Assembly (NCBI GenBank): GCA_005788815.1
Contig: SYAZ01000002.1
Span: 1 to 64,000, forward strand
Direction: 5' to 3'
Length of the DNA stretch: 64,000 bases
From: Actinomycetota bacterium
GTDB lineage: Bacteria; Actinomycetota; Acidimicrobiia; Acidimicrobiales; Ilumatobacteraceae
In this document: positions 1 through 64,000 of the stretch, piece by piece
Layout of the letters: the number at the start of each line of letters is the position of its first letter
Numbering within the stretch: position 1 is the first letter of the stretch
Program-made: the position numbers and the translations under genes
Notes under the pieces: model-generated
Told to the model about the DNA's origin: nothing
Database searches by the model: none
Seen by the model: the letters and a program-made list of their open reading frames with translations, nothing else

Positions 1-105
1 ACCAACGGAAGTTTTGTGAACGGCCAACGCCTCACCGGTGAGCGATCCGTGCGAAAAGGCGACAGAATCCAAGTGGGCTCAACAGTGTTGGAGATGCGAT
101 CATGA
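1..105 (+). CDS. FHA domain protein, C-terminal fragment (FhaB-like), 5' truncated by window edge
   Basis: Frame 1 reads TNGSFVNGQRLTGERSVRKGDRIQVGSTVLEMRS*, a typical FHA C-terminal motif; stop overlaps the PP2C ATG at 102; position matches the actinobacterial fhaB-pstP-ftsW-pbpA-pknB cluster. Confidence 0.85.
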   Translation, partial: TNGSFVNGQRLTGERSVRKGDRIQVGSTVLEMRS

Positions 106-1250
106 AATTGAAATGGGGCGCAAGTACCGACGTGGGCATGGTGCGCCAGCAAAACGAAGACTCGTACCTTGCTGAAGAAAATCTGTATGTAGTTGCCGAC
201 GGCATGGGTGGCCACAACGCAGGCGAAGTTGCAAGTGCATTAGCTGTCACCACATTGAAAGCCGGCGCACGCACTGGCATTGACTCTGTTGAACGCTTCC
301 GTGAATTAGTACAACAAGCAAACACCGCTATTTACACAGCCAGTTTGGATGACAGCACACAAAGCGGCATGGGCACCACGCTTACTGCACTTAGCATTGT
401 TGCTGGCGAAGAACCACGCGTGCTTGTGGCAAACGTGGGCGATGCGCGTACATACCTGTGGCGCAATAACGCACTCACACGACTCTCAGTAGACCACAGT
501 TACGTGCAAGAACTTGTGAACGAAGGAATCATTACTCCTGAAGAAGCACGTGTGCATCCACGACGCAACATCGTTACTCGTGCGCTCGGCATAGACCGCT
601 CTGTAGTGGTTGACGTATTTAGTCACCTCGTGCGCACGGGTGATCGCATTGTGTTGTGCAGCGATGGCCTTGTTGACGAAGTAAGCGATGCAGACATTGC
701 CGTAGTGCTCGGGCAGCACTCCGACCCACAAGACACTGCCGAAGCATTAGTAATGGTTGCCAATACTGCAGGTGGTCGCGACAACACCACCGTGATTGTG
801 ATTGATGTGCTGGACGACATTAGTGAACCAGTAGTTCTTCCTACACCCGACAACACCACACCGATGGAAGCGCTTGCACCAATGCAGTTAACTCCTGCGA
901 AGAAATCAAAGGTTGGCATGGTGTTGTTCTGGAGTGCGCTTGTGGCAATTGTGTTTAGTGCCATCACCGTTATTGGTGTGTACGGACGCAGTGGTTACTT
1001 CATTGGGTTTGATTCCAATGATCAAGTAGCCATCTACCGTGGGCGTGTTGGTGGCATTCTGTGGTTTCAGCCAACAATTGAAACCCAAACAAGCATGTCT
1101 GGCGAAGAATTACCCGAAGACATCTTGCGCGATGTAGCGCTGAACCGTGAATTCTCTTCTTCAAGCCAAGCAAGCAAGTACCTAGCCCTTATCCGTATAG
1201 CCATCATCGATGCAACAACAACCACAAGCACTACAACCACCGTTCGATAA
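102..1250 (+). CDS. pstP: PP2C-family Ser/Thr protein phosphatase with C-terminal TM and Thr-rich tail
   Basis: Motifs ADGMGGHNAGE, GMGTTLTAL, ANVGDARTYLWR, CSDGLVDEV, GGRDNTTVIVI; TM segment followed by TTTTSTTTTVR. Confidence 0.9.
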   Translation: MKLKWGASTDVGMVRQQNEDSYLAEENLYVVADGMGGHNAGEVASALAVTTLKAGARTGIDSVERFRELVQQANTAIYTASLDDSTQSGMGTTLTALSIVAGEEPRVLVANVGDARTYLWRNNALTRLSVDHSYVQELVNEGIITPEEARVHPRRNIVTRALGIDRSVVVDVFSHLVRTGDRIVLCSDGLVDEVSDADIAVVLGQHSDPQDTAEALVMVANTAGGRDNTTVIVIDVLDDISEPVVLPTPDNTTPMEALAPMQLTPAKKSKVGMVLFWSALVAIVFSAITVIGVYGRSGYFIGFDSNDQVAIYRGRVGGILWFQPTIETQTSMSGEELPEDILRDVALNREFSSSSQASKYLALIRIAIIDATTTTSTTTTVR

Positions 1251-2613
1251 CACGCTCTCTCGTGCACGGCGCAGCGTAGAACTTGGCTTAGTTCTTCTTG
1301 CTGGAATCATTACGGCAAGCGCATATGTACTTGCTTCGTTAGGTGAACGTGCATCTATGCCGGCGCGCATTGTGCCGTTCATGGTGTTTGTGTTGTCGCT
1401 ATTGGTAGTTACGCATGTGGTGGTGCGTTTTGTGGCGCGTGGCGCAGACCCGCTACTTCTACCTACTGCTGCGTTGTTGCATGGCCTCGGGTATGTGATG
1501 ATCGCGCGACTCAGCGACCACTGGGCCGGTTTGCAAGCAACGTGGAGCCTTGTAGGCGTTGCCGCATTTGCACTCACTCTGTTTTTCATTGAACGGCCTA
1601 GTGACTTACAGAATTACCAATACACATCACTTGCGCTTGGCCTTGGTTTGTTGCTGTTGCCCATGGTGCCTGGCATTGGATTTACCAGTGGTGGCGCACG
1701 CATCTGGGTGAGCATTGGCCCCATCAACTTCCAACCAGGTGAGTTTGCAAAAATTCTGCTCGCAATTTTCTTTGCTTCATACCTGGGCCAACACCGCATG
1801 CAGATTGCGCGTGGCGACAAAAAGATATTTGGCTACACGCTTCCCGCACTTGAACACCTAGCGCCCATCTTGTTGGCGTGGGCCGTGAGCGTTGTGGTGA
1901 TGGTGGGAGAAAAAGATCTCGGCTCGTCCCTTTTGTTCTTCACACTGTTTGTAGTGATGCTGTGGATAGCAACTGAGCGCACCAGTTTTCTTGTAGTTGG
2001 TGTGGGGCTCTTTGCCGGCGGTGCATTTATTGCCTACAAACTGTTTGCACACGTGCAGACACGCGTAGATATTTGGCTCAACCCATGGGACCAATACACC
2101 GGACGCGGCTACCAACCCATTCAAGGATTGTTTGCGTTAGCTAATGGCGGCATGGGCGGCACTGGCCTTGGCTTGGGTGACCCAGCCGCAATTCCAGCCG
2201 CACACAACGACTTCATCTTTGCTGCATTAGGTGAAGAGCTTGGATTACTTGGCACTACAGCCGTGCTCGCTGCTTTTGTGTTGCTAGTAGGTGCAGGTAT
2301 GCGCACTGCACTGCGCGCACAAAGCGATTTCGACAAACTGTTAGCAACTGGTCTCACCACCATTGTGGCTGTGCAGACATTCATCATCATTGGTGGTGTG
2401 TTGCGCGTAGTGCCACTCACAGGCGTCACGCTTCCGTTCATGAGTTACGGCGGTTCATCACTTGTTTCTAACTATGTACTGTTAGCCATCCTTGTTCGCA
2501 TTAGCGACACCACTGCACGTGGCTTACACGAAGTACCAGACGAAGCCAGTTTGTCTGAACGTTTTGCTGCATGGCGCACGCGTAAGACAGACGCAAAGGC
2601 AGACGCGTCATGA
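1210..2613 (+). CDS. FtsW/RodA/SpoVE family SEDS peptidoglycan glycosyltransferase
   Basis: Multi-TM protein with GARIWVSIGPINFQPGEFAKI and VVPLTGVTLPFMSYGGSSLVSNY signatures; overlaps PP2C 3' end by 41 bp. Confidence 0.9.
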   Translation: MQQQPQALQPPFDNTLSRARRSVELGLVLLAGIITASAYVLASLGERASMPARIVPFMVFVLSLLVVTHVVVRFVARGADPLLLPTAALLHGLGYVMIARLSDHWAGLQATWSLVGVAAFALTLFFIERPSDLQNYQYTSLALGLGLLLLPMVPGIGFTSGGARIWVSIGPINFQPGEFAKILLAIFFASYLGQHRMQIARGDKKIFGYTLPALEHLAPILLAWAVSVVVMVGEKDLGSSLLFFTLFVVMLWIATERTSFLVVGVGLFAGGAFIAYKLFAHVQTRVDIWLNPWDQYTGRGYQPIQGLFALANGGMGGTGLGLGDPAAIPAAHNDFIFAALGEELGLLGTTAVLAAFVLLVGAGMRTALRAQSDFDKLLATGLTTIVAVQTFIIIGGVLRVVPLTGVTLPFMSYGGSSLVSNYVLLAILVRISDTTARGLHEVPDEASLSERFAAWRTRKTDAKADAS

Positions 2614-4109
2614 ACCAGCGCATTCGCCACCTCACGGTTGCACTCATTGCATTGTTTGGCATTTTGTTTGTGCAACTCACCAACTGGCAGGTGTTGCAAC
2701 GCGACACTTTGGTGGCCGACGCGCGCAATAACCGCATCACTGTTCGTGAGTTCGACAAAATGCGTGGCGCCATAGTGACTGCAGACGGCACAGTGATTGC
2801 AGCAACCGAACCCATTGACCCTGCACTTCGACCCAACAGTCGTTTTGATTTTCAACGTGTGTACCCCACTCAAGATTTGTACGCCAACATCAGTGGCTAT
2901 TACACGCTTGGTTTTGGCAGCACACAATTAGAACGCACCCACAACGACGTATTAGCTGGCACTACAGCGCAACAACAATTGGAATCAACAGGTGGTCTGT
3001 TTTCAAAAGAAGATCTCTCTGGCACTGTGCAGCTGACGCTGAATAATGACATTCAAAAGGCTGCCAAACGCGCACTAGGAGACAGAGAAGGTTCTGTTGT
3101 GGTGATGGACCCCATTACTGGTGCCGTATTAGCTATGTATTCAAACCCCACGTTTGACCCGAACGATGTCGTGGCACAAACCGGCTCTGTGGGCCAGACA
3201 CTTACTGCATTGCAAGACGACCCGCGTAAGCCATTGCTGGCCAATGCGTACCAAGAGCGTTACATGCCAGGTTCTACATTCAAGATTGTCACCACAACTG
3301 CAGGTTTGGAAACAGGAACAATTGACCTGATGAGTGTGTTCAAGAACTCACGTTCATGGACACCACCAAACACCAAGAAGCCCATTCGTAACTACGGCAA
3401 GAAAGTATGTGGTGGAGACTTGGCTGAAGTGTTCCGTCGCAGTTGCAACATTCCGTTTGCACAAACCGCCGTCAACGTTGGCCCAGTAGCCATGGTGGAT
3501 GCCGCCACTCGTTTCGGGTTCGACGCAAAGGTGCCGTTTGATCTTCCCGGTGCTGCCGCCAGTACGTTCGGCGGCACAGCGGAAGACTTCACCGATTCGT
3601 TGGCACTGCTAGCCATTCATGGTTTCGGCCAAGGCCAAGTGCAGATCACACCACTACACATGGCCATGATTACTTCGTCGGTTGCTAATGCCGGCGTGAT
3701 GATGAAGCCATTCGTGGTGCAACAGACTCTTACTCACAACCGCAATGTGATTCGCCGTACCAACCCTGAAGCATGGAAGACCGCAATGTCTGCCACAACT
3801 GCAGCAACCATGACGCAACTGATGATGGGTGTCGCACAATCGGGAACTGCAGCATGTTGCTTGCAACTCAACGGTGGTATTTCCGTGGCCGCAAAGACAG
3901 GTACGGCCCAATTGAATGCCGAGGGTGAAAAACAACGGTCTCACGCATGGATTACTGCATTTGCCCCTGCACAAGCACCGCGATATGCGATTTCTGTTTT
4001 CATCAAGGGCGTGAATGATGCCGTGAGCGCCAGTACTGGTGGGCGTTTAGCGGGCCCCGTCGCCAAACAAGTTCTTGATGTTGCGCTTGCCTTGCCCCCG
4101 AGCAAATAG
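2610..4109 (+). CDS. pbpA: Penicillin-binding protein 2-type transpeptidase (PbpA-like)
   Basis: N-terminal TM, catalytic PGSTFK, SCN and KTGTAQ motifs; ATGA-type overlap with ftsW/rodA. Confidence 0.9.
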   Translation: MNQRIRHLTVALIALFGILFVQLTNWQVLQRDTLVADARNNRITVREFDKMRGAIVTADGTVIAATEPIDPALRPNSRFDFQRVYPTQDLYANISGYYTLGFGSTQLERTHNDVLAGTTAQQQLESTGGLFSKEDLSGTVQLTLNNDIQKAAKRALGDREGSVVVMDPITGAVLAMYSNPTFDPNDVVAQTGSVGQTLTALQDDPRKPLLANAYQERYMPGSTFKIVTTTAGLETGTIDLMSVFKNSRSWTPPNTKKPIRNYGKKVCGGDLAEVFRRSCNIPFAQTAVNVGPVAMVDAATRFGFDAKVPFDLPGAAASTFGGTAEDFTDSLALLAIHGFGQGQVQITPLHMAMITSSVANAGVMMKPFVVQQTLTHNRNVIRRTNPEAWKTAMSATTAATMTQLMMGVAQSGTAACCLQLNGGISVAAKTGTAQLNAEGEKQRSHAWITAFAPAQAPRYAISVFIKGVNDAVSASTGGRLAGPVAKQVLDVALALPPSK

Positions 4110-4137
4110 CCCACACGGGTAGCCTCTATAGAGCCTT

Positions 4138-6099
4138 ATGTCGAATCCGCAAAACATCATCATTAACGATCGATACGAACTCCACGAGCGCATTGGCCGC
4201 GGTGGAATGGCCGACGTGTTCATGGCGCGCGACTTGTTGCTCGACCGAGATGTGGCCGTCAAGATTCTTTTCCCCGAGCACGCCGTAGACCCGAACTTTG
4301 TCGAGCGTTTTCGCCGCGAGGCCCAAAGCGTTGCTGGCCTGAACCACCCAAACATTGTGGGCGTGTACGACTGGGGCCAAACGGGCAACACGTACTTCAT
4401 GGCAATGGAGTTTGTGAAGGGTCGCACGCTTGCAGAAGTGTTGCGCCGCCAAGGTCGTCTCACTGCGCGTTCAGCAGCATCAGTTGGCGGAAGCATTGCC
4501 AATGCACTTGCATATGCACACCGCAACAATGTGGTGCACCGCGACATTAAGCCAGCAAACATTCTGATGGCGTCAAACGGCGACATCAAGGTGGTGGACT
4601 TCGGTATTGCTCGCGCGCTCGACTCTGCACACGATGGTGGCCTCACGCAAGACGGCGCTGTTATGGGCACCGCTACATACTTCTCGCCAGAGCAGGCAAA
4701 AGGCGACGGACTCGATCTTCGTTCAGACCTGTATTCATTGGGCATTGTTCTGTATGAATTAGTGACCGGTAAGCCACCGTTTAGTGGTGAATCTGCGTTG
4801 GCAACTGCATACAAGCAAGTGCACGACGTACCAACGCGCATGAAAGACCATGTTGCCGATGTGCCGCCAGCATTAGAAGCAATCGTTTCGAAATGTATGG
4901 CGAAGGAAGCAACACGTCGTTATGCCTCAGCAGAACAACTGCGTGACGACTTGCGTTATTTCTTGAACAACCAACCCACAATGGCAATGGATGAAGCGCG
5001 TATTGCGAGCGGTCTTGCACCACGTGGTTCATTTGATTTCAATCAGGCCACCAGTGTGATGGCCCCTATTACGCAAGACCCAGAAACCACGCAAGCATTG
5101 CCTCATACACAAGTGATGCCCACCACTATGACGCCAGTGGAAACACTTCCCGATTACGACGAAGAACCGGCGAATAAGCGCAACTACATCGTGGGTGCTG
5201 CACTCGCAGGTCTTGTGATACTGGGTGGCATCATTTTTCTCATCACAAGCTTGGGCAGTGGCAACTCGGGCATCACCGTTCCTAATGTGAAGGGCGCAAC
5301 GTGCGATGTTGCAAAGCAACAGATGGAAGCGCTGAAGTTATCTGTGGCCTTTAGCCCAGCCGAAACTGTGTGTGATGCAACAGCAATAGTTGCGAGTCAA
5401 GATCCGTCTAGTGGAGACACCGCTAAAGAAGGCGAGATCATCACTCTTGTGTTTCCTGCGGCCACTGTTGAAGTACCGCCACTCTTGGGACTTACCGAAG
5501 AAGCGGCGCGTGCGGCAATTGAAGGCGCTGGGTTTGTGTTCTCTAAAGGCCCCGACGTCATCGACAAAACATACGCACTTGGTCAAGTTGCCGTGCAGAA
5601 TCCTGCGGGTCGTCAACAACTTGCAAAGGGCATGACCGTTACTGTGAACCTGTCTGGTGGCACAGGTCAACTTGCTGTTCCTAATGTTGTGATTGGTCAG
5701 ACAACAGCATCTGCACAAACGTTCTTGCAGGGCGAGCCATACAAATTTGTTGTCACTATTGCTGAAGAAGCAAACGCCACCATCGCTAAGGGAATCGTTG
5801 TTCGCACCGATCCTGTTGCTGGCACTTTGGTTGACGCTGGTGTTCCGGTGACTGTGTATGTCTCGAGTGGCCCACAACCAGTGGCGACACCAAGCGTGAA
5901 AGGCCTTGCCGAAGCTGACGCCCGAGCAAAACTCACCGCAGTGGGGCTCGGAGCCGAAGTGGAATATGTGAACCTCGCAGCCGCCGACGTGAACATTGGC
6001 AAAGTGATCTCACAAGGAACCCCTGCTGGCACCATGATTGCCCCACCCACCAAGGTGGTTCTCACCGTGGGCCGCGACGGAACCATCCCCGCCGGATAA
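4138..6099 (+). CDS. pknB: PknB-like Ser/Thr protein kinase with extracellular PASTA repeats
   Basis: GRGGMADVFMARD, VVHRDIKPANILM, VVDFGIAR kinase motifs; TM; repeated PASTA domains (VPNVKGATCDVAKQQ, VPPLLGLTEEAARAAIEGAG, VPNVVIGQTTASAQTFL, TPSVKGLAEADARAKLTAVG). Confidence 0.93.
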   Translation: MSNPQNIIINDRYELHERIGRGGMADVFMARDLLLDRDVAVKILFPEHAVDPNFVERFRREAQSVAGLNHPNIVGVYDWGQTGNTYFMAMEFVKGRTLAEVLRRQGRLTARSAASVGGSIANALAYAHRNNVVHRDIKPANILMASNGDIKVVDFGIARALDSAHDGGLTQDGAVMGTATYFSPEQAKGDGLDLRSDLYSLGIVLYELVTGKPPFSGESALATAYKQVHDVPTRMKDHVADVPPALEAIVSKCMAKEATRRYASAEQLRDDLRYFLNNQPTMAMDEARIASGLAPRGSFDFNQATSVMAPITQDPETTQALPHTQVMPTTMTPVETLPDYDEEPANKRNYIVGAALAGLVILGGIIFLITSLGSGNSGITVPNVKGATCDVAKQQMEALKLSVAFSPAETVCDATAIVASQDPSSGDTAKEGEIITLVFPAATVEVPPLLGLTEEAARAAIEGAGFVFSKGPDVIDKTYALGQVAVQNPAGRQQLAKGMTVTVNLSGGTGQLAVPNVVIGQTTASAQTFLQGEPYKFVVTIAEEANATIAKGIVVRTDPVAGTLVDAGVPVTVYVSSGPQPVATPSVKGLAEADARAKLTAVGLGAEVEYVNLAAADVNIGKVISQGTPAGTMIAPPTKVVLTVGRDGTIPAG

Positions 6100-6106
6100 A
6101 TCCTTG

Positions 6107-6138
6107 TATAACTCATGATGTCGTGATATCATGATGTC
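6107..6138 (+). promoter_or_regulatory. Candidate promoter/operator of the TA module: -10-like TATAAC and two exact 10-bp direct repeats TCATGATGTC (6113-6122 and 6129-6138)
   Basis: Direct reading of sequence; repeats are 16 bp centre to centre, the second abutting the antitoxin ATG. Confidence 0.55.
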
Positions 6139-6348
6139 ATGGCAAAGCAAACCACAGTCCGTCTACCCGACGACCTCGCCGATAAGGCCGAAGTTGTTGC
6201 CCGCGCAAAGGGCACCAGCGTCAACCAACTCATCATCGATTCTTTAGTGATCGAGATTGATCGTGTCCGCGCAGACACCGAATTTATGTTACGTGCAATA
6301 GAGCTCGTCGAGCGTGACAAAGAAATTCTTGACAAACTAGCAAAGTGA
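6139..6348 (+). CDS. Ribbon-helix-helix (CopG/Arc-like) antitoxin
   Basis: MAKQTTVRLPDDLADKAEVVARAKGTSVNQLIIDSLVIEIDRV is a typical RHH fold; overlaps the downstream Doc-like gene. Confidence 0.75.
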   Translation: MAKQTTVRLPDDLADKAEVVARAKGTSVNQLIIDSLVIEIDRVRADTEFMLRAIELVERDKEILDKLAK

Positions 6349-6740
6349 AGTACCTCTCCCTGGCACAAGCTTTTGTGCTCGGCGAGTTGGTAACCGGAAT
6401 CAAAGCTCACGATCTAGTCAATATTTCGCGCTCCGAATTACTTGATTCTGCGCTCCACGCATCTCAAGCCGGATTTGAGGACGAAGATTTCTATCCAGAC
6501 TTCTTTATGAAGGCTGCTGTTCTGTGTTCACGTATCGCACTAAATCATCCACTTCCCGATGGCAACAAGCGCTTGGCTTGGATTTCACTGGTGCAGTTCT
6601 GTGATCTCAATGGATATGAACTTCATGTTCCGTTCAACGATGCTGTCTCAACCATGCTCTCCGTCGCAGCTGGCCAATTTCCCGAAGTGGAACTAGCCGA
6701 ATGGATTCGCGGGCTCGCAAAGCCCAGGGAAATGCCTTAG
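6345..6740 (+). CDS. Doc/Fic family (death-on-curing) toxin
   Basis: HPLPDGNKRLAW matches the Doc-type Fic motif HxFxDxNKR; GTG start overlaps the antitoxin stop. Confidence 0.8.
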   Translation: MKYLSLAQAFVLGELVTGIKAHDLVNISRSELLDSALHASQAGFEDEDFYPDFFMKAAVLCSRIALNHPLPDGNKRLAWISLVQFCDLNGYELHVPFNDAVSTMLSVAAGQFPEVELAEWIRGLAKPREMP

Positions 6741-7312
6741 TTGCAGCGTTGCAGGAAACGGCTCAACAAGTCGTGACCAGACGCAGTCAAAATGCTTTCA
6801 GGGTGAAACTGCACACCTTCAACATCTACATCGCGATGGCGAACACCCATCACAACGCCATCACTTGTTTCAGCAGTAATCACTAACTCAGCAGGCATGC
6901 TCGCTTTATCAATCACTAACGAGTGATACCGCGTTGCTTCTAACGGCGAAGGCAATCCTTCAAATACACCTGTGTTGTGGTGTGTAATAAAAGAAGTCTT
7001 GCCGTGCATGAGTTGCGGCGCGCGAACAACGTCTCCGCCATACACATGACCAATTGCTTGATGACCCAAGCACACACCGAATACCGGAACATTTCCGGCG
7101 AACGCACGAATGGCATCGCAAATGATTCCGGCCTCTTCAGGGCGACCAGGCCCAGGCGACAACAACACGCCATCTGGTGCAAGAGCAACTGCTTCGTTCA
7201 CAGTGAGTTGATCATTGCGCACCACCACTGGCTCTGCCCCTAGTTCACCCAGGTATTGCACGATGTTGTACACGAAGCTGTCGTAACTATCGATGACGAG
7301 GATTCGTGCCAT
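6737..7312 (-). CDS. Glutamine amidotransferase, anthranilate/aminodeoxychorismate synthase component II
   Basis: MARILVIDSYDSFVYNIVQYLGELGAEP, LLSPGPGRPEEAG, GVCLGHQAIG, GVQFHPES; position next to crgA/pknB as in other actinobacteria. Confidence 0.9.
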   Translation of the reverse strand: MARILVIDSYDSFVYNIVQYLGELGAEPVVVRNDQLTVNEAVALAPDGVLLSPGPGRPEEAGIICDAIRAFAGNVPVFGVCLGHQAIGHVYGGDVVRAPQLMHGKTSFITHHNTGVFEGLPSPLEATRYHSLVIDKASMPAELVITAETSDGVVMGVRHRDVDVEGVQFHPESILTASGHDLLSRFLQRCN

Positions 7313-7398
7313 GTACCAAGCCTGCCGTGAAAAGGGGCTAATTGTGAAACTATTTGTGGCGTTAGGGCAGGTGGCCCGTGGCGTTCTACACTCTTGGC

Positions 7399-7704
7399 GT
7401 GGCACAAAAGAAGAATCGCGGAGGACGAGTAACCCCAAAGGGTGGGCACGCTCCTTCACATACACACAGCACCAATGCTCAAGACATCAGCCCCAACAGT
7501 CGATACACGCCGCCGGTGCCTGAATACAAGAAGCAAAGCCCGCAGTGGGTACCAGTGCTCATGTTTGTTTTGCTGGGCCTTGGCGCACTCATCATTTTGT
7601 TTTATTACTTAGGTTTCGTGCCCGGTGGGCGCAGTAATTGGTACTTAGCGCTAGGTCTTAGCTCGCTTCTTGGCGGGTTATACACAGCCACCAAATACCA
7701 CTGA
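7399..7704 (+). CDS. crgA: CrgA-like cell division membrane protein
   Basis: Two TM segments with SPQWVPVLMFVLLGLGALIILFYYLGFVPGG...NWYLALGLSSLLGGLYTATKYH; pknB-pabA-crgA synteny; GTG start inferred. Confidence 0.8.
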   Translation: MAQKKNRGGRVTPKGGHAPSHTHSTNAQDISPNSRYTPPVPEYKKQSPQWVPVLMFVLLGLGALIILFYYLGFVPGGRSNWYLALGLSSLLGGLYTATKYH

Positions 7705-7846
7705 CTTGGCGCCCTACACCAGGGTGAGCAGGCGCTTTGTGAATCACACAGGTGTAGTTCTCAACACGGTTATCCACACTCTGGGGAAAACCTTCTGCCC
7801 TTGCCCGACTTAGGTCTCTGCACTCTTTTACACTTCTCATATTCAT

Positions 7847-9214
7847 ATGAGAACTCTTCTTGGAAATACTCGACGCTTAATCGGGGTCGCGTGTTTGCTG
7901 ACTCTGGCCTTTGCCGGATTCGGTGCACAACCTGCAAGTGCTCACAATGCCCTTGCCTCCAGTAACCCGGCGAGCGGTGCGGTGCTTACGCAATCCCCTG
8001 CAACATGGTCACTGACGTTTACTAAAGAAGTTCCTCTTGACAGCGCTACAGCAGAATTCATCGTAGCAAATGGTGTGCGCACCGCACTGCCTGCACCTAC
8101 ACACGGTGCTACCACAAAAGAAATTGTGTTTGCTTTGCCACCAGATCTCAACGGAGCAATTACCGCGCGGTGGCGATTGGTAGGTGCAGATGGTCACGTT
8201 GTGACAGAGCGCGTCAGTTTTACTGTGAATAATGCAGACGTTGCAGTTGCATCCACCACCACGACTCTTGCGGGAACAACAACAAATGTTGACAGTACGT
8301 CTCAAGACACAACAGTTATATCTTTTAAAGAGTCTCTGACACCTGAGCCAGTTCGATTAGGACTGCGGTTGTTTGGATATGCAGCACTACTAATTATTGG
8401 CGGCATGTTATTTACTGAGTTTTCAATCGCTCAAGGAATCATCGGTGCGGCAAGAGCACGTGAAGTTCTCCTTGCTTCCGGTGTTGTACTCACACTCGCC
8501 CCATTGCTTCAAACATTGATCTTCCTCGATGACTCTCGCGATTTTGGTGTGTTCCCATCGCTCTTCCACATCTTGGAAGCATTCGACACTACGGCGGGCT
8601 CCATGCACTTTGTGCGCTTTTTCGCTGCAGCCGTGTTACTAACAGGCGTGATTCGCGCAGGACAAACCACATCTAAAACTCTGGTGTCTCCACCTATGTT
8701 GGTTGCAACCGGTACCTACCTCGTGTCGCTTGCTTACACAGGCCACTCGCGTTCGATGAAGTGGCCGGTCTTGGGTGTACCTGCAGACGTCGTCCACACG
8801 GCAGCAACTGCGGTGTGGTTGGGCGGCCTCATCGTGTTTGTTTTCTTTGTACTTCCTACCTTGCAACCCAGCCAAAGCATCGAAGCATTTCGTCGGTTCG
8901 GAACAGCAGCAACGTATGCCGTGGCCGCAATGGTTGTTTCGGGTGTAATCCAAACTCTTCGCTTACATGGCAGTATCATCACCTTGTTTACACAGAGCCA
9001 CGGTCGTTGGTTGCTGCTGAAATTGGTACTTGTTGCAGCCATGCTGAAGATTGGCGACATCAATCGGCGTCGCCTATTGCGTAAGTTACCCGCGGACGAG
9101 GCAGGGGTGGCTAATAGAGTGGCCCTTCTACGCAGAGCAAGCATGACCGAAATTGCCAACGGTGGACTGGTGATGCTTGTGACGGCCGTACTTGTGTCAG
9201 CATCTTTCAACTAA
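7847..9214 (+). CDS. CopC-CopD domain copper resistance/transport protein
   Basis: Signal peptide then AHNALASSNPASGAVL (CopC N-terminus), Thr-rich linker, multi-TM CopD-like region with HTAATAVWLGGL. Confidence 0.85.
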   Translation: MRTLLGNTRRLIGVACLLTLAFAGFGAQPASAHNALASSNPASGAVLTQSPATWSLTFTKEVPLDSATAEFIVANGVRTALPAPTHGATTKEIVFALPPDLNGAITARWRLVGADGHVVTERVSFTVNNADVAVASTTTTLAGTTTNVDSTSQDTTVISFKESLTPEPVRLGLRLFGYAALLIIGGMLFTEFSIAQGIIGAARAREVLLASGVVLTLAPLLQTLIFLDDSRDFGVFPSLFHILEAFDTTAGSMHFVRFFAAAVLLTGVIRAGQTTSKTLVSPPMLVATGTYLVSLAYTGHSRSMKWPVLGVPADVVHTAATAVWLGGLIVFVFFVLPTLQPSQSIEAFRRFGTAATYAVAAMVVSGVIQTLRLHGSIITLFTQSHGRWLLLKLVLVAAMLKIGDINRRRLLRKLPADEAGVANRVALLRRASMTEIANGGLVMLVTAVLVSASFN

Positions 9215-9261
9215 CTCATTCTTATTAGAGCCCACTCACCCAGAACTACAAAAGGAACACT

Positions 9262-9834
9262 ATGAAACACACACGAATCATTCTCTTGGGATTGACCTCA
9301 ATCGCATTACTCACCGCATGCGCAAGTTCGTCAGACACCACCACCGGAACAGATGTTGTTGAAGCAGTGACTGACTTCAATGACGACGATGTCATGTTTG
9401 CCCAAATGATGATTCCGCATCATGAGCAAGCAATCGAAATGTCTGACATTGCGCTCGACCCCACAGTTGGTGCAAGCGACGTGGTGAAGTCATTGGCCAC
9501 ACGCATTAAGGGCGCGCAAGACCCAGAGATAAATACCATGAAAGGCTTTCTCACTTCGTGGAAGAAGCCCCTCACCATGGATGGTTCTATGAATCATTCC
9601 GACATGATGAGTGGCATGTTGAGCGCTGAAGATATAACTAAATTGTCAACATTGCGCGGCACCGAATTTGACCGTGCTTGGATAGAAGGCATGATTGCTC
9701 ACCATGAAGGTGCAATTGAGATGGCAGCCGACGTATTGAAAGACGGCAAGAATGCTGCTGTAAGAACTTTGGCGAATACAATTACGTCGGGTCAAGACGC
9801 AGAGATCACAGAAATGAAAGAGCTGCTCGGCTAA
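9262..9834 (+). CDS. DUF305 family secreted lipoprotein
   Basis: Lipobox-like LLTACASS; paired MMIPHHEQAIEMSDIAL and MIAHHEGAIEMAADVL motifs. Confidence 0.85.
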   Translation: MKHTRIILLGLTSIALLTACASSSDTTTGTDVVEAVTDFNDDDVMFAQMMIPHHEQAIEMSDIALDPTVGASDVVKSLATRIKGAQDPEINTMKGFLTSWKKPLTMDGSMNHSDMMSGMLSAEDITKLSTLRGTEFDRAWIEGMIAHHEGAIEMAADVLKDGKNAAVRTLANTITSGQDAEITEMKELLG

Positions 9835-9866
9835 TTCAACAGTGCCAAATGCCGAGGCGATATTCG

Positions 9867-10151
9867 CTATTCAATCGGTGCCACGATGTCCATGTCTTCT
9901 AGACAATGGCGTGGCGGTGGTGGATCTTCATCTGGTGCCATAGTGAGACGTAACTCCACGCCACACACACTGCATCGATAACGAACATTGATGCGTCGCA
10001 TCTCACCCGTCGGTGGTGGAGGCGGCAACGTAGATGTCATTGATTTCAACATGCCAAAACCAAAACGCCACACGATACGCATAATGAGTAGGCCGACAGC
10101 AAACCAGATAATGGCGCTGAATGTTGGAAATGCTGCGATCACAGCAATCAA
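9867..10151 (-). CDS. Small membrane protein with C-terminal zinc-ribbon-like CxxC
   Basis: One TM plus YRCSVCGVELRL...RHC; 5' end uncertain (ORF-track extension overlaps the thiolase gene). Confidence 0.45.
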   Translation of the reverse strand: MIAVIAAFPTFSAIIWFAVGLLIMRIVWRFGFGMLKSMTSTLPPPPPTGEMRRINVRYRCSVCGVELRLTMAPDEDPPPPRHCLEDMDIVAPIE

Positions 10152-10159
10152 TCTAGTGA

Positions 10160-11329
10160 TTATCCGAGGCGTTCGATGATGGTGGCATTGGCCATGCCGC
10201 CACCTTCGCACATTGTCTGCAATCCGTAGCGACCACCGGTGCGCTCGAGTTCGTTCAACAATGTGGTCATCAAGCGTGTACCGCTTGCACCAAGTGGGTG
10301 ACCTAAAGCAATTGCTCCGCCGTTCACGTTCACTTTGTCCATGTTTGGGTGAAGTTCTTTTTCCCATGCAAGAACAACGGAAGCAAATGCTTCGTTGATC
10401 TCAACAAGATCCATGTCTTCAATGCTGAGACCGGCTTTTGCCAACGCCTTTTGTGACGCGGGAATTGGAGCTGTGAGCATGAGTTGTGGGTTGTCACCCG
10501 CAAGACCAAAGTTCACGAAACGTGCGCGTGGCGTAAGGCCAAGTGCGCGACACTTCTCTTCGCTCATGATCAACATTGCAGATGCACCGTCGGTGATTTG
10601 ACTGGAGTTACCTGCTGTAACCCGGCCACCATCTTCTTCACTACGGAATGCTGGCTTCAATGTTTGAAGTTTCTCGAATGGCGACTCGCGAATTCCTTCG
10701 TCGGTTGTCATCAAAATTCCTTCAGAGTCGAAAACTGGAAGAATCTCGCGTTCGAAACGACCTTCGGCTGTTGCGCGAGCTGCATATGCCTGTGAACGTG
10801 CTGCAAAGCGGTCCATCTCTTCGCGAGTGATTCCCCACTTGTCAGCAATCATTTCTGCACTGATGCCCTGCGGAACAAGTCCGCCATCTGGTGCGTAGCG
10901 CGCACTCACCATAGGGCCGAACGGATATCCGTACTTGCCGTCTGCAACTGCGGAACCCATTGGTACGCGAGTCATTACTTCAACACCTGCTGCAATCACG
11001 ATGTCGTATGCACCGGCCATCACGCCTTGTGCTGCGAAGTGCGCTGCTTGTTGGCTTGAACCACACTGACGATCAACCGTTGTGCCAGGAATGGTTTCAG
11101 GCAATCCGGCAGCAAGCACAGCATTGCGAGCAACGTTCAGGCTCTGCTCTCCTACTTGCATAACGCAGCCCATGATGACGTCGTCAATAAGTTCAGGGTC
11201 GATACCTGTGCGCTCAACAAGTGCCTTCAATGCAGTGCCGGCAAGATCGACTGGGTGCCAATCCTTTAAGCGACCATTGCGCTTTCCAAGTGGCGTACGA
11301 AGCGTGTCAACGATGACTGCGTTTTGCAT
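10160..11329 (-). CDS. Thiolase / acetyl-CoA C-acetyltransferase
   Basis: VDRQCGSSQQAAHFAAQ, NGGAIALGHPLGASGTR, CEGGGMANATIIERL. Confidence 0.92.
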   Translation of the reverse strand: MQNAVIVDTLRTPLGKRNGRLKDWHPVDLAGTALKALVERTGIDPELIDDVIMGCVMQVGEQSLNVARNAVLAAGLPETIPGTTVDRQCGSSQQAAHFAAQGVMAGAYDIVIAAGVEVMTRVPMGSAVADGKYGYPFGPMVSARYAPDGGLVPQGISAEMIADKWGITREEMDRFAARSQAYAARATAEGRFEREILPVFDSEGILMTTDEGIRESPFEKLQTLKPAFRSEEDGGRVTAGNSSQITDGASAMLIMSEEKCRALGLTPRARFVNFGLAGDNPQLMLTAPIPASQKALAKAGLSIEDMDLVEINEAFASVVLAWEKELHPNMDKVNVNGGAIALGHPLGASGTRLMTTLLNELERTGGRYGLQTMCEGGGMANATIIERLG

Positions 11330-11386
11330 GATGAGCCTTTCGGTTCGAAGTAAGCACAAAGTCTGCCCTGTTTGGGGCGCTCGTGG

Positions 11387-11830
11387 CTAATCGGCGTCGA
11401 GAACTTTGGAAAAAACACGATGCATCGCCACCACATCTGTTTCAGTGAGCCAATTCGTAAAGACTCGCCGGACAATACGGTAATAGGTGATGCTGGCTTC
11501 TTTCCACGCTTCATGACCTTTGGGTGTGAGAACAAGCACAGTGGCTCTGCCGTCATCGGCAACTGATTTTTCTCGTGCCACCAGTTTCTTTTCTTCCATG
11601 CGGTCAATTTGGCGAGACAAGCTAGATGGGTGGGCCATCACTTTCTCGGCCAAATCATTGAATCGCATCGACCCCTCCTCGGCAGATGCCAGTGCATCAA
11701 GCACTTCGAACCACGGCAATTGCAAGTTGTTCTCTTCTTCCAGTGCGCGTGACAACATTTTGCTCATTGCTGCGTGAGCTGTAAGAAATGATCTCCACAC
11801 ATCAAGACGTTCGTAATCGGGCAGTGTCAT
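11387..11830 (-). CDS. MarR family transcriptional regulator
   Basis: Winged-helix pattern FNDLAEKVMAHPSSLSRQIDRMEEKKLVAREKSVADDGRATVLVLTPKG. Confidence 0.85.
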   Translation of the reverse strand: MTLPDYERLDVWRSFLTAHAAMSKMLSRALEEENNLQLPWFEVLDALASAEEGSMRFNDLAEKVMAHPSSLSRQIDRMEEKKLVAREKSVADDGRATVLVLTPKGHEAWKEASITYYRIVRRVFTNWLTETDVVAMHRVFSKVLDAD

Positions 11831-11834
11831 TGTG

Positions 11835-13088
11835 TTACCTGGCCGGTGGTGGTGCGGCTGCTTGTGCTGCCAATACACGTTCAAAATGTGCAAGGGCATC
11901 TGTACGAGATGTGTGAGTGGACAGCAGTGCTCTACTTGGCATTACCAGTTTTGGCATGCTCACACCGAGCACGCCTGTGAGCCGATTATTTACGCTGTAA
12001 ATGGCGCACCATTTTCCATCGGCCGTGTTTCCAGCAACTACATCAACAACGGCGTCTGCTGTGGCGCGGCCTAAGAACTGGATACGTGCGTCAAACTGGT
12101 CACTCCAGAAGAACGGCACAGCGGCATACGGTTCAACCTCTTCATTGCGCATGACTGCGAGAAGATTCTTAGCGGCGTGCGCACCTTGCTCAGCAGCGTT
12201 GGTCCAATGTTCAACGCGCATGTCAGATTCAATATCTGTAAAGAGTGCATTTGGCCATCGTGCAACATCGCCAGCTGCAAACACATTGCGTGGACCTGCG
12301 TTTAACAATTCATCGCACACGATTCCGTCGCGAATAGTGAGACCAGATGTTGAGCACCATTGCGTTGCCGGCGAAACACCAATGCCCACTACCAATACAT
12401 CTGCTTCGATGAGTTCACCCGAGGACAACAACACACCACTCACGCGCGAATCACCTTGGATGGCGGCCACTTGAACGCCACACCGAACAGACACGCCGTT
12501 TTTCTCGTGTACTTGAGCAATTGCTGAACCCATGTCGCGCCCAAGCCCACGAATCAGTGGTGCTTCAAGACCTTCAAGCACCGTTACATGTGCGCCGCGT
12601 TGTACGGCACTTGCTGCTGCTTCTAACCCGATAAAGCCTGCACCAATCACTACAACTCGACTGCCTGTCTGAATGTCGTCACGCAACGCAATGGCATCGT
12701 CAATTGTGCGCAACGTGTGAATGCCTGCAAGTGGTGGTTGATGGGGAAGCAAACGTGCAACACCACCGGTTGTAATGATGAGTCCGTCGTACTGGACAAG
12801 TGATCTATCTTCGAGCGACACAGTTTGCTTTTCAATATCTAGCGCAACTGCTACTGCACCGAGTTTCCATTCGATATTGAGTGTTGCGAGGTCTTCCGGT
12901 TTGCGTAATGCAATGCGATCTGCTTCCCATTCACCAGAGAGGAACTTCTTCGACAGTGGAGGACGGTCATAGGGCATATGTCGCTCTGCACCAACGACAG
13001 TAATGGGGCCTGTGAAGCCACTAGAACGCAAAGTCTCGGCGGCACGGACTCCGGCCAACGACGCACCAACTATGACAATTTTTTCCAC
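11835..13088 (-). CDS. FAD-dependent ferredoxin reductase-type oxidoreductase
   Basis: IVIVGASLAGVRAAETLR, VVIGAGFIGLEAA, NVFAAGDVA. Confidence 0.88.
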   Translation of the reverse strand: MEKIVIVGASLAGVRAAETLRSSGFTGPITVVGAERHMPYDRPPLSKKFLSGEWEADRIALRKPEDLATLNIEWKLGAVAVALDIEKQTVSLEDRSLVQYDGLIITTGGVARLLPHQPPLAGIHTLRTIDDAIALRDDIQTGSRVVVIGAGFIGLEAAASAVQRGAHVTVLEGLEAPLIRGLGRDMGSAIAQVHEKNGVSVRCGVQVAAIQGDSRVSGVLLSSGELIEADVLVVGIGVSPATQWCSTSGLTIRDGIVCDELLNAGPRNVFAAGDVARWPNALFTDIESDMRVEHWTNAAEQGAHAAKNLLAVMRNEEVEPYAAVPFFWSDQFDARIQFLGRATADAVVDVVAGNTADGKWCAIYSVNNRLTGVLGVSMPKLVMPSRALLSTHTSRTDALAHFERVLAAQAAAPPPAR

Positions 13089-13154
13089 AGCACAAGGATA
13101 CGAACTAACGACTTCATTTAGCGAGATGGCTGTGATGGTCGTAAAGTTAAAGCC

Positions 13155-13760
13155 GTGAGTACCGGCAAAGAGACTTCAGACATGATTCTTGCTGAGGCAA
13201 GAAAGATGCTGGAGGAAAATGGCGAGGTGGCATTTCGTGTTACCGAACTTGCCGAACGATGCGGTATTGCTGTTGGTCTGTTGTACCACTACTACAAAGA
13301 TCGAGATGCTCTAGTTGCAGCCGTGCGCGAGTCGCAGTTCCTAGCTCACATTGAAGGCGATGTTGAGATGTTGGCGAATGTCGTCAGCGCCACAGCAGAT
13401 CTTGATGCAGTATTGAAAATCATTGTTGATGATTTTTCCAATCCACGTAGTGCAGAGCGCAATGAATTCCGCCTGGATCGCATGGAAGCTTTAGTTGCGA
13501 TGCGTCACAACCCCGAACTTGGGCAACGCCTGACAGACGCTGAGGGCCGACTAACCACTGAAATCATTACCACTGTTCGGCAAGCCAAAAAAGATGGCCT
13601 TGTTGATCCGATGGTAGATGAGAACGCTCTGGCATTCATGTTGGAAGTGATTCCGCTTGGTACGGCGCTGGCAAATGTGTACGGCGACTATCTTCCAAGT
13701 GAAGAAGCCTGGCGCGCATTGTTGACACGCATGCTGGTGTCGTTACTGCCACCGCAGTAA
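13155..13760 (+). CDS. TetR family regulator
   Basis: N-terminal HTH EVAFRVTELAERCGIAVGLLYHYYKDRDALVAAV. Confidence 0.85.
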   Translation: MSTGKETSDMILAEARKMLEENGEVAFRVTELAERCGIAVGLLYHYYKDRDALVAAVRESQFLAHIEGDVEMLANVVSATADLDAVLKIIVDDFSNPRSAERNEFRLDRMEALVAMRHNPELGQRLTDAEGRLTTEIITTVRQAKKDGLVDPMVDENALAFMLEVIPLGTALANVYGDYLPSEEAWRALLTRMLVSLLPPQ

Positions 13761-13765
13761 GTGTC

Positions 13766-14623
13766 TTAGCCAAATACAACAGTGCGATTACCGAAGACTA
13801 AAACTCTGTGCTCTACATGAGCCCGCACTGCTCGGGCTAACACCACTGTTTCTAGATCTCGGCCTTGTCGTGTTAATTCCGCTACGTCGTCGCGATGTGA
13901 AATATGTGCTACGTCTTGAGCAACGATGGGGCCTTCATCTAAAACATCACTTACATAATGTGCTGTTGCACCAATCACTTTGACTCCGCGATCATGCGCC
14001 TGCCGATACGGGTTAGCGCCAATAAATGCTGGCAAAAATGAATGATGGATGTTGATCATGCGCCCAGTCCAGGGTGCAACGATTTCCGATGGCAGAACCA
14101 GCATGTAGCGCGCAAGAATCACTAAATCAAGATCAAGGGATTGTAATAGCTCGCCAATCTGAGATTCTTGAGTTGCCCGCGCATCTGCTTTGTCGCCAAC
14201 CGCAACATGATGAAACGGCATTGCAAATGATGTTGCGAGCGGAGCAGCATCGTCATGATTGGAAATCAGCGCGACAAGGTCTAGACCGAGATCTCCGTAT
14301 GTTGTGCGCGACAGTAAGTCCGCTGCGCAATGCAATTGTTTTGAGCACAGAATTGCGGTTCGCGGTTTCCACGGCAAAGCATCAAGTGTGAACGCCATTT
14401 CCCAATGTGCTGCGAGTGGTGCAAACCCCGCGGAGAGCGCATCAACAGAATCCACACCTGTGTGTGTGAATTCCACACGTTGAAAGAACATGGCGTCGGC
14501 GATATCAGTGTGTTGTTCTGCGTGAACAATGTTTCCGCCGACTGCTGCAACCCATGTAGCGACTGCAGCGACGATGCCGGGCTTGTCTGGGCAAGAGATT
14601 CGAAGGACGGCCGAGAGATTCAC
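13766..14623 (-). CDS. purU: Formyltetrahydrofolate deformylase
   Basis: N-terminal ACT domain LRISCPDKPGIVAAVATWV; C-terminal formyltransferase fold with INIHHSFLPAFIGANPYRQAHDRGVKVIGATAHYV; GTG start inferred downstream of tRNA-Ala. Confidence 0.9.
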   Translation of the reverse strand: MNLSAVLRISCPDKPGIVAAVATWVAAVGGNIVHAEQHTDIADAMFFQRVEFTHTGVDSVDALSAGFAPLAAHWEMAFTLDALPWKPRTAILCSKQLHCAADLLSRTTYGDLGLDLVALISNHDDAAPLATSFAMPFHHVAVGDKADARATQESQIGELLQSLDLDLVILARYMLVLPSEIVAPWTGRMINIHHSFLPAFIGANPYRQAHDRGVKVIGATAHYVSDVLDEGPIVAQDVAHISHRDDVAELTRQGRDLETVVLARAVRAHVEHRVLVFGNRTVVFG

Positions 14624-14651
14624 AGATGATGAAGGGTAACGGCGAGAAAAG

Positions 14652-14727
14652 TGGTGGAGACGATGGGAATCGAACCCACGACCTCCTGCTTGCAAAGCAG
14701 GCGCTCTACCAATTGAGCTACGTCCCC
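14652..14727 (-). tRNA. tRNA-Ala (anticodon TGC), CCA encoded
   Basis: Reverse complement GGGGACGTAGCTCAATTGGTAGAGCGCCTGCTTTGCAAGCAGGAGGTCGTGGGTTCGATTCCCATCGTCTCCACCA folds as a canonical cloverleaf. Confidence 0.96.
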
Positions 14728-14811
14728 GTGTTTTGGAATTGTCAGGTTATCGGGTGACGGCCGCAGCGGCTCTAACTCATCCCCTTCTCGGGGGCAGGCA
14801 GGGGTACCCTT

Positions 14812-16044
14812 ATGTCCATGGCTGGCGAGCTCATCTATGCATTTCGAATCATGCGCCTTCCGCTCCTCGACGCAGGTGGAGCGGCTATCGGCCGTATCGA
14901 CGACATCGTGGTGGTTCCTGGCCGTAGCGGCGAAGCCCCACGAGTAACGGGTTTTGTGGCCACCAGCCAGCGCCGCCGCATCTTTGTAAACGCCAACAGG
15001 GTGTCAGCTCTCGACACCGAGGGTGCCCGCCTACGCAGCTGGGACGTGGACCTGAACCCTTTCAAGCCCCGCGACGGCGAGCACTTGCTGGGAGCCACAA
15101 TCATTGATTCTCGGGTGTCTGGCGAGACCGTGAGCGACGTAGCCCTGCGCCCCACCCAGACTGCCCGTGAGGCTGGCTGGGAAGTGGCCAAAGTGCGCCT
15201 CACTCGCCGTGGGGTCCTTGGCCGCCGTGCCACATATCGCCTGGTGGAATGGAACGACGTGAGTGGCTTGTTTGCCGCCACCACCGAAATGGCCGCCGAG
15301 GCTGCGCGCCTTCGCGACATGCACCCAAGCGACGTGGCCGCAGTTGTTCGCGCGTTGCCACATGCACAGCGTCAATTGCTGGCCATCGAAATGGAAGACG
15401 ATCGTCTTGCAGACTTGCTGGAAGAACTTCCCGAAAGTGAACAGCTCGCACTGATTGCAAACCTCGACCTCGACCGCGTCATTGACGTGTTAGAGGAAAT
15501 GGAATTCGACGACCTTGCCGACTTGCTTGCAGAAATGCCGGCGCAACAGCGCACTACCGTGCTCGACGCAATGGATGACGAAGATGCCGATGTTGTGCGT
15601 TCCTTGTTGTCGTATGCATCTGGTACTGCCGGTGCATTGATGACACCCGAAATCATTGTGATGGGAGCAAACGCAACTGTTGCAGAGGCATTGGCGCAAG
15701 TACGCGACCCCGATTGGTTGGTCTCTATTGCCGCCCAAGTGTTTGTCACCCAGCCACCATTCAAAGCACCTACAGGCACGTACCTTGGTGTTGTTCACTT
15801 GCAGCGTTTGCTACGTGAACCACCAAGCACAGAACTTGGTCGGTGTGTTGTGAAGGAACCAACCGTTTCTGCCAACTTGCCGGACCGTGAAGTTGCAGAA
15901 TTCCTGGCCTCATACAACTTGCTTGCAGTAGGTGTGTGTGACGACGCCGGTCATCTGTTGGGTGCAATCACCGTGGACGACGTTCTCGACCGCATGTTGC
16001 CGGCCGACTGGAGACAACGACGACGTCAGGCGGCAACATCATGA
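14812..16044 (+). CDS. PRC-barrel / MgtE N-terminal domain / CBS protein lacking the MgtE membrane domain
   Basis: MgtE_N-like repeats (MHPSDVAAVVRALP, LADLLEELPESEQ, LADLLAEMPAQQR), LLSYASGTAGALMTPE, CBS-like C-terminus, no TM. Confidence 0.75.
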   Translation: MSMAGELIYAFRIMRLPLLDAGGAAIGRIDDIVVVPGRSGEAPRVTGFVATSQRRRIFVNANRVSALDTEGARLRSWDVDLNPFKPRDGEHLLGATIIDSRVSGETVSDVALRPTQTAREAGWEVAKVRLTRRGVLGRRATYRLVEWNDVSGLFAATTEMAAEAARLRDMHPSDVAAVVRALPHAQRQLLAIEMEDDRLADLLEELPESEQLALIANLDLDRVIDVLEEMEFDDLADLLAEMPAQQRTTVLDAMDDEDADVVRSLLSYASGTAGALMTPEIIVMGANATVAEALAQVRDPDWLVSIAAQVFVTQPPFKAPTGTYLGVVHLQRLLREPPSTELGRCVVKEPTVSANLPDREVAEFLASYNLLAVGVCDDAGHLLGAITVDDVLDRMLPADWRQRRRQAATS

Positions 16045-16520
16045 AGCGCCGCAACGATCTCTCTACGCCACGTCAGCGTCGTCGTGTAGGTATTCACTAC
16101 GATCCCGATGCATTCGGTCAGTTCAGTGAGACAATTGCTCGTTTCTTGGGAACGGGTCGATACCTCGTTCTTCAAACCATTTTTGTTTGCGCCTGGGTGG
16201 TGGTGAACTTCGTACAGCAATTGCAGTTCGACGGTTACCCATTCATTTTCCTCACGCTCATCTTGTCGTTGCAAGCTTCATATGCTGCGCCACTTATTTT
16301 GCTTGCCCAAAATCGTCAAGAAGATCGCGATAACGAACAGCTCGACCGCGACCGTGCACTTGCAGCGCGCACACAGGCCGATACTGAATATCTTGCTCGC
16401 GAACTTGCTGGTGTGCGTCTTGCCTTGGCAGACGTTGTCACCATGGAAGACCTGAGGGAACAGTTAGATCGCATCACCGATGCGATTGAAAAACTTGGTC
16501 CTAGCGAATCTGCTGAATAA
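16041..16520 (+). CDS. DUF1003 family membrane protein
   Basis: Two TM segments with FPFIFLTLILSLQASYAAPLILLAQNRQEDRD signature; overlaps the preceding gene. Confidence 0.85.
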   Translation: MKRRNDLSTPRQRRRVGIHYDPDAFGQFSETIARFLGTGRYLVLQTIFVCAWVVVNFVQQLQFDGYPFIFLTLILSLQASYAAPLILLAQNRQEDRDNEQLDRDRALAARTQADTEYLARELAGVRLALADVVTMEDLREQLDRITDAIEKLGPSESAE

Positions 16521-17361
16521 CAGCATCTACTGATTCGCGCGTCGCTGCTGCATACTCACGAGGCTGTTGCAACGTACCCATGTGATCAGCATGAAACTCA
16601 ACCACTGTTGCGCGCAATGCCGCAGCCAATGCTGCTTGCTTTTCTGGTGGTACTGAACGATCTTTTGTGGTGAGAACAAAACCAGCAGGTACATCCACAG
16701 TGTGTGCAAAACCACGTGCATCGAATTTTGAAATAGCTATGCCAGCTTCAGCAATCATCCACGCGTCATTGCGACGCATTTCTCCCATAAGCCATGGCAC
16801 ATAACGCGCCATTTCATGACCGCGTGGAATGATGCGCTTTATTCCCCACCGCATGAAACGTGGTCGGCTGAAGAGTCGCGACATAGGAATGATGAATTTC
16901 CATCCGGACCGTTCTCTGCGAGTGCCGCTCCATTCAAGAGAAGTGGCTTGCAACACCATTCCCTTCACTAAGTCTCGGTGACGTTGCCACAACAACAAAG
17001 TGATGGGGCCACCCATTGAATAGCCCACTGCAACAACTGATTTCACGCCAAGTGATCGCACTACTGATGCTGCGTCGTCAGCGCAATCTTCTAATGAGAA
17101 CGGCCGGTTGGGGCGCAAACCACGACCGTGGCCACGATGATCGACACCAATGATTGAGTACACACTAGACAACGTTTCATAGGTGGTGAAGAAGTTAACA
17201 TCGGACGACGCAGTCCAACCGTGCAATAACAACACTGTGGGTGCGTTTGGGTCTTCGTGCTGATGATGGCGCACGAACATCTCGCCGCGGCCAGGGAGAG
17301 AAATAATGCGCCCAGGGAGCAACGGTGGTACATCGATAGTGCTTCCGATTTTTACTGACAT
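16501..17361 (-). CDS. Alpha/beta hydrolase
   Basis: VLLLHGWTASSD, VAVGYSMGGPITLLLW nucleophile elbow. Confidence 0.88.
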   Translation of the reverse strand: MSVKIGSTIDVPPLLPGRIISLPGRGEMFVRHHQHEDPNAPTVLLLHGWTASSDVNFFTTYETLSSVYSIIGVDHRGHGRGLRPNRPFSLEDCADDAASVVRSLGVKSVVAVGYSMGGPITLLLWQRHRDLVKGMVLQATSLEWSGTRRERSGWKFIIPMSRLFSRPRFMRWGIKRIIPRGHEMARYVPWLMGEMRRNDAWMIAEAGIAISKFDARGFAHTVDVPAGFVLTTKDRSVPPEKQAALAAALRATVVEFHADHMGTLQQPREYAAATRESVDAVIQQIR

Positions 17362-17816
17362 GTTTTACATACTCCTACAACGTCAAGGCGATGGTGCGCC
17401 ATTTTGAAACCTGCTTTTTGCGCAACCTTTTCTAAGGCTGCATCTAACTCGTGCTCAATTGAATCTGATATGCGTACATCATCAACAGAACCACACACAC
17501 TGCACACCATGTGATGATGATGGCCCGTTAGATCTTCGCTCAACTCATATCGCGCCCATTCGTCTGTGGTGATGACTCGTACCACTACGCCCGCGTTTTC
17601 TAACACCGTGAGATTGCGATACGCAGACGACTGTGCCAACCCCTTTGCTTGATCAAGAATTTCCGGAATTGATAAGGGTCGCTGAGCGGCGGCCAGTGCG
17701 CTCACAATGTCGCGTCGCCCAGTCGTAAAGCGTTGACCAATTTCGCCCAACTTGGTGGCCACGTGGTGTGCGATGTCGGCAGCAGCAACGGGGTCTGAAT
17801 GTTGGTGCGATGCCAT
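17352..17816 (-). CDS. Fur family metalloregulator
   Basis: QSSAYRNLTVLENAGVV, HHHHMVCSVCGSVDDV, C-terminal VCKTCQ. Confidence 0.88.
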   Translation of the reverse strand: MASHQHSDPVAAADIAHHVATKLGEIGQRFTTGRRDIVSALAAAQRPLSIPEILDQAKGLAQSSAYRNLTVLENAGVVVRVITTDEWARYELSEDLTGHHHHMVCSVCGSVDDVRISDSIEHELDAALEKVAQKAGFKMAHHRLDVVGVCKTCQ

Positions 17817-17846
17817 GGTCTCGACGCTATCGAGAATGAGTGAGAA

Positions 17847-19070
17847 TCAACTGTTTATGTGGGCTAACGCCCTCTGCACCACGGTGTCTACCAACGACTC
17901 CGAATCAGCAATGGTGCCTGGCCGAAGGACGAACTTGCCTTGATCATTTTGAGTAGCGAGCGGACGTTGACGTGGACCGCGACCAAATGTAAATGCCGGC
18001 GCAATGCGATGCGTCTGCCACTCCATTAACGGACGCATCAAACGCCCGAGATCCTCCTGCGACAATTTCGATACATCTGCATCCAAGATTGCGTGTGCAG
18101 CAAGAGCAACACGTGCACCAGAGCGCGCCGCGTGCACCCATGGCATTACTTCGTCTTTCATGTCTGGCATATCGCGCACTGCTTCCCACCATTCGCGCGT
18201 TGGTGATTCACCTGGCCAATGCAAGTCTCCACGGTACGCCGTAGCTTCGGCGAGCAACCGCCAGCCGTCGCGATCAACTGCTGTGTTCCACGCTGTCATT
18301 GCATCGTCGCCACGCCACCATGCAGCAGCTGACTCCAACATTGGTAGTGAAGCAAACGGCTCCACCATGGGGTTCCACAAGAAACCACTGCACATGTTTT
18401 GCAGTCCGTGTTCGCGACCTTGTAACGGGCCCAAATGCATATGTGCGTGCATCATTGCGTCGTTCACTGGGGCGTTATCCCATACCAATGGTGCACGACC
18501 ACCAGTGACATCTCGGCGAGCAATCGCATCTTCCACCGTGATGGTGTCATTCACTACGTAGTTTCCAGTCCACATCACTTCAATGTCGTCGCTAAGACCA
18601 GTACATAACGCTTCGAGATATGGCGAAGAGGTAAGGCCTGCGTAATGCGTTGGCGTGATCCACACAGGTACATGCAATGCATCACGCACTGCATGTGCCA
18701 AGCGTTGATGATCAGCTGCGGCTTTCAAAACAGGCAAGTCATCGAAACACAACACCACTACCTTGCACCCTGCATGAATGGCGGGAAGCAATTTATTGAT
18801 GACTTGTTGTTCGGTTGCGTTATCACCAGGGGTCAAACCAACGGCCACTTGCACCGTGGAGGAGCGATGAGATAGTTCCGAAAAACACTCCAACTCTTCA
18901 TCCGTGAACGGTTCATTCCATTGTTCGCGATGACGAGGTTCTAATTTTGCGGCCCATACATAGGTGTTCCAGCCCCAATCAACCATGCGATCGATGATGT
19001 GTAATCGCACCTCGTGTGAATACGGCTGACCGTAGAAGCCTTCAATCACACCAAGGATTGATGCCGCCAT
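17847..19070 (-). CDS. GH84-like beta-N-acetylglucosaminidase (O-GlcNAcase/hyaluronidase family), no signal peptide
   Basis: GVIEGFYGQPYSHEVR and VVLCFDDLP (catalytic Asp-Asp pair in the GH84 family). Confidence 0.8.
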   Translation of the reverse strand: MAASILGVIEGFYGQPYSHEVRLHIIDRMVDWGWNTYVWAAKLEPRHREQWNEPFTDEELECFSELSHRSSTVQVAVGLTPGDNATEQQVINKLLPAIHAGCKVVVLCFDDLPVLKAAADHQRLAHAVRDALHVPVWITPTHYAGLTSSPYLEALCTGLSDDIEVMWTGNYVVNDTITVEDAIARRDVTGGRAPLVWDNAPVNDAMMHAHMHLGPLQGREHGLQNMCSGFLWNPMVEPFASLPMLESAAAWWRGDDAMTAWNTAVDRDGWRLLAEATAYRGDLHWPGESPTREWWEAVRDMPDMKDEVMPWVHAARSGARVALAAHAILDADVSKLSQEDLGRLMRPLMEWQTHRIAPAFTFGRGPRQRPLATQNDQGKFVLRPGTIADSESLVDTVVQRALAHINS

Positions 19071-19072
19071 TG

Positions 19073-20005
19073 TTAGTTCCCTACGAATTGATGCAACGTG
19101 GTTCCTGTTGCAAGCACGCCGTCAAGAATTGTGTCGTTCGGAAGTCTCTCTTGGCCAAGATTGTGCACGCCTGGTGGAACGGTGCCGTTGTGAATTGCAA
19201 GTGCAGCGTTAGATGCAACTGCGCCAGCCACCGACGCGAGTCGTTCAGCAACGCCAACAATTTCCACGTGTCTGTTTCCGTTGCGCACGCCGCGCACTTC
19301 TACGCGTAATCCGCCAATGCCGCCTTCAGGGTGTGGTGGCGCAAGCATTGGCAAACGCGCAGTGAGTCGATCTCGTCTGGTGGCAGATACGCGCGATGTA
19401 ATGCGTTGCAAAGAAATTTCAGCGCGTTGCAGTAACAACGGTTCGGGGCTGCCATACCGGTAGCAATCACGTGCGCCAATAGGGTCTGGGAACCAACACA
19501 ATTCGCGGCCACTGCCAGCGGGACGTTGCAACCATTCGCCGTCGTGCCAGCCAATAGAAACTCCAGCTAGAGATTCGTGGTGTTGGCGTGCGCATGCCGG
19601 GCCACCCGTGCCGTGCACCGCAACGTGTACTTCGTCTATTGATTCGAATGCACGCTTCACATGATGCACTAACAAACCAGTCATGCCCGGTGAACAAGCT
19701 GCGCCTGTAATGACAGACACACCGCGCGCAACCGCACGATCGTGTGCATCGAGAATAGACATGACGTCTTGCAAGTTGTCGCTAGCGGAAACTACAGAAA
19801 CGCCTTGCGCGATAAATGCAGAGACAAGCGTGGCGTGAGGCGCACCGTGTGTGAGAACGACTACAGAACAATCAAAGAGTTCGGATGCGTGTTGAAATGA
19901 CGTAGTGCGCGGGCGAATGCCCAACGACTGAAGGTGTAGTGCTACGCGGGACCCGACAACGCCAGAGCCCACAATGCCAATGTTGAAGTCACCTGAGGCG
20001 GTCAC
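19073..20005 (-). CDS. NAD(P)-binding saccharopine dehydrogenase-like oxidoreductase
   Basis: FNIGIVGSGVVGSRVALHLQSLG Rossmann motif; GTG start chosen because it clears the sORF at 20011-20142. Confidence 0.6.
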   Translation of the reverse strand: MTASGDFNIGIVGSGVVGSRVALHLQSLGIRPRTTSFQHASELFDCSVVVLTHGAPHATLVSAFIAQGVSVVSASDNLQDVMSILDAHDRAVARGVSVITGAACSPGMTGLLVHHVKRAFESIDEVHVAVHGTGGPACARQHHESLAGVSIGWHDGEWLQRPAGSGRELCWFPDPIGARDCYRYGSPEPLLLQRAEISLQRITSRVSATRRDRLTARLPMLAPPHPEGGIGGLRVEVRGVRNGNRHVEIVGVAERLASVAGAVASNAALAIHNGTVPPGVHNLGQERLPNDTILDGVLATGTTLHQFVGN

Positions 20006-20010
20006 AACAG

Positions 20011-20142
20011 TTATCTCTGCGGAGTGACCTCGCGCCACCCGCCCTGTGAAGGGGCATCGGGGCTTTTACCCCTGGTGCGCAATACAGCGGCAATGATGCC
20101 GCCCAAGGAAATAGCAAGGATGGCCTGGCGGATGAATTTCAC
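20011..20142 (-). CDS. Small membrane-anchored protein, DLW-39-family-like (not in the supplied ORF track)
   Basis: GTG start preceded by an AAAAGGAGACCCA RBS; encodes VKFIRQAILAISLGGIIAAVLRTRGKSPDAPSQGGWREVTPQR; location beside tRNA-Ile/DUF3566/gyrA fits DLW-39 context. Confidence 0.6.
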   Translation of the reverse strand: MKFIRQAILAISLGGIIAAVLRTRGKSPDAPSQGGWREVTPQR

Positions 20143-20182
20143 TGGGTCTCCTTTTCCTGACTCTGGCTCAGAGTGGGACAGA

Positions 20183-20259
20183 TGGTGGGGCTAGCAAGAA
20201 TCGAACTTGCGACCTCATCCTTATCAGGGATGCGCTCTAACCGACTGAGCTATAGCCCC
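20183..20259 (-). tRNA. tRNA-Ile (anticodon GAT), CCA encoded
   Basis: Reverse complement GGGGCTATAGCTCAGTCGGTTAGAGCGCATCCCTGATAAGGATGAGGTCGCAAGTTCGATTCTTGCTAGCCCCACCA folds as a cloverleaf. Confidence 0.96.
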
Positions 20260-20277
20260 TCTACGGGACTGCTCACT

Positions 20278-20727
20278 CTATCCGTGGGTATGGTCAGGCT
20301 CAACCGTGCGAGCCACCACTTCTTCTTCCAGGACGGTGACCCGGATACCCCCCACCAATTCGGTGATCAGGTTGAAAACCACGGCCCCAAGCACCCAGAT
20401 GCCTGTTGCCAGCACGATGCCAAAGAGGCCAAAGAATGCAAAGCCTCGGAAGAGCTCCCATCCCTTGAACGCAAAAGAGTCCCAGCCGAAGGAGGCCATG
20501 AACTGCTCGAGGTTATTGATGGTGCCAGTGGCTGAGCCAACATTCCAAAGCAAGACACCAGTGATCATGAGCACTAAGTACAAAGCGGCGTGAAAGACAA
20601 GACCCACCTTGAAGACGCTCCACGCATCGATGTCTCGCAAGACTCGTGACACCTTGCGCACACGGCGACGTGATGTGGGGGTTGGTGCGCTTGTACTCAC
20701 ACTCTGAGTGTATTGACTACGCGACAC
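20278..20727 (-). CDS. DUF3566 membrane protein
   Basis: VLRDIDAWSVFKVGLVFHAALYLVLMITGVLLW ... NLITELVGGIRVTVLEEE; typical gyrA-adjacent gene. Confidence 0.85.
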   Translation of the reverse strand: MSRSQYTQSVSTSAPTPTSRRRVRKVSRVLRDIDAWSVFKVGLVFHAALYLVLMITGVLLWNVGSATGTINNLEQFMASFGWDSFAFKGWELFRGFAFFGLFGIVLATGIWVLGAVVFNLITELVGGIRVTVLEEEVVARTVEPDHTHG

Positions 20728-20736
20728 CCAAGATGG

Positions 20737-21000
20737 TCAACGCGATGCTTGCGCCTGAATCCGTAAGCCTTCAGACTGGACAACCACGGTGATGACTCCC
20801 CCAATGTCTTCATTCGCCGACTCGATGCGAGCACCAGTGATAGCAGCGAGAGATTGCGCACTAGATGATCCGCCGAGCACATAGGCCAATGCGATTGCAT
20901 CGGCATTTATGTGCCCACGTGTGATGCGCAGATATTGACCAGCAACAGTGGCAACTAGAAACACACACACTGCGGTGCATGCGCACCACAACATGGACAT
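20737..21000 (-). CDS. Small secreted/membrane protein, possibly TadE/pilin-neighbourhood type
   Basis: Single N-terminal TM MLWCACTAVCVFLVATVAG; start chosen near MSMLWC because the longer ORF overlaps gyrA. Confidence 0.4.
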   Translation of the reverse strand: MSMLWCACTAVCVFLVATVAGQYLRITRGHINADAIALAYVLGGSSSAQSLAAITGARIESANEDIGGVITVVVQSEGLRIQAQASR

Positions 21001-21025
21001 CATTGTCACGCTCGCGCGCGAAGGC

Positions 21026-23473
21026 TCACTCTTCGTCGGTGGAAAGAATTGGTGCGACTGAAGCAACGACTGCGCCATCATCAACGTTCATCAATTTCAC
21101 GCCGGTGGCAGCACGACCCTGACTAGAGATCTGCTTGACCTCGGTACGAATGGTGACACCATTTGATGCAATGGCCACGATCTCATCTTCAAGACCAACC
21201 ATGAAAGCGGCAACAACTTTGCCCTTCTTCTCATTGATCTTTACGCCGATGACTCCTTGCGTTCCGCGACCCTTACGTGGGAAGTGAACAATCTGCGTGC
21301 GCTTTGCATAACCAGCAGAAGAAACGATGAGCAATGCATCGTCACCACGGCCTGGGTCTGCCGACACAACTTCGTCGCCTGCCTTCAGCCTCATGCCTCG
21401 AACACCCGCTGCAGTTCTGCCCATTGGACGCACTTCGTTTTCGGAGAATCGAATGACTTGACCACTTCGGCTGACAATAAAGATGTCGTCGTCACCAGAT
21501 GTTTCGATAACACGGACCAGTTCGTCTTCACCTTTGAGGTTGAGAGCAATGAGACCATCGCGACGGCTGGAGTTGTATGCATCGAACGCAGTCTTTTTAA
21601 CTTGACCGCTCTTTGTAATGAAGAACAAGAACCGCTCGCCAGGGAATTCACGCGTATCAATAATCGCTTGAATAGTTTCGCCTGCTTGCAACGGCAACAA
21701 GTTCACGATGGGAACGCCTCTTGCAGTGCGTTCACGCTCGGGAATGTCTGCTGCGCGGACCTTATATACGCGGCCACGGTTCGAGAAGAACAACAAGTGT
21801 GCGTGTGCTGTAGTGAAGATAACGCGACGAACGATGTCGTCTTCCTTCAGTGCTGCACCCTTTACGCCACGGCCACCACGTGCTTGTGCACGGAACTGAT
21901 CGGCAGATACAGACTTGACATATTGCGCTTGTGTCATCACGATGACGAGTTCTTTATCGTCAACCAGATCTTCAAGTGCCATTTCGCCAACGTCGTGAGC
22001 AATCTGGCAAACGCGTGGCGTTGCAAAATCTTTCTTCACGCTTGCGAGTTCATCTTTGATGACTCCGCGAAGTTTTGAATCGGACTCCAAGATTGATTCG
22101 TATTCCTTGATGCGTTCTTGCACGTCAGCAAGTTCTTTTTCAAGGTCGATACGAGAAAGACGTGTGAGTTGACGCAACTGCATATCCAGAATGTCAATCG
22201 CTTGACGCTCTGAGAATTCGTAAGGCTTCTTCATCAACGCATCTTTTGCTGCTGCCGGATCATCACTCTCACGAATGAGCTTGATGATCTTGTCGATGAC
22301 ATTGAGTGCCTTGAGGCGACCTTCAAGAATGTGGCCGCGATCTTTTGCTTTATCGAGACGGAATTGTGTGCGTCGTGTAACAACTTCAATTTGGTGCGCA
22401 ACGTAACCTTTTAGCGCGTCGGCCAAGTTGATTGTGCGAGGTACACCATCAACAAGAGCAACCATGTTTACGGGGAAACTTGATTGCAGCGAGGTCATCT
22501 TGAACAAGTTGTTGAGAACAACGTTTGCGTTTGCTTCACGCTTCAACTCAATGATGAGGCTTGTCTTGCCACCAGATGAGTTGTCGTTGACATCGGAAAT
22601 ACCTTCAAGGTCTCCGCCGTCAACAAGTTCTTGAATACGAGCAGCAATAGAAGAGCAACTTGTTTGATATGGAAGTTCGGTGCAACGAATTTCCATACGG
22701 CCCTTACGGCCTTCTTCAATAGAAACCTTCGCGCGTGTTTTGATGCTTCCGCGGCCAGTGCGATATGCGTCGATGATGCCGGCGCGACCAAGAATGGAAC
22801 CACCCGATGGGAAGTCGGGGCCCTTCACGAAGTTCATGAGATCGTCTGGTGTTGCGCCAGGATTATCAATGAGGTGCACGGTTGCGTCGATTACTTCGCC
22901 CAAGTTGTGTGGCGGAATTGATGTAGCCATACCAACGGCAATGCCTTGGCTGCCATTGACCAACAAGTTCGGGAAACGAGCAGGCAACACGCTTGGTTGT
23001 TCTGCTGTGCCGTCATAATTCGGAATCATGTCGACTGTGTTTTCGTCGATGCCGTCGAGCAAACGCATTGCTAATGAATGCAGGCGTGCTTCGGTGTAAC
23101 GAGCAGCGGCCGGGCCAAAGTCTGGAGAGCCGTAGTTTCCGTGGAAGTCGATGAGTGGGTGACGCAACGAGAACGGCTGAGCCATACGAACGAGCGCGTC
23201 GTAAATAGCGCCGTCACCGTGTGGGTGATAACGCGCCATGGTGTCACCAGTGACGCGTGCACATTTCACGAATGGACGGTCGGGACGGAAACCTTGTTGT
23301 TCCATGTCCCAAATGATGCGACGGTGAACTGGCTTTAAGCCGTCACGCACGTCGGGCAATGCGCGCGACATGATGACGGACATCGCGTAATCGAGGAACG
23401 ACCGCTCCATCTCGTCCTGCAAAGGAACGGGCTGGATTGGATCACTTGGTGCTGGTGTATTGACGTCGGTCAT
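21026..23473 (-). CDS. gyrA: DNA gyrase subunit A
   Basis: MERSFLDYAMSVIMSRALPDVRDGLKPVHRRI, ARYHPHGDGAIYDALVRMAQ; C-terminal GyrA-box-like QARGGRGVKG. Confidence 0.98.
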   Translation of the reverse strand: MTDVNTPAPSDPIQPVPLQDEMERSFLDYAMSVIMSRALPDVRDGLKPVHRRIIWDMEQQGFRPDRPFVKCARVTGDTMARYHPHGDGAIYDALVRMAQPFSLRHPLIDFHGNYGSPDFGPAAARYTEARLHSLAMRLLDGIDENTVDMIPNYDGTAEQPSVLPARFPNLLVNGSQGIAVGMATSIPPHNLGEVIDATVHLIDNPGATPDDLMNFVKGPDFPSGGSILGRAGIIDAYRTGRGSIKTRAKVSIEEGRKGRMEIRCTELPYQTSCSSIAARIQELVDGGDLEGISDVNDNSSGGKTSLIIELKREANANVVLNNLFKMTSLQSSFPVNMVALVDGVPRTINLADALKGYVAHQIEVVTRRTQFRLDKAKDRGHILEGRLKALNVIDKIIKLIRESDDPAAAKDALMKKPYEFSERQAIDILDMQLRQLTRLSRIDLEKELADVQERIKEYESILESDSKLRGVIKDELASVKKDFATPRVCQIAHDVGEMALEDLVDDKELVIVMTQAQYVKSVSADQFRAQARGGRGVKGAALKEDDIVRRVIFTTAHAHLLFFSNRGRVYKVRAADIPERERTARGVPIVNLLPLQAGETIQAIIDTREFPGERFLFFITKSGQVKKTAFDAYNSSRRDGLIALNLKGEDELVRVIETSGDDDIFIVSRSGQVIRFSENEVRPMGRTAAGVRGMRLKAGDEVVSADPGRGDDALLIVSSAGYAKRTQIVHFPRKGRGTQGVIGVKINEKKGKVVAAFMVGLEDEIVAIASNGVTIRTEVKQISSQGRAATGVKLMNVDDGAVVASVAPILSTDEE

Positions 23474-23488
23474 GTGTATTTCCTGTGA

Positions 23489-25459
23489 TCAGAAGTCGAG
23501 GTTGCGAACATCGCGGGCATTGGTGGTGATGAATTTCTTGCGACTCTCTACGTCGTCACCCATAAGCACGCTCATCACTTCGTCGGCGATAGCTGCTTCT
23601 TCAACAGTGACTTGCAACAATGTGCGAGTAGCGCTGTCCATGGTGGTGCTCTTAAGTTCTTGCCAGTCCATTTCACCCAAGCCCTTGAGGCGTTGGAATT
23701 CTTTTTTGTGGTTTGGCTTTTCTGCTAAGAAACGATTCTTTGCTTGATCGTCTTTCAGATAAATCTTTTCTTTGCCAACTTCGGTGGAATACAACGGCGG
23801 TTGTGCGATGTACACAAACCCTGCTTCCACCATCGGGCGCATCTGCCTATAGAAGAAGGTGAGTAGCAACGTACGAATGTGGCTTCCGTCGACATCGGCG
23901 TCTGCCAATGCGATGATCTTGTGATAGCGAGCCTTTCCAGCGTCGAATTCTTCGCCAACTCCGCCACCAATAGCTGTGATGAGTGCTTGAATTTCGTTGT
24001 TCTTCAACATTTTGTCGAGGCGTGCTCGCTCAACGTTGAGGATCTTTCCGCGGATAGGAAGAATTGCTTGTGTACGTGGGTCGCGTGCGTCTACCGCGGT
24101 GCCACCAGCAGAGTCACCTTCCACGATGAACAATTCGCTCTCTTCAGGCTTGCCACTTGAGCAGTCCTTCAACTTGTCGGGCATGCCTGCACCAGACAAT
24201 GAAGTCTTACGACGAACAGCGTTACGTGCGTTCTTTGCTGCAAGACGCGCCTGCGCAGCAGCAGTTGCTTTTTTCACAACCTTGTTTGCTTCGGCAGGGT
24301 TTTCTTCCAGCCACTCGGCCAAATACTTGTTGGTGCTCTTTTGTACGAACGAACGCATTGGCACGTTGCCCAACTTGGCTTTGGTCTGGCCTTCGAACTG
24401 TGGCTCGCGAAGCTTCACCGCGATGATGGCCGTGATGCCTTCGCGAATGTCTTCACCTAGGAGATTGTCCTCTTTTTCCTTAAGGATGTTCTTGTCGCGC
24501 GCATACTTATTGAGCACTGATGTGAGGGCTGTTTTAAAGCCTTCAACGTGCATGCCGCCTTCCGTAGTGGAAATACCATTGGCGTACCCGTGAATACCTT
24601 CGTAGTACCCGGTGTTCCACTGAATAGCGATTTCGAGTTGCATGCCCTCTTTTTCGTCTTCGTCTTCAAGTGATGCAACCTTGCTGAACAAAGGTTCTTT
24701 CGTGGCATTGAGATGCTTTACGAAGTCGACAACGCCGCCCTTGTATTGGAAGGTGACGGTTTGTTCTTTGCCAGGACGCTCGTCTGTGAAGACAACTTCG
24801 AGACCTTTGTTGAGGAATGCCATTGTCTGCAAGCGCTCCATAACTGTGCGCGCAACGAACTCGGTTCCTTCAGAAGCGAAAATGGTTTCGTCGGGCCAGA
24901 AAGTAACTGTGGTGCCGTTCTTGCGACCACGTGCTGGAGTGCTACCTGTTTTTGCAAGCTTGCCCTTTGGTTTGCCACCGTCGACAAACTCCATGCCCCA
25001 ACGATCTCCGTCGCGGTCAATCTCAAGAACAACGCGACGCGACAAGGCGTTCACAACGCTGACACCTACACCGTGCAGACCACCAGAGACTTTGTAGCCC
25101 TCGCCACCGAACTTGCCACCGGCGTGAAGCACGGTAAGCACGACTTCGGCCGCGCTTTTGCCCTTGTGGGGGCCCGATGGGTACGGATCTACTGGAATTC
25201 CACGGCCGTTGTCGTCGACTCGGCAGCCGCCATCCTCAAGAAGAGTGATGCCAACGCGAGTACAGAACCCAGCCATTGCTTCGTCGATGGAGTTGTCGAC
25301 AACTTCCCAAATGAGGTGATGCAAACCAGCAAGACCGGTGGAGCCGATGTACATACCGGGGCGTTTACGAACGGGATCTAGTCCCTCGAGAACCTGAATA
25401 TCTTTGGCGCCGTAATCGGCGGAGGGGTTCTTTGAGGACTCTTTTTTAGATGCAACCAT
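23489..25459 (-). CDS. gyrB: DNA gyrase subunit B
   Basis: LEGLDPVRKRPGMYIGSTG, EGDSAGGTA, ALADADVDGSHIRTLLLTFF. Confidence 0.98.
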   Translation of the reverse strand: MVASKKESSKNPSADYGAKDIQVLEGLDPVRKRPGMYIGSTGLAGLHHLIWEVVDNSIDEAMAGFCTRVGITLLEDGGCRVDDNGRGIPVDPYPSGPHKGKSAAEVVLTVLHAGGKFGGEGYKVSGGLHGVGVSVVNALSRRVVLEIDRDGDRWGMEFVDGGKPKGKLAKTGSTPARGRKNGTTVTFWPDETIFASEGTEFVARTVMERLQTMAFLNKGLEVVFTDERPGKEQTVTFQYKGGVVDFVKHLNATKEPLFSKVASLEDEDEKEGMQLEIAIQWNTGYYEGIHGYANGISTTEGGMHVEGFKTALTSVLNKYARDKNILKEKEDNLLGEDIREGITAIIAVKLREPQFEGQTKAKLGNVPMRSFVQKSTNKYLAEWLEENPAEANKVVKKATAAAQARLAAKNARNAVRRKTSLSGAGMPDKLKDCSSGKPEESELFIVEGDSAGGTAVDARDPRTQAILPIRGKILNVERARLDKMLKNNEIQALITAIGGGVGEEFDAGKARYHKIIALADADVDGSHIRTLLLTFFYRQMRPMVEAGFVYIAQPPLYSTEVGKEKIYLKDDQAKNRFLAEKPNHKKEFQRLKGLGEMDWQELKSTTMDSATRTLLQVTVEEAAIADEVMSVLMGDDVESRKKFITTNARDVRNLDF

Positions 25460-25491
25460 GGCGCAAATATCCTACCAATTTTGAGGTGTCG

Positions 25492-25815
25492 TTATCGGGA
25501 ACGTCGCACTCGAATCTCAAGAGAATCCACTTCATCTCCGACGTGCTCTTTCAATGTGGCGAGCAATTGTGCTTCGAGGAATTTCAATTGTGTTGCCCAT
25601 GCAGCATCGTCAACTTCTACAACGAGTCGTCTTTTTTCAAGACGTTTTGGAAGCACATGATCGGCGATGGGATCACCCACAATTTCTCTCCAATGAGAGA
25701 ACAGTCCTAATGCAGTGGTCTCATCAGACACCTTCATTTTGCGCAACACTTTTCCGAGCACCTCAGACAATGGTCGTGGAGCTTTGCTTGGGCTTGTCCA
25801 TTCGTCGTCACTCAT
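25492..25815 (-). CDS. DUF721 (DciA-like) protein
   Basis: LSEVLGKVLRKMKVSDETTALGLFSHWREIVGDPIADHVLPKRLEKRRLVVEVDDAAWATQLKFLEAQLLATL; ATGA overlap with recF. Confidence 0.85.
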   Translation of the reverse strand: MSDDEWTSPSKAPRPLSEVLGKVLRKMKVSDETTALGLFSHWREIVGDPIADHVLPKRLEKRRLVVEVDDAAWATQLKFLEAQLLATLKEHVGDEVDSLEIRVRRSR

Positions 25816-26921
25816 GATTGCTCTTCCGTGTGTATTGGCTGTGTGGGAACCACTTGGCCATTTGCAATATGAATGATGCTGTCGGGGTGTGCCGCTGGGG
25901 GCAAAACGTGTGCTGTAGTGATGACAACTTGGCCGTCTGGCATATTGCGCAACAAGCTCTCGCAGCGAACGGGGTCCAGTTCGGACAACACATCGTCCAA
26001 CACCAAAAGCGGTGCTGTTCCCACCACTTCGGTAACTAATCGGTGAATACCTAGGCGAAGGGCCAAGGCCAGGGTCCGGCACTCCCCTTGTGAGGCGTGA
26101 GACTTCGCTGGCATTCCCTTGATGTGCAGAACAACATCGTCTCTATGTGGGCCAACGGTGCTCATGCCTCGGCGAATGTCGTCTTGGCGTGCTGCGGCCA
26201 ATGCGGCCACAAGACCTGGGCTACGCCATTCGGGTTCATACACAAGATCGATGGGCGTTGCTTCTGCGGCCAGAGATTCATATGCCTCACTCACAAACGG
26301 TGCGAGGCGAGCGATTAATTTTGCGCGTGCTTCGCCGAGTTGCGTTCCCTTTTGCGCGAACTGCGTGTCCCATACATCGAGGGTCATTTCAATATCTGGC
26401 GTGAGGCGACCATGCGACTGTTTCAGCAACACGTTGCGTTGCTTAATGATGCGATCCACTTCAAGACGCAACGTGTCTAGCTTTGGCGACAACGCAACAA
26501 GTGCATCATCCAACATGTCGCGTCGCACGCCGGGGCCTTCGTACACCAACTGCAAATCTGTAGGTGCAAACACTGTGGAACGCACAACGCCCAGCAAGTC
26601 GCGCACGCGACCCAGCCTTTGTTTATTCACTAATACCTTGTTGCGCCCTGCCCGGTTGATTTCGGCTTCCACCAATATTTCGCGGCCGTCGTCGTGCACA
26701 ATAACGGCGCGCAAATAAGCAGAGTCTGCGCCTTGTCGCACTAACGCGTCATTTGGTACGCCGCGAAAACTATGAAGTGTTGACAAGTAACTCATGGCTT
26801 CCGCCAAACTTGTTTTCCCTTGTGCGTTGCGGCCGATTACAGCGGTAACGCCTGGGTCTAGCTCGATGATCGCGTGTTGATACACACGAAAATCAATGAG
26901 TTCAATGCGGCGAATCACCAC
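25812..26921 (-). CDS. recF: DNA replication and repair protein RecF
   Basis: RIELIDFRVYQHAIIELDPGVTAVIGRNAQGKTSLAEAM; LVLDDVLSELD; dnaN-recF-DUF721-gyrB order. Confidence 0.95.
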   Translation of the reverse strand: MVIRRIELIDFRVYQHAIIELDPGVTAVIGRNAQGKTSLAEAMSYLSTLHSFRGVPNDALVRQGADSAYLRAVIVHDDGREILVEAEINRAGRNKVLVNKQRLGRVRDLLGVVRSTVFAPTDLQLVYEGPGVRRDMLDDALVALSPKLDTLRLEVDRIIKQRNVLLKQSHGRLTPDIEMTLDVWDTQFAQKGTQLGEARAKLIARLAPFVSEAYESLAAEATPIDLVYEPEWRSPGLVAALAAARQDDIRRGMSTVGPHRDDVVLHIKGMPAKSHASQGECRTLALALRLGIHRLVTEVVGTAPLLVLDDVLSELDPVRCESLLRNMPDGQVVITTAHVLPPAAHPDSIIHIANGQVVPTQPIHTEEQS

Positions 26922-26933
26922 AGCAGCGACACG

Positions 26934-28022
26934 CTACAGACGTTGTGGCATGAGCAAGTAGAGATACGACGTGTCTCCGACTGGCTTAACGATTGCAGGT
27001 TTGTTTGGCGCACTGGTTTCGATAACAACTTCTTCGGTACCGCATGCATCAACGCCATTAGCGAGATACTCGGAGTTGAAAGCAACTGTGATGTCTTCGC
27101 CAGTGAACTGAGTGTCAATATCTTCAACACTTGTTGATCCATCGGTGAGTTGCACGGTAAGGCGAATTCCTTCCGAAGACATACGCATACGAACAGGCGT
27201 CATCTCGGAAGCAAGCACGCGTGTGCGACGTAATGCGTCGAGGAGTTCTTCACGATTAACAATTGCCGAGTTCGGATTGTTTTTCGGAATGATTGTTTGG
27301 TACGGCGGATATTCAGCATTGATGAGCCGCGTGGACAATGTCATCTTCGGTGACTGGAATGTTGCGTCAAGGTCATTAAAACGAACAGTGATTTCGTCTG
27401 ACATATCGAGAAGCCGTTGCAATTCGGCAAGTGCGCGCGCGGGAATCAGGAATGAATCCTCAGAACCCGTGTGCTCGCCTTCAATGTCGCGCATTGCGAG
27501 GCGATAGCCGTCTGTAGCAACTAAACGAATTGCTTTTCCGGTTGAGGCCAACAACACGGCAGACAAGTTGTGTTTGTTCTGGTCTGTGCTGGCTGCTTGA
27601 ACAACTTGCGCAAGAGCAGCTTTGAAGATTTCTGAATTGATGACAACTGGTTCACCAGACGGTGGTGATGAACGGGGAAATTCAATTGCGTTCAGTGTGG
27701 GAATTGTGAATTGTGAACGTTGCGCAGAAATAGTTGCGTTGTCGCCAGCGAATTCAACAGTGATTTTTCCTGAAGGCATTACGCGAACAATGTCATTCAA
27801 CATACGTGCGCTAACTAGGCACTGACCATCGGTGTCTCCGCCTACTGGCAAAACGAATTGCAACGAAATTTCGTTGTCGGTACTGGATGCAACCAGGTTG
27901 TCACCGGTGAGATTCATTTTCACACCAGACAGTGCGGGTGTGCCGGCATTTCGACTGGAGGCGATACGCGCCAATGCACCAAGTGCTTCTGCCAGGATCC
28001 CTTGTTCGCTTCTGAACTTCAT
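26934..28022 (-). CDS. dnaN: DNA polymerase III beta sliding clamp
   Basis: MKFRSEQGILAEAL ... LIPARALAEL ... C-terminal YLLMPQRL; downstream of dnaA. Confidence 0.96.
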   Translation of the reverse strand: MKFRSEQGILAEALGALARIASSRNAGTPALSGVKMNLTGDNLVASSTDNEISLQFVLPVGGDTDGQCLVSARMLNDIVRVMPSGKITVEFAGDNATISAQRSQFTIPTLNAIEFPRSSPPSGEPVVINSEIFKAALAQVVQAASTDQNKHNLSAVLLASTGKAIRLVATDGYRLAMRDIEGEHTGSEDSFLIPARALAELQRLLDMSDEITVRFNDLDATFQSPKMTLSTRLINAEYPPYQTIIPKNNPNSAIVNREELLDALRRTRVLASEMTPVRMRMSSEGIRLTVQLTDGSTSVEDIDTQFTGEDITVAFNSEYLANGVDACGTEEVVIETSAPNKPAIVKPVGDTSYLYLLMPQRL

Positions 28023-28308
28023 AGTCGTACTTTCATGCTCTGTGGTTCATTGTATGACGAAGCGATTACCGGAACCGAGAAGTGATGTATATGTTTAATA
28101 GTGGTAATAAGTGCTGTGGATTGTGGACAGCGACCGATTGAGCCTTGCGCACGTTGAAAAGGCCATGTGTACGGCGAACCCCCCATACGCACAGGTTGCA
28201 CGCTTGCAACTTGTGTAGTTGTGGAGAACCCCATAGTTGTCCCCGACCCCTCACAGGCAGTCCACATGGTCATCCCCATGAGATTCACAGGCCCGTGTGT
28301 CATCGCAA
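28023..28308. other. dnaA-dnaN intergenic region, candidate oriC half
   Basis: Short AT-rich tract (tgtatatgtttaatagtggtaataa, about 28086-28110) followed by degenerate DnaA-like elements gtgctgtggattgtggacag and ttgtggagaa. Confidence 0.45.
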
Positions 28309-29670
28309 TTACGAATTCTTGATTCGTGCGGTGATGTCGGTGACAAGGTCGAAGGTCTGCTTGTCTTCGCGCATGAGGCGTTGGGTCTTGTCGACGGCAT
28401 GGATCACGGTGGTGTGGTCGCGGCCGCCGAAGAGGCGAGCAATGGCGGGGTAACTCAACTCGGTCATGTCGCGAAAGACGTACATGGCAATCTGGCGCGC
28501 AGATACCAACGGGCGCTGGCGAGACTTGCCTTTGAGGGCTTCAACACTGAATCCCATATATCCGGCAATTTCAGTGAGCATCTCTTCATCGGTGCGGTGC
28601 TTAGGGGCGGTGGCGGTCAGAAGGTCGGCCAGTTGAGTCTCGGCCATGGCAACGGTGGCGTCCTCGCGGGTGAGGTTGGCATAGGCCGTGACGCGAATAA
28701 GGGCGCCTTCAAGTTCACGAATGTTCGAGGTGATGTTGGAAGCGATGAACTCAAGAACGTCGGCTGGCAACGGGGTGTTGTCGCGCTCAGCCTTATTTCG
28801 CAAGATAGCGAGGCGGGTTTCAAGGTCTGGAGGCTGAATGTCGGTGATGAGGCCCCAACGGAAGCGGCCGCGAAGGCGATCTTCCAGGGTGGGGATGGCA
28901 TCTGGCATGCGGTCAGACGAGATAACAATCTGTTTGTTGGCTCCGTGGAGGGAGTTGAAGGTGTGGAAAAACTCCTCTTGGAGGCCTTCTTTTCCTTCCA
29001 TGAACTGAATGTCATCGATGAGCAAAACGTCCACGTCTCGGTAACGACGCTTGAAGGCTGCGGTGGTGTTTGTACGAATTGCGTCGACATATTCGTTCAA
29101 GAAAGTTTCGGTGGAGACATAGCGAACTTCGTAGTGCGCGTAGTGGTCGTGCACGTACCAACCGATGGCTTGCAAGAGGTGAGTTTTACCAAGTCCAGCT
29201 GAACCGTAAATGAACAGTGGGTTATACGAACGTGCAGGTGTCTCGGCAACGCGAAGTGCGGCAGCAAGAGCGAATTGGTTTGATGCACCTTTCACGAAGT
29301 TGTCGAAGGTATAACGAGGGTTGAGACCAACAGCCAAACCCTTGCCACTATTGGCTTTTACAGGGATTGTGTCGACGGTAGGCGCATCGACCAAGACAGC
29401 ATCGTTTTCAACAGATGGCTGGATATCGCTGATCTCGATAATGAGTTCGCGATCGCTTTCGCCGATCTCGTCGAGCGCGTCAATGACCAGCGGGCGATAA
29501 CGAGTGACAATGCGATCACGTACGTGAGCGTTCGGAACTTGCAGGCGTAATGATTCATCGTCACTTGTGAGTGCGACAACATCGTTGAAAGTGGAGTACC
29601 AAACACCTTCGGAGACTTGAGCTTTAAGGAGTTGTGCTGTTGCATTCCACACGGCTTCGTGATTGTTCAT
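28309..29670 (-). CDS. dnaA: Chromosomal replication initiator DnaA
   Basis: NPRYTFDNFVKGASNQFA, GSAGLGKTHLLQAIG, LLIDDIQFMEGKEG, C-terminal GGRDHTTVIHAVDKTQRLM. Confidence 0.98.
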   Translation of the reverse strand: MNNHEAVWNATAQLLKAQVSEGVWYSTFNDVVALTSDDESLRLQVPNAHVRDRIVTRYRPLVIDALDEIGESDRELIIEISDIQPSVENDAVLVDAPTVDTIPVKANSGKGLAVGLNPRYTFDNFVKGASNQFALAAALRVAETPARSYNPLFIYGSAGLGKTHLLQAIGWYVHDHYAHYEVRYVSTETFLNEYVDAIRTNTTAAFKRRYRDVDVLLIDDIQFMEGKEGLQEEFFHTFNSLHGANKQIVISSDRMPDAIPTLEDRLRGRFRWGLITDIQPPDLETRLAILRNKAERDNTPLPADVLEFIASNITSNIRELEGALIRVTAYANLTREDATVAMAETQLADLLTATAPKHRTDEEMLTEIAGYMGFSVEALKGKSRQRPLVSARQIAMYVFRDMTELSYPAIARLFGGRDHTTVIHAVDKTQRLMREDKQTFDLVTDITARIKNS

Positions 29671-29800
29671 TTCCGCCTCCTAAAGTCTCGTCCACAGCAC
29701 TATCCACAGGGTGTGGACGACTGGCTAGCAGATGTTGCTAGGGAATGTGACCGTAGCAGGAACTGTGGATATCCAAAAAATGAACCGGCCCCCGGCTTTG
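29671..29800. other. dnaA-rpmH intergenic DnaA-box cluster, candidate oriC
   Basis: TCGTCCACA (29688-29696), CTATCCACA (29700-29708), TGTGGACGA (29712-29720), TGTGGATAT (29764-29772), each 1-2 mismatches from TTATNCACA. Confidence 0.55.
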
Positions 29801-29930
29801 AGGGGGTGGGTATGTGTGGCGTCGGTCGCGCGCACCGTTAGCCTGTGGAGGTTGTTCGTCTCGTGCCGCTGGCACAGGAATAACCCCATAGTCCGCGCTC
29901 CCCAAAGGAGCTTGCCCCATAGGAGGCGCC

Positions 29931-30065
29931 ATGAAGCGCACCTTTCAGCCAAATAACCGACGCAAAGCACGTAAGCACGGTTTCCGTGCACGTATGAGCA
30001 CCCGCGCAGGACGCGCCATCTTGAAGTCGCGTCGGGCTAAGGGCCGTCACCGCCTCAGCGCTTGA
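29931..30065 (+). CDS. rpmH: 50S ribosomal protein bL34 (missing from ORF track)
   Basis: [44 protein letters not shown] preceded by AGGAGGCGCC. Confidence 0.97.
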
Positions 30066-30388
30066 TCGGCCGCATCCAGAGTCGCTCGGCCTTTGTTCGC
30101 ATCCGCGAAGAAGGTCGCCATGTCCGCTCCGGTCCCCTGTCGTGCACCATGTTGCTTGATTCCTCGCTTCTCGAACCCCAAGTGGGCTACGCCTTAGGGC
30201 GCAGCTTCGGGTCTGCCGTGCGCCGTAACCGTTTGCGCCGCCAAATGCGTGAGGTGTTGCGTCTTCGCCCCACCCCTTTGGCCCCTGGTATGTATGTGTT
30301 TGGTGCTTCTCCCAGAGCCAATGGCCTTGCCTATGCCGATGTGGAACGCCACATGGAATCACTGATTGCAAAGGGCCAAGCCCAATGA
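30062..30388 (+). CDS. rnpA: Ribonuclease P protein component
   Basis: Position after rpm[30 protein letters not shown] start overlaps the rpmH stop. Confidence 0.9.
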
Positions 30389-30645
30389 CCCAGTCGACAT
30401 CCCTCACCTCTTTCACAAAGCCACAAAGTCTAATGATGAAGGCAATCCGCTTTTATCAAGTAGCACGCCAAGGCCACATTTCGCCCTGTCGCTTTTACCC
30501 TTCGTGTTCTCATTACGCCGAGGAAGCCATTGGTACACATGGTTCTGCACGCGGTTTGTGGCTCACCACCCGTCGCCTCTTGCGGTGTCGCCCATTCGGA
30601 CCTTCCGGATTTGACCCCGTCCCACCCCCCAAAGGGCACGCCTAG
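30385..30645 (+). CDS. yidD: YidD membrane protein insertion efficiency factor
   Basis: [61 protein letters not shown]. Confidence 0.95.
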
Positions 30646-30657
30646 AAAGGGCTCACC

Positions 30658-31587
30658 ATGTTTCAACCATTTGCCTGGCTCATCGACACCTTCTACGGAT
30701 GGACACATAACTACGCCATTGCTGTAGGCCTGGTGGCTTTGGCCATCATGTTGCTCATCACCCCGCTCACATTGAAGAGCACCAAGGGAATGCTGGAAAT
30801 GCAACGTTTGCAGCCCGAGATGAAAAAGCTGCAGAACCAGTACAAGGGTGATCGCCAGCGTCTCAACGAAGAGATGATGAAGCTCTATCAGGAGCACAAA
30901 GTCAACCCATTGGCCTCGTGTTTGCCTTTGTTGGCGCAGATGCCCGTGTTCATCATCATGTTCCAAGTGTTGAACGGCCTGACCCGTAAGGGCGCCGACG
31001 GCACTTTCGACCCGAAGCACCTTGAGTCGGGCTCGCAACTGTACGACGCCCTCGATGGTGCCACGAGGATGATGTCTTTTGGGCTTGATCTTGCAATTAC
31101 CCCACAAAACGCCATGAAGGCCGACTTTGTGAGTGGTATTTGGTACGCGCTTCTCGTAGTGATTTTGGGCGGGCTTTTCCTTGTGCAACAGCGCATGGTT
31201 GCTAGCCGCACCCCATCAAACGCGGGAATGTCTCCCGTGCAGGCAAAGATCATGCAGTACATGCCTGTGGCATTTGCACTGTTCCAAGTGTTCTTGCCCA
31301 CCAGTTTGGTCGTGTATTACATGACCCAAACCGTTGTGCGCATTGTGCAACAGGGCTACATCACGCGCCGCTTCTACGGAGAAGATGGTCTGGGGCGTCA
31401 AGCACAGGCTGCAAGCGCGAAGGCGCGCGACCTGAAGGACGAAGACGCTAAACCAAGCAAGCAGAAGAACGAACAATCGCAAGCACCCGCTCCTATTCAG
31501 AGCAAGAGGGTGACACCCAGCAAGAACAGGCCGACCCCTAGTGGAAAGCCGTCTCGCCCGGTTCCCCCCAGCAAGCGAAACAAGTAA
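30658..31587 (+). CDS. yidC: YidC/Oxa1 family membrane insertase
   Basis: NYAIAVGLVALAIMLLITPLTLKSTKGMLEMQRLQPEMKKLQNQYKGDRQRLNEEMMKLY; NPLASCLPLLAQMPVFIIMF. Confidence 0.95.
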   Translation: MFQPFAWLIDTFYGWTHNYAIAVGLVALAIMLLITPLTLKSTKGMLEMQRLQPEMKKLQNQYKGDRQRLNEEMMKLYQEHKVNPLASCLPLLAQMPVFIIMFQVLNGLTRKGADGTFDPKHLESGSQLYDALDGATRMMSFGLDLAITPQNAMKADFVSGIWYALLVVILGGLFLVQQRMVASRTPSNAGMSPVQAKIMQYMPVAFALFQVFLPTSLVVYYMTQTVVRIVQQGYITRRFYGEDGLGRQAQAASAKARDLKDEDAKPSKQKNEQSQAPAPIQSKRVTPSKNRPTPSGKPSRPVPPSKRNK

Positions 31588-31631
31588 CGCCGGGGTCGCC
31601 CGCGCACAACAACATAAAAGATGAGGTCATC

Positions 31632-32435
31632 ATGGAATGGGTAGAAACAACAGGAAACACACTCGAAGAGGCCAAAGAGGCCGCACTCGATCAGTTGGGT
31701 GTCGCTGAAGACGATGCCGAATTCGAGGTCGTCGACGAGCCAAAGGCAGGCCTGTTTGGTCGCACCCGCGGCGAAGCACGCGTGCGTGCACGGGTTCGCC
31801 CAGCAACACCACGCGGCAATCAGGAGCGTCGCCCCCGCAAGGAAAAGGGTGGCGAGAAGTCAGGCGAGCGTCGTGAGTCAAAGCCACGTGGCGAAGGACA
31901 AGAGCGTCGCCCTCGCCCACCACGCGAAGAACGCCCACCGCGCGAGCCACGTGAGCCCCGCGAGAAGGTAGAAGTGGACCCAGCAATTGTTGGTGAAGCA
32001 GCAGCCGAATTCTTGACCGGTCTCGTGACAGCCTTTGGCACCACGGGTTCTGTCTCTGTCAGCCGCGAGGAAGACGAGATCGAAGTGCGTGTCGACGGCA
32101 CCGAGCTTGGTCTCATGGTTGGCCCTGGTGGAGCAACATTGTTGGCCATCCAAGACCTCACCCGCGTGGCTAGCCAGCGTCGCCTCGGCGATCAGGACAC
32201 TCGTTTGCGTATCGATATCGCCGGTTATCGCGAGCGTCGTCGTGAAGCCTTGACCCGCTTTGCCCTCAAAGTGGCAGCAGAAGTCAAGGAAACAGGCTCA
32301 TCTCGCATGCTTGAACCAATGACATCAGCTGATCGCAAGATCGTTCATGACTCGTTGACTGAAGTTGAAGGCATCACCACACGTTCCGAAGGCGAAGATC
32401 CTCGCCGTCGCGTCGTGGTTGAACCAGCCGAATAA
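31632..32435 (+). CDS. Jag/KhpB-like R3H-KH RNA-binding protein
   Basis: Jag-N EWVETTGNTLEEAKEAALDQLGVAEDDAEFEVVDEPKAGLFG; KH and R3H (LEPMTSADRKIVHDSLTEVEGITTRSEGEDPRRRVVV); charged Arg/Glu/Pro linker. Confidence 0.92.
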   Translation: MEWVETTGNTLEEAKEAALDQLGVAEDDAEFEVVDEPKAGLFGRTRGEARVRARVRPATPRGNQERRPRKEKGGEKSGERRESKPRGEGQERRPRPPREERPPREPREPREKVEVDPAIVGEAAAEFLTGLVTAFGTTGSVSVSREEDEIEVRVDGTELGLMVGPGGATLLAIQDLTRVASQRRLGDQDTRLRIDIAGYRERRREALTRFALKVAAEVKETGSSRMLEPMTSADRKIVHDSLTEVEGITTRSEGEDPRRRVVVEPAE

Positions 32436-32444
32436 CCGTATGCG

Positions 32445-33032
32445 GTGCTGTGGCATCGCTACTCTCAATGGCAGATGACTGCCTCACGCAAGACCCTTGA
32501 AGATGTGCTTCTGGCTGCTCAACGCCTAGGAACATTGGGTGATCGCCCCATTCCTGAGGTAATTGAGCACGCCCGCTATTTCGTGCAGGCACTTGAAGGC
32601 GTGACGGGATGCGTGGCAGATATTGGTACAGGAGCCGGAGTGCCTGGCTTGGTGATAGCCGTCGACCGTCCCGATCTAGACATGGTGCTGGTTGATCGGC
32701 GCGAAAACCGGATGGATGAACTGTCTCGCGGCGTCGCCTCGATGGGATTGTCGGACCGAGTGCGAGTGCTGATTGAAGATGTGGAAACCATGGGAAGCTC
32801 CCTTAAGCACGCCGCACAATTCGATGCAGTGGTGTGTCGAGGGTTTGGTCCACCCGACCTCACGGCGAGGCTCGCTCGAGCCCTCCTAAAAAACGGAGGA
32901 AGGCTAGTGGTGTCAGAACCACCCCTTTTTGACCCTTCTCGATGGCCCGAAGACCTCCTCCAGAGGACCCATTTTGGGGCCCCGGAATACCTCCAGGGCG
33001 TAGTAGTCCTGACTGCAACCCCTGAAAAATAA
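32445..33032 (+). CDS. rsmG: 16S rRNA (guanine527-N7)-methyltransferase RsmG
   Basis: VADIGTGAGVPGLVIAVDRPDLDMVLVDRRENRMDEL; jag-rsmG-parA synteny. Confidence 0.9.
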   Translation: MLWHRYSQWQMTASRKTLEDVLLAAQRLGTLGDRPIPEVIEHARYFVQALEGVTGCVADIGTGAGVPGLVIAVDRPDLDMVLVDRRENRMDELSRGVASMGLSDRVRVLIEDVETMGSSLKHAAQFDAVVCRGFGPPDLTARLARALLKNGGRLVVSEPPLFDPSRWPEDLLQRTHFGAPEYLQGVVVLTATPEK

Positions 33033-33043
33033 GGACTCCATAA

Positions 33044-33141
33044 TGTTTCACGTGAAACATGGGCGAGAGTAAAAACCTTCAGATGTTTCACGTGAAACAT
33101 TCCCCGACAGGCCCTCCTGATGAGATGTTCCACGTGAAACA
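33044..33141. promoter_or_regulatory. parS cluster: TGTTTCACGTGAAACA at 33044-33059 and 33084-33099, TGTTCCACGTGAAACA at 33126-33141
   Basis: Exact match (x2) and single-mismatch match (x1) to the universal parS palindrome, upstream of parAB. Confidence 0.97.
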
Positions 33142-33228
33142 TGTAGTCCTATCCACCAGTTTTCCACAGGCCGCACCTATGATGACGGGTATCGCATCCC
33201 ATTGCTGTCGAGCAGGAGAGAGAATTCC

Positions 33229-34023
33229 ATGAACGGTTCTGACACGGTTGTCTTGGCCATTTCGCTCCAAAAGGGCGGTGTGGGCAAAACCACAACGGCC
33301 ATCAACTTAGGTGCTGCACTGGCCGAGTTGGGCTTTCGAACATTGATTATCGACCTTGACCCTCAAGGCAATGCATCCTCTGGGCTCGGCATTCACCCCC
33401 CTGACGATGCGCCCACAATCGCTGATGTCTTGCGTCGCGAGGAAACCCTTGACTCCATTGTGGAACCAACGGCCGAGAAGAACTTGTTTGTTGCTCCGGC
33501 GCCAACTGGCCAGATGTTGGCCGAAGTGGAAGCTCAATTAGTAGCCGAGATGTTCCCGCAGCCACGCCTGAAGGATGCTATCGACGCGGTGCGCGATGAT
33601 TGGGATTACATCTTGATGGACTGCCCTCCTACCCTGGGTCGCCTTACTGTCAATGCGTTCATGGCAGCTGATGCCATCTTGGCTCCCGTGCAGTGCCAAT
33701 ACTTTGCACTTGAAGGCTTGCGTGATCTCAGCGAAGTGGTGAAGCAAGTACGTGCCGCGCTGAACCCGGACCTTGAAATTGCCCATTATCTATTGACGAT
33801 GAGCGAAGGAACCAAGAAATTGTCGCAAGAAGTAGAGAGCGAATTGCGCAATGCCTTCGGCAAAAAAGTATTTAATGCTGTTATTCCGTACAACGTCAAA
33901 CTCGCCGAGGCACCATCTATGCAGCACAGTGTTTTGAAGCACGCCAGTACATCAAAAGGCGCAAAGGCATATCGTGCAGTAGCAAAGGAGTTGAGTAATG
34001 GCCGAAAAGCGAAAACTAGGTAG
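33229..34023 (+). CDS. parA: Chromosome partitioning ATPase ParA
   Basis: QKGGVGKTTTAINLGAALAELGFRTLIIDLDPQGNAS; ATG at 33229 preferred. Confidence 0.96.
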   Translation: MNGSDTVVLAISLQKGGVGKTTTAINLGAALAELGFRTLIIDLDPQGNASSGLGIHPPDDAPTIADVLRREETLDSIVEPTAEKNLFVAPAPTGQMLAEVEAQLVAEMFPQPRLKDAIDAVRDDWDYILMDCPPTLGRLTVNAFMAADAILAPVQCQYFALEGLRDLSEVVKQVRAALNPDLEIAHYLLTMSEGTKKLSQEVESELRNAFGKKVFNAVIPYNVKLAEAPSMQHSVLKHASTSKGAKAYRAVAKELSNGRKAKTR

Positions 34024-34936
34024 GGGATTATCCACTCTCATTCCTACTGAGAGAACTGAAAAGCCCGCGGAGCCTGCAACGGCTGCACCGGCAACACCAC
34101 GAGCCGCACCAGCAGAAGAACTGCCTGCATCTGCCTTGCGCGACGTTGCTATCGATGCCATCGTGCCAAACCCACATCAGCCGCGTGTTCATTTCGATGA
34201 AGACTCGCTGAGCGATCTGGCCAAATCAATCAAAGAGATTGGCGTTCTTCAGCCTTTGTTGGTGCAAGAGACGTCACCAGGGAAATACCAACTTATTGCG
34301 GGTGAACGACGTTGGCGTGCAGCACAGCGGGCCAAGCTCGCTGTTGTGCCCGTGGTGGTGCGCAAGATCAGTGAACTGGGCTCGGTAGAACAAGCATTGG
34401 TGGAGAATCTTCACCGACAGGACCTCACCGCACTGGAAGAGGCATCGGCGTATCAACAACTGGCCGACGACTTCGACCTCACGCACGATCAGATTGCAAA
34501 GCGTGTGGGCAAGAACCGCACCACGATTACCAACGCGCTTCGTCTGCTGCAATTACCTGCCGCCGTGCAGGGGTACCTTGCCGATGGGCGATTGGCAGCG
34601 GGTCATGCACGGGCATTGCTGTCGTGCAGCGACACGAAAGTAATGGAACAACTGGCGGCCTCTGCTGTGGCCGAGGGTTGGTCGGTACGTGCTGTTGAAG
34701 TAGCTGTGAAAGAGGGAGTCTCTGCCAAGGGTAAGACCAACCCGGGCAAGGGAACCGGTGGTACTACGGGCATGAAGCCAGCTGGGCTATTGGAACTGGA
34801 GAATCTTTTGGCCGAGTTCCTTGACACCAAAGTGGGCGTCTCCATGAATGACAAACGCGGGCGTATCACCGTGGACTTTGCAGACCTCATCGATCTCGAG
34901 CGAATTTATCGCCGAATGGTCGAGGGAATAGAGTAA
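33998..34936 (+). CDS. parB: Chromosome partitioning protein ParB
   Basis: IVPNPHQPRVHFDEDSLSDLAKSIKEIGVLQPLLVQ, YQLIAGERRWRAAQRA, VGKNRTTITNALRLLQLP. Confidence 0.96.
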   Translation: MAEKRKLGRGLSTLIPTERTEKPAEPATAAPATPRAAPAEELPASALRDVAIDAIVPNPHQPRVHFDEDSLSDLAKSIKEIGVLQPLLVQETSPGKYQLIAGERRWRAAQRAKLAVVPVVVRKISELGSVEQALVENLHRQDLTALEEASAYQQLADDFDLTHDQIAKRVGKNRTTITNALRLLQLPAAVQGYLADGRLAAGHARALLSCSDTKVMEQLAASAVAEGWSVRAVEVAVKEGVSAKGKTNPGKGTGGTTGMKPAGLLELENLLAEFLDTKVGVSMNDKRGRITVDFADLIDLERIYRRMVEGIE

Positions 34937-35039
34937 AAACAACTTAAATTACGACGGTGTAGTTATCCACAAAACACTCACTCTCAACTGTGCGTTTAAG
35001 GTTGAATGTTATGCACACCTGTGGATTGGTTGTGGATAA
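34937..35039. promoter_or_regulatory. DnaA-box cluster in convergent intergenic region: TTATCCACA 34963-34971, TTATGCACA 35009-35017, TGTGGATAA 35031-35039, near-match TGTGGATTG 35020-35028
   Basis: Direct reading; three sites match TTATNCACA exactly. Confidence 0.75.
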
Positions 35040-35978
35040 CTAGATCTCAGTAGCGGGATTCTCGCGCCATGCATCGAGCGCATCACAAATTGCTGTTGAA
35101 ACAGCATTTGTTTTCAATGACACCACTTCATGTGGCCCCATCGAACACAACACAGCGGTCATTCGTGTTTCACGCAACACCGGGTGACGCACACCAAGAG
35201 TCTGCACGTGTATCTCTGGCGCACGAGCAGAGATCGCAGCAGCAATCCGCAATGCAAGATTGCGACCACCCACACTGCAAAACGTTGGAACTTCGTAATA
35301 GTAAATAGTGCAGCCCGCATCATCGGTACTTTCACATCCGATGTACACATCAGCTTGATATGCATTTGCAGCTTTCGCCTGTTCTGATGCAGTGAAGTCA
35401 ACAGTGCTTGTCAGTGGGTGAGATTCTTTTGCACGACGAACAATTGCAGAGGCAAGTGGAGCACCACCAGTGAAATAACCAACCACTAGTCGAAGTGAAT
35501 CATTAACAACATCGTCTGATAACGCCAGACCTTCACGTACAACTGCAACACCCGGGCCATCCCCAGTTTGCGAACCCATACGCTTCAAAACATCAATGAA
35601 TTCGGGCGTACTGATGCCATTTCGTGGTGATCCAATATTTTCTTGAAACTCCGCAACAGCCTCCGAAGTCCGCGGACCATAGATGCCATCAACACGTCCA
35701 CAATCAAAACCGAGCCGATTGAGCAGTGATTGCAGACTTGCTACATCGTCACCACGAATGTTGGGAGAACGAAGAAACAACAATCGCTCACCAAGAGTCC
35801 AACTGGCTTCAATCAGTGATGACCACACTTGCTCATCACACTCACCAGTGGTAGATAGACCATATAAATCTTGAAATGCCAATAATGCGGCGTGTGTACG
35901 CGCGCAGAAAGTGGAGTCTTCGGCAGAACCCGGTGCAAGGAAACCTGCTGCGGACAAACGACGCTGCAGATCATGCAC
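35040..35978 (-). CDS. CwlM-like protein: two PG_binding_1 domains plus degenerate Amidase_3 fold
   Basis: LRSPNIRGDDVASLQSLLNRLGFDCGRVDGIYGPRTSEAVAEFQ; C-terminal IHVQTLGVRHPVLRETRMTAVLCSMGP aligns with Amidase_3 VLR..MPAVLVELGF but lacks catalytic residues; locus trxB-trxA-cwlM-parB. Confidence 0.75.
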   Translation of the reverse strand: MHDLQRRLSAAGFLAPGSAEDSTFCARTHAALLAFQDLYGLSTTGECDEQVWSSLIEASWTLGERLLFLRSPNIRGDDVASLQSLLNRLGFDCGRVDGIYGPRTSEAVAEFQENIGSPRNGISTPEFIDVLKRMGSQTGDGPGVAVVREGLALSDDVVNDSLRLVVGYFTGGAPLASAIVRRAKESHPLTSTVDFTASEQAKAANAYQADVYIGCESTDDAGCTIYYYEVPTFCSVGGRNLALRIAAAISARAPEIHVQTLGVRHPVLRETRMTAVLCSMGPHEVVSLKTNAVSTAICDALDAWRENPATEI

Positions 35979-36001
35979 CGCTGGTCCGCGGTGACCTGGC
36001 T

Positions 36002-36340
36002 TTATCGGGAAGCCGGAAGAAATGGGTTGAGCTCCTCGAGCATGCGACCCTTCGGCATCGCACCAACAATTTTTGTTTTGATTTCGCCCTCGGAGAACAA
36101 AAGCATGGTGGGAATACTCATGACATTGAAACGCCCAGCGATGTCACCGTGGTCATCGACATTGAGTTTCGCAATAACAATTTGGCCAGCCTTTTCGGCA
36201 GCGATTTGTTCGAGGATGGGTGCAATTTGCTTGCAAGGTCCACACCATTCGGCCCAGAAGTCCACCAAGATGGGAGTGTCTGAACTATTAACAATCTCGT
36301 CGAATGTTGCACTAGTGAGTGTGATGATTCCGTCAGCCAT
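36002..36340 (-). CDS. trxA: Thioredoxin
   Basis: PILVDFWAEWCGPCKQIAPILEQIA. Confidence 0.96.
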   Translation of the reverse strand: MADGIITLTSATFDEIVNSSDTPILVDFWAEWCGPCKQIAPILEQIAAEKAGQIVIAKLNVDDHGDIAGRFNVMSIPTMLLFSEGEIKTKIVGAMPKGRMLEELNPFLPASR

Positions 36341-36380
36341 AGCAGTACCTTTCGTTGTTTTCAGTGTAGTGCTGCGAGGT

Positions 36381-36908
36381 TCAAGAACTGTGAGGTAGGT
36401 AGGTACCTAACGCGTCGTTCAGTGTGATGGCAGAACCACCAATGACACTGATGCAGTCGGGGACAGCGGGCATAACAGCAACTAGGCATTCGGCAATGGC
36501 CGAAGGTTTGCCGGGCAGATTAATGATGAGGCTTGTTCCACGAATTCCTGCAGATTGGCGCGACAAGATGGCAGTGGGCACGATGTGTAGAGACACTTGA
36601 CGCATTAGCTCGCCAAAACCAGGCAACATTTTCTGGCAGATCGCTTCAGTGGCTTCGGGAGTTACATCGCGAAGTGCAGGACCGGTACCTCCGGTAGTGA
36701 CAATGAGACCGCATTGTTCAACGTCAGCCAACTCAACCAACGTGTCTGAGATGATTGATTGTTCGTCGGGAATCAATCGAGTGACGTACTCATACTCACT
36801 GGTGATGCAGGAATCGAGAAATGCGCAAATGGCAGGGATGCCTTTGTCTTCATAAACGCCCGTTGAGGCTCTGTCGGAGACAGCAACTACACCAATACGC
36901 GTCTTCAT
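36381..36908 (-). CDS. Mog/MoaB family molybdopterin adenylyltransferase-like
   Basis: GVVAVSDRASTGVYEDKGIPAICAFL, RLIPDEQSIISDTL, VTTGGTGPALRDVTPEAT, PGFGELMRQVSLHIVPTAILSRQSAGIRG; closely resembles E. coli Mog from memory. Confidence 0.9.
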   Translation of the reverse strand: MKTRIGVVAVSDRASTGVYEDKGIPAICAFLDSCITSEYEYVTRLIPDEQSIISDTLVELADVEQCGLIVTTGGTGPALRDVTPEATEAICQKMLPGFGELMRQVSLHIVPTAILSRQSAGIRGTSLIINLPGKPSAIAECLVAVMPAVPDCISVIGGSAITLNDALGTYLPHSS

Positions 36909-36914
36909 GATTGA

Positions 36915-37859
36915 TTAGTGCTGGTGCTCCAACCAACGCTCGCAATCGAGAGCAGCCATACAGCCTGAACCAGCAGCAGTAATCGCTTGGCGATACGTGT
37001 GGTCTTGCACGTCACCACAAGCAAAGATGCCTTCGATGTCTGTGTATGTGGAACCGTCACGAGTGAGCAGGTAACCAGTGTCTTCCATGTTGAGAACGTT
37101 CTGGAAAATTGCTGTGTTTGGTTTGTGGCCAATAGCAATGAAAAGACCAGTAACTGCAAGTGGGCGAGTGGAGTTGTCGGTGGTGTCGGTCAGAGTGACG
37201 CCAGAGAGTGATTGTTCACCTTGCAATTCGGTAACACGTGAGTTCCAATGGATTTCAATCTTCTCGTTAGCAATAGCGCGATCTTGCATGATGCGTGATG
37301 CACGCAATGTGTCGCGACGAACAATGAGGTGCACTTTGCTTGCAAACTTTGTGAGGAACATTGCTTCTTCAACAGCGGAGTCTCCGCCACCAACAACTGC
37401 AATCTCATGACCACGGAAAAAGAAACCGTCACATGTTGCACAGGTGGAAACACCATGGCCGATTAGCTCGGTTTCACGGGGCAAATCGAGCATGAGCGAC
37501 TGTGCGCCGGTGGCAACAATGATGGAATGCGCACTGTATTCGGTGTCGCGAATCCATACCTTGAACGGACGCGAAGAGAAGTCGACCTTGGTGACTTTTT
37601 CGGTAATGAATTCAGCACCAAAGCGCTCGGCTTGTGAACGAAAGTTCATCATGAGTTCTGGTCCCATGATGCCTTCGGGGAAACCAGGAAAGTTCTCTAC
37701 CTCTGTTGTAAGCATGAGTTGACCACCAGGCTGATCGCTAGTGGAACTCGGCTCACCTTCGATGACAAGTGGTGCGAGCGATGCGCGTGCGGTGTAGATG
37801 GCGGCGGTGAGACCAGCAGGTCCTGAACCGATGATGATGGTGTTACGAACAGTGCTCAT
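36915..37859 (-). CDS. trxB: Thioredoxin-disulfide reductase
   Basis: IIGSGPAGLTAAIYTARASL, CATCDGFFFRG, GGGDSAVEEA, IFACGDVQDHTYRQAITAAGSGCMAALD. Confidence 0.96.
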   Translation of the reverse strand: MSTVRNTIIIGSGPAGLTAAIYTARASLAPLVIEGEPSSTSDQPGGQLMLTTEVENFPGFPEGIMGPELMMNFRSQAERFGAEFITEKVTKVDFSSRPFKVWIRDTEYSAHSIIVATGAQSLMLDLPRETELIGHGVSTCATCDGFFFRGHEIAVVGGGDSAVEEAMFLTKFASKVHLIVRRDTLRASRIMQDRAIANEKIEIHWNSRVTELQGEQSLSGVTLTDTTDNSTRPLAVTGLFIAIGHKPNTAIFQNVLNMEDTGYLLTRDGSTYTDIEGIFACGDVQDHTYRQAITAAGSGCMAALDCERWLEHQH

Positions 37860-38182
37860 TTATCTTCTTCTGTGTATCGGCGGCGCATCAGAAGGAATCC
37901 GATGACTGCAAAGACCGCGCTAAGGGTGAAATACGAAATCCACACGGATGCATCGTGGTTGACAACAGAATCGAGGGCTGCCTGGAGACCGCGAGTGATT
38001 CCCACGATCAGCAAAACCAGAATGCCAACAACGCCAAATGTCCCGAGCAAACCAAAGACAAGCCCACGTGCGGTGGTGACCAATGGTTGAGTGGTGTATC
38101 GACGAACGGTGCTCACAACCCGGTCGATGAAATCGACTGTTCTATCGGCCCATTCGGGGTCGGTGAGGGGGTTGGACACCAT
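37856..38182 (-). CDS. Small two-TM membrane protein
   Basis: Hydrophobic segments FGLLGTFGVVGILVLLIVGI and YFTLSAVFAVIGFLLMRRRY; overlaps trxB start. Confidence 0.6.
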   Translation of the reverse strand: MVSNPLTDPEWADRTVDFIDRVVSTVRRYTTQPLVTTARGLVFGLLGTFGVVGILVLLIVGITRGLQAALDSVVNHDASVWISYFTLSAVFAVIGFLLMRRRYTEEDK

Positions 38183-38222
38183 GGGGTTCAGCCTAACGGC
38201 GAGCGCCGAAGCCGAAGTGGGC

Positions 38223-38822
38223 TTACGGCCGTCCAGGCAGTGGATGACTAGCTATGACCTCGCATGAGCCACCGTGAATCTGTAGTTCCGTTGGCGTTGC
38301 GACAAGCGTGAGCTTTGTGCCCGAAACTGAGTATGTACCCACTGGTTGGTTCCCTGCTTCCACATCAAACCCGGCACAGCCGTTGCCGCTCGCAACTATT
38401 GCGGGATGCGTGATGATGCTGAGTTGGGTACACGAGGTCTGGTCAACAACTACAAGGTTTGGTTTTGAAGTCCATACTTCTCGCACGGAACCCACGGAAG
38501 AATAGGTACCAACGATTGTGTAGTCGGCCAGGTCCGCGCCACACACAGAACCTTTAATCGGCACCGTGGTGACTGCGCCGTTTCGCGGTCTTACGGTTGA
38601 GTCAGTGGATGGGGAAAGCGATGAATAAAGAGCACTGCTACCTACTAACACGATCAAGGCAGCTGCGACAGCGAGCCAACGCCGCGGAGATTGGCGAGAA
38701 ATAGAAGGGGACACGTGGGCAAGTGCCTCGGCGATGTGGGCGTCGCGGACTTCGTTTGACGCTGCGGGAAGATCGCGCAGCGCCGCAACTATGCGGGGGT
38801 CAAGTTGTTCGTTGTCGCTCAC
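38223..38822 (-). CDS. Putative membrane anti-sigma factor
   Basis: Overlaps sigma gene stop; single TM WLAVAAALIVLVGSSALYSSL and extracellular domain. Confidence 0.6.
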   Translation of the reverse strand: MSDNEQLDPRIVAALRDLPAASNEVRDAHIAEALAHVSPSISRQSPRRWLAVAAALIVLVGSSALYSSLSPSTDSTVRPRNGAVTTVPIKGSVCGADLADYTIVGTYSSVGSVREVWTSKPNLVVVDQTSCTQLSIITHPAIVASGNGCAGFDVEAGNQPVGTYSVSGTKLTLVATPTELQIHGGSCEVIASHPLPGRP

Positions 38823-39400
38823 GTGTTCCTTTCGTCAGGGTTATGACGCCCTGTGGAGGTGTCTTGGTTCCCAAGAATGTTGGCCAATTGGGTTCTGCCT
38901 CGGGCCAGGCGAGAACGCACAGTGCCCACGGGAACCCCCTGTATTTCAGCGATTTCCTCATAATCAAGGTCCGCAACATGGCGCAGCACAAGGGTGGTTC
39001 GGTATTCCTCGGGAAGCAGAGCCAGTGCTTGAGCCACATCCATTTGAGCATCAACTGCACCAGTACCGTCGGCCATTGGAAGAACAAAGGTTGCATCAAT
39101 GTCGGTAGGGGTCGGACGTCTGCGAATGCGGCGCACTTCATCAAGAGCAGCATTCGTCGCAATGCGATAGACCCACGTAGAAAACTTTGATCGTCCATCG
39201 AATCCAGGCAGTGCGCGAACAATAGAGATAAGAGCATGTTGGGTGGCATCTTCAGCGTCGGCTTTATTCACCACAATGCGATGACAAACAGTGCGCACAG
39301 AGTCATAGTGCATGCGCAACAAGGCGTCGGTCGCAACAGAATCTCCACGCTTGGCGCGCTGAATCAGAAGGTCGTCAGGAGCAGGAGAGATGTTGACAGG
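38819..39400 (-). CDS. ECF RNA polymerase sigma factor (5' end ambiguous, see findings)
   Basis: KADAEDATQHALISIVRALPGFDGRSKFSTWVYRIATNAALDEVRR; LPEEYRTTLVLRHVADLDYEEIAEIQGVPVGTVRSRLARGR. Confidence 0.9.
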   Translation of the reverse strand, partial: PVNISPAPDDLLIQRAKRGDSVATDALLRMHYDSVRTVCHRIVVNKADAEDATQHALISIVRALPGFDGRSKFSTWVYRIATNAALDEVRRIRRRPTPTDIDATFVLPMADGTGAVDAQMDVAQALALLPEEYRTTLVLRHVADLDYEEIAEIQGVPVGTVRSRLARGRTQLANILGNQDTSTGRHNPDERNT

Positions 39401-39422
39401 TTAGTCACCTGTGGAACGGGCA

Positions 39423-41105
39423 CTATTTGGCTGAAGTGAAGTCGAGGCTGGAAAGCGCACCTTTGAATGGGTTGCTATCGCTACACGAGGTGCTACGACC
39501 CGCTTCTCGCATGTACAAGAGCACATTGCGAGCTGGGCTTTTCACATCGAAGGTGCCGATACCTGTTTGTTGCGATGCAGCCTGGGCCACAGGAAGACCC
39601 CAGCCGTCAAGCGAAGCAGGGAGGGCATCGCCAGTAGAGACGTACACCTCTGCATTCCACGGCGCAGTTGCAAAATTTGCCGCCAATGTTCCGAGACCCA
39701 CGCCAGATAGTTGGACCACCACGCCTACGCCAGCCTTCGAACCGAAATACTGATTGCCATAACACACGGTTGTCCATGTGGTTGCGGGGTTGTTATCGGT
39801 GAGAGCTGGAATCATTGCTTCGTTTTCTTGACCGTCATCTCCGTTCGGGTCGTAACTTCGCATGCCAACAACAGTGACGGGACCAACAGGAATTTCATTG
39901 ACAACTGGTGCGCCAATTTGTGAATTTGTTTCTTGAAGTCCACGCCACAACATCACAGTCATGGTGAGTGCTGCAATCAGCAGAAGAGCAATAGGCACAT
40001 AGTTGCGTTTTGTTGATGTGCGTTGCGAACGTGGCAATGCAGTTTCTGGATGCGCTATACCACGCGGCGTGTTGTCTTTTGTTTTAGGTGCGCGAACTGG
40101 CGTGTCATCTTCTGGAACGACTTCAAGTGAACGTCGTGGCCTTTGAGGCATAAGAGGATCGTTCAATGTGGGACGACTACGTGGTGTTGCTGGTGCCATC
40201 GATGGATTGAGTCCGTCTACCGGCGTGAGCGCATCATGATTTTGTTGTGATACTTCGTCGAGTGCACGAACTACTTCGTGACACGTGGCGTAACGATGCT
40301 CAGGTTTACGCATCAACATTTTGTGAATCACTGCAATGAGATTGCTTGGTACATCTGAGCGAATTCCACTGAGCGGTGTGGGGTCACGTTGCAAACGCTG
40401 AATGGCAGTTTGTTGCTCATTTTCCCCTTTAAATGGGGCTTTTCCGGCCAAGCATTCGTAGAGAACAAGGCCAAGTGAATAGATATCTGCACGACCGTCA
40501 AGCAATCGACCTTGGACTTGTTCGGGAGACAAATACTTTGCAGTTCCCATCATGATGTCTGGCTTTGTGAGATCTGTGTGGTCTTCAACACTTGCTACCA
40601 GTGGCTTGGCAATACCAAAGTCTGTGAGCAAAACTTCGCCCTCTTTCATGACCAGAATGTTTGCTGGCTTGATGTCTCTGTGGAGAATATTTTCATCGTG
40701 AGCTTTTGCTAACGCCGAAGCAATGGCCCGTCCGATATGCAATGTGAGATGAGCACTGAGTTGCCCTGGTTGTCGAGATGTACCTTTATCGTCTAATAAA
40801 CCACGAAGAGATTTCCCTTCGATGAGACGCATAACGAGTGCAACTTGATCATGTTCGTCGATGCAGTCATACACCGGAACAATGTGTGGGTGAGTAAGTC
40901 GTGCAAGTGCTTGTGCTTCACGACGAAAGCGTTCTTTTGTGACGACGTCATCAGCAATGTCTTCGCGCAACATCTTCACTGCAACAGTGCGACTTAATGT
41001 GAGATCAGTGGCGCGCCAGACGTCGGCCATGCCACCAGAAGCGATCATTCCTTCAAGGCGATAGCGTCCGCCGATGAGGTCACTGGTGTGATGAGGTGCA
41101 GCCAT
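39423..41105 (-). CDS. Membrane Ser/Thr protein kinase with C-terminal discoidin-like extracytoplasmic domain
   Basis: RYRLEGMIASGGMADVWRATD, ILHRDIKPANILV, LLTDFGIAKP; TM YVPIALLLIAALTMTVML; C-terminal DPNGDDGQENEAMIPALTDNNPATTWTTVCYG. Confidence 0.9.
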   Translation of the reverse strand: MAAPHHTSDLIGGRYRLEGMIASGGMADVWRATDLTLSRTVAVKMLREDIADDVVTKERFRREAQALARLTHPHIVPVYDCIDEHDQVALVMRLIEGKSLRGLLDDKGTSRQPGQLSAHLTLHIGRAIASALAKAHDENILHRDIKPANILVMKEGEVLLTDFGIAKPLVASVEDHTDLTKPDIMMGTAKYLSPEQVQGRLLDGRADIYSLGLVLYECLAGKAPFKGENEQQTAIQRLQRDPTPLSGIRSDVPSNLIAVIHKMLMRKPEHRYATCHEVVRALDEVSQQNHDALTPVDGLNPSMAPATPRSRPTLNDPLMPQRPRRSLEVVPEDDTPVRAPKTKDNTPRGIAHPETALPRSQRTSTKRNYVPIALLLIAALTMTVMLWRGLQETNSQIGAPVVNEIPVGPVTVVGMRSYDPNGDDGQENEAMIPALTDNNPATTWTTVCYGNQYFGSKAGVGVVVQLSGVGLGTLAANFATAPWNAEVYVSTGDALPASLDGWGLPVAQAASQQTGIGTFDVKSPARNVLLYMREAGRSTSCSDSNPFKGALSSLDFTSAK

Positions 41106-41155
41106 TACTGGGAGCAGACGCTAGTTGTGGATGGCCTCCGAGGGAGGCATACCCC

Positions 41156-41995
41156 TTATTCGGCTAGGCGAAAAACGATTCCGATAGTTCCTTGACCAGC
41201 GTGAGCGCCGATGACTGCGCCGATGTCACTGACGATCACTTCACCTGAGTACACGGCCTTGACCATCGCAATGAAAGCGTCGATGTCTGCACATTGAGCA
41301 TGGAGCAAAGCAAGGCGTTCGATTTTTCCTTCATGCGAACGAAGTGACTCGATAAGGAAGGCCAACGCTTTGGAGCGCGTGCGCTGACGGCCAGCTTCTT
41401 CCACTTTGCCGTCACGTATCTCAATGAGGGGCTTAATGGAGAGAGCGCTTGCCATCATGGCCTTTGCTCCACCAATGCGGCCACCTTTTTTCAGGTTGTC
41501 GAGCGTGTCGAGAGCGGCAACAACGTGCGTGCGGGGGGCCAATTGCTCTGCGCGAGCCACAATTTCTTGCTGTGTGGCGCCGGCTCGTGCCATTTCGGCA
41601 CATTCAAGGACTGTGAGGCCTTGTCCCATAGATGCACTGCGGCTATCGACAACCACAACTGAGATCTCTGGTTCAAGTGCACGCGCAGCAAGGACTGCGC
41701 TTTGCATGGTGGCTGACAAATCTGACGACAAGGAAACAACAACGATGGATGAAGCGCCTTCTGCTTTGAGGGAGCGATAGCACTCTTCAAATTTGCCCTG
41801 TGATGGTGCAGCTGTCTCTGGCAACTGTGGAGAAGCAGAGCACAATTTCCAGAATTCACTGGTGGTGATGGTTTCTCGGTCGATGTATTCGGTGTCGCCA
41901 AAGCGAACACTGAGAGGAACAATGCGAATACCTAAGGCGTCAGCCATATCTTGAGGTAGGTCGCAGGCGGAGTCGGTAACAATTCGAACAGTCAT
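41156..41995 (-). CDS. DegV family protein
   Basis: VRIVTDSACDLPQDMADALGIRIVPLSVRFGDTEYID; VVALDTLDNLKKGGRIG. Confidence 0.92.
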   Translation of the reverse strand: MTVRIVTDSACDLPQDMADALGIRIVPLSVRFGDTEYIDRETITTSEFWKLCSASPQLPETAAPSQGKFEECYRSLKAEGASSIVVVSLSSDLSATMQSAVLAARALEPEISVVVVDSRSASMGQGLTVLECAEMARAGATQQEIVARAEQLAPRTHVVAALDTLDNLKKGGRIGGAKAMMASALSIKPLIEIRDGKVEEAGRQRTRSKALAFLIESLRSHEGKIERLALLHAQCADIDAFIAMVKAVYSGEVIVSDIGAVIGAHAGQGTIGIVFRLAE

Positions 41996-43971
41996 TGCTC
42001 AGAAACCGTAGTCGCCTCAGGAGGTCTGCGTCGTGCTGACCTGCGGTGAGACCACCACCAGGCCAAAAGAATAAGAAGGAATGAGATGCTGACGAACTGG
42101 CCGAATCCTGCAATGGCAGTGACCTTGGCCCGAATAGTGATGAGGGGAACCACTTCTACGTTCCCTTGCGGGGTTGCCACCCATACAGAAACAGGGAATT
42201 GACCACTGGTACGCGTACTGGCTGAGACGACTACCTCGGTGGTGCTTCCGGCCGAAAGAGTGATGATGCGACTGGGGTCGACCAATGAAAGTTTGGCGCT
42301 GTTCAGGCGCACTCGAACAGCGAGGTTCTCTGGCGAACTATTTCGAAGTTGAATGCGGATAGATCCGTTACGACTAGAGAGATTGAGCTCTTTTGGAGTT
42401 GTGACAGTGACGGCCCGGCGCGTAGCGCGCAACTGTTTACGTAAAGCAGAAATATATGCTTCGGCGTTTTCAAGAGTCGACGAAGCGCCAACACCTAACA
42501 AGTACGACCACGTATACCGACGCGTATCGTCCTCGCTCAACATAGAGGACACCGCGTTTAGTTCTGTTCGTGCATTTTGAATGCTTGGCACACGACTTGT
42601 ATTCCATTTCTCTGGCGCGGGGCCAAAAGAGATTGCTGAAGTGGTGTTGTCTACGGAGCGTGACGCAGCCATGTCGATGAGCGTGAGACCTGGCGCATTA
42701 GCGAGGGCTTTCGTGGCTGTAGTCATGAGTTGAAACTGGTTAACTGTGGAAACAGGTAGTGAGATCAACATATGCACGAGCGCCGGATTCATTGCCGCGG
42801 CTATCAGGTCATCGCCATGCACAATCGCCTCGGCTGCAACTGCATAGCCATTCTTCTCTGGTGTACTCGCGGTAGAACCAATGCCGACAAGTTTGGCAAG
42901 GTGAGACACAACTGAAATATTTTTATTCTCTGTATCTACAGGATGACTAATAATACTGGCAGGTAGCTCTGTTGTTGCATCTGTACTTGCGTTGTCGCTG
43001 AGCAAAATATTTGTAATGCCAGCGTCACGTAGCAACGCAATAGCGTCTGCATCAAGTCGTTCCGTTGCTACCCAGGAATTGCGTTGAATAGTTACCCCGG
43101 GAAGGAACCTGTTGAGTGTGGACTCTCCGAGTTTTAGTTGCGCGATGAACTCTTGTTGTAGTCCAAGACCAGCAAAGACAGCGGGGTCGCAGGGTGCAAA
43201 TGTGTCGATTGCAATTGACCTACGACGAAGTTGATTGTGTAGGTCCAAGAAAAGTTGTTGATCTGTTGGAACACCAGATTCTCCCAAAGCGGTAATGATT
43301 TGTGGGCTTATTGATACAGTGACGGCGCCGGTAAATGACCCAAGAAATGCGATTGTTCGTTTGACGGACTCTCGTGTCTTGTTGTCTAATTCGATAATGC
43401 CGTCTGTTTTCAACAAGCCCGACGTTGTGAGACGTAGAAGTGGACTGACAGCAATGTTTTGAGTTGTAGCTGACAATGTTCGCTTATTGACAAAGGTGAG
43501 CACAGAAGAAAGAACTGACTTGGTTTGGAAATCTGTGATTCGAATTGTGAGGGGATACACACCGTCTTGTGCAATCGTTAACGCTGAACTGTTTATCTCT
43601 GTAGTGATGATTGGGACGATTGGCTGTAGGTGTCCTGCGTAATCGCGACTGACTCGAGACAGTGCAACTGAAAAAGAATCACTGATACCGGGGACCACTT
43701 CACCTTTTGCAATCGATGCAAACGAATCCCTCGTAGCAATGCGACGATGCAGCAGAAATTCAAGCGTGTCTTTGCCGTCAAGTGAATTACGAATATTCGC
43801 GTCGAGAAGAAAACGAGCATTCACTGACGTGAGAATGTTGAACGGTTGGGCCAGGATGCCAATTTCTGGCACTGGCGAATCAATTTCTTTCTGGTTCGCT
43901 TGCACAGGAGACGAGATCAGTGTTGTTGCTAGTGCGCTCGTGGCAAGGGCTACTCGTAGTAATCGTCTCAT
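41992..43971 (-). CDS. DUF6049-like secreted, membrane-anchored protein
   Basis: Signal peptide, large extracytoplasmic region, C-terminal TM and RRSARRRP; position equivalent to Rv3909. Confidence 0.65.
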   Translation of the reverse strand: MRRLLRVALATSALATTLISSPVQANQKEIDSPVPEIGILAQPFNILTSVNARFLLDANIRNSLDGKDTLEFLLHRRIATRDSFASIAKGEVVPGISDSFSVALSRVSRDYAGHLQPIVPIITTEINSSALTIAQDGVYPLTIRITDFQTKSVLSSVLTFVNKRTLSATTQNIAVSPLLRLTTSGLLKTDGIIELDNKTRESVKRTIAFLGSFTGAVTVSISPQIITALGESGVPTDQQLFLDLHNQLRRRSIAIDTFAPCDPAVFAGLGLQQEFIAQLKLGESTLNRFLPGVTIQRNSWVATERLDADAIALLRDAGITNILLSDNASTDATTELPASIISHPVDTENKNISVVSHLAKLVGIGSTASTPEKNGYAVAAEAIVHGDDLIAAAMNPALVHMLISLPVSTVNQFQLMTTATKALANAPGLTLIDMAASRSVDNTTSAISFGPAPEKWNTSRVPSIQNARTELNAVSSMLSEDDTRRYTWSYLLGVGASSTLENAEAYISALRKQLRATRRAVTVTTPKELNLSSRNGSIRIQLRNSSPENLAVRVRLNSAKLSLVDPSRIITLSAGSTTEVVVSASTRTSGQFPVSVWVATPQGNVEVVPLITIRAKVTAIAGFGQFVSISFLLILLAWWWSHRRSARRRPPEATTVSEQ

Positions 43972-44795
43972 GGCAGAGTTCTTTCCAGCACGGAAAGACC
44001 ATAGTCAAGAGTTGCAAAGCCGAACTTGCGATACAGGTCTAGTGCTGCCTGATTGTTGTCGTCTGTATTCACCACGGTGCTCGTGCATCGTCGTGAGTGA
44101 GTCCAATCAAGCGCCGCAGCGAGTAGTGACGATGCGACGCCCGTTCGTTGTACGTCGGGGTGTACGGCAAGGCGTTGAATGAATCCGTGGGCTTGTGTGA
44201 CGCCGGCAAGGACATACCCATCGATCTGTTTGTTTGTTCGTGACACAAAGATGCGACAGTGCCGTGTGGCTTGTAGTGCCTCATCAAAAGTTGCCGTATC
44301 AAGTGACCATTCCCGTCCAAAGGCAGCGCTGTCGATAGACAAGATCGCATCTGTCGTCGCGCGGCGGGGTCTCCCAAAGAGGCGAAGAGCTCGCACGCTT
44401 TGAATGGAATGGGGAGACAAAGGGGCTAACTGCCACGTGTCATGAGACTTTTGCAGCAGGGTCAGGCTTTGCGACACTTCGAAGCCCATGCGCTCGAGCG
44501 GTAAAGAAGCCTGTGGAGCCAGAGCACTGGTGCGGACACTTCGGTACCCCCAGGAATCGATGGTCTGAATCCATGAATGCAAAATGGGCTCGTCGGGCAA
44601 TTGTGTGTCGGGGCCGTGAGACCCACTGATAACAAGGAAAGCTGTGTGATTGCTATGGGGCCAGGGGCGCACCCGTGCACTGACCGCGCCAGACCAAATA
44701 GTGCCTGTTCGGGGGGATTGCTCGACCACACTCACTCCCTTGACCGTAGTGCCCCTGCTCTGGTGGCACCGTGGGTTGGGAAGAAATGAGAACAC
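43968..44795 (-). CDS. GNAT family N-acetyltransferase (start uncertain)
   Basis: GVTQAHGFIQRLAVHPDVQRTGVASSLLAAALDWTHSRRCTSTVVNTDDNNQAALDLYRKFGFATLDYGLSVLER. Confidence 0.85.
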   Translation of the reverse strand: MFSFLPNPRCHQSRGTTVKGVSVVEQSPRTGTIWSGAVSARVRPWPHSNHTAFLVISGSHGPDTQLPDEPILHSWIQTIDSWGYRSVRTSALAPQASLPLERMGFEVSQSLTLLQKSHDTWQLAPLSPHSIQSVRALRLFGRPRRATTDAILSIDSAAFGREWSLDTATFDEALQATRHCRIFVSRTNKQIDGYVLAGVTQAHGFIQRLAVHPDVQRTGVASSLLAAALDWTHSRRCTSTVVNTDDNNQAALDLYRKFGFATLDYGLSVLERTLP

Positions 44796-44825
44796 CTGAG
44801 AGCAGTTGGGTGTGCCTAGCCTTCA

Positions 44826-46295
44826 ATGGACATGATTCCTGCGCGCTTTGCCCCCATTCTCCAGGAGATGGAGCCTCTTGCTGCCCGATTTCGCGAGGCG
44901 GGCCACCGCCTGTTCCTCGTGGGCGGCACGGTGCGCGACTTGTTAGTGGGTTCAGCCGATGCCAACACCGATTTCTCTACCATCGACTTTGACGCCACCA
45001 CGACTGCGACCCCTGAGGACATCAAACGCATCGTGTCACCAATCGCCGACGCCCTTTGGACGCAAGGCGAAAGGTTCGGCACTATCGGATTGAAAATTGG
45101 TGACCGTACATACGAGATCACAACACATCGGGCTGAGGCGTATTCGCCTGATTCGCGTAAACCTGAAGTGCAATTCGCAACCGATATTGATGTTGATCTT
45201 TCCCGACGCGATTTCACGATTAATGCCATGGCGTTAGAGATCACTTCAGAAACACCAACACTTGTCGACCCATTTGGTGGCGCAGCAGATTTAATGACTG
45301 GCGTTTTGCGTACACCGTTGTCACCCGAAGAATCTTTCAGTGATGATCCGTTGCGCATGTTGCGTGCTGCACGCTTTATTTCTCAACTTGATGTCACGCC
45401 GGAACCAGCACTCGTAGAAGCTGTTATAGCAATGGCTGATCGACTCACCATTGTTTCGCCAGAACGTGTTCGTATTGAATTTGATCGTTTAATGACAACA
45501 ACAAAACCAAGTAAAGGTTTGTGGTTCTTGTTTGACACGGGGTTAGTCGATCACTTCTTGCCGGAGTTGCGTCTCATGCGTCTTGAACAAGACCCAATAC
45601 ATCGTCACAAAGATGTTTTGACGCACACACTTGCTGTTGTTGAAAATGTTCAACTGCAGGATAATCGTGAATTTGATTTTCGCATTACACGACTTGCTGC
45701 GTTGTACCACGATGTTGGTAAACCACGAACTCGCGGTTTCAAAGAAGGTAAGGGCGTTACATTTCATCACCACGAAGTTGTTGGTGCACGCATGACGCGC
45801 GAGCGCATGAAAATCATGAAATACCCAACAGACGATATTGATGCAGTGTCTGAATTAGTAGCAATTAGTGGGCGTTTTCACACATATCAGATGGGTTGGA
45901 CAGACAGTGCTGTACGTCGTTATGTGCGTGACGCCGGCAAATATCTGCCCGAGTTGAATGTGTTGGTGCGGTGTGACTGCACCACGCGTAATGAGAAGAA
46001 GGCAAAAATTCTTGCTCGTCGAATGGACGAGATGGAAGATCGCATTGCTGAACTTATGCAGAAGGAAGAGCTTGCAGCATTGCGCCCCGAACTTGACGGC
46101 GTGCAAGTGATGGAACTGCTCGATGTTCCCGCCGGCCCCGCAGTTGGTGCAGCGTTGGATTTCATGATGGAGATTCGTTTAGAAGAAGGCATTCTCGGTG
46201 AAGAAGTCATTACTCAGCGCCTGCGCGAGTGGTGGAGCGCTAACGCCGAATCAGTGATGAAGACAAAGCGCACCGGGCGCCGCAGGTCTGAATAA
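44826..46295 (+). CDS. CCA tRNA nucleotidyltransferase / poly(A) polymerase family, HD domain
   Basis: RLFLVGGTVRDLLVG, DFSTIDFDATTTATPEDIKRIV, RRDFTINAMALE, HD domain RLAALYHDVGKPRTR. Confidence 0.93.
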   Translation: MDMIPARFAPILQEMEPLAARFREAGHRLFLVGGTVRDLLVGSADANTDFSTIDFDATTTATPEDIKRIVSPIADALWTQGERFGTIGLKIGDRTYEITTHRAEAYSPDSRKPEVQFATDIDVDLSRRDFTINAMALEITSETPTLVDPFGGAADLMTGVLRTPLSPEESFSDDPLRMLRAARFISQLDVTPEPALVEAVIAMADRLTIVSPERVRIEFDRLMTTTKPSKGLWFLFDTGLVDHFLPELRLMRLEQDPIHRHKDVLTHTLAVVENVQLQDNREFDFRITRLAALYHDVGKPRTRGFKEGKGVTFHHHEVVGARMTRERMKIMKYPTDDIDAVSELVAISGRFHTYQMGWTDSAVRRYVRDAGKYLPELNVLVRCDCTTRNEKKAKILARRMDEMEDRIAELMQKEELAALRPELDGVQVMELLDVPAGPAVGAALDFMMEIRLEEGILGEEVITQRLREWWSANAESVMKTKRTGRRRSE

Positions 46296-46296
46296 C

Positions 46297-46917
46297 TTAC
46301 GAACCAAGTTTGCGTGCACGTACAACAAGCGTTGACGGCGCTACAGCCATCGGTTGATGCAGCGGCGCAAGTTCATGCATCACGTCGATAGAAAAGTTTG
46401 CTCTTTGTAATGCCATGGTGAGTTCACCAATGGTGGGAGTTGTAGATCCGTATTGACGGCGAGCGGTTGCGTCATTTCCGTCGAACACCGCAGACATGGG
46501 GTGAGGTACTGCAAACACAAAGCCAGCTTCCGGGCGCAACACTCGGTGCACCTGGCGAAACAGGCGAGCAATGTCAGTATCAAACGTGATGTGATGCACG
46601 CACAACGCAAGGTCGATTCCTGAATTCATGAGAAATCCGAGGTCGGCTAATTCGCCTTCGTGAAACTCCACCACAACTTCTGCGTTGGTGGCCGCTTGGC
46701 GTGCCCGCTGAATTGCTTCTCGTGAGGGGTCAATGGCGATGCTGCGGGCCCCCCGAAGAGCCATGGCCACAGAATTGGGGACCGTGCCGTACAGGCCAAG
46801 CTCCAAGACACGCTTGCCTTTTACATCGCCACACACCCGCAATTCATTCTCGTTGTGTACGGATGATCCGAAGGAAACGGCAGGGCCGTCGTTGGCGGTA
46901 AAACGCGCATCTGACAT
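46297..46917 (-). CDS. SAM-dependent methyltransferase
   Basis: KGKRVLELGLYGTVPNSVAMALRGARSIAIDPSREAIQRAR. Confidence 0.85.
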   Translation of the reverse strand: MSDARFTANDGPAVSFGSSVHNENELRVCGDVKGKRVLELGLYGTVPNSVAMALRGARSIAIDPSREAIQRARQAATNAEVVVEFHEGELADLGFLMNSGIDLALCVHHITFDTDIARLFRQVHRVLRPEAGFVFAVPHPMSAVFDGNDATARRQYGSTTPTIGELTMALQRANFSIDVMHELAPLHQPMAVAPSTLVVRARKLGS

Positions 46918-46947
46918 GTCGGCATCTTATGACTATCTTGTGTAGTC

Positions 46948-47352
46948 ATGGGTTTCTCCGTTGATATGTTGCGCGGTGGTTCGGGAGTTGTCGACCATCA
47001 GTTGTCGCGACGCGCACTCATCAATGAAGTGAAACGTGGACGCGTGAGCAAAGACTCGGTTTGTGACGCACACCCTGAATTGATTCGCGCCGCGAAGAAC
47101 ATTGGGGAGCCATCAAAAACACTGTGCCCCATTTGTGAAGAGGTAAACGTTGCATTGGTGACCTACGTGTTTGGTCATGGTCTGCCAAAGAACGGCAAGT
47201 GCGTCATCGATCGAAAAGACATCATGAAGCTGCAAAGCACTCCGCATGAATACGCCGCCTATGTAGTGGAGGCGTGCCCACAATGTCGATGGCACCATTT
47301 ATTACGCGTTCTCCCCATCGTGGGTCGAGGCCGTACTCGCCGGGCCCAATAG
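46948..47352 (+). CDS. DUF5318 family protein
   Basis: VDHQLSRRALINEVKRGRVSKDSVCDAHPELIRAAKNIGEPSKTLCPICEEVN...CPQCRWHHLLRVLPIVG; paired Cys motifs. Confidence 0.75.
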   Translation: MGFSVDMLRGGSGVVDHQLSRRALINEVKRGRVSKDSVCDAHPELIRAAKNIGEPSKTLCPICEEVNVALVTYVFGHGLPKNGKCVIDRKDIMKLQSTPHEYAAYVVEACPQCRWHHLLRVLPIVGRGRTRRAQ

Positions 47353-47536
47353 GTCATTTGTTGCCCCACCGGGGGTTCCCATCGCCACATTTGTCTTGTT
47401 GCGTATGGCAAATGGCTGTTTGCAACACCCGTGTGTCACGGTGAGAGTCAGCAGGTACGCTCATCGGGTCACATATTCACCCTGCCCCTTCGGGGGCCCC
47501 GGGAACGTACTCGGGTCCGAAGGGAGGTCACACGCA

Positions 47537-47863
47537 ATGCGTGCATACGAACTAATGGTAATAATCAGCGGCAATCTCGAAGAGAGCGTTGCCCATTCTT
47601 GGTTGAAGAACATCACCAACTCGATCACATCGGTTGGCGGCACTGTTCATGGAAGCCCTGATTGGTGGGGCAAGCGTCGTCTTGCTTACCAAATCAAGAA
47701 ACAAGACGATGGTTATTACGCCATCTTTAACCTCGTAGCCCCCGGTGGAGCAATGGACGAAGTAGAGCGCGGATTCCGCATCTCTGATGAAGTGTTGCGC
47801 CACAAGTTGCTTCGCTTACCAGACGACGAGGCAACTCGTCGTGGACTCATCTCGGCGGCATAA
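47537..47863 (+). CDS. rpsF: 30S ribosomal protein bS6
   Basis: MRAYELMVIISGNLEESVAHSWLKNITNSITSVGGTVHGSPDWWGKRRLAYQIKKQDDGYYAIFNL; ATG at 47537 after GGGAGG. Confidence 0.96.
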   Translation: MRAYELMVIISGNLEESVAHSWLKNITNSITSVGGTVHGSPDWWGKRRLAYQIKKQDDGYYAIFNLVAPGGAMDEVERGFRISDEVLRHKLLRLPDDEATRRGLISAA

Positions 47864-47920
47864 GCCACCTCTATCGAGCACCTGCTTCGTACACCTCTCT
47901 TTTCGGAAGGAACCATCACA

Positions 47921-48385
47921 ATGGCCGATAACTCAATCACACTCGTTGGGAATCTCACCCGCGATCCAGAACTTCGCTTCACCACCGGTGGCAAGGGCGT
48001 GGCATCTTTCAGCATTGCTGTTGGTCGTCGCTACCAAGTCAACGGCGAATGGCAAGAGCAAACCTCATACTTCAACATCGTTTCGTGGGGCCAAATGGGC
48101 GAGAACGCAGCAGCAACCCTCACAAAGGGAATGCGCGTCATCGTTTCAGGTCGCCTCGAGCAGCGTGAATACCAAAACCGTGAAGGGGAAAAGCGCACGG
48201 CAATCGAGATCAACGCCGACGAAATCGGACCAAGTCTTCGTTGGGCTACCGCTTCAGTCGAGCGCACACCTCGTAATGAAGGCGGCGGCAACGGCGGCGG
48301 AGCACCTCGTGGTGGCAATGCTGGCGGCAACGGCGGTGGCAACACCGGCGGCGACTTCTTTCCCAACGACGAAGAACCTTTCTAA
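47921..48385 (+). CDS. ssb: Single-stranded DNA-binding protein
   Basis: NSITLVGNLTRDPELRFTTGGKGVASFSIAVGRRY; Gly-rich linker; acidic tip DDFFPNDEEPF-like. Confidence 0.96.
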   Translation: MADNSITLVGNLTRDPELRFTTGGKGVASFSIAVGRRYQVNGEWQEQTSYFNIVSWGQMGENAAATLTKGMRVIVSGRLEQREYQNREGEKRTAIEINADEIGPSLRWATASVERTPRNEGGGNGGGAPRGGNAGGNGGGNTGGDFFPNDEEPF

Positions 48386-48434
48386 AGCGTTCTCCCTTTC
48401 CCCTGTAACCCTTCCCTGATTCAAGGACCTCACA

Positions 48435-48866
48435 ATGACTAGTAAAAAGAACAAAATCCGTAACGCCCGCGAGGCCAACCGTAAGTACAAAAAGAAGGCC
48501 AATCCACTGGCCATCGAAAAGGTTGTCTTCATCGATTACAAAGACGTGAGCCTCTTGCAGCGCTTCATGTCTGATCGCTCAAAGATCCGCGGCATGCGTA
48601 TGAGCGGTGCCAATGTTCAGCAACAGCGCGACATTGCTACTGCTATCAAGAACGCTCGTGAAATGGCGTTGTTGCCATACACAAAGCGCACTGTCAGCAC
48701 ACGTGCACCTCGCCCAGGCGCAGAGCGTCGTGGTGAAGAAGAGGCAACTCTCGAGATGCCAGATCAGTCAATTAGTTCATCATTCGTTCCAGATGATGCT
48801 GCAGACGATGTAGTCGACGCAGCAGAGACCGTGACCGAATCAGTTGAAGCTGAAGTGGAGGCATAA
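48435..48866 (+). CDS. rpsR: 30S ribosomal protein bS18 with long acidic C-terminal extension
   Basis: [56 protein letters not shown] core followed by about 55 aa rich in Asp/Glu/Val/Ala. Confidence 0.93.
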
Positions 48867-48869
48867 GCC

Positions 48870-49313
48870 ATGAACGTCATTCTTCGTGAAGATATTGCAG
48901 GCGTCGGCCGCCGCGGTGACATTGTCACTGTTGCCGATGGTCATGCACGTAACTACTTGTTGCCACGTGGACTCGCCCTTGTTGCATCTGCCGGAGCAAT
49001 CCAGCAGGCCAACTCCATGCGTCGTGCTCGTGACTTGCGTGAAACAAACGATCGTGCTGCTGCACACACCGTTGCCGAAGCACTCACCGCACGTTCATTC
49101 ACTGTGAAGGCAAAGGCTGGCAACGAGGGTCGTTTGTTCGGATCCGTTACCACTGCCGACATCGTGTCTGCTCTTACCGCGCAAGCTGGCGTCACGCTCG
49201 ATCGTAAGAAGATTGTTGCTCAACCAATTCGCACCACCGGTTCGCACACAGCACTTGTACGTTTGCATGCAGACGTTGAGTGCACCATCAAGCTCTCGGT
49301 TGTCGCAGGCTAA
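48870..49313 (+). CDS. rplI: 50S ribosomal protein bL9
   Basis: MNVILREDIAGVGRRGDIVTVADGHARNYLLPRGLA. Confidence 0.96.
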   Translation: MNVILREDIAGVGRRGDIVTVADGHARNYLLPRGLALVASAGAIQQANSMRRARDLRETNDRAAAHTVAEALTARSFTVKAKAGNEGRLFGSVTTADIVSALTAQAGVTLDRKKIVAQPIRTTGSHTALVRLHADVECTIKLSVVAG

Positions 49314-49332
49314 GTGCCCGCGCAACGGAGGT

Positions 49333-49413
49333 TTATCCACAGGCTTGGGCTGTTGTCCCCAGCCGAATCCACAGCTATTTCGCAGGGTTATCCACTAGCA
49401 ATCCACAGGCATT
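49333..49413. promoter_or_regulatory. DnaA-box cluster upstream of dnaB: TTATCCACA 49333-49341, TTATCCACT 49388-49396, plus AATCCACA elements
   Basis: Direct reading of rplI-dnaB intergenic sequence. Confidence 0.6.
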
Positions 49414-49436
49414 TGCAGGCAAGGTAGAGGTTCACT

Positions 49437-50816
49437 ATGTCGGACTTCATCGAGCAACGAAATACGCGGCCAGCTCCGCCACGCGGTACACGTACCGACA
49501 GTCGTGTACCTCCACACAACCTCGATGCTGAAGCGTCGTTGTTGGGTGCAATGTTGCTCAACGAAGAGCCCATTGGTCTTGCAAGTGAAAAGCAATTAGT
49601 TCCTGAAGACTTTTACAAGCCAGCACACGGACACGTGTATGCAGCTATTCGTTCGCTCACTTCAGCAGCTGAAGCAGTTGACGTTGTCACCGTTGCAGAT
49701 GAGTTGCGCAAAAGTAATTTGCTCGACGAATTAGGTGGCCTTGGTTTTCTTCAAGACTTACAAAACGCCACGCCATCCATTAGTAGTGCTGGCCGTTATA
49801 TCACCATTGTTCGCGACACTTCTATTTTGCGCCGGCTCATCAAGGGCGCAAGTGAAATAGCAGACATTGGTTATTCAGCACCTGCAGATATCAAGATCGC
49901 AATCGATAAAGCAGAGCAAATCGTTTTTGACATCGGCGACGAACAGATCACTGATTCCTTGCAAAAACTGCACGACCTCACCGGCATTGTTATTCCAATT
50001 CTTGAAAGTCGTTACGACTCAAAGTCGGAAATTACAGGTGTACGCAGTGGTTACACCAAACTTGACAAGTTGTTGTCGGGCTTTCAGCCAGGAACATTAA
50101 ACATTGTTGGTGCACGACCAGCCATGGGTAAGAGTGCTTTTGCGCTTGGTATGGCAGTGACTGCTGCGCGCACCACAAACCAGCCAGTGCTGTTTTTCTC
50201 TTTGGAAATGTCCAATACAGAGTTAACGCAACGTATTTTGTCTGCCGAAGCGCAAGTGGATTCAGACCGATTGCGCACCGGTCGACTAGAAGATGCGGAC
50301 TGGACAAAGATTACGAAATCAATTCACCGCCTAGAAATTCCGTTGTACATTGACGACACAGCTCGCATTACGGTCATGCAGATACGTCAAAAGCTTCGTC
50401 GTGTGAATGCTGCAGACGGTCCACCAGCAATGGTTGTTATTGACTATTTACAATTGATGGGTGGCGGCGACACCGAGTCCCGCCAATTGGAAGTGGCAGA
50501 AATCAGCCGTGGACTAAAACTTCTTGCCCGTGAATTCAAAATTCCGGTAGTGGCACTCAGTCAGTTGAGTCGTGGCATTGAACAACGACAAGATCGTCGT
50601 CCTGTGTTATCAGACCTTCGTGAATCTGGTGCGCTTGAACAAGACGCAGACGTTGTTATGTTCTTGTATCGCGAAGAAACTGCGAATGCAGAAGCGAGCT
50701 TAAACGATCGCGGTACTGCTGAAGTATTGGTGCAAAAGCATCGTTCTGGTCCAACCGGCAACTTGAGCCTGATCTTCAACAAGGCATACACCCAGTTCGT
50801 TGACGACCCAGAGTGA
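49437..50816 (+). CDS. dnaB: Replicative DNA helicase DnaB
   Basis: RVPPHNLDAEASLLGAMLL, GFQPGTLNIVGARPAMGKSAFALGMA, VVALSQLSRGIEQRQDRRPVLSDLRESGALEQDADVVMFLYR; no intein. Confidence 0.97.
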   Translation: MSDFIEQRNTRPAPPRGTRTDSRVPPHNLDAEASLLGAMLLNEEPIGLASEKQLVPEDFYKPAHGHVYAAIRSLTSAAEAVDVVTVADELRKSNLLDELGGLGFLQDLQNATPSISSAGRYITIVRDTSILRRLIKGASEIADIGYSAPADIKIAIDKAEQIVFDIGDEQITDSLQKLHDLTGIVIPILESRYDSKSEITGVRSGYTKLDKLLSGFQPGTLNIVGARPAMGKSAFALGMAVTAARTTNQPVLFFSLEMSNTELTQRILSAEAQVDSDRLRTGRLEDADWTKITKSIHRLEIPLYIDDTARITVMQIRQKLRRVNAADGPPAMVVIDYLQLMGGGDTESRQLEVAEISRGLKLLAREFKIPVVALSQLSRGIEQRQDRRPVLSDLRESGALEQDADVVMFLYREETANAEASLNDRGTAEVLVQKHRSGPTGNLSLIFNKAYTQFVDDPE

Positions 50817-50817
50817 T

Positions 50818-51357
50818 CTAGTGAACTAACGCCTCATTTGTAGGCGGATGAATAGTCACCTTGGCATCTTTGTCCATTGGTGGTTTTTCAGAAAGCATCA
50901 ATATCGTTGCTTCTATTTTTTCTTCGTCTGTAAAATCACGCGTGTCGAAGCAAAATTCCACCGTGTTGCCATCGGGGTCTGCTGTGTAGATGCTCACGCA
51001 AAATTCGTGATCCACTTCTGCGACCATGTGGCCGTGAGCGGTCCAGTTCTTTCTGCGCTCATCGAGAAATTCGCGGCTGCCAGCAAAGTACGCAAAGTGA
51101 TTCACCCAGCCAGGCAGACCAACTGCCTTATTAATGTCGGTGGGGTAACCGTCTTTCCATTGCACGTCGTGAATATCCCAAAATGCGATCATGCCTTGTG
51201 AGCCGGTGTCGTAGAAAACGTGGCGAGCCCAGCCATCGGGGGAACCTGGAACTGGTCCGATGATGGTTTTCACCAAAGAAAAGCCCATCACTTCTGTATA
51301 GAACTTGTGGGTGGCAGCGAGGTCTTTGGTGGCAAGTGCGACATGATGAAATCCCAT
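50818..51357 (-). CDS. VOC/glyoxalase family protein
   Basis: GFHHVALATKDLAATHKFYTEVMGFSLVKT; YTADPDGNTVEFCFDTRDF. Confidence 0.9.
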   Translation of the reverse strand: MGFHHVALATKDLAATHKFYTEVMGFSLVKTIIGPVPGSPDGWARHVFYDTGSQGMIAFWDIHDVQWKDGYPTDINKAVGLPGWVNHFAYFAGSREFLDERRKNWTAHGHMVAEVDHEFCVSIYTADPDGNTVEFCFDTRDFTDEEKIEATILMLSEKPPMDKDAKVTIHPPTNEALVH

Positions 51358-51388
51358 GTGGTGAGTCTGCCACGCCTAACCTGAAGAG

Positions 51389-51595
51389 ATGTTCCTCGGA
51401 GAAAACCTTCTTGCGTATTTGGTACTCGCATTGGGTGGGGCTTTAGCCGTGGGCAATATTTTGGCCCTGATTAAACCGCCACCAACCGCAAAGGCCGAAG
51501 GGGATTTGGCCAAGGCACCCGTTGCGCGAAGCGTTCTGATGGCTGCAGTTGGTGCACTTGCGGCTGCGTGGTCGTTGGCCAGTCTCATACGTTGA
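51389..51595 (+). CDS. Small two-TM membrane protein
   Basis: Hydrophobic segments LLAYLVLALGGALAVGNILALI and VLMAAVGALAAAWSLASLI. Confidence 0.65.
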   Translation: MFLGENLLAYLVLALGGALAVGNILALIKPPPTAKAEGDLAKAPVARSVLMAAVGALAAAWSLASLIR

Positions 51596-51620
51596 GAGAC
51601 GCTGCGAGTACTCTCGCACC

Positions 51621-51974
51621 ATGGCCTTTGGACAACCAGGCGGACCGCCGGCATCAGCAAAACAAGTTCGCGAATTGCTAGAGCTGCTCCATGCGGCCGG
51701 GCATTCAGATTTCCGAGATGCCCGCGGCCCCTTGGGGTTCAACCAGCGCCAAGCGGGGGGCAAGTTCACCCGTGACGAGGCCGATGCGTTTATTGCCCAA
51801 CTGCAAGAATGGGCCGAAATTGCCGAAGCCGCCGATGCCGTGCCGACCCCAGTGGTGCCGGCCCCATCAATGAAGCCAAAGGCCACAGCGGTGGAGAAAT
51901 CCCTGAAATCAGTGCCAACCGAGGTGTTGGCCGCTGAACTTCAGAGCCGTGGGTGGGTCGTTCTCGAACCATAG
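51621..51974 (+). CDS. Conserved hypothetical protein
   Basis: ATG at 51621 in the 51549-51974 ORF; helical N-terminus and Pro/Ala linker. Confidence 0.55.
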   Translation: MAFGQPGGPPASAKQVRELLELLHAAGHSDFRDARGPLGFNQRQAGGKFTRDEADAFIAQLQEWAEIAEAADAVPTPVVPAPSMKPKATAVEKSLKSVPTEVLAAELQSRGWVVLEP

Positions 51975-51983
51975 AGTCATTAC

Positions 51984-52595
51984 GTGAGCGAAAAACCAAA
52001 TACACGGCAGCAACTGGTTGAAGCCACTATGGCCGCAATCGCATATGGAGGTGAAAGTTCCGTGCGCGTGAGTGCCATTGCTACTGCAGTGGGCGTAAAA
52101 GAACCATCGGTGTACCACTTCTTCAAAAATCGTGATGCACTGGTGGAGGCTGCACAGATTGAGCGCTATCGCCGGAGCTACTCAGAGATGATTGTGCCGT
52201 TTGAGATGGCGGCAGAGATGTCGGAAACCGCGGAAGAGTTCGAGAGAGCTATCCGAAAAATCTTTTCGTTGGTGTATTCCCCAGAGAGAATCGAAATTCG
52301 TTCTATTCGAAAAAATGTCATGGGTGCTGCGCAGTCCAGCGAGGCTATTGCTAAAGCAATCAGTGAGATCAATCATGAAACAGCAAGCACGCTTGCTCGA
52401 GTGATGGTCTTTGGCCAAGAACGTGGGTGGGTCACCAAAGACTTAGACCCGATGGCACTTGCCTATTGGGGCATTGGTCAAATAAACGGCCGAGTGATGG
52501 CCGAGATGAACGCAGGGCTTGTGAGTTTGGCCGAGTGGGACAAGGTGTCCGTTGAAGCCGTTTTGGGCGTTTATCGATACAAAGCCCCCAAATAG
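51984..52595 (+). CDS. TetR family regulator
   Basis: TRQQLVEATMAAIAYGGESSVRVSAIATAVGVKEPSVYHFFKNRDALVEAA. Confidence 0.88.
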   Translation: MSEKPNTRQQLVEATMAAIAYGGESSVRVSAIATAVGVKEPSVYHFFKNRDALVEAAQIERYRRSYSEMIVPFEMAAEMSETAEEFERAIRKIFSLVYSPERIEIRSIRKNVMGAAQSSEAIAKAISEINHETASTLARVMVFGQERGWVTKDLDPMALAYWGIGQINGRVMAEMNAGLVSLAEWDKVSVEAVLGVYRYKAPK

Positions 52596-52652
52596 AGGCA
52601 CTGCGGTGAATTCATCGCGGTCAAAGTGGCCTATTTGGCTAGGGTTTGACCT

Positions 52653-53216
52653 GTGATTCTTTCAGACAGAGACCTTCGAGCCGAGATCGACAATGGTCGC
52701 ATCATTATTGAGCCATTCGATGAAACCTGTGTACAACCGAGCAGCATCGATGTGAAAGTCTCGAATCTCTTTCGCGTCTTTCGTAACCACACTGCGGCAG
52801 TTCTTGATGTGAAGAAAGATCTCACAGACCTCACTGAATTGGTAGAAGTCGCCGACGGCGAGTCGTTCATGTTGCACCCAGGCGAATTCGTATTGGGCTC
52901 CACGCTTGAGCGCGTTGCTGTACCTACAGATTTGGTTGCGCGCGTAGAAGGTAAGAGTTCACTTGGTCGTCTCGGCCTTGTGATTCACTCAACTGCCGGT
53001 TTCATTGACGCTGGCTTCGATGGCCACGTCACTTTGGAGTTAGCAAACCTGGCAAACCTGCCCATCACCTTGTATCCCGGCATGAAGATTGGTCAAATCA
53101 GTTTCATCAAGATGACATCGCCGGCAGAAAAGCCGTATGGTTCTGGAGCAAAAGGTTCCAAGTATCAAGGACAGCGTGGCCCGACACCGTCGCGTTACTT
53201 CGAGAACTTTCAGTAA
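52653..53216 (+). CDS. dcd: dCTP deaminase (possibly bifunctional deaminase/dUTPase)
   Basis: [80 protein letters not shown]. Confidence 0.95.
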
Positions 53217-53219
53217 CTC

Positions 53220-54446
53220 ATGGCAAAAGAAATCAAACAGTCTGCAAAGTTGGAGCATGTCCTTTACGACATTCGCGGCCCTGTTCTAGAAGAAGCGAAA
53301 CGTCTTGAGGACCAAGGCCATCGCATCATGAAGCTGAACATTGGTAATCCATACCCGTTTGGTTTTGAAACGCCACCAGAAATTTTGGTGGACGTCACGC
53401 GTCACTTACAAGAGTCTCAGGGCTATTCCGATTCACAAGGTATTCGTTCTGCGCGTACGGCAGTTGTGCAGCACTATCAGGATCGCGGAATCGACATTAC
53501 GAACCCCGACGACATTTGGCTTGGCAACGGTGTCAGCGAATTGATTCAACTATCACTTAATGCATTGCTCGACGAAGGTGATGAAGTTCTTATTCCAGCT
53601 CCGGATTATCCGTTGTGGACTGCAAGCACCAGCCTTGCTGGTGGTAACCCTGTGCATTACCTATGTGACGAAGACGATGAATGGAATCCAAACTTGGATG
53701 ACATGCGCTCAAAAATCACTAGCCGAACACGCGCAATTGTGGTGATTAACCCCAATAACCCAACGGGTGCTGTGTATAGCAAGACTGTGTTGCGCGCAAT
53801 TGCAGACCTCGCCATCGAACACAACCTCGTAGTTTTTGCTGACGAAATTTACGACAAGATTTTGTATGACGATGCAGTGCATCACACCTTTGCTGCACTT
53901 GCACCAGATTGTTTGGTCTTTACATTCAACGGATTATCAAAGGCGTATCGCCTTGCTGGTTTTCGTTCCGGTTGGATGATGGTGACGGGGCCACGTAAGC
54001 ATGCAGAGAGTTACATCGAAGGCATCAACATGCTGACGAATATGCGACTTTGCTCAAACGTTCCTGCTCAGCACGCCATTCAACCCGCGCTCGGTGGTCG
54101 CCAAAGCATTAAAGATCTCATCCTGCCTGGTGGGCGACTGCTTGCTCAACGCGATGCTGCAGTCACCGCACTGCGCGCTATTCCGGGAGTGTCGGTGGTC
54201 GAACCCAAAGGCGCTTTATATGTGTTTCCAAAACTCGACCCGCAGATGTATCCGATTGCAGATGATCGTCGTTTCGTTTTGGACTTTTTGCGCGCAGAAA
54301 AAGTGTTACTTGTTCAAGGAACCGGCTTTAACTGGCCAACTACCGACCACGTTCGCATTGTGACGTTGCCGTGGGCAAAAGACCTCACAGAGGCAATCGG
54401 CCGACTCGGCAATTTCTTGTCTACGTATTCGCCACCGAAGAATTAA
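53220..54446 (+). CDS. Class I/II PLP-dependent aminotransferase (AlaA-like)
   Basis: RIMKLNIGNPYPFGFETP, VVINPNNPTGAVYSK, FTFNGLSKAYRLAGFRSGW. Confidence 0.92.
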   Translation: MAKEIKQSAKLEHVLYDIRGPVLEEAKRLEDQGHRIMKLNIGNPYPFGFETPPEILVDVTRHLQESQGYSDSQGIRSARTAVVQHYQDRGIDITNPDDIWLGNGVSELIQLSLNALLDEGDEVLIPAPDYPLWTASTSLAGGNPVHYLCDEDDEWNPNLDDMRSKITSRTRAIVVINPNNPTGAVYSKTVLRAIADLAIEHNLVVFADEIYDKILYDDAVHHTFAALAPDCLVFTFNGLSKAYRLAGFRSGWMMVTGPRKHAESYIEGINMLTNMRLCSNVPAQHAIQPALGGRQSIKDLILPGGRLLAQRDAAVTALRAIPGVSVVEPKGALYVFPKLDPQMYPIADDRRFVLDFLRAEKVLLVQGTGFNWPTTDHVRIVTLPWAKDLTEAIGRLGNFLSTYSPPKN

Positions 54447-56219
54447 TCACGGCACCATTGTCAATCCGACATCAGCAAGCGTTGGATACAAACCGGCGTG
54501 TCGACGAGAGATGTATTCGCGTGCTGTGGTCATCCACGTTCCAATGCTCACACCAAAGATTTGCTGGAACTCTGTTGCCTGGCGATTAACCAGTGCTACG
54601 ACTACCGGGCATGGGTCTGCTGAGCATGAAGAATTTGCGTCGTACCAGTATCGATAGTTGAATGACTTTTGGAAGGCCAATGTCTTTTCCACTCCGAACT
54701 GTGCGACCATCAACTCGGTACCGATGCCCGAAACGTAATAGCGAGGATCGAAGTAGCCCGCATCACCACCTTGCCAATAACTAGTTGGGTAGTTCACGAG
54801 CAAGTAGTGACCCATATCAGGGTTCACGGTAGGTGACACTGCACTTCTGTACTGGTCGAACGGGTCTTTATATCGGTCTTGGCCAATGATGTCGGCAATT
54901 GCTGCACCAAAGAAGGTTGACTGACCCTCAAGTAGGGAAGTCTGGAATCCTTGTGACCATCCCACATTGCATTCACTGAATTGACAAGTTCCGTCAACGA
55001 TGTTGAACTCTGCAAGTCGTGTCGCACGATCGGTGGCGGTGCCGTTAGAAAGCCACTGCACAACGTGGCTTAACTCGTGTGGCATGGTGCTGGAAGCGCT
55101 TGAGTCATGCCATCTATGGTTCTTCAGTCTCGCCCCGTAACCCATAATGAGAATGGGGTAAGAGGTCCACCGTCTTCCACTTGGATCATTTGGATTAACG
55201 AACTCATTTTGAGCGAGCGCGCATCCAGACAAGTTGTCGTTTGCATCGGGCGCGGTACACAATTCTGCATAGCCACGTGCCCCTTCGATGTTGGTCGTGC
55301 GTGATCCCCAGAGGTGCAGGGCAATCTCTTCAGCAGTCCATTCGTCATTTGTGCCGATGATGATGTCAACGCTCGGTAACCGTGTTGTTCCATAAAAACG
55401 AGCGGTTCCAAGTATGGCTGCACGCAGCTTGGCTTCCAGCCACGCTGGTGTAGTGGGATTCACCACGATGTTGAAACGATCAGCAGTTGTCAGAGGCATC
55501 GAATTGAAATGTTCATGCGAGCGAGAAACGGCTAGCGCTGCTGCTGATCCACTGGGAATTTCTGGTGGACTCGAGCCACCAAAATCAGCAAGACAAGTTC
55601 GAATCGCTGTGTGTTGTGCATCAGTACTTTGCCCTGAAATCACAGCGTCATATGCGGTATCCCCTAGTTGATTGTGTAGACAACCTCTTTCGGGAAAAGT
55701 AGCGCTCTGTGTTGCGGTGGCAGCCGTGGCTGGGTCAATTGGAATAGTCGTAGTCGTAGTTGTAGTCGTCGTTGTCGTTGTCGTAGTCGTTGTCGTAGTC
55801 GTCGTAGGAGGAGGGAGTGTGGTCGTCGTAGTAGTACTCGGGGGAACAGTTGAGCCAGTGGTAGTCGACGATGACAGCGAGAAAGTTCGTGTTGACGATA
55901 TTTCTCGATAGCGACTATTTCCATTTACGGTGAGAGTGACTCGACAAGTTCCAGCCTTCTTTGTTTTCACAACAGTTTTTGTCAGGGTGCAGGCTCCCTT
56001 TACTTTCCACTTTTTTGGTGCAGTTGAATTAGTGGATACCAATGAAGAGAGTTTGTAATTGCGTGAAGGTTGCATTGACGAAATGCGCCACTTAATTTTT
56101 GCAGCCGGTTTCGGAGCCGCTTGTACGGGTGATGACAGTATTGGGGGAATGATCAGAATCGCCGACAATTGGCAACCGATAACAGCGATTGTCAAAACTC
56201 GTTTATTGACCCGCCTCAT
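54447..56219 (-). CDS. Secreted putative zinc metallopeptidase with Thr-rich linker
   Basis: N-terminal signal-like hydrophobic segment; Ig-like KWKVKGACTLTKTVVKTKKAGTCRVTLTVNG; 20-Thr run; MPHELSHVVQW (HExxH) and downstream LLEGQSTFFGAA. Confidence 0.65.
   Translation of the reverse strand: MRRVNKRVLTIAVIGCQLSAILIIPPILSSPVQAAPKPAAKIKWRISSMQPSRNYKLSSLVSTNSTAPKKWKVKGACTLTKTVVKTKKAGTCRVTLTVNGNSRYREISSTRTFSLSSSTTTGSTVPPSTTTTTTLPPPTTTTTTTTTTTTTTTTTTTTIPIDPATAATATQSATFPERGCLHNQLGDTAYDAVISGQSTDAQHTAIRTCLADFGGSSPPEIPSGSAAALAVSRSHEHFNSMPLTTADRFNIVVNPTTPAWLEAKLRAAILGTARFYGTTRLPSVDIIIGTNDEWTAEEIALHLWGSRTTNIEGARGYAELCTAPDANDNLSGCALAQNEFVNPNDPSGRRWTSYPILIMGYGARLKNHRWHDSSASSTMPHELSHVVQWLSNGTATDRATRLAEFNIVDGTCQFSECNVGWSQGFQTSLLEGQSTFFGAAIADIIGQDRYKDPFDQYRSAVSPTVNPDMGHYLLVNYPTSYWQGGDAGYFDPRYYVSGIGTELMVAQFGVEKTLAFQKSFNYRYWYDANSSCSADPCPVVVALVNRQATEFQQIFGVSIGTWMTTAREYISRRHAGLYPTLADVGLTMVP
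55746..55805 (-). repeat. Imperfect triplet repeat encoding 20 consecutive threonines
   Basis: 20 in-frame Thr codons using ACT/ACG/ACA mixture. Confidence 0.95.
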
Positions 56220-56278
56220 TGGGCGATTATAGGTTGATTCGCCAAAAGGTGAATGACGGAATCTTTATATTTCTGTGT

Positions 56279-58552
56279 CTATTCGCCGGGGCTAGCAGCT
56301 AACGGTGCGCTTTGTTCGGCTAAACGGCGCTCGCCGTTTTCCAATGCATCCATGAGGTGAATTGCAATGTCTGCAACTTTTACGGTGTCCTCTTCAGCAC
56401 CAGCAGCCTTCACACCATCGTCAAGCATGATGTAGCAGAAGGGGCATGCAGTGGCGACGCGACTTGCGCCTGTGCTGATTGCTTCTTGTGCACGTTCGTC
56501 ATTGACTTTGGTACCAATGGATTCTTCCATCCACATGCGAGCGCCACCAGCGCCGCAGCACATGCCTTGAGTGCCGTTACGTGGCATTTCAACAATTTGA
56601 ACACCCTTAATGGAACCAACAATCTTTCGAGGTGCTGAGTACACGTCGTTATGGCGACCTAAGTAGCACGAGTCGTGATACGTAATGCGATCTTCGAGTG
56701 ACGCGTTACGAATATCAAGCTTGCCCGAATCAATAAGGTGTTCGAGGAATTCACTGTGGTGAACCACTTCGTAGTTACCACCCAATTGTGGGTACTCGTT
56801 CTTCAATGTGTTGAAGCAGTGTGGGCATTGCGTAATGATCTTGCGCACGCCCATGCCGTTCAGCATTTCAATGTTCGGAATCGCAAGCATCTGGAAGAGG
56901 TATTCGTTTCCAGAACGACGAGCAGAGTCACCGGTACACATTTCGCTTGGCCCCAGAATGGCAACATCAATGTCTGCGCGATCGAGCAATTTGGCCATTG
57001 CTTGCGTAACTTTCTTGTTCTTGTCATCGAATGAACCAGCACAGCCCACCCAGTACAAATACTCGTGATTGAAAGCAGCACCCGGGTCGACAACTTCGAC
57101 ATTCAAGTCTTTGGCCCAATCGGCACGATCATCCTGGTTCATGCCCCAAGGGTTTCCTTGGTTTTCCATGGCACGGTATGCGTTGCCAAGTTCAGCAGGG
57201 AAGTTACTTTCCATGAGAGACAAGTAACGACGCATGTCAAGAATCTTGTCGAGGATTTCAATGTGGACGGGGCAAATCTCGTCGCATGCTTTGCATGTAG
57301 TGCACGCCCACACTTCTTCAGCGGTAATTCGTTCAAACAAAGAGTTCGCACCAATGGTGATTTCTGAATCAACGGAGAGTGGTGGGGAAACCATTCCGCC
57401 AGGCGCGTGAGAAGCCGTTGCGGCCATTACTTCGCCGGTCTTTAGAACAATTTCGCGAGGGTCAAGCGGCTTACCAGTTGCATGCGCGGGGCACACACTT
57501 GTGCAGCGACCACACATGGTGCAGGCATCGGTATCAAGCAATTGCTTCCACGTGAAATCTTCAACCACTGCAGCGCCAAAACTCTCAAGAGAAGTCTCGG
57601 TGAGGTTAGGCATCGCACGCATTGCACCCTTCGGACGATCACGATCCTTGAGGTACATGTTCAGTGGCGAAGTGAAGATGTGGCGCAACATGGTGATTGG
57701 CAACAAAGCCAAGAAGGCAATGAATGTAACAACGTGGGAGACCCACATTGCTTGATGCCAATTCTCTAATGCGTTGAGTGAAGACCCGTCGACTAACTGC
57801 GAAAGCGGGTAACCAATAAAGGACCAACTCTCAAACGACATGTCTTTTCCACCAGCGGTAGATACAGCGATGCGGAACATCTCTGCACCGAATCCGGTGA
57901 GGCCAATGGCCAACATGACACCAAGGATGATGCCGTGTTCTTTCTTGGTCTTAATGCGAATGCGATATGGCTGTTGCACGTAGCGACGAATAATGGCCCA
58001 CACAACACCAATGGTGAATACGAGTCCAGCGAAATCACCAACAAATACGTAGCCCTGGTATACGCCACCGTGGAGGAACTTCAGTGACTCGGGTAATTGG
58101 TGATCTAACTCAAGAACGGTGGTTACTCCGAGAAGAACAAGGAAACCGAAATACATCATGGAGTGCATGAGACCTGCAGCGCTGTCCCGCAACAACGTTC
58201 GCATGTAGACGCCGGCGCGGTAATCAGCAAGGCGTCGCTTTGCATTTTTTGGTGTTGTGCGACGGCGATCAGGTGCCCCACGTTCCCAGTTGCGAATGCG
58301 ATTAGCAAACTGGAAGGAACCCCACACCAACATTGCGGGAAGGATTGTGTAGAACGCAGCCTGTATCGGGCCTGGAATACCCTCGAAGACTTCACGGCTG
58401 ATTTCAGAAGTTCCGTGCCACTTTGTCAACTGCGGAACGATGCCCGAAAACAAAGTAAAAGTACCCATGCCGATGCCGATGGCTATCGAGAGTTGGTACG
58501 GGCGAAGGCGCTTGGGGGCCTTCTCGGTGGTGGGAGACGCGTTGCTACTCAT
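56279..58552 (-). CDS. Fused membrane cytochrome-b/NarI-like plus Fe-S/CCG-domain oxidoreductase (heterodisulfide reductase-related, FadF-like)
   Basis: Multiple N-terminal TMs; CTMCGRCTSVCP and CTTCKACDEICP ferredoxin motifs; CPHCFNTLKNEYP and MCCGAGGARMWMEE CCG motifs. Confidence 0.88.
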   Translation of the reverse strand: MSSNASPTTEKAPKRLRPYQLSIAIGIGMGTFTLFSGIVPQLTKWHGTSEISREVFEGIPGPIQAAFYTILPAMLVWGSFQFANRIRNWERGAPDRRRTTPKNAKRRLADYRAGVYMRTLLRDSAAGLMHSMMYFGFLVLLGVTTVLELDHQLPESLKFLHGGVYQGYVFVGDFAGLVFTIGVVWAIIRRYVQQPYRIRIKTKKEHGIILGVMLAIGLTGFGAEMFRIAVSTAGGKDMSFESWSFIGYPLSQLVDGSSLNALENWHQAMWVSHVVTFIAFLALLPITMLRHIFTSPLNMYLKDRDRPKGAMRAMPNLTETSLESFGAAVVEDFTWKQLLDTDACTMCGRCTSVCPAHATGKPLDPREIVLKTGEVMAATASHAPGGMVSPPLSVDSEITIGANSLFERITAEEVWACTTCKACDEICPVHIEILDKILDMRRYLSLMESNFPAELGNAYRAMENQGNPWGMNQDDRADWAKDLNVEVVDPGAAFNHEYLYWVGCAGSFDDKNKKVTQAMAKLLDRADIDVAILGPSEMCTGDSARRSGNEYLFQMLAIPNIEMLNGMGVRKIITQCPHCFNTLKNEYPQLGGNYEVVHHSEFLEHLIDSGKLDIRNASLEDRITYHDSCYLGRHNDVYSAPRKIVGSIKGVQIVEMPRNGTQGMCCGAGGARMWMEESIGTKVNDERAQEAISTGASRVATACPFCYIMLDDGVKAAGAEEDTVKVADIAIHLMDALENGERRLAEQSAPLAASPGE

Positions 58553-58627
58553 GCGTCTATAACGCTAGTGGTCGCAGGGGCTAAGAACCCGACCCGTCAA
58601 AGAGTTATGGCTCTAAAAGATGTGAAA

Positions 58628-59053
58628 TCAGCCGTAGTGGGCGCGGTCAAGTTCGCGTACTCGGGTGGCCAAAGCCTTGAGCAACTTGCGAGAGATCGCT
58701 GGGATGTTTTCAATGGCGCCCTTGAGGGCACGCTCGGAAACAACGAGCAGGCGAACGTCGGTGTCGGCAATGACTGCAGCTGTGCGTGGACCATGGTCGA
58801 GCAACGACAATTCGCCGACAACGGAGCCAGCTTTGGCAGTGCCAATCTTTTTGCCGTTGCGCTTTACAGTCGCGGAACCTTCCAAGATGACGTAGGCCTC
58901 ACGACCAGTTTGTCCTTGGTCCATGATGATGGTGCCAGCTTTGAGGACTCGCTCGGAGGAATTCTTCACTACGAGACCGAGTTCTTTTGGAGAGCATTCG
59001 GAGAACAATGCAATGTTGCGAAGGTGATCAACTGAGGTTTTTGTGCTTGCCAT
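58628..59053 (-). CDS. Cyclic nucleotide-binding (Crp-like effector) domain protein without DNA-binding domain
   Basis: LRNIALFSECSPKELGLVVKNSSERVLKAGTIIMDQGQTGREAYVILEGSATVKRNGKKIGTAKAGSVVGELSLLDHGPRTAAVIADTDVRLLVVS. Confidence 0.88.
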   Translation of the reverse strand: MASTKTSVDHLRNIALFSECSPKELGLVVKNSSERVLKAGTIIMDQGQTGREAYVILEGSATVKRNGKKIGTAKAGSVVGELSLLDHGPRTAAVIADTDVRLLVVSERALKGAIENIPAISRKLLKALATRVRELDRAHYG

Positions 59054-59098
59054 GTGCATAAGTGTACGCCAATTTGGAGCGCACATTTATCATTGTGA

Positions 59099-59872
59099 CT
59101 AATGCGACTTTGCTTGGTTCGCAACACCTTCAATAGCAGCACGAATCTTTTCTTGGTCACCGAGATACGACACATTTTCAATCTGCAGTGAGTCAGACAA
59201 CGTGTATAAACGGGGCACTCCTGTTGGGATATTGAGCTCTGCAATGTCTGCTTCCGAGATGCCCTCAAGGGCCATCACCAATGCGCGTAGTGAGTTGCCG
59301 TGTGCTGCAATTAGGACATTCATCCCAGCCCGAAGTTGGGGCACCACGGTCTCATGGAAATGGGGGACAACGCGCTCCACCACATCTTTGAGGCATTCAG
59401 TGGCGGGCAATAACGCCGGATCAATAAAGCGGTACCGAGAATCGGTGGCTGGATGCTCGGGGCTACTGCTATCAACGGGTGGTGGTGGCACATCGAAACT
59501 GCGACGCCACACCTTGGTTTGTGCCTCGCCATGCTGCTCGGTGGTGGCCTTCTTGTCCAGACCCTGCAAAGCCCCGTAATGGCGCTCGTTCCATTTCCAG
59601 TGTCGTTGCACGGGGAGCCACACCTGGCCCATGCCATTGAGGGCAAGGTGGCAGGTCATGACAGCGCGAGTCAGTAAAGAGGTATGGGCTACATCGAAAC
59701 TCAGGCCTGCCTCGGCCATAACGGTGCCAGCTGCGGCTGCTTCTTCTAGGCCTTGGGCCGAGAGGGGCACATCGTGCCAGCCAGTAAAGAGGTTCAGTTC
59801 GTTCCACGTGCTTTGGCCGTGGCGTAAGAGGACAAGTTTTCCGAGCACGTTGTCATCGTATGCCGAACCCAT
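59099..59872 (-). CDS. gpmA: 2,3-bisphosphoglycerate-dependent phosphoglycerate mutase
   Basis: LVLLRHGQSTWNELNLFTGWHDVPLSAQGLEEA; ERHYGALQGLDK; LIAAHGNSLRALV. Confidence 0.95.
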   Translation of the reverse strand: MGSAYDDNVLGKLVLLRHGQSTWNELNLFTGWHDVPLSAQGLEEAAAAGTVMAEAGLSFDVAHTSLLTRAVMTCHLALNGMGQVWLPVQRHWKWNERHYGALQGLDKKATTEQHGEAQTKVWRRSFDVPPPPVDSSSPEHPATDSRYRFIDPALLPATECLKDVVERVVPHFHETVVPQLRAGMNVLIAAHGNSLRALVMALEGISEADIAELNIPTGVPRLYTLSDSLQIENVSYLGDQEKIRAAIEGVANQAKSH

Positions 59873-59900
59873 TGATACGGCGAAACAAGGCTTATGTCAG

Positions 59901-59925
59901 AAGTTGAGTGTAGTTATATCAACTT
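59901..59925. promoter_or_regulatory. HAIR-like inverted repeat upstream of dnaK (AAGTTGA-N11-TCAACTT)
   Basis: Perfect 7-bp arms; GTTGAGT-N7-TATCAAC register partly resembles HspR box CTTGAGT-N7-ACTCAAG. Confidence 0.6.
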
Positions 59926-60025
59926 TTCTGATAGGTAGGTTGTTATCTAGCCTGAGTCCCCTTATTCTGACGGTACCCCCGCTCTGGCGCCCCCCGGCAG
60001 AGCACATACAAGAGGAGTCATCATC

Positions 60026-61858
60026 ATGGCAAAAGCAGTCGGCATTGACCTTGGAACCACCAACTCAGTTGTGTCAGTTCTTGAAGCAGGCGAACCAGTT
60101 GTTATTCCAAACGCAGAAGGCGCACGCACCACACCATCCATCGTGGCCTTTTCAAAGTCCGGCGAAGTTCTCGTTGGAGAAGTGGCAAAGCGTCAAGCCA
60201 TCACCAACCCCGATCGCACATTTCGCAGCGTGAAGCGCGAGATGGGTAAGTCATGGACATCACCCGACATTGACGGCAAGAAGTACACAGCACAAGAAAT
60301 CAGTGCGCGCACACTCATGAAGTTGAAGCGCGACGCAGAGGCATATCTTGGCGACACCGTTACCGATGCAGTTATCACAGTTCCTGCTTATTGGGGCGAC
60401 GCAGAACGTACCGCCACAAAAGAAGCGGGCGCTATTGCTGGCCTGAATGTATTGCGCATCATTAACGAGCCAACCGCTGCAGCACTTGCATACGGCTTAG
60501 AAAAGTCTTCGCAAGACGAAATCATTTTGGTATTCGACCTTGGTGGCGGAACATTCGACGTTTCAGTTCTTGAAATTGGTGACGGCGTGTTTGAAGTACG
60601 CAGCACTGATGGTGACAAAGTCCTCGGTGGTGACGACTGGGACCAACGCATCATTGATTGGTTGACACAGCAGTTCAAGAGCGCACACGGCATCGACTTG
60701 GCACAAGATCGTATGGCAGTACAGCGCCTCAAGGAAGCTGCTGAAAAAGCAAAGATTGAGTTGTCGCAAACACAACAGACACAAATCAACTTGCCGTTCA
60801 TTACAGCAACTGCTGAAGGTCCATTGCACCTCGACGAGCAACTCACTCGTTCAAAGTTCCAAGAGATGACAGCAGATCTTGTAGAGCGTTGCCGCGTGAA
60901 GTTTGATTCGGTCATTAAAGATGCCGGCCTCACTACCGCACAGATCAATCACGTCATCCTTGTTGGCGGTTCAACTCGTATGCCAGCAGTGCAAGACCTC
61001 GTGCAGAGCCTCACTGGCAAAGAGCCCAACAAGTCTGTAAACCCAGACGAAGTTGTTGCTGTTGGCGCAGCAATTCAGGCCGGTGTTCTGAAGGGCGACG
61101 TAAAGGATGTTCTTCTCCTCGACGTGACTCCATTGTCTTTGGGAATTGAAACCAAAGGCGGCGTGATGACCAAACTCATCGAGCGCAACACCACTATCCC
61201 AACGCGTCGTACCGAGGTGTTTACTACCGCTGAAGACAATCAACCATCTGTAGAAATCAATGTTCTACAAGGTGAGCGTGAAATGGCTAGTTACAACCAG
61301 TCATTGGGCACTTTCACATTGGCCGACTTGCCTGCTGCAACACGTGGAACTCCACAAATCGAAGTCACTTTCGACATTGATGCCAACGGCATTGTGCAGG
61401 TTTCAGCAAAAGACCGTGCTACTGGTAAGGACAACTCGCTTGTCATCACCAGCTCGTCTTCTCTCAGCAAAGACAAGATCGAAGAGATGATTCGCGATGC
61501 AGAGGCTCACGCAGAAGACGACAAGCGTCGTCGTGATGAAGCCGAAGTGCGCAACAATGCAGACTCTCTTGTGTATCAAACCGAGAAAGTATTGCGTGAG
61601 CAGGGAGACCAAGTTGCTGCTGATGAAAAGCAAGCAGTGGAAGGCCCCCTTGCTGAACTGAAGACCGCTATTGCCGGAAACGACATCGACAAGATCAAGT
61701 CAGCTACCGAAACACTTATGGGTGTCAGCCAAGCTTTCACTCAGAAGCTCTATGAAGCTGCAGCACGTGACAGTGATGCAGCTGGAACATCTGCTTCTGG
61801 TGCGTCAGCAACTAACGATGACGACATCGTTGATGCTGAAATCGTGGACGAGCAGTAA
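60026..61858 (+). CDS. dnaK: Chaperone DnaK (Hsp70)
   Basis: [41 protein letters not shown]. Confidence 0.98.
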
Positions 61859-61861
61859 GAC

Positions 61862-62386
61862 ATGTCAGACGAAAGTTCGGAACAGCCACTCGAGTCGCCA
61901 GACGACAGTGAGCTGTCCACGCCATCACTCGATGATGTTGTTCCAGACGACGCATCTGAACTAATCGAGCATGACATCAATGCGCTGGTTGCAGAACGTG
62001 ATCAGTTCAAAGACATTGCGCTTCGTCTGCAGGCAGATTTTGAGAATTACAAGAAGCGTGTCAACTCTCAGTTATCCGACGAAACAAATCGCGCCACTGG
62101 GCGCCTTGTGGAATCGATGCTTTCTGTTCTCGATGCATGTGAAGCTGCATATATCCATGGGGTAGAAGGTGTTGAACCTATTTGGTCAGCATTAATTAAA
62201 ACATTGGAAAAGCAAGGCCTTGTTGCACTCGATCTTCTTGACAAGCCATTCGACCCTGCGAATGCTGAAGCAGTAGTTCATGAAGAGGGCGACGGTGGTG
62301 AGCCTGTTGTCGTGGAAGTGTTGCGTACCGGTTATGAGTGGAAAGGCCGCGTTTTGCGCGCAGCCATGGTGAAGGTGAAGGGGTAG
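61862..62386 (+). CDS. grpE: GrpE nucleotide exchange factor
   Basis: DIALRLQADFENYKKRVNSQLSDE; VVVEVLRTGYEWKGRVLRAAMVKV; operon position. Confidence 0.95.
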   Translation: MSDESSEQPLESPDDSELSTPSLDDVVPDDASELIEHDINALVAERDQFKDIALRLQADFENYKKRVNSQLSDETNRATGRLVESMLSVLDACEAAYIHGVEGVEPIWSALIKTLEKQGLVALDLLDKPFDPANAEAVVHEEGDGGEPVVVEVLRTGYEWKGRVLRAAMVKVKG

Positions 62387-62389
62387 GCA

Positions 62390-63490
62390 TTGGCTGCCCA
62401 ACGCGAGTGGTTTGAAAAGGACTACTACGCAGTTCTTGGGGTGTCGAAAGATGCCACTGACAAGGAAATCACCAAGGCATATCGACGTCTTGCGCGTCAG
62501 TATCACCCCGATGCAAATCCAGGTGACACCGCCGCAGAGAACAAGTTCAAAGATATTTCTGCGGCGTATGACGTTGTAGGAGATGAAACCAAGCGCACTG
62601 AGTACGACGAAGTGCGTCGCATGGGACCAATGGGCGGCCCTGGTGGTGCGCAGAATTTTTCATTCGACATGGGTGGCGATGGCTTAGGCGACATTCTTGG
62701 TCAAATGTTTGGACGCTCTGGTGGCCGTCGCGGCGCTTCGGGTGCTGGCCCACAACGCGGCAAAGACATTGCAACAACTCTCACTCTCGATTTCGTCGAC
62801 GCAGCGCACGGCCTCACCACTTCGTTGCACCTCACCGCAGATGCACAATGCGGTTCGTGTTCTGGTTCTGGTGCGCGACCAGGAACATCTCCTAAAACCT
62901 GCAGTTCATGTGGTGGTCGCGGCAGTGTTGCAGACAATCAAGGAATGTTTTCTTTTTCTCAGCCATGTCGTTTGTGCGGTGGTGCTGGTTCCACAATTGA
63001 GTTTCCATGCTCTACATGTCGCGGTTCTGGAATTGAGCGACGTCCACGTGAAGTAAACGTGCGCATTCCTGCTGGCGTAGATAACGGACAAAAGATTCGC
63101 TTGAAGGGCAGGGGCACACCTGGTCGTAATGGCGGTCCGGCTGGTGATCTGTTTGTTGAGTGTGTTGTTACACCGCACCCATTGTTTGCACGCGAGGGTC
63201 TGAATTTGCTGACTCGCGTCGCTGTTTCATTTACCGAGGCCGTTCTTGGCGCAACTATTTCCGTACCCACACTTGAGGGCGCGGAGGTATCGCTGAAGTT
63301 AAAGCCCGGAACTCAATCTGGCTCACGGCATCGTGTGAAATCCAAGGGTATTGAAACGGCTAAAAATACAGGTGACCTCATTGTCACTGTCGATGTTGCC
63401 GTGCCCACCACTTTGTCTTCCGACGAACGCACGGCAGTGGAAGCACTGCATGAAGTCTTGTCATCACCACGCAGAAAGGCACAGTCATGA
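62390..63490 (+). CDS. dnaJ: Chaperone DnaJ
   Basis: DYYAVLGVSKDATDKEITKAYRRLARQYHPDANPGD; four CxxCxGxG-type motifs. Confidence 0.96.
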   Translation: MAAQREWFEKDYYAVLGVSKDATDKEITKAYRRLARQYHPDANPGDTAAENKFKDISAAYDVVGDETKRTEYDEVRRMGPMGGPGGAQNFSFDMGGDGLGDILGQMFGRSGGRRGASGAGPQRGKDIATTLTLDFVDAAHGLTTSLHLTADAQCGSCSGSGARPGTSPKTCSSCGGRGSVADNQGMFSFSQPCRLCGGAGSTIEFPCSTCRGSGIERRPREVNVRIPAGVDNGQKIRLKGRGTPGRNGGPAGDLFVECVVTPHPLFAREGLNLLTRVAVSFTEAVLGATISVPTLEGAEVSLKLKPGTQSGSRHRVKSKGIETAKNTGDLIVTVDVAVPTTLSSDERTAVEALHEVLSSPRRKAQS

Positions 63491-63879
63491 GTACGGATCG
63501 AATTCAAGCCGTGTATGTCATTTCTGTGGCTGCTGAATTAGCGGGCATGCATCCGCAAACGTTGCGCATTTATGAGCGCCGTGGCTTATTGACGCCGGCT
63601 CGTACCAATGGTGGTAACCGTCGGTACAGCGATGCCGACATTGAGCGCTTGCGTCGCATTGCAGAGCTTGCTGCAACCGGAATGAATCTTGAAGGCATCC
63701 GTCATGTCATGTCTCTCGAACAAGAAGTAGTGCGCCTTCGCAGTGAAGTTGAACAATTGCGCCAAGGCCTGATGCACGCCATTCGTGAAATTGAAAACCG
63801 TGGCGGCGCGCTTGTGCCACTGCGTCAGACCATTGCCCGTTTCGGCGAGCGCCCCAGCATTTTTGACCCGAATCGTTAA
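63487..63879 (+). CDS. hspR: MerR-family heat-shock repressor HspR
   Basis: VYVISVAAELAGMHPQTLRIYERRGLLTPARTNGGNRRYSDADIERLRRI. Confidence 0.94.
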   Translation: MSTDRIQAVYVISVAAELAGMHPQTLRIYERRGLLTPARTNGGNRRYSDADIERLRRIAELAATGMNLEGIRHVMSLEQEVVRLRSEVEQLRQGLMHAIREIENRGGALVPLRQTIARFGERPSIFDPNR

Positions 63880-63892
63880 TTGAGGAATCGCT

Positions 63893-64000
63893 ATGGCAAT
63901 TGACCCAAAAAAATGGACAACTAAAACAACAGAAGCAATAGCTGCTGCTGGCGACCAAACGCGTGCAAACGGAAACCCTGAAGTAACTCCAGACCATGTG
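63893..64000 (+). CDS. clpB: ClpB disaggregase, N-terminal fragment truncated by window edge
   Basis: MAIDPKKWTTKTTEAIAAAGDQTRANGNPEVTPDHV resembles Clp N-domain; position after hspR. Confidence 0.85.
   Translation, partial: MAIDPKKWTTKTTEAIAAAGDQTRANGNPEVTPDHV

Follow-up and report, generated by a model that had tools for sequence, protein, structure and literature searches.

In the 64,000-nucleotide stretch of DNA analyzed here (the window), the gap between parB and a convergent cwlM-like gene contains a triple of DnaA boxes, the geometry of which is maintained at this position in most examined genomes of the order Acidimicrobiales. The gap very probably harbors some kind of control element to which DnaA binds. 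We tentatively prefer the reading that this putative element acts outside oriC and adjusts how much active DnaA is available, with DARS-like nucleotide exchange as the most likely means; the DARS-like mechanism, taken by itself, is put forward with still more reserve.

Results

The parB-cwlM gap contains a dense cluster of DnaA boxes

The intergenic gap (positions 34937-35039) comprises 103 bp between two reading frames that stop at 34936 (+) and 35040 (−). Its upstream neighbor, parB, encodes ParB_N and HTH_ParB domains (Pfam), and the convergent cwlM-like gene (35040-35978) encodes two PG_binding_1 domains; in the Pfam search, the C-terminal half of the latter protein gave no match, and no amidase domain was detected. 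Neither a sigma-70-like promoter nor an intrinsic-terminator-like site was found in the gap, in line with its initial annotation as convergent and promoterless. Because the gap is convergent, the site cannot act as a promoter.

Three perfect DnaA boxes and a near match had been described in this region. The perfect boxes were found at 34963-34971 (+), 35009-35017 (+), and 35031-35039 (−), and the near match corresponds to a fourth box, CAATCCACA, at 35020-35028 (−). Three of the four form the conserved triple: box I (TTATGCACA, 35009-35017, +), box II (the near match, positioned head-to-head with box I), and box III (TTATCCACA, 35031-35039, −), which is positioned head-to-tail with box II and is the most conserved box. 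The extra box at 34963-34971, here named box 0, is also TTATCCACA; a comparable outer box is present in the close relatives of the window and absent from most other genera. Together, the outer boxes 0 and III form a perfect 13-bp inverted repeat (34960-34972/35030-35042).

Exact TTATNCACA occurs eight times in the window, versus 1.58 times expected from shuffled sequences, none of which reached eight. Three of these eight copies fall in the parB gap, which is the densest 250-bp cluster of DnaA boxes in the window. The gap is located 5.3 kb from the dnaA start, and its distance to three parS-like sites (two copies of TGTTTCACGTGAAACA and one of TGTTCCACGTGAAACA, 33040-33143) is about 1.8-1.9 kb. 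Both values match the earlier estimates of about 5 and 2 kb. The boxes had also been judged better than those at dnaA. This holds for the window genome, the dnaA flanks of which contain no perfect TTATCCACA or TTGTCCACA and only boxes with one mismatch; it does not hold as a general rule, since perfect DnaA boxes are present in the rpmH-dnaA gap of relatives.

Orientation and spacing of the triple are fixed

For comparison, parB loci were gathered from genomes within the family and from 80 named contigs, and were mapped together with dnaN, dnaA, rpmH, parA, cwlM, and trxA. DnaA boxes are present between parB and cwlM in nearly all related loci, typically in the layout ...GAGGGTTACGCACA-(2–3)-nGTGGAYAA-nCC-TGTGGATAA.... 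When 39 non-redundant sites were aligned at box III, boxes were clearly enriched only at −24/−23 on the plus strand and at −12/−11 on the minus strand. The triple can thus be written as I(+)–11/12–II(−)–11/12–III(−), with start-to-start distances in bp and with box I opposed to boxes II and III. The spacing is 12/12 in 30 of 51 non-redundant sites and 11/11 in the close relatives of the window. The window's own genus likewise shows 11/11, with two mismatches in box II.

The +−− arrangement with 11-12/11-12 spacing scored 21.4, versus 13.6 in Markov-shuffled gaps, and the same orientation with a spacing of 8–9 or 15–16 bp scored 14.8–15.1. Within its own 7.5-kb locus, the gap triple was the best-scoring position in 25 of 42 loci and among the top three in 38, and the triple of the window ranked first among 127,984 positions. 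In some relatives, it is shifted into the 3' end of cwlM. TGAGGG/CCCTCA motifs symmetrically flank the triple in many genera (window positions 34990-35043 and relatives).

These flanking motifs, which are conserved in many genomes, would suit a site for another protein that merely resembles DnaA boxes, if the cluster is not due to chance. We consider either case very unlikely, given that one position and one spacing are conserved throughout the order (see below) and that exact TTATCCACA is the most constant part of the conserved site.

The parB-side copy looks like a trait of the order

A strict degenerate pattern of the triple gave only three matches in 296 genomes of the class, all of them 3' of parB. 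This pattern was too tight, and we therefore built a sequence-only profile, named R1, from 38 sites and ran it on 119 genomes of the class. R1 matches were compared by eye with the positions of parB and dnaA; the matches listed under the stricter filters used give lower bounds for presence and do not prove absence. In the window, the best R1 match (35001-35043, +) scored 28.0 bits, with E values of 8e-8 in the window and 2e-6 in the whole metagenome-assembled genome (MAG).

Within the order, an R1 match lies no more than about 250 bp 3' of parB in at least 33 of 40 genomes. Conservation of the boxes in related genomes, which had been proposed as a check in the initial annotation, was thereby confirmed. 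The parB-side match is usually the best one genome-wide; the runner-up usually lies immediately upstream of dnaA and is inverted. The rate in the window's own family is partly given by construction, because the 38 training sites include some of those genomes; the other families of the order, with a parB-3' match in 20 of 26 genomes, are a more independent subset, although a few named training contigs may come from them. Seven contigs with acidimicrobial-type parB/dnaA loci (L038, L039, L043, L047, L049, L068, and L077) are titled "Bifidobacterium breve"; these titles look wrong.

The R1 matches listed for 79 genomes of other orders are located upstream of dnaA or elsewhere and in no case 3' of parB; in at least five or six genomes, a match is found near genes for a pabA-like amidotransferase and a thiolase. 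For genomes of other classes, none of the listed matches lies directly 3' of parB either, and those near parB are kilobases away, nearly all of them on the dnaA side. Since parB-3' matches are confined to the order in the listed matches, the parB-side copy looks like a trait of the Acidimicrobiales; the copy at dnaA is wider than the order.

Further copies of the triple are present in the window

A second copy of the triple is located in the rpmH-dnaA gap (29688-29720, −), in opposite orientation and with 12/12 spacing. It consists of box I at 29712-29720 (−), box II at 29700-29708 (+), and box III at 29688-29696 (+). Such an inverted three-box arrangement upstream of dnaA was found throughout the class, as well as in some actinobacterial loci beyond it, and may serve dnaA autoregulation or oriC.

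A third, weaker copy (7758-7790, −) follows the 3' end of a crgA-like reading frame and precedes copC/copD. Its boxes are I at 7782-7790 (−, TTTTCCCCA), II at 7770-7778 (+, TTATCCACA), and III at 7758-7766 (+, TTCTCAACA). This copy is near a pabA-like gene and a thiolase gene, and in other orders of the class, a second R1 site is located in the same gene neighborhood (for example, in L139, L141, L144, and L154). The shared location suggests that the crgA/pabA/thiolase-side site is a second ancestral extra-oriC DnaA site. Another pair of boxes on the same strand, TTATCCACA and TTATCCACT, 55 bp apart, was detected at 49333-49396. Altogether, the window has several DnaA-box clusters within 30 kb of the origin.

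The recurrence of the triple bears on a role in transcription. With only 103 bp between the convergent genes and no intrinsic-terminator-like site in the gap, DnaA bound there might act as a roadblock or terminator that separates the parB and cwlM transcripts. The inverted repeat of the outer boxes would fit such a function, and so would RNA folding, since folding of the gap exceeds that of shuffled sequences, modestly for the window (z about −2.2) and clearly for one relative (z −3.3 to −3.7). However, no RNA fold signal was obtained for the gap in another genus, the copies upstream of dnaA and in the crgA-side gap stand in different transcription contexts, and in some relatives the triple has moved into the 3' end of cwlM. 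We therefore regard the roadblock as improbable.

The origin is predicted in the dnaA-dnaN gap

It had been suggested that the parB gap could be the real oriC or a part of it. We scanned in parallel for a DnaA box followed by a spacer and DnaA-trios. In the dnaA-dnaN gap, this revealed a probable oriC unwinding element (28095-28130, −) with tandem boxes (CTGTCCACAATCCACA), a GCAC spacer, and the DnaA-trio-like sequence TTATTACCACTATTAA; an AT-rich stretch is present in the same gap. In the window and in most relatives examined, this position has tandem boxes that overlap, together with a spacer containing GC and a run resembling DnaA-trios, for example, TTGTGCACAATCCACA-GCCC-TTATTACTACTACTA in locus L061. 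The element fits the published unwinding element, which consists of a DnaA box, a short spacer, and DnaA-trios (PMC8287927). The same scan of the parB gap detected neither a trio element nor an unwinding region.

GC skew, which had been proposed as a further check, was not decisive for the MAG on its own: in the window MAG and in G038, G019, and the complete genome G012, the noise of the cumulative skew kept the origin from being localized to within 10 kb, and fourfold-site skew tracked the gene strand and did not separate the replication strands near the origin. A clear result was obtained with G072, a complete genome of the same order (one contig of 2,158,157 bases) that carries the parB-side triple as TTGTGCACA-GG-TGTGCACAA-CCC-TGTGGATTG. 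Here, the change point of the skew was placed at +1.5 kb (95% about +1.0 to +3.0 kb), in the dnaA-dnaN gap. Moving it to the parB-side site (−8.1 kb, about 9 kb from dnaA-dnaN) raised −2 ln L by 48.5 units and was rejected.

The parB gap has the best DnaA boxes of the window and is near dnaA and parS, and the coarse skew of the MAG alone is not decisive. Nevertheless, it is highly improbable that it serves as the chromosomal origin or as an essential half of a bipartite oriC. The trio element, the AT-rich stretch, and the skew change point of G072 are all located at dnaA-dnaN, and an origin in a convergent gap would drive both forks head-on into transcription. The suggestion of a real oriC at parB was thus abandoned.

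The triple has the orientation of the DARS core

To compare the triple with sites of Escherichia coli, a common template was used (I–II, 11–14 bp; II–III, 11–12 bp; maximum score, 27). DARS1 and DARS2 were located via their gene neighborhood and the published layout, not via annotation. The boxes start at 813107 (+), 813121 (−), and 813133 (−) in DARS1 and at 2969135 (+), 2969149 (−), and 2969161 (−) in DARS2, and the spacing is 14/12 in both. The template scores (weakest box in brackets) were 25 (8) for DARS1, 24 (8) for DARS2, 21 (5) for datA, and 19 (4) for oriC. In the window, they were 25 (7) for the parB gap, 24 (7) for the crgA-side gap, 22 (7) for the rpmH-dnaA gap, and 20 (6) for the dnaA-dnaN gap. 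No triple comparable to these sites was found in E. coli oriC and datA when they were scanned with this template. The window sites thus share the box orientation of the DARS core, which is absent from E. coli oriC and datA; their boxes I and II are closer together.

In DARS, box I is opposite in orientation to boxes II and III (PMC5742627), as in the parB-gap triple. The 14/12 start-to-start spacing is not reproduced: the I–II distance is 11-12 bp, and the II–III distance is 11-12 bp (12 bp in most genera). For this reason, we classify the site only as DARS-like and not as a member of DARS.

Discussion

The initial annotation had proposed, besides an origin, a titration or reactivation element comparable to datA or DARS. 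In kind, this proposal agrees with the order-wide conservation, the promoterless convergent gap, the DARS-core orientation, and the similar II–III spacing; the mechanism is not proven by these data. According to our working model, DnaA would bind the fixed array formed by box I and the opposing boxes II and III, with two molecules head-to-head on boxes I and II and a third one stacked head-to-tail on box III. E. coli DARS uses a like arrangement, from which ADP-DnaA releases ADP and is recharged with ATP. The parB site would do likewise and would thus tune the pool of active DnaA and possibly the timing of initiation. Being about 7 kb from the dnaA-dnaN origin, the site is expected to be copied very soon after initiation.

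It is the head-to-head geometry that leads us to favor a DARS-like role. In DARS, head-to-head boxes I and II are essential for ADP release, and box III is stimulatory (PMC10380432; PMC8682772). The same triple is also present upstream of dnaA, where it could serve autoregulation or origin function, so that extra-oriC sites are not the only ones with this arrangement.

Titration is nearly as likely as a DARS-like role. A datA-like cluster, or one like those of Bacillus subtilis and Streptomyces, could soak up DnaA once the cluster has doubled in copy number shortly after initiation and so delay re-initiation, and the geometry would then matter only for cooperative binding. What was found in the gap is consistent with such a cluster: the boxes lie near but outside oriC, at a conserved position that is replicated early. 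Moreover, the convergent 3'-3' gap resembles datA, which is downstream of both glyVXY and queG, and several other box clusters are present within 30 kb of the window origin. Clusters near oriC repress untimely initiation in B. subtilis and S. coelicolor (PMC4585315; PMC13220808), and in E. coli, boxes near oriC favor titration (PMC12371093). However, titration alone would not demand that one orientation and spacing be kept order-wide, datA itself lacks the triple arrangement, and three or four boxes are few for this purpose. We therefore consider titration or inactivation a possible but not a preferred function.

To our knowledge, DnaA-recharging sites are so far known only from proteobacteria. 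It is possible, but on present evidence rather doubtful, that the Acidimicrobiales as an order use a DARS-type DnaA-recharging element in which box I stands head-to-head to boxes II/III at 11-12 bp, which is placed next to parB less than 10 kb from oriC, and which is duplicated upstream of dnaA. If this is true, reactivation of the initiator is no proteobacterial specialty, and the site would be placed near the origin, with the segregation genes on one side and the rest of the chromosome on the other. According to a 2026 review (PMC13220808), DARS and datA are missing from B. subtilis, and such regulators are unknown there. For the question of how Gram-positive bacteria balance ATP-DnaA and ADP-DnaA, the order-wide, near-DARS triple is a short, directly testable piece of DNA. 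Since the neighboring orders lack the triple at the parB-3' position among their listed matches, they offer a naturally clean comparison.

Among known systems, the oriC arrays and the basal unwinding system share with the parB gap the DnaA boxes, and the same triple is also present in the rpmH-dnaA gap; in contrast to them, no DnaA-trios or unwinding region were found in the parB gap. The extra-oriC clusters of B. subtilis and S. coelicolor are likewise Gram-positive boxes outside the origin that are thought to limit free DnaA, but no fixed three-box geometry is reported for them in the literature we found. As in datA, the DnaA boxes at parB are clustered in an intergenic gap into which two genes converge with their 3' ends. 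The box arrangement of datA, which is accompanied by an IHF site, does not match the triple template, and the distance to the origin is much shorter for the parB site.

DARS2 additionally carries a regulatory region that binds IHF and Fis. The DARS1/DARS2 core differs from the parB-gap triple in its I–II distance of 14 bp instead of 11-12 bp, a difference that would rotate the DnaA molecules on boxes I and II against each other by roughly 70-100 degrees in comparison with DARS. Furthermore, the parB site is about 7 kb from the origin and not far away, and its host is an actinobacterium. Shared with the DARS core are the non-coding location, the three boxes with box I opposite to boxes II and III, and the II–III distance of 12 bp in most genera (11 bp in that of the window). 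The window's DnaA also has equivalents of Asp269 and Leu290, two residues that are tied to DARS function (PMC5742627) and that, being perhaps conserved in DnaA generally, discriminate weakly for DARS.
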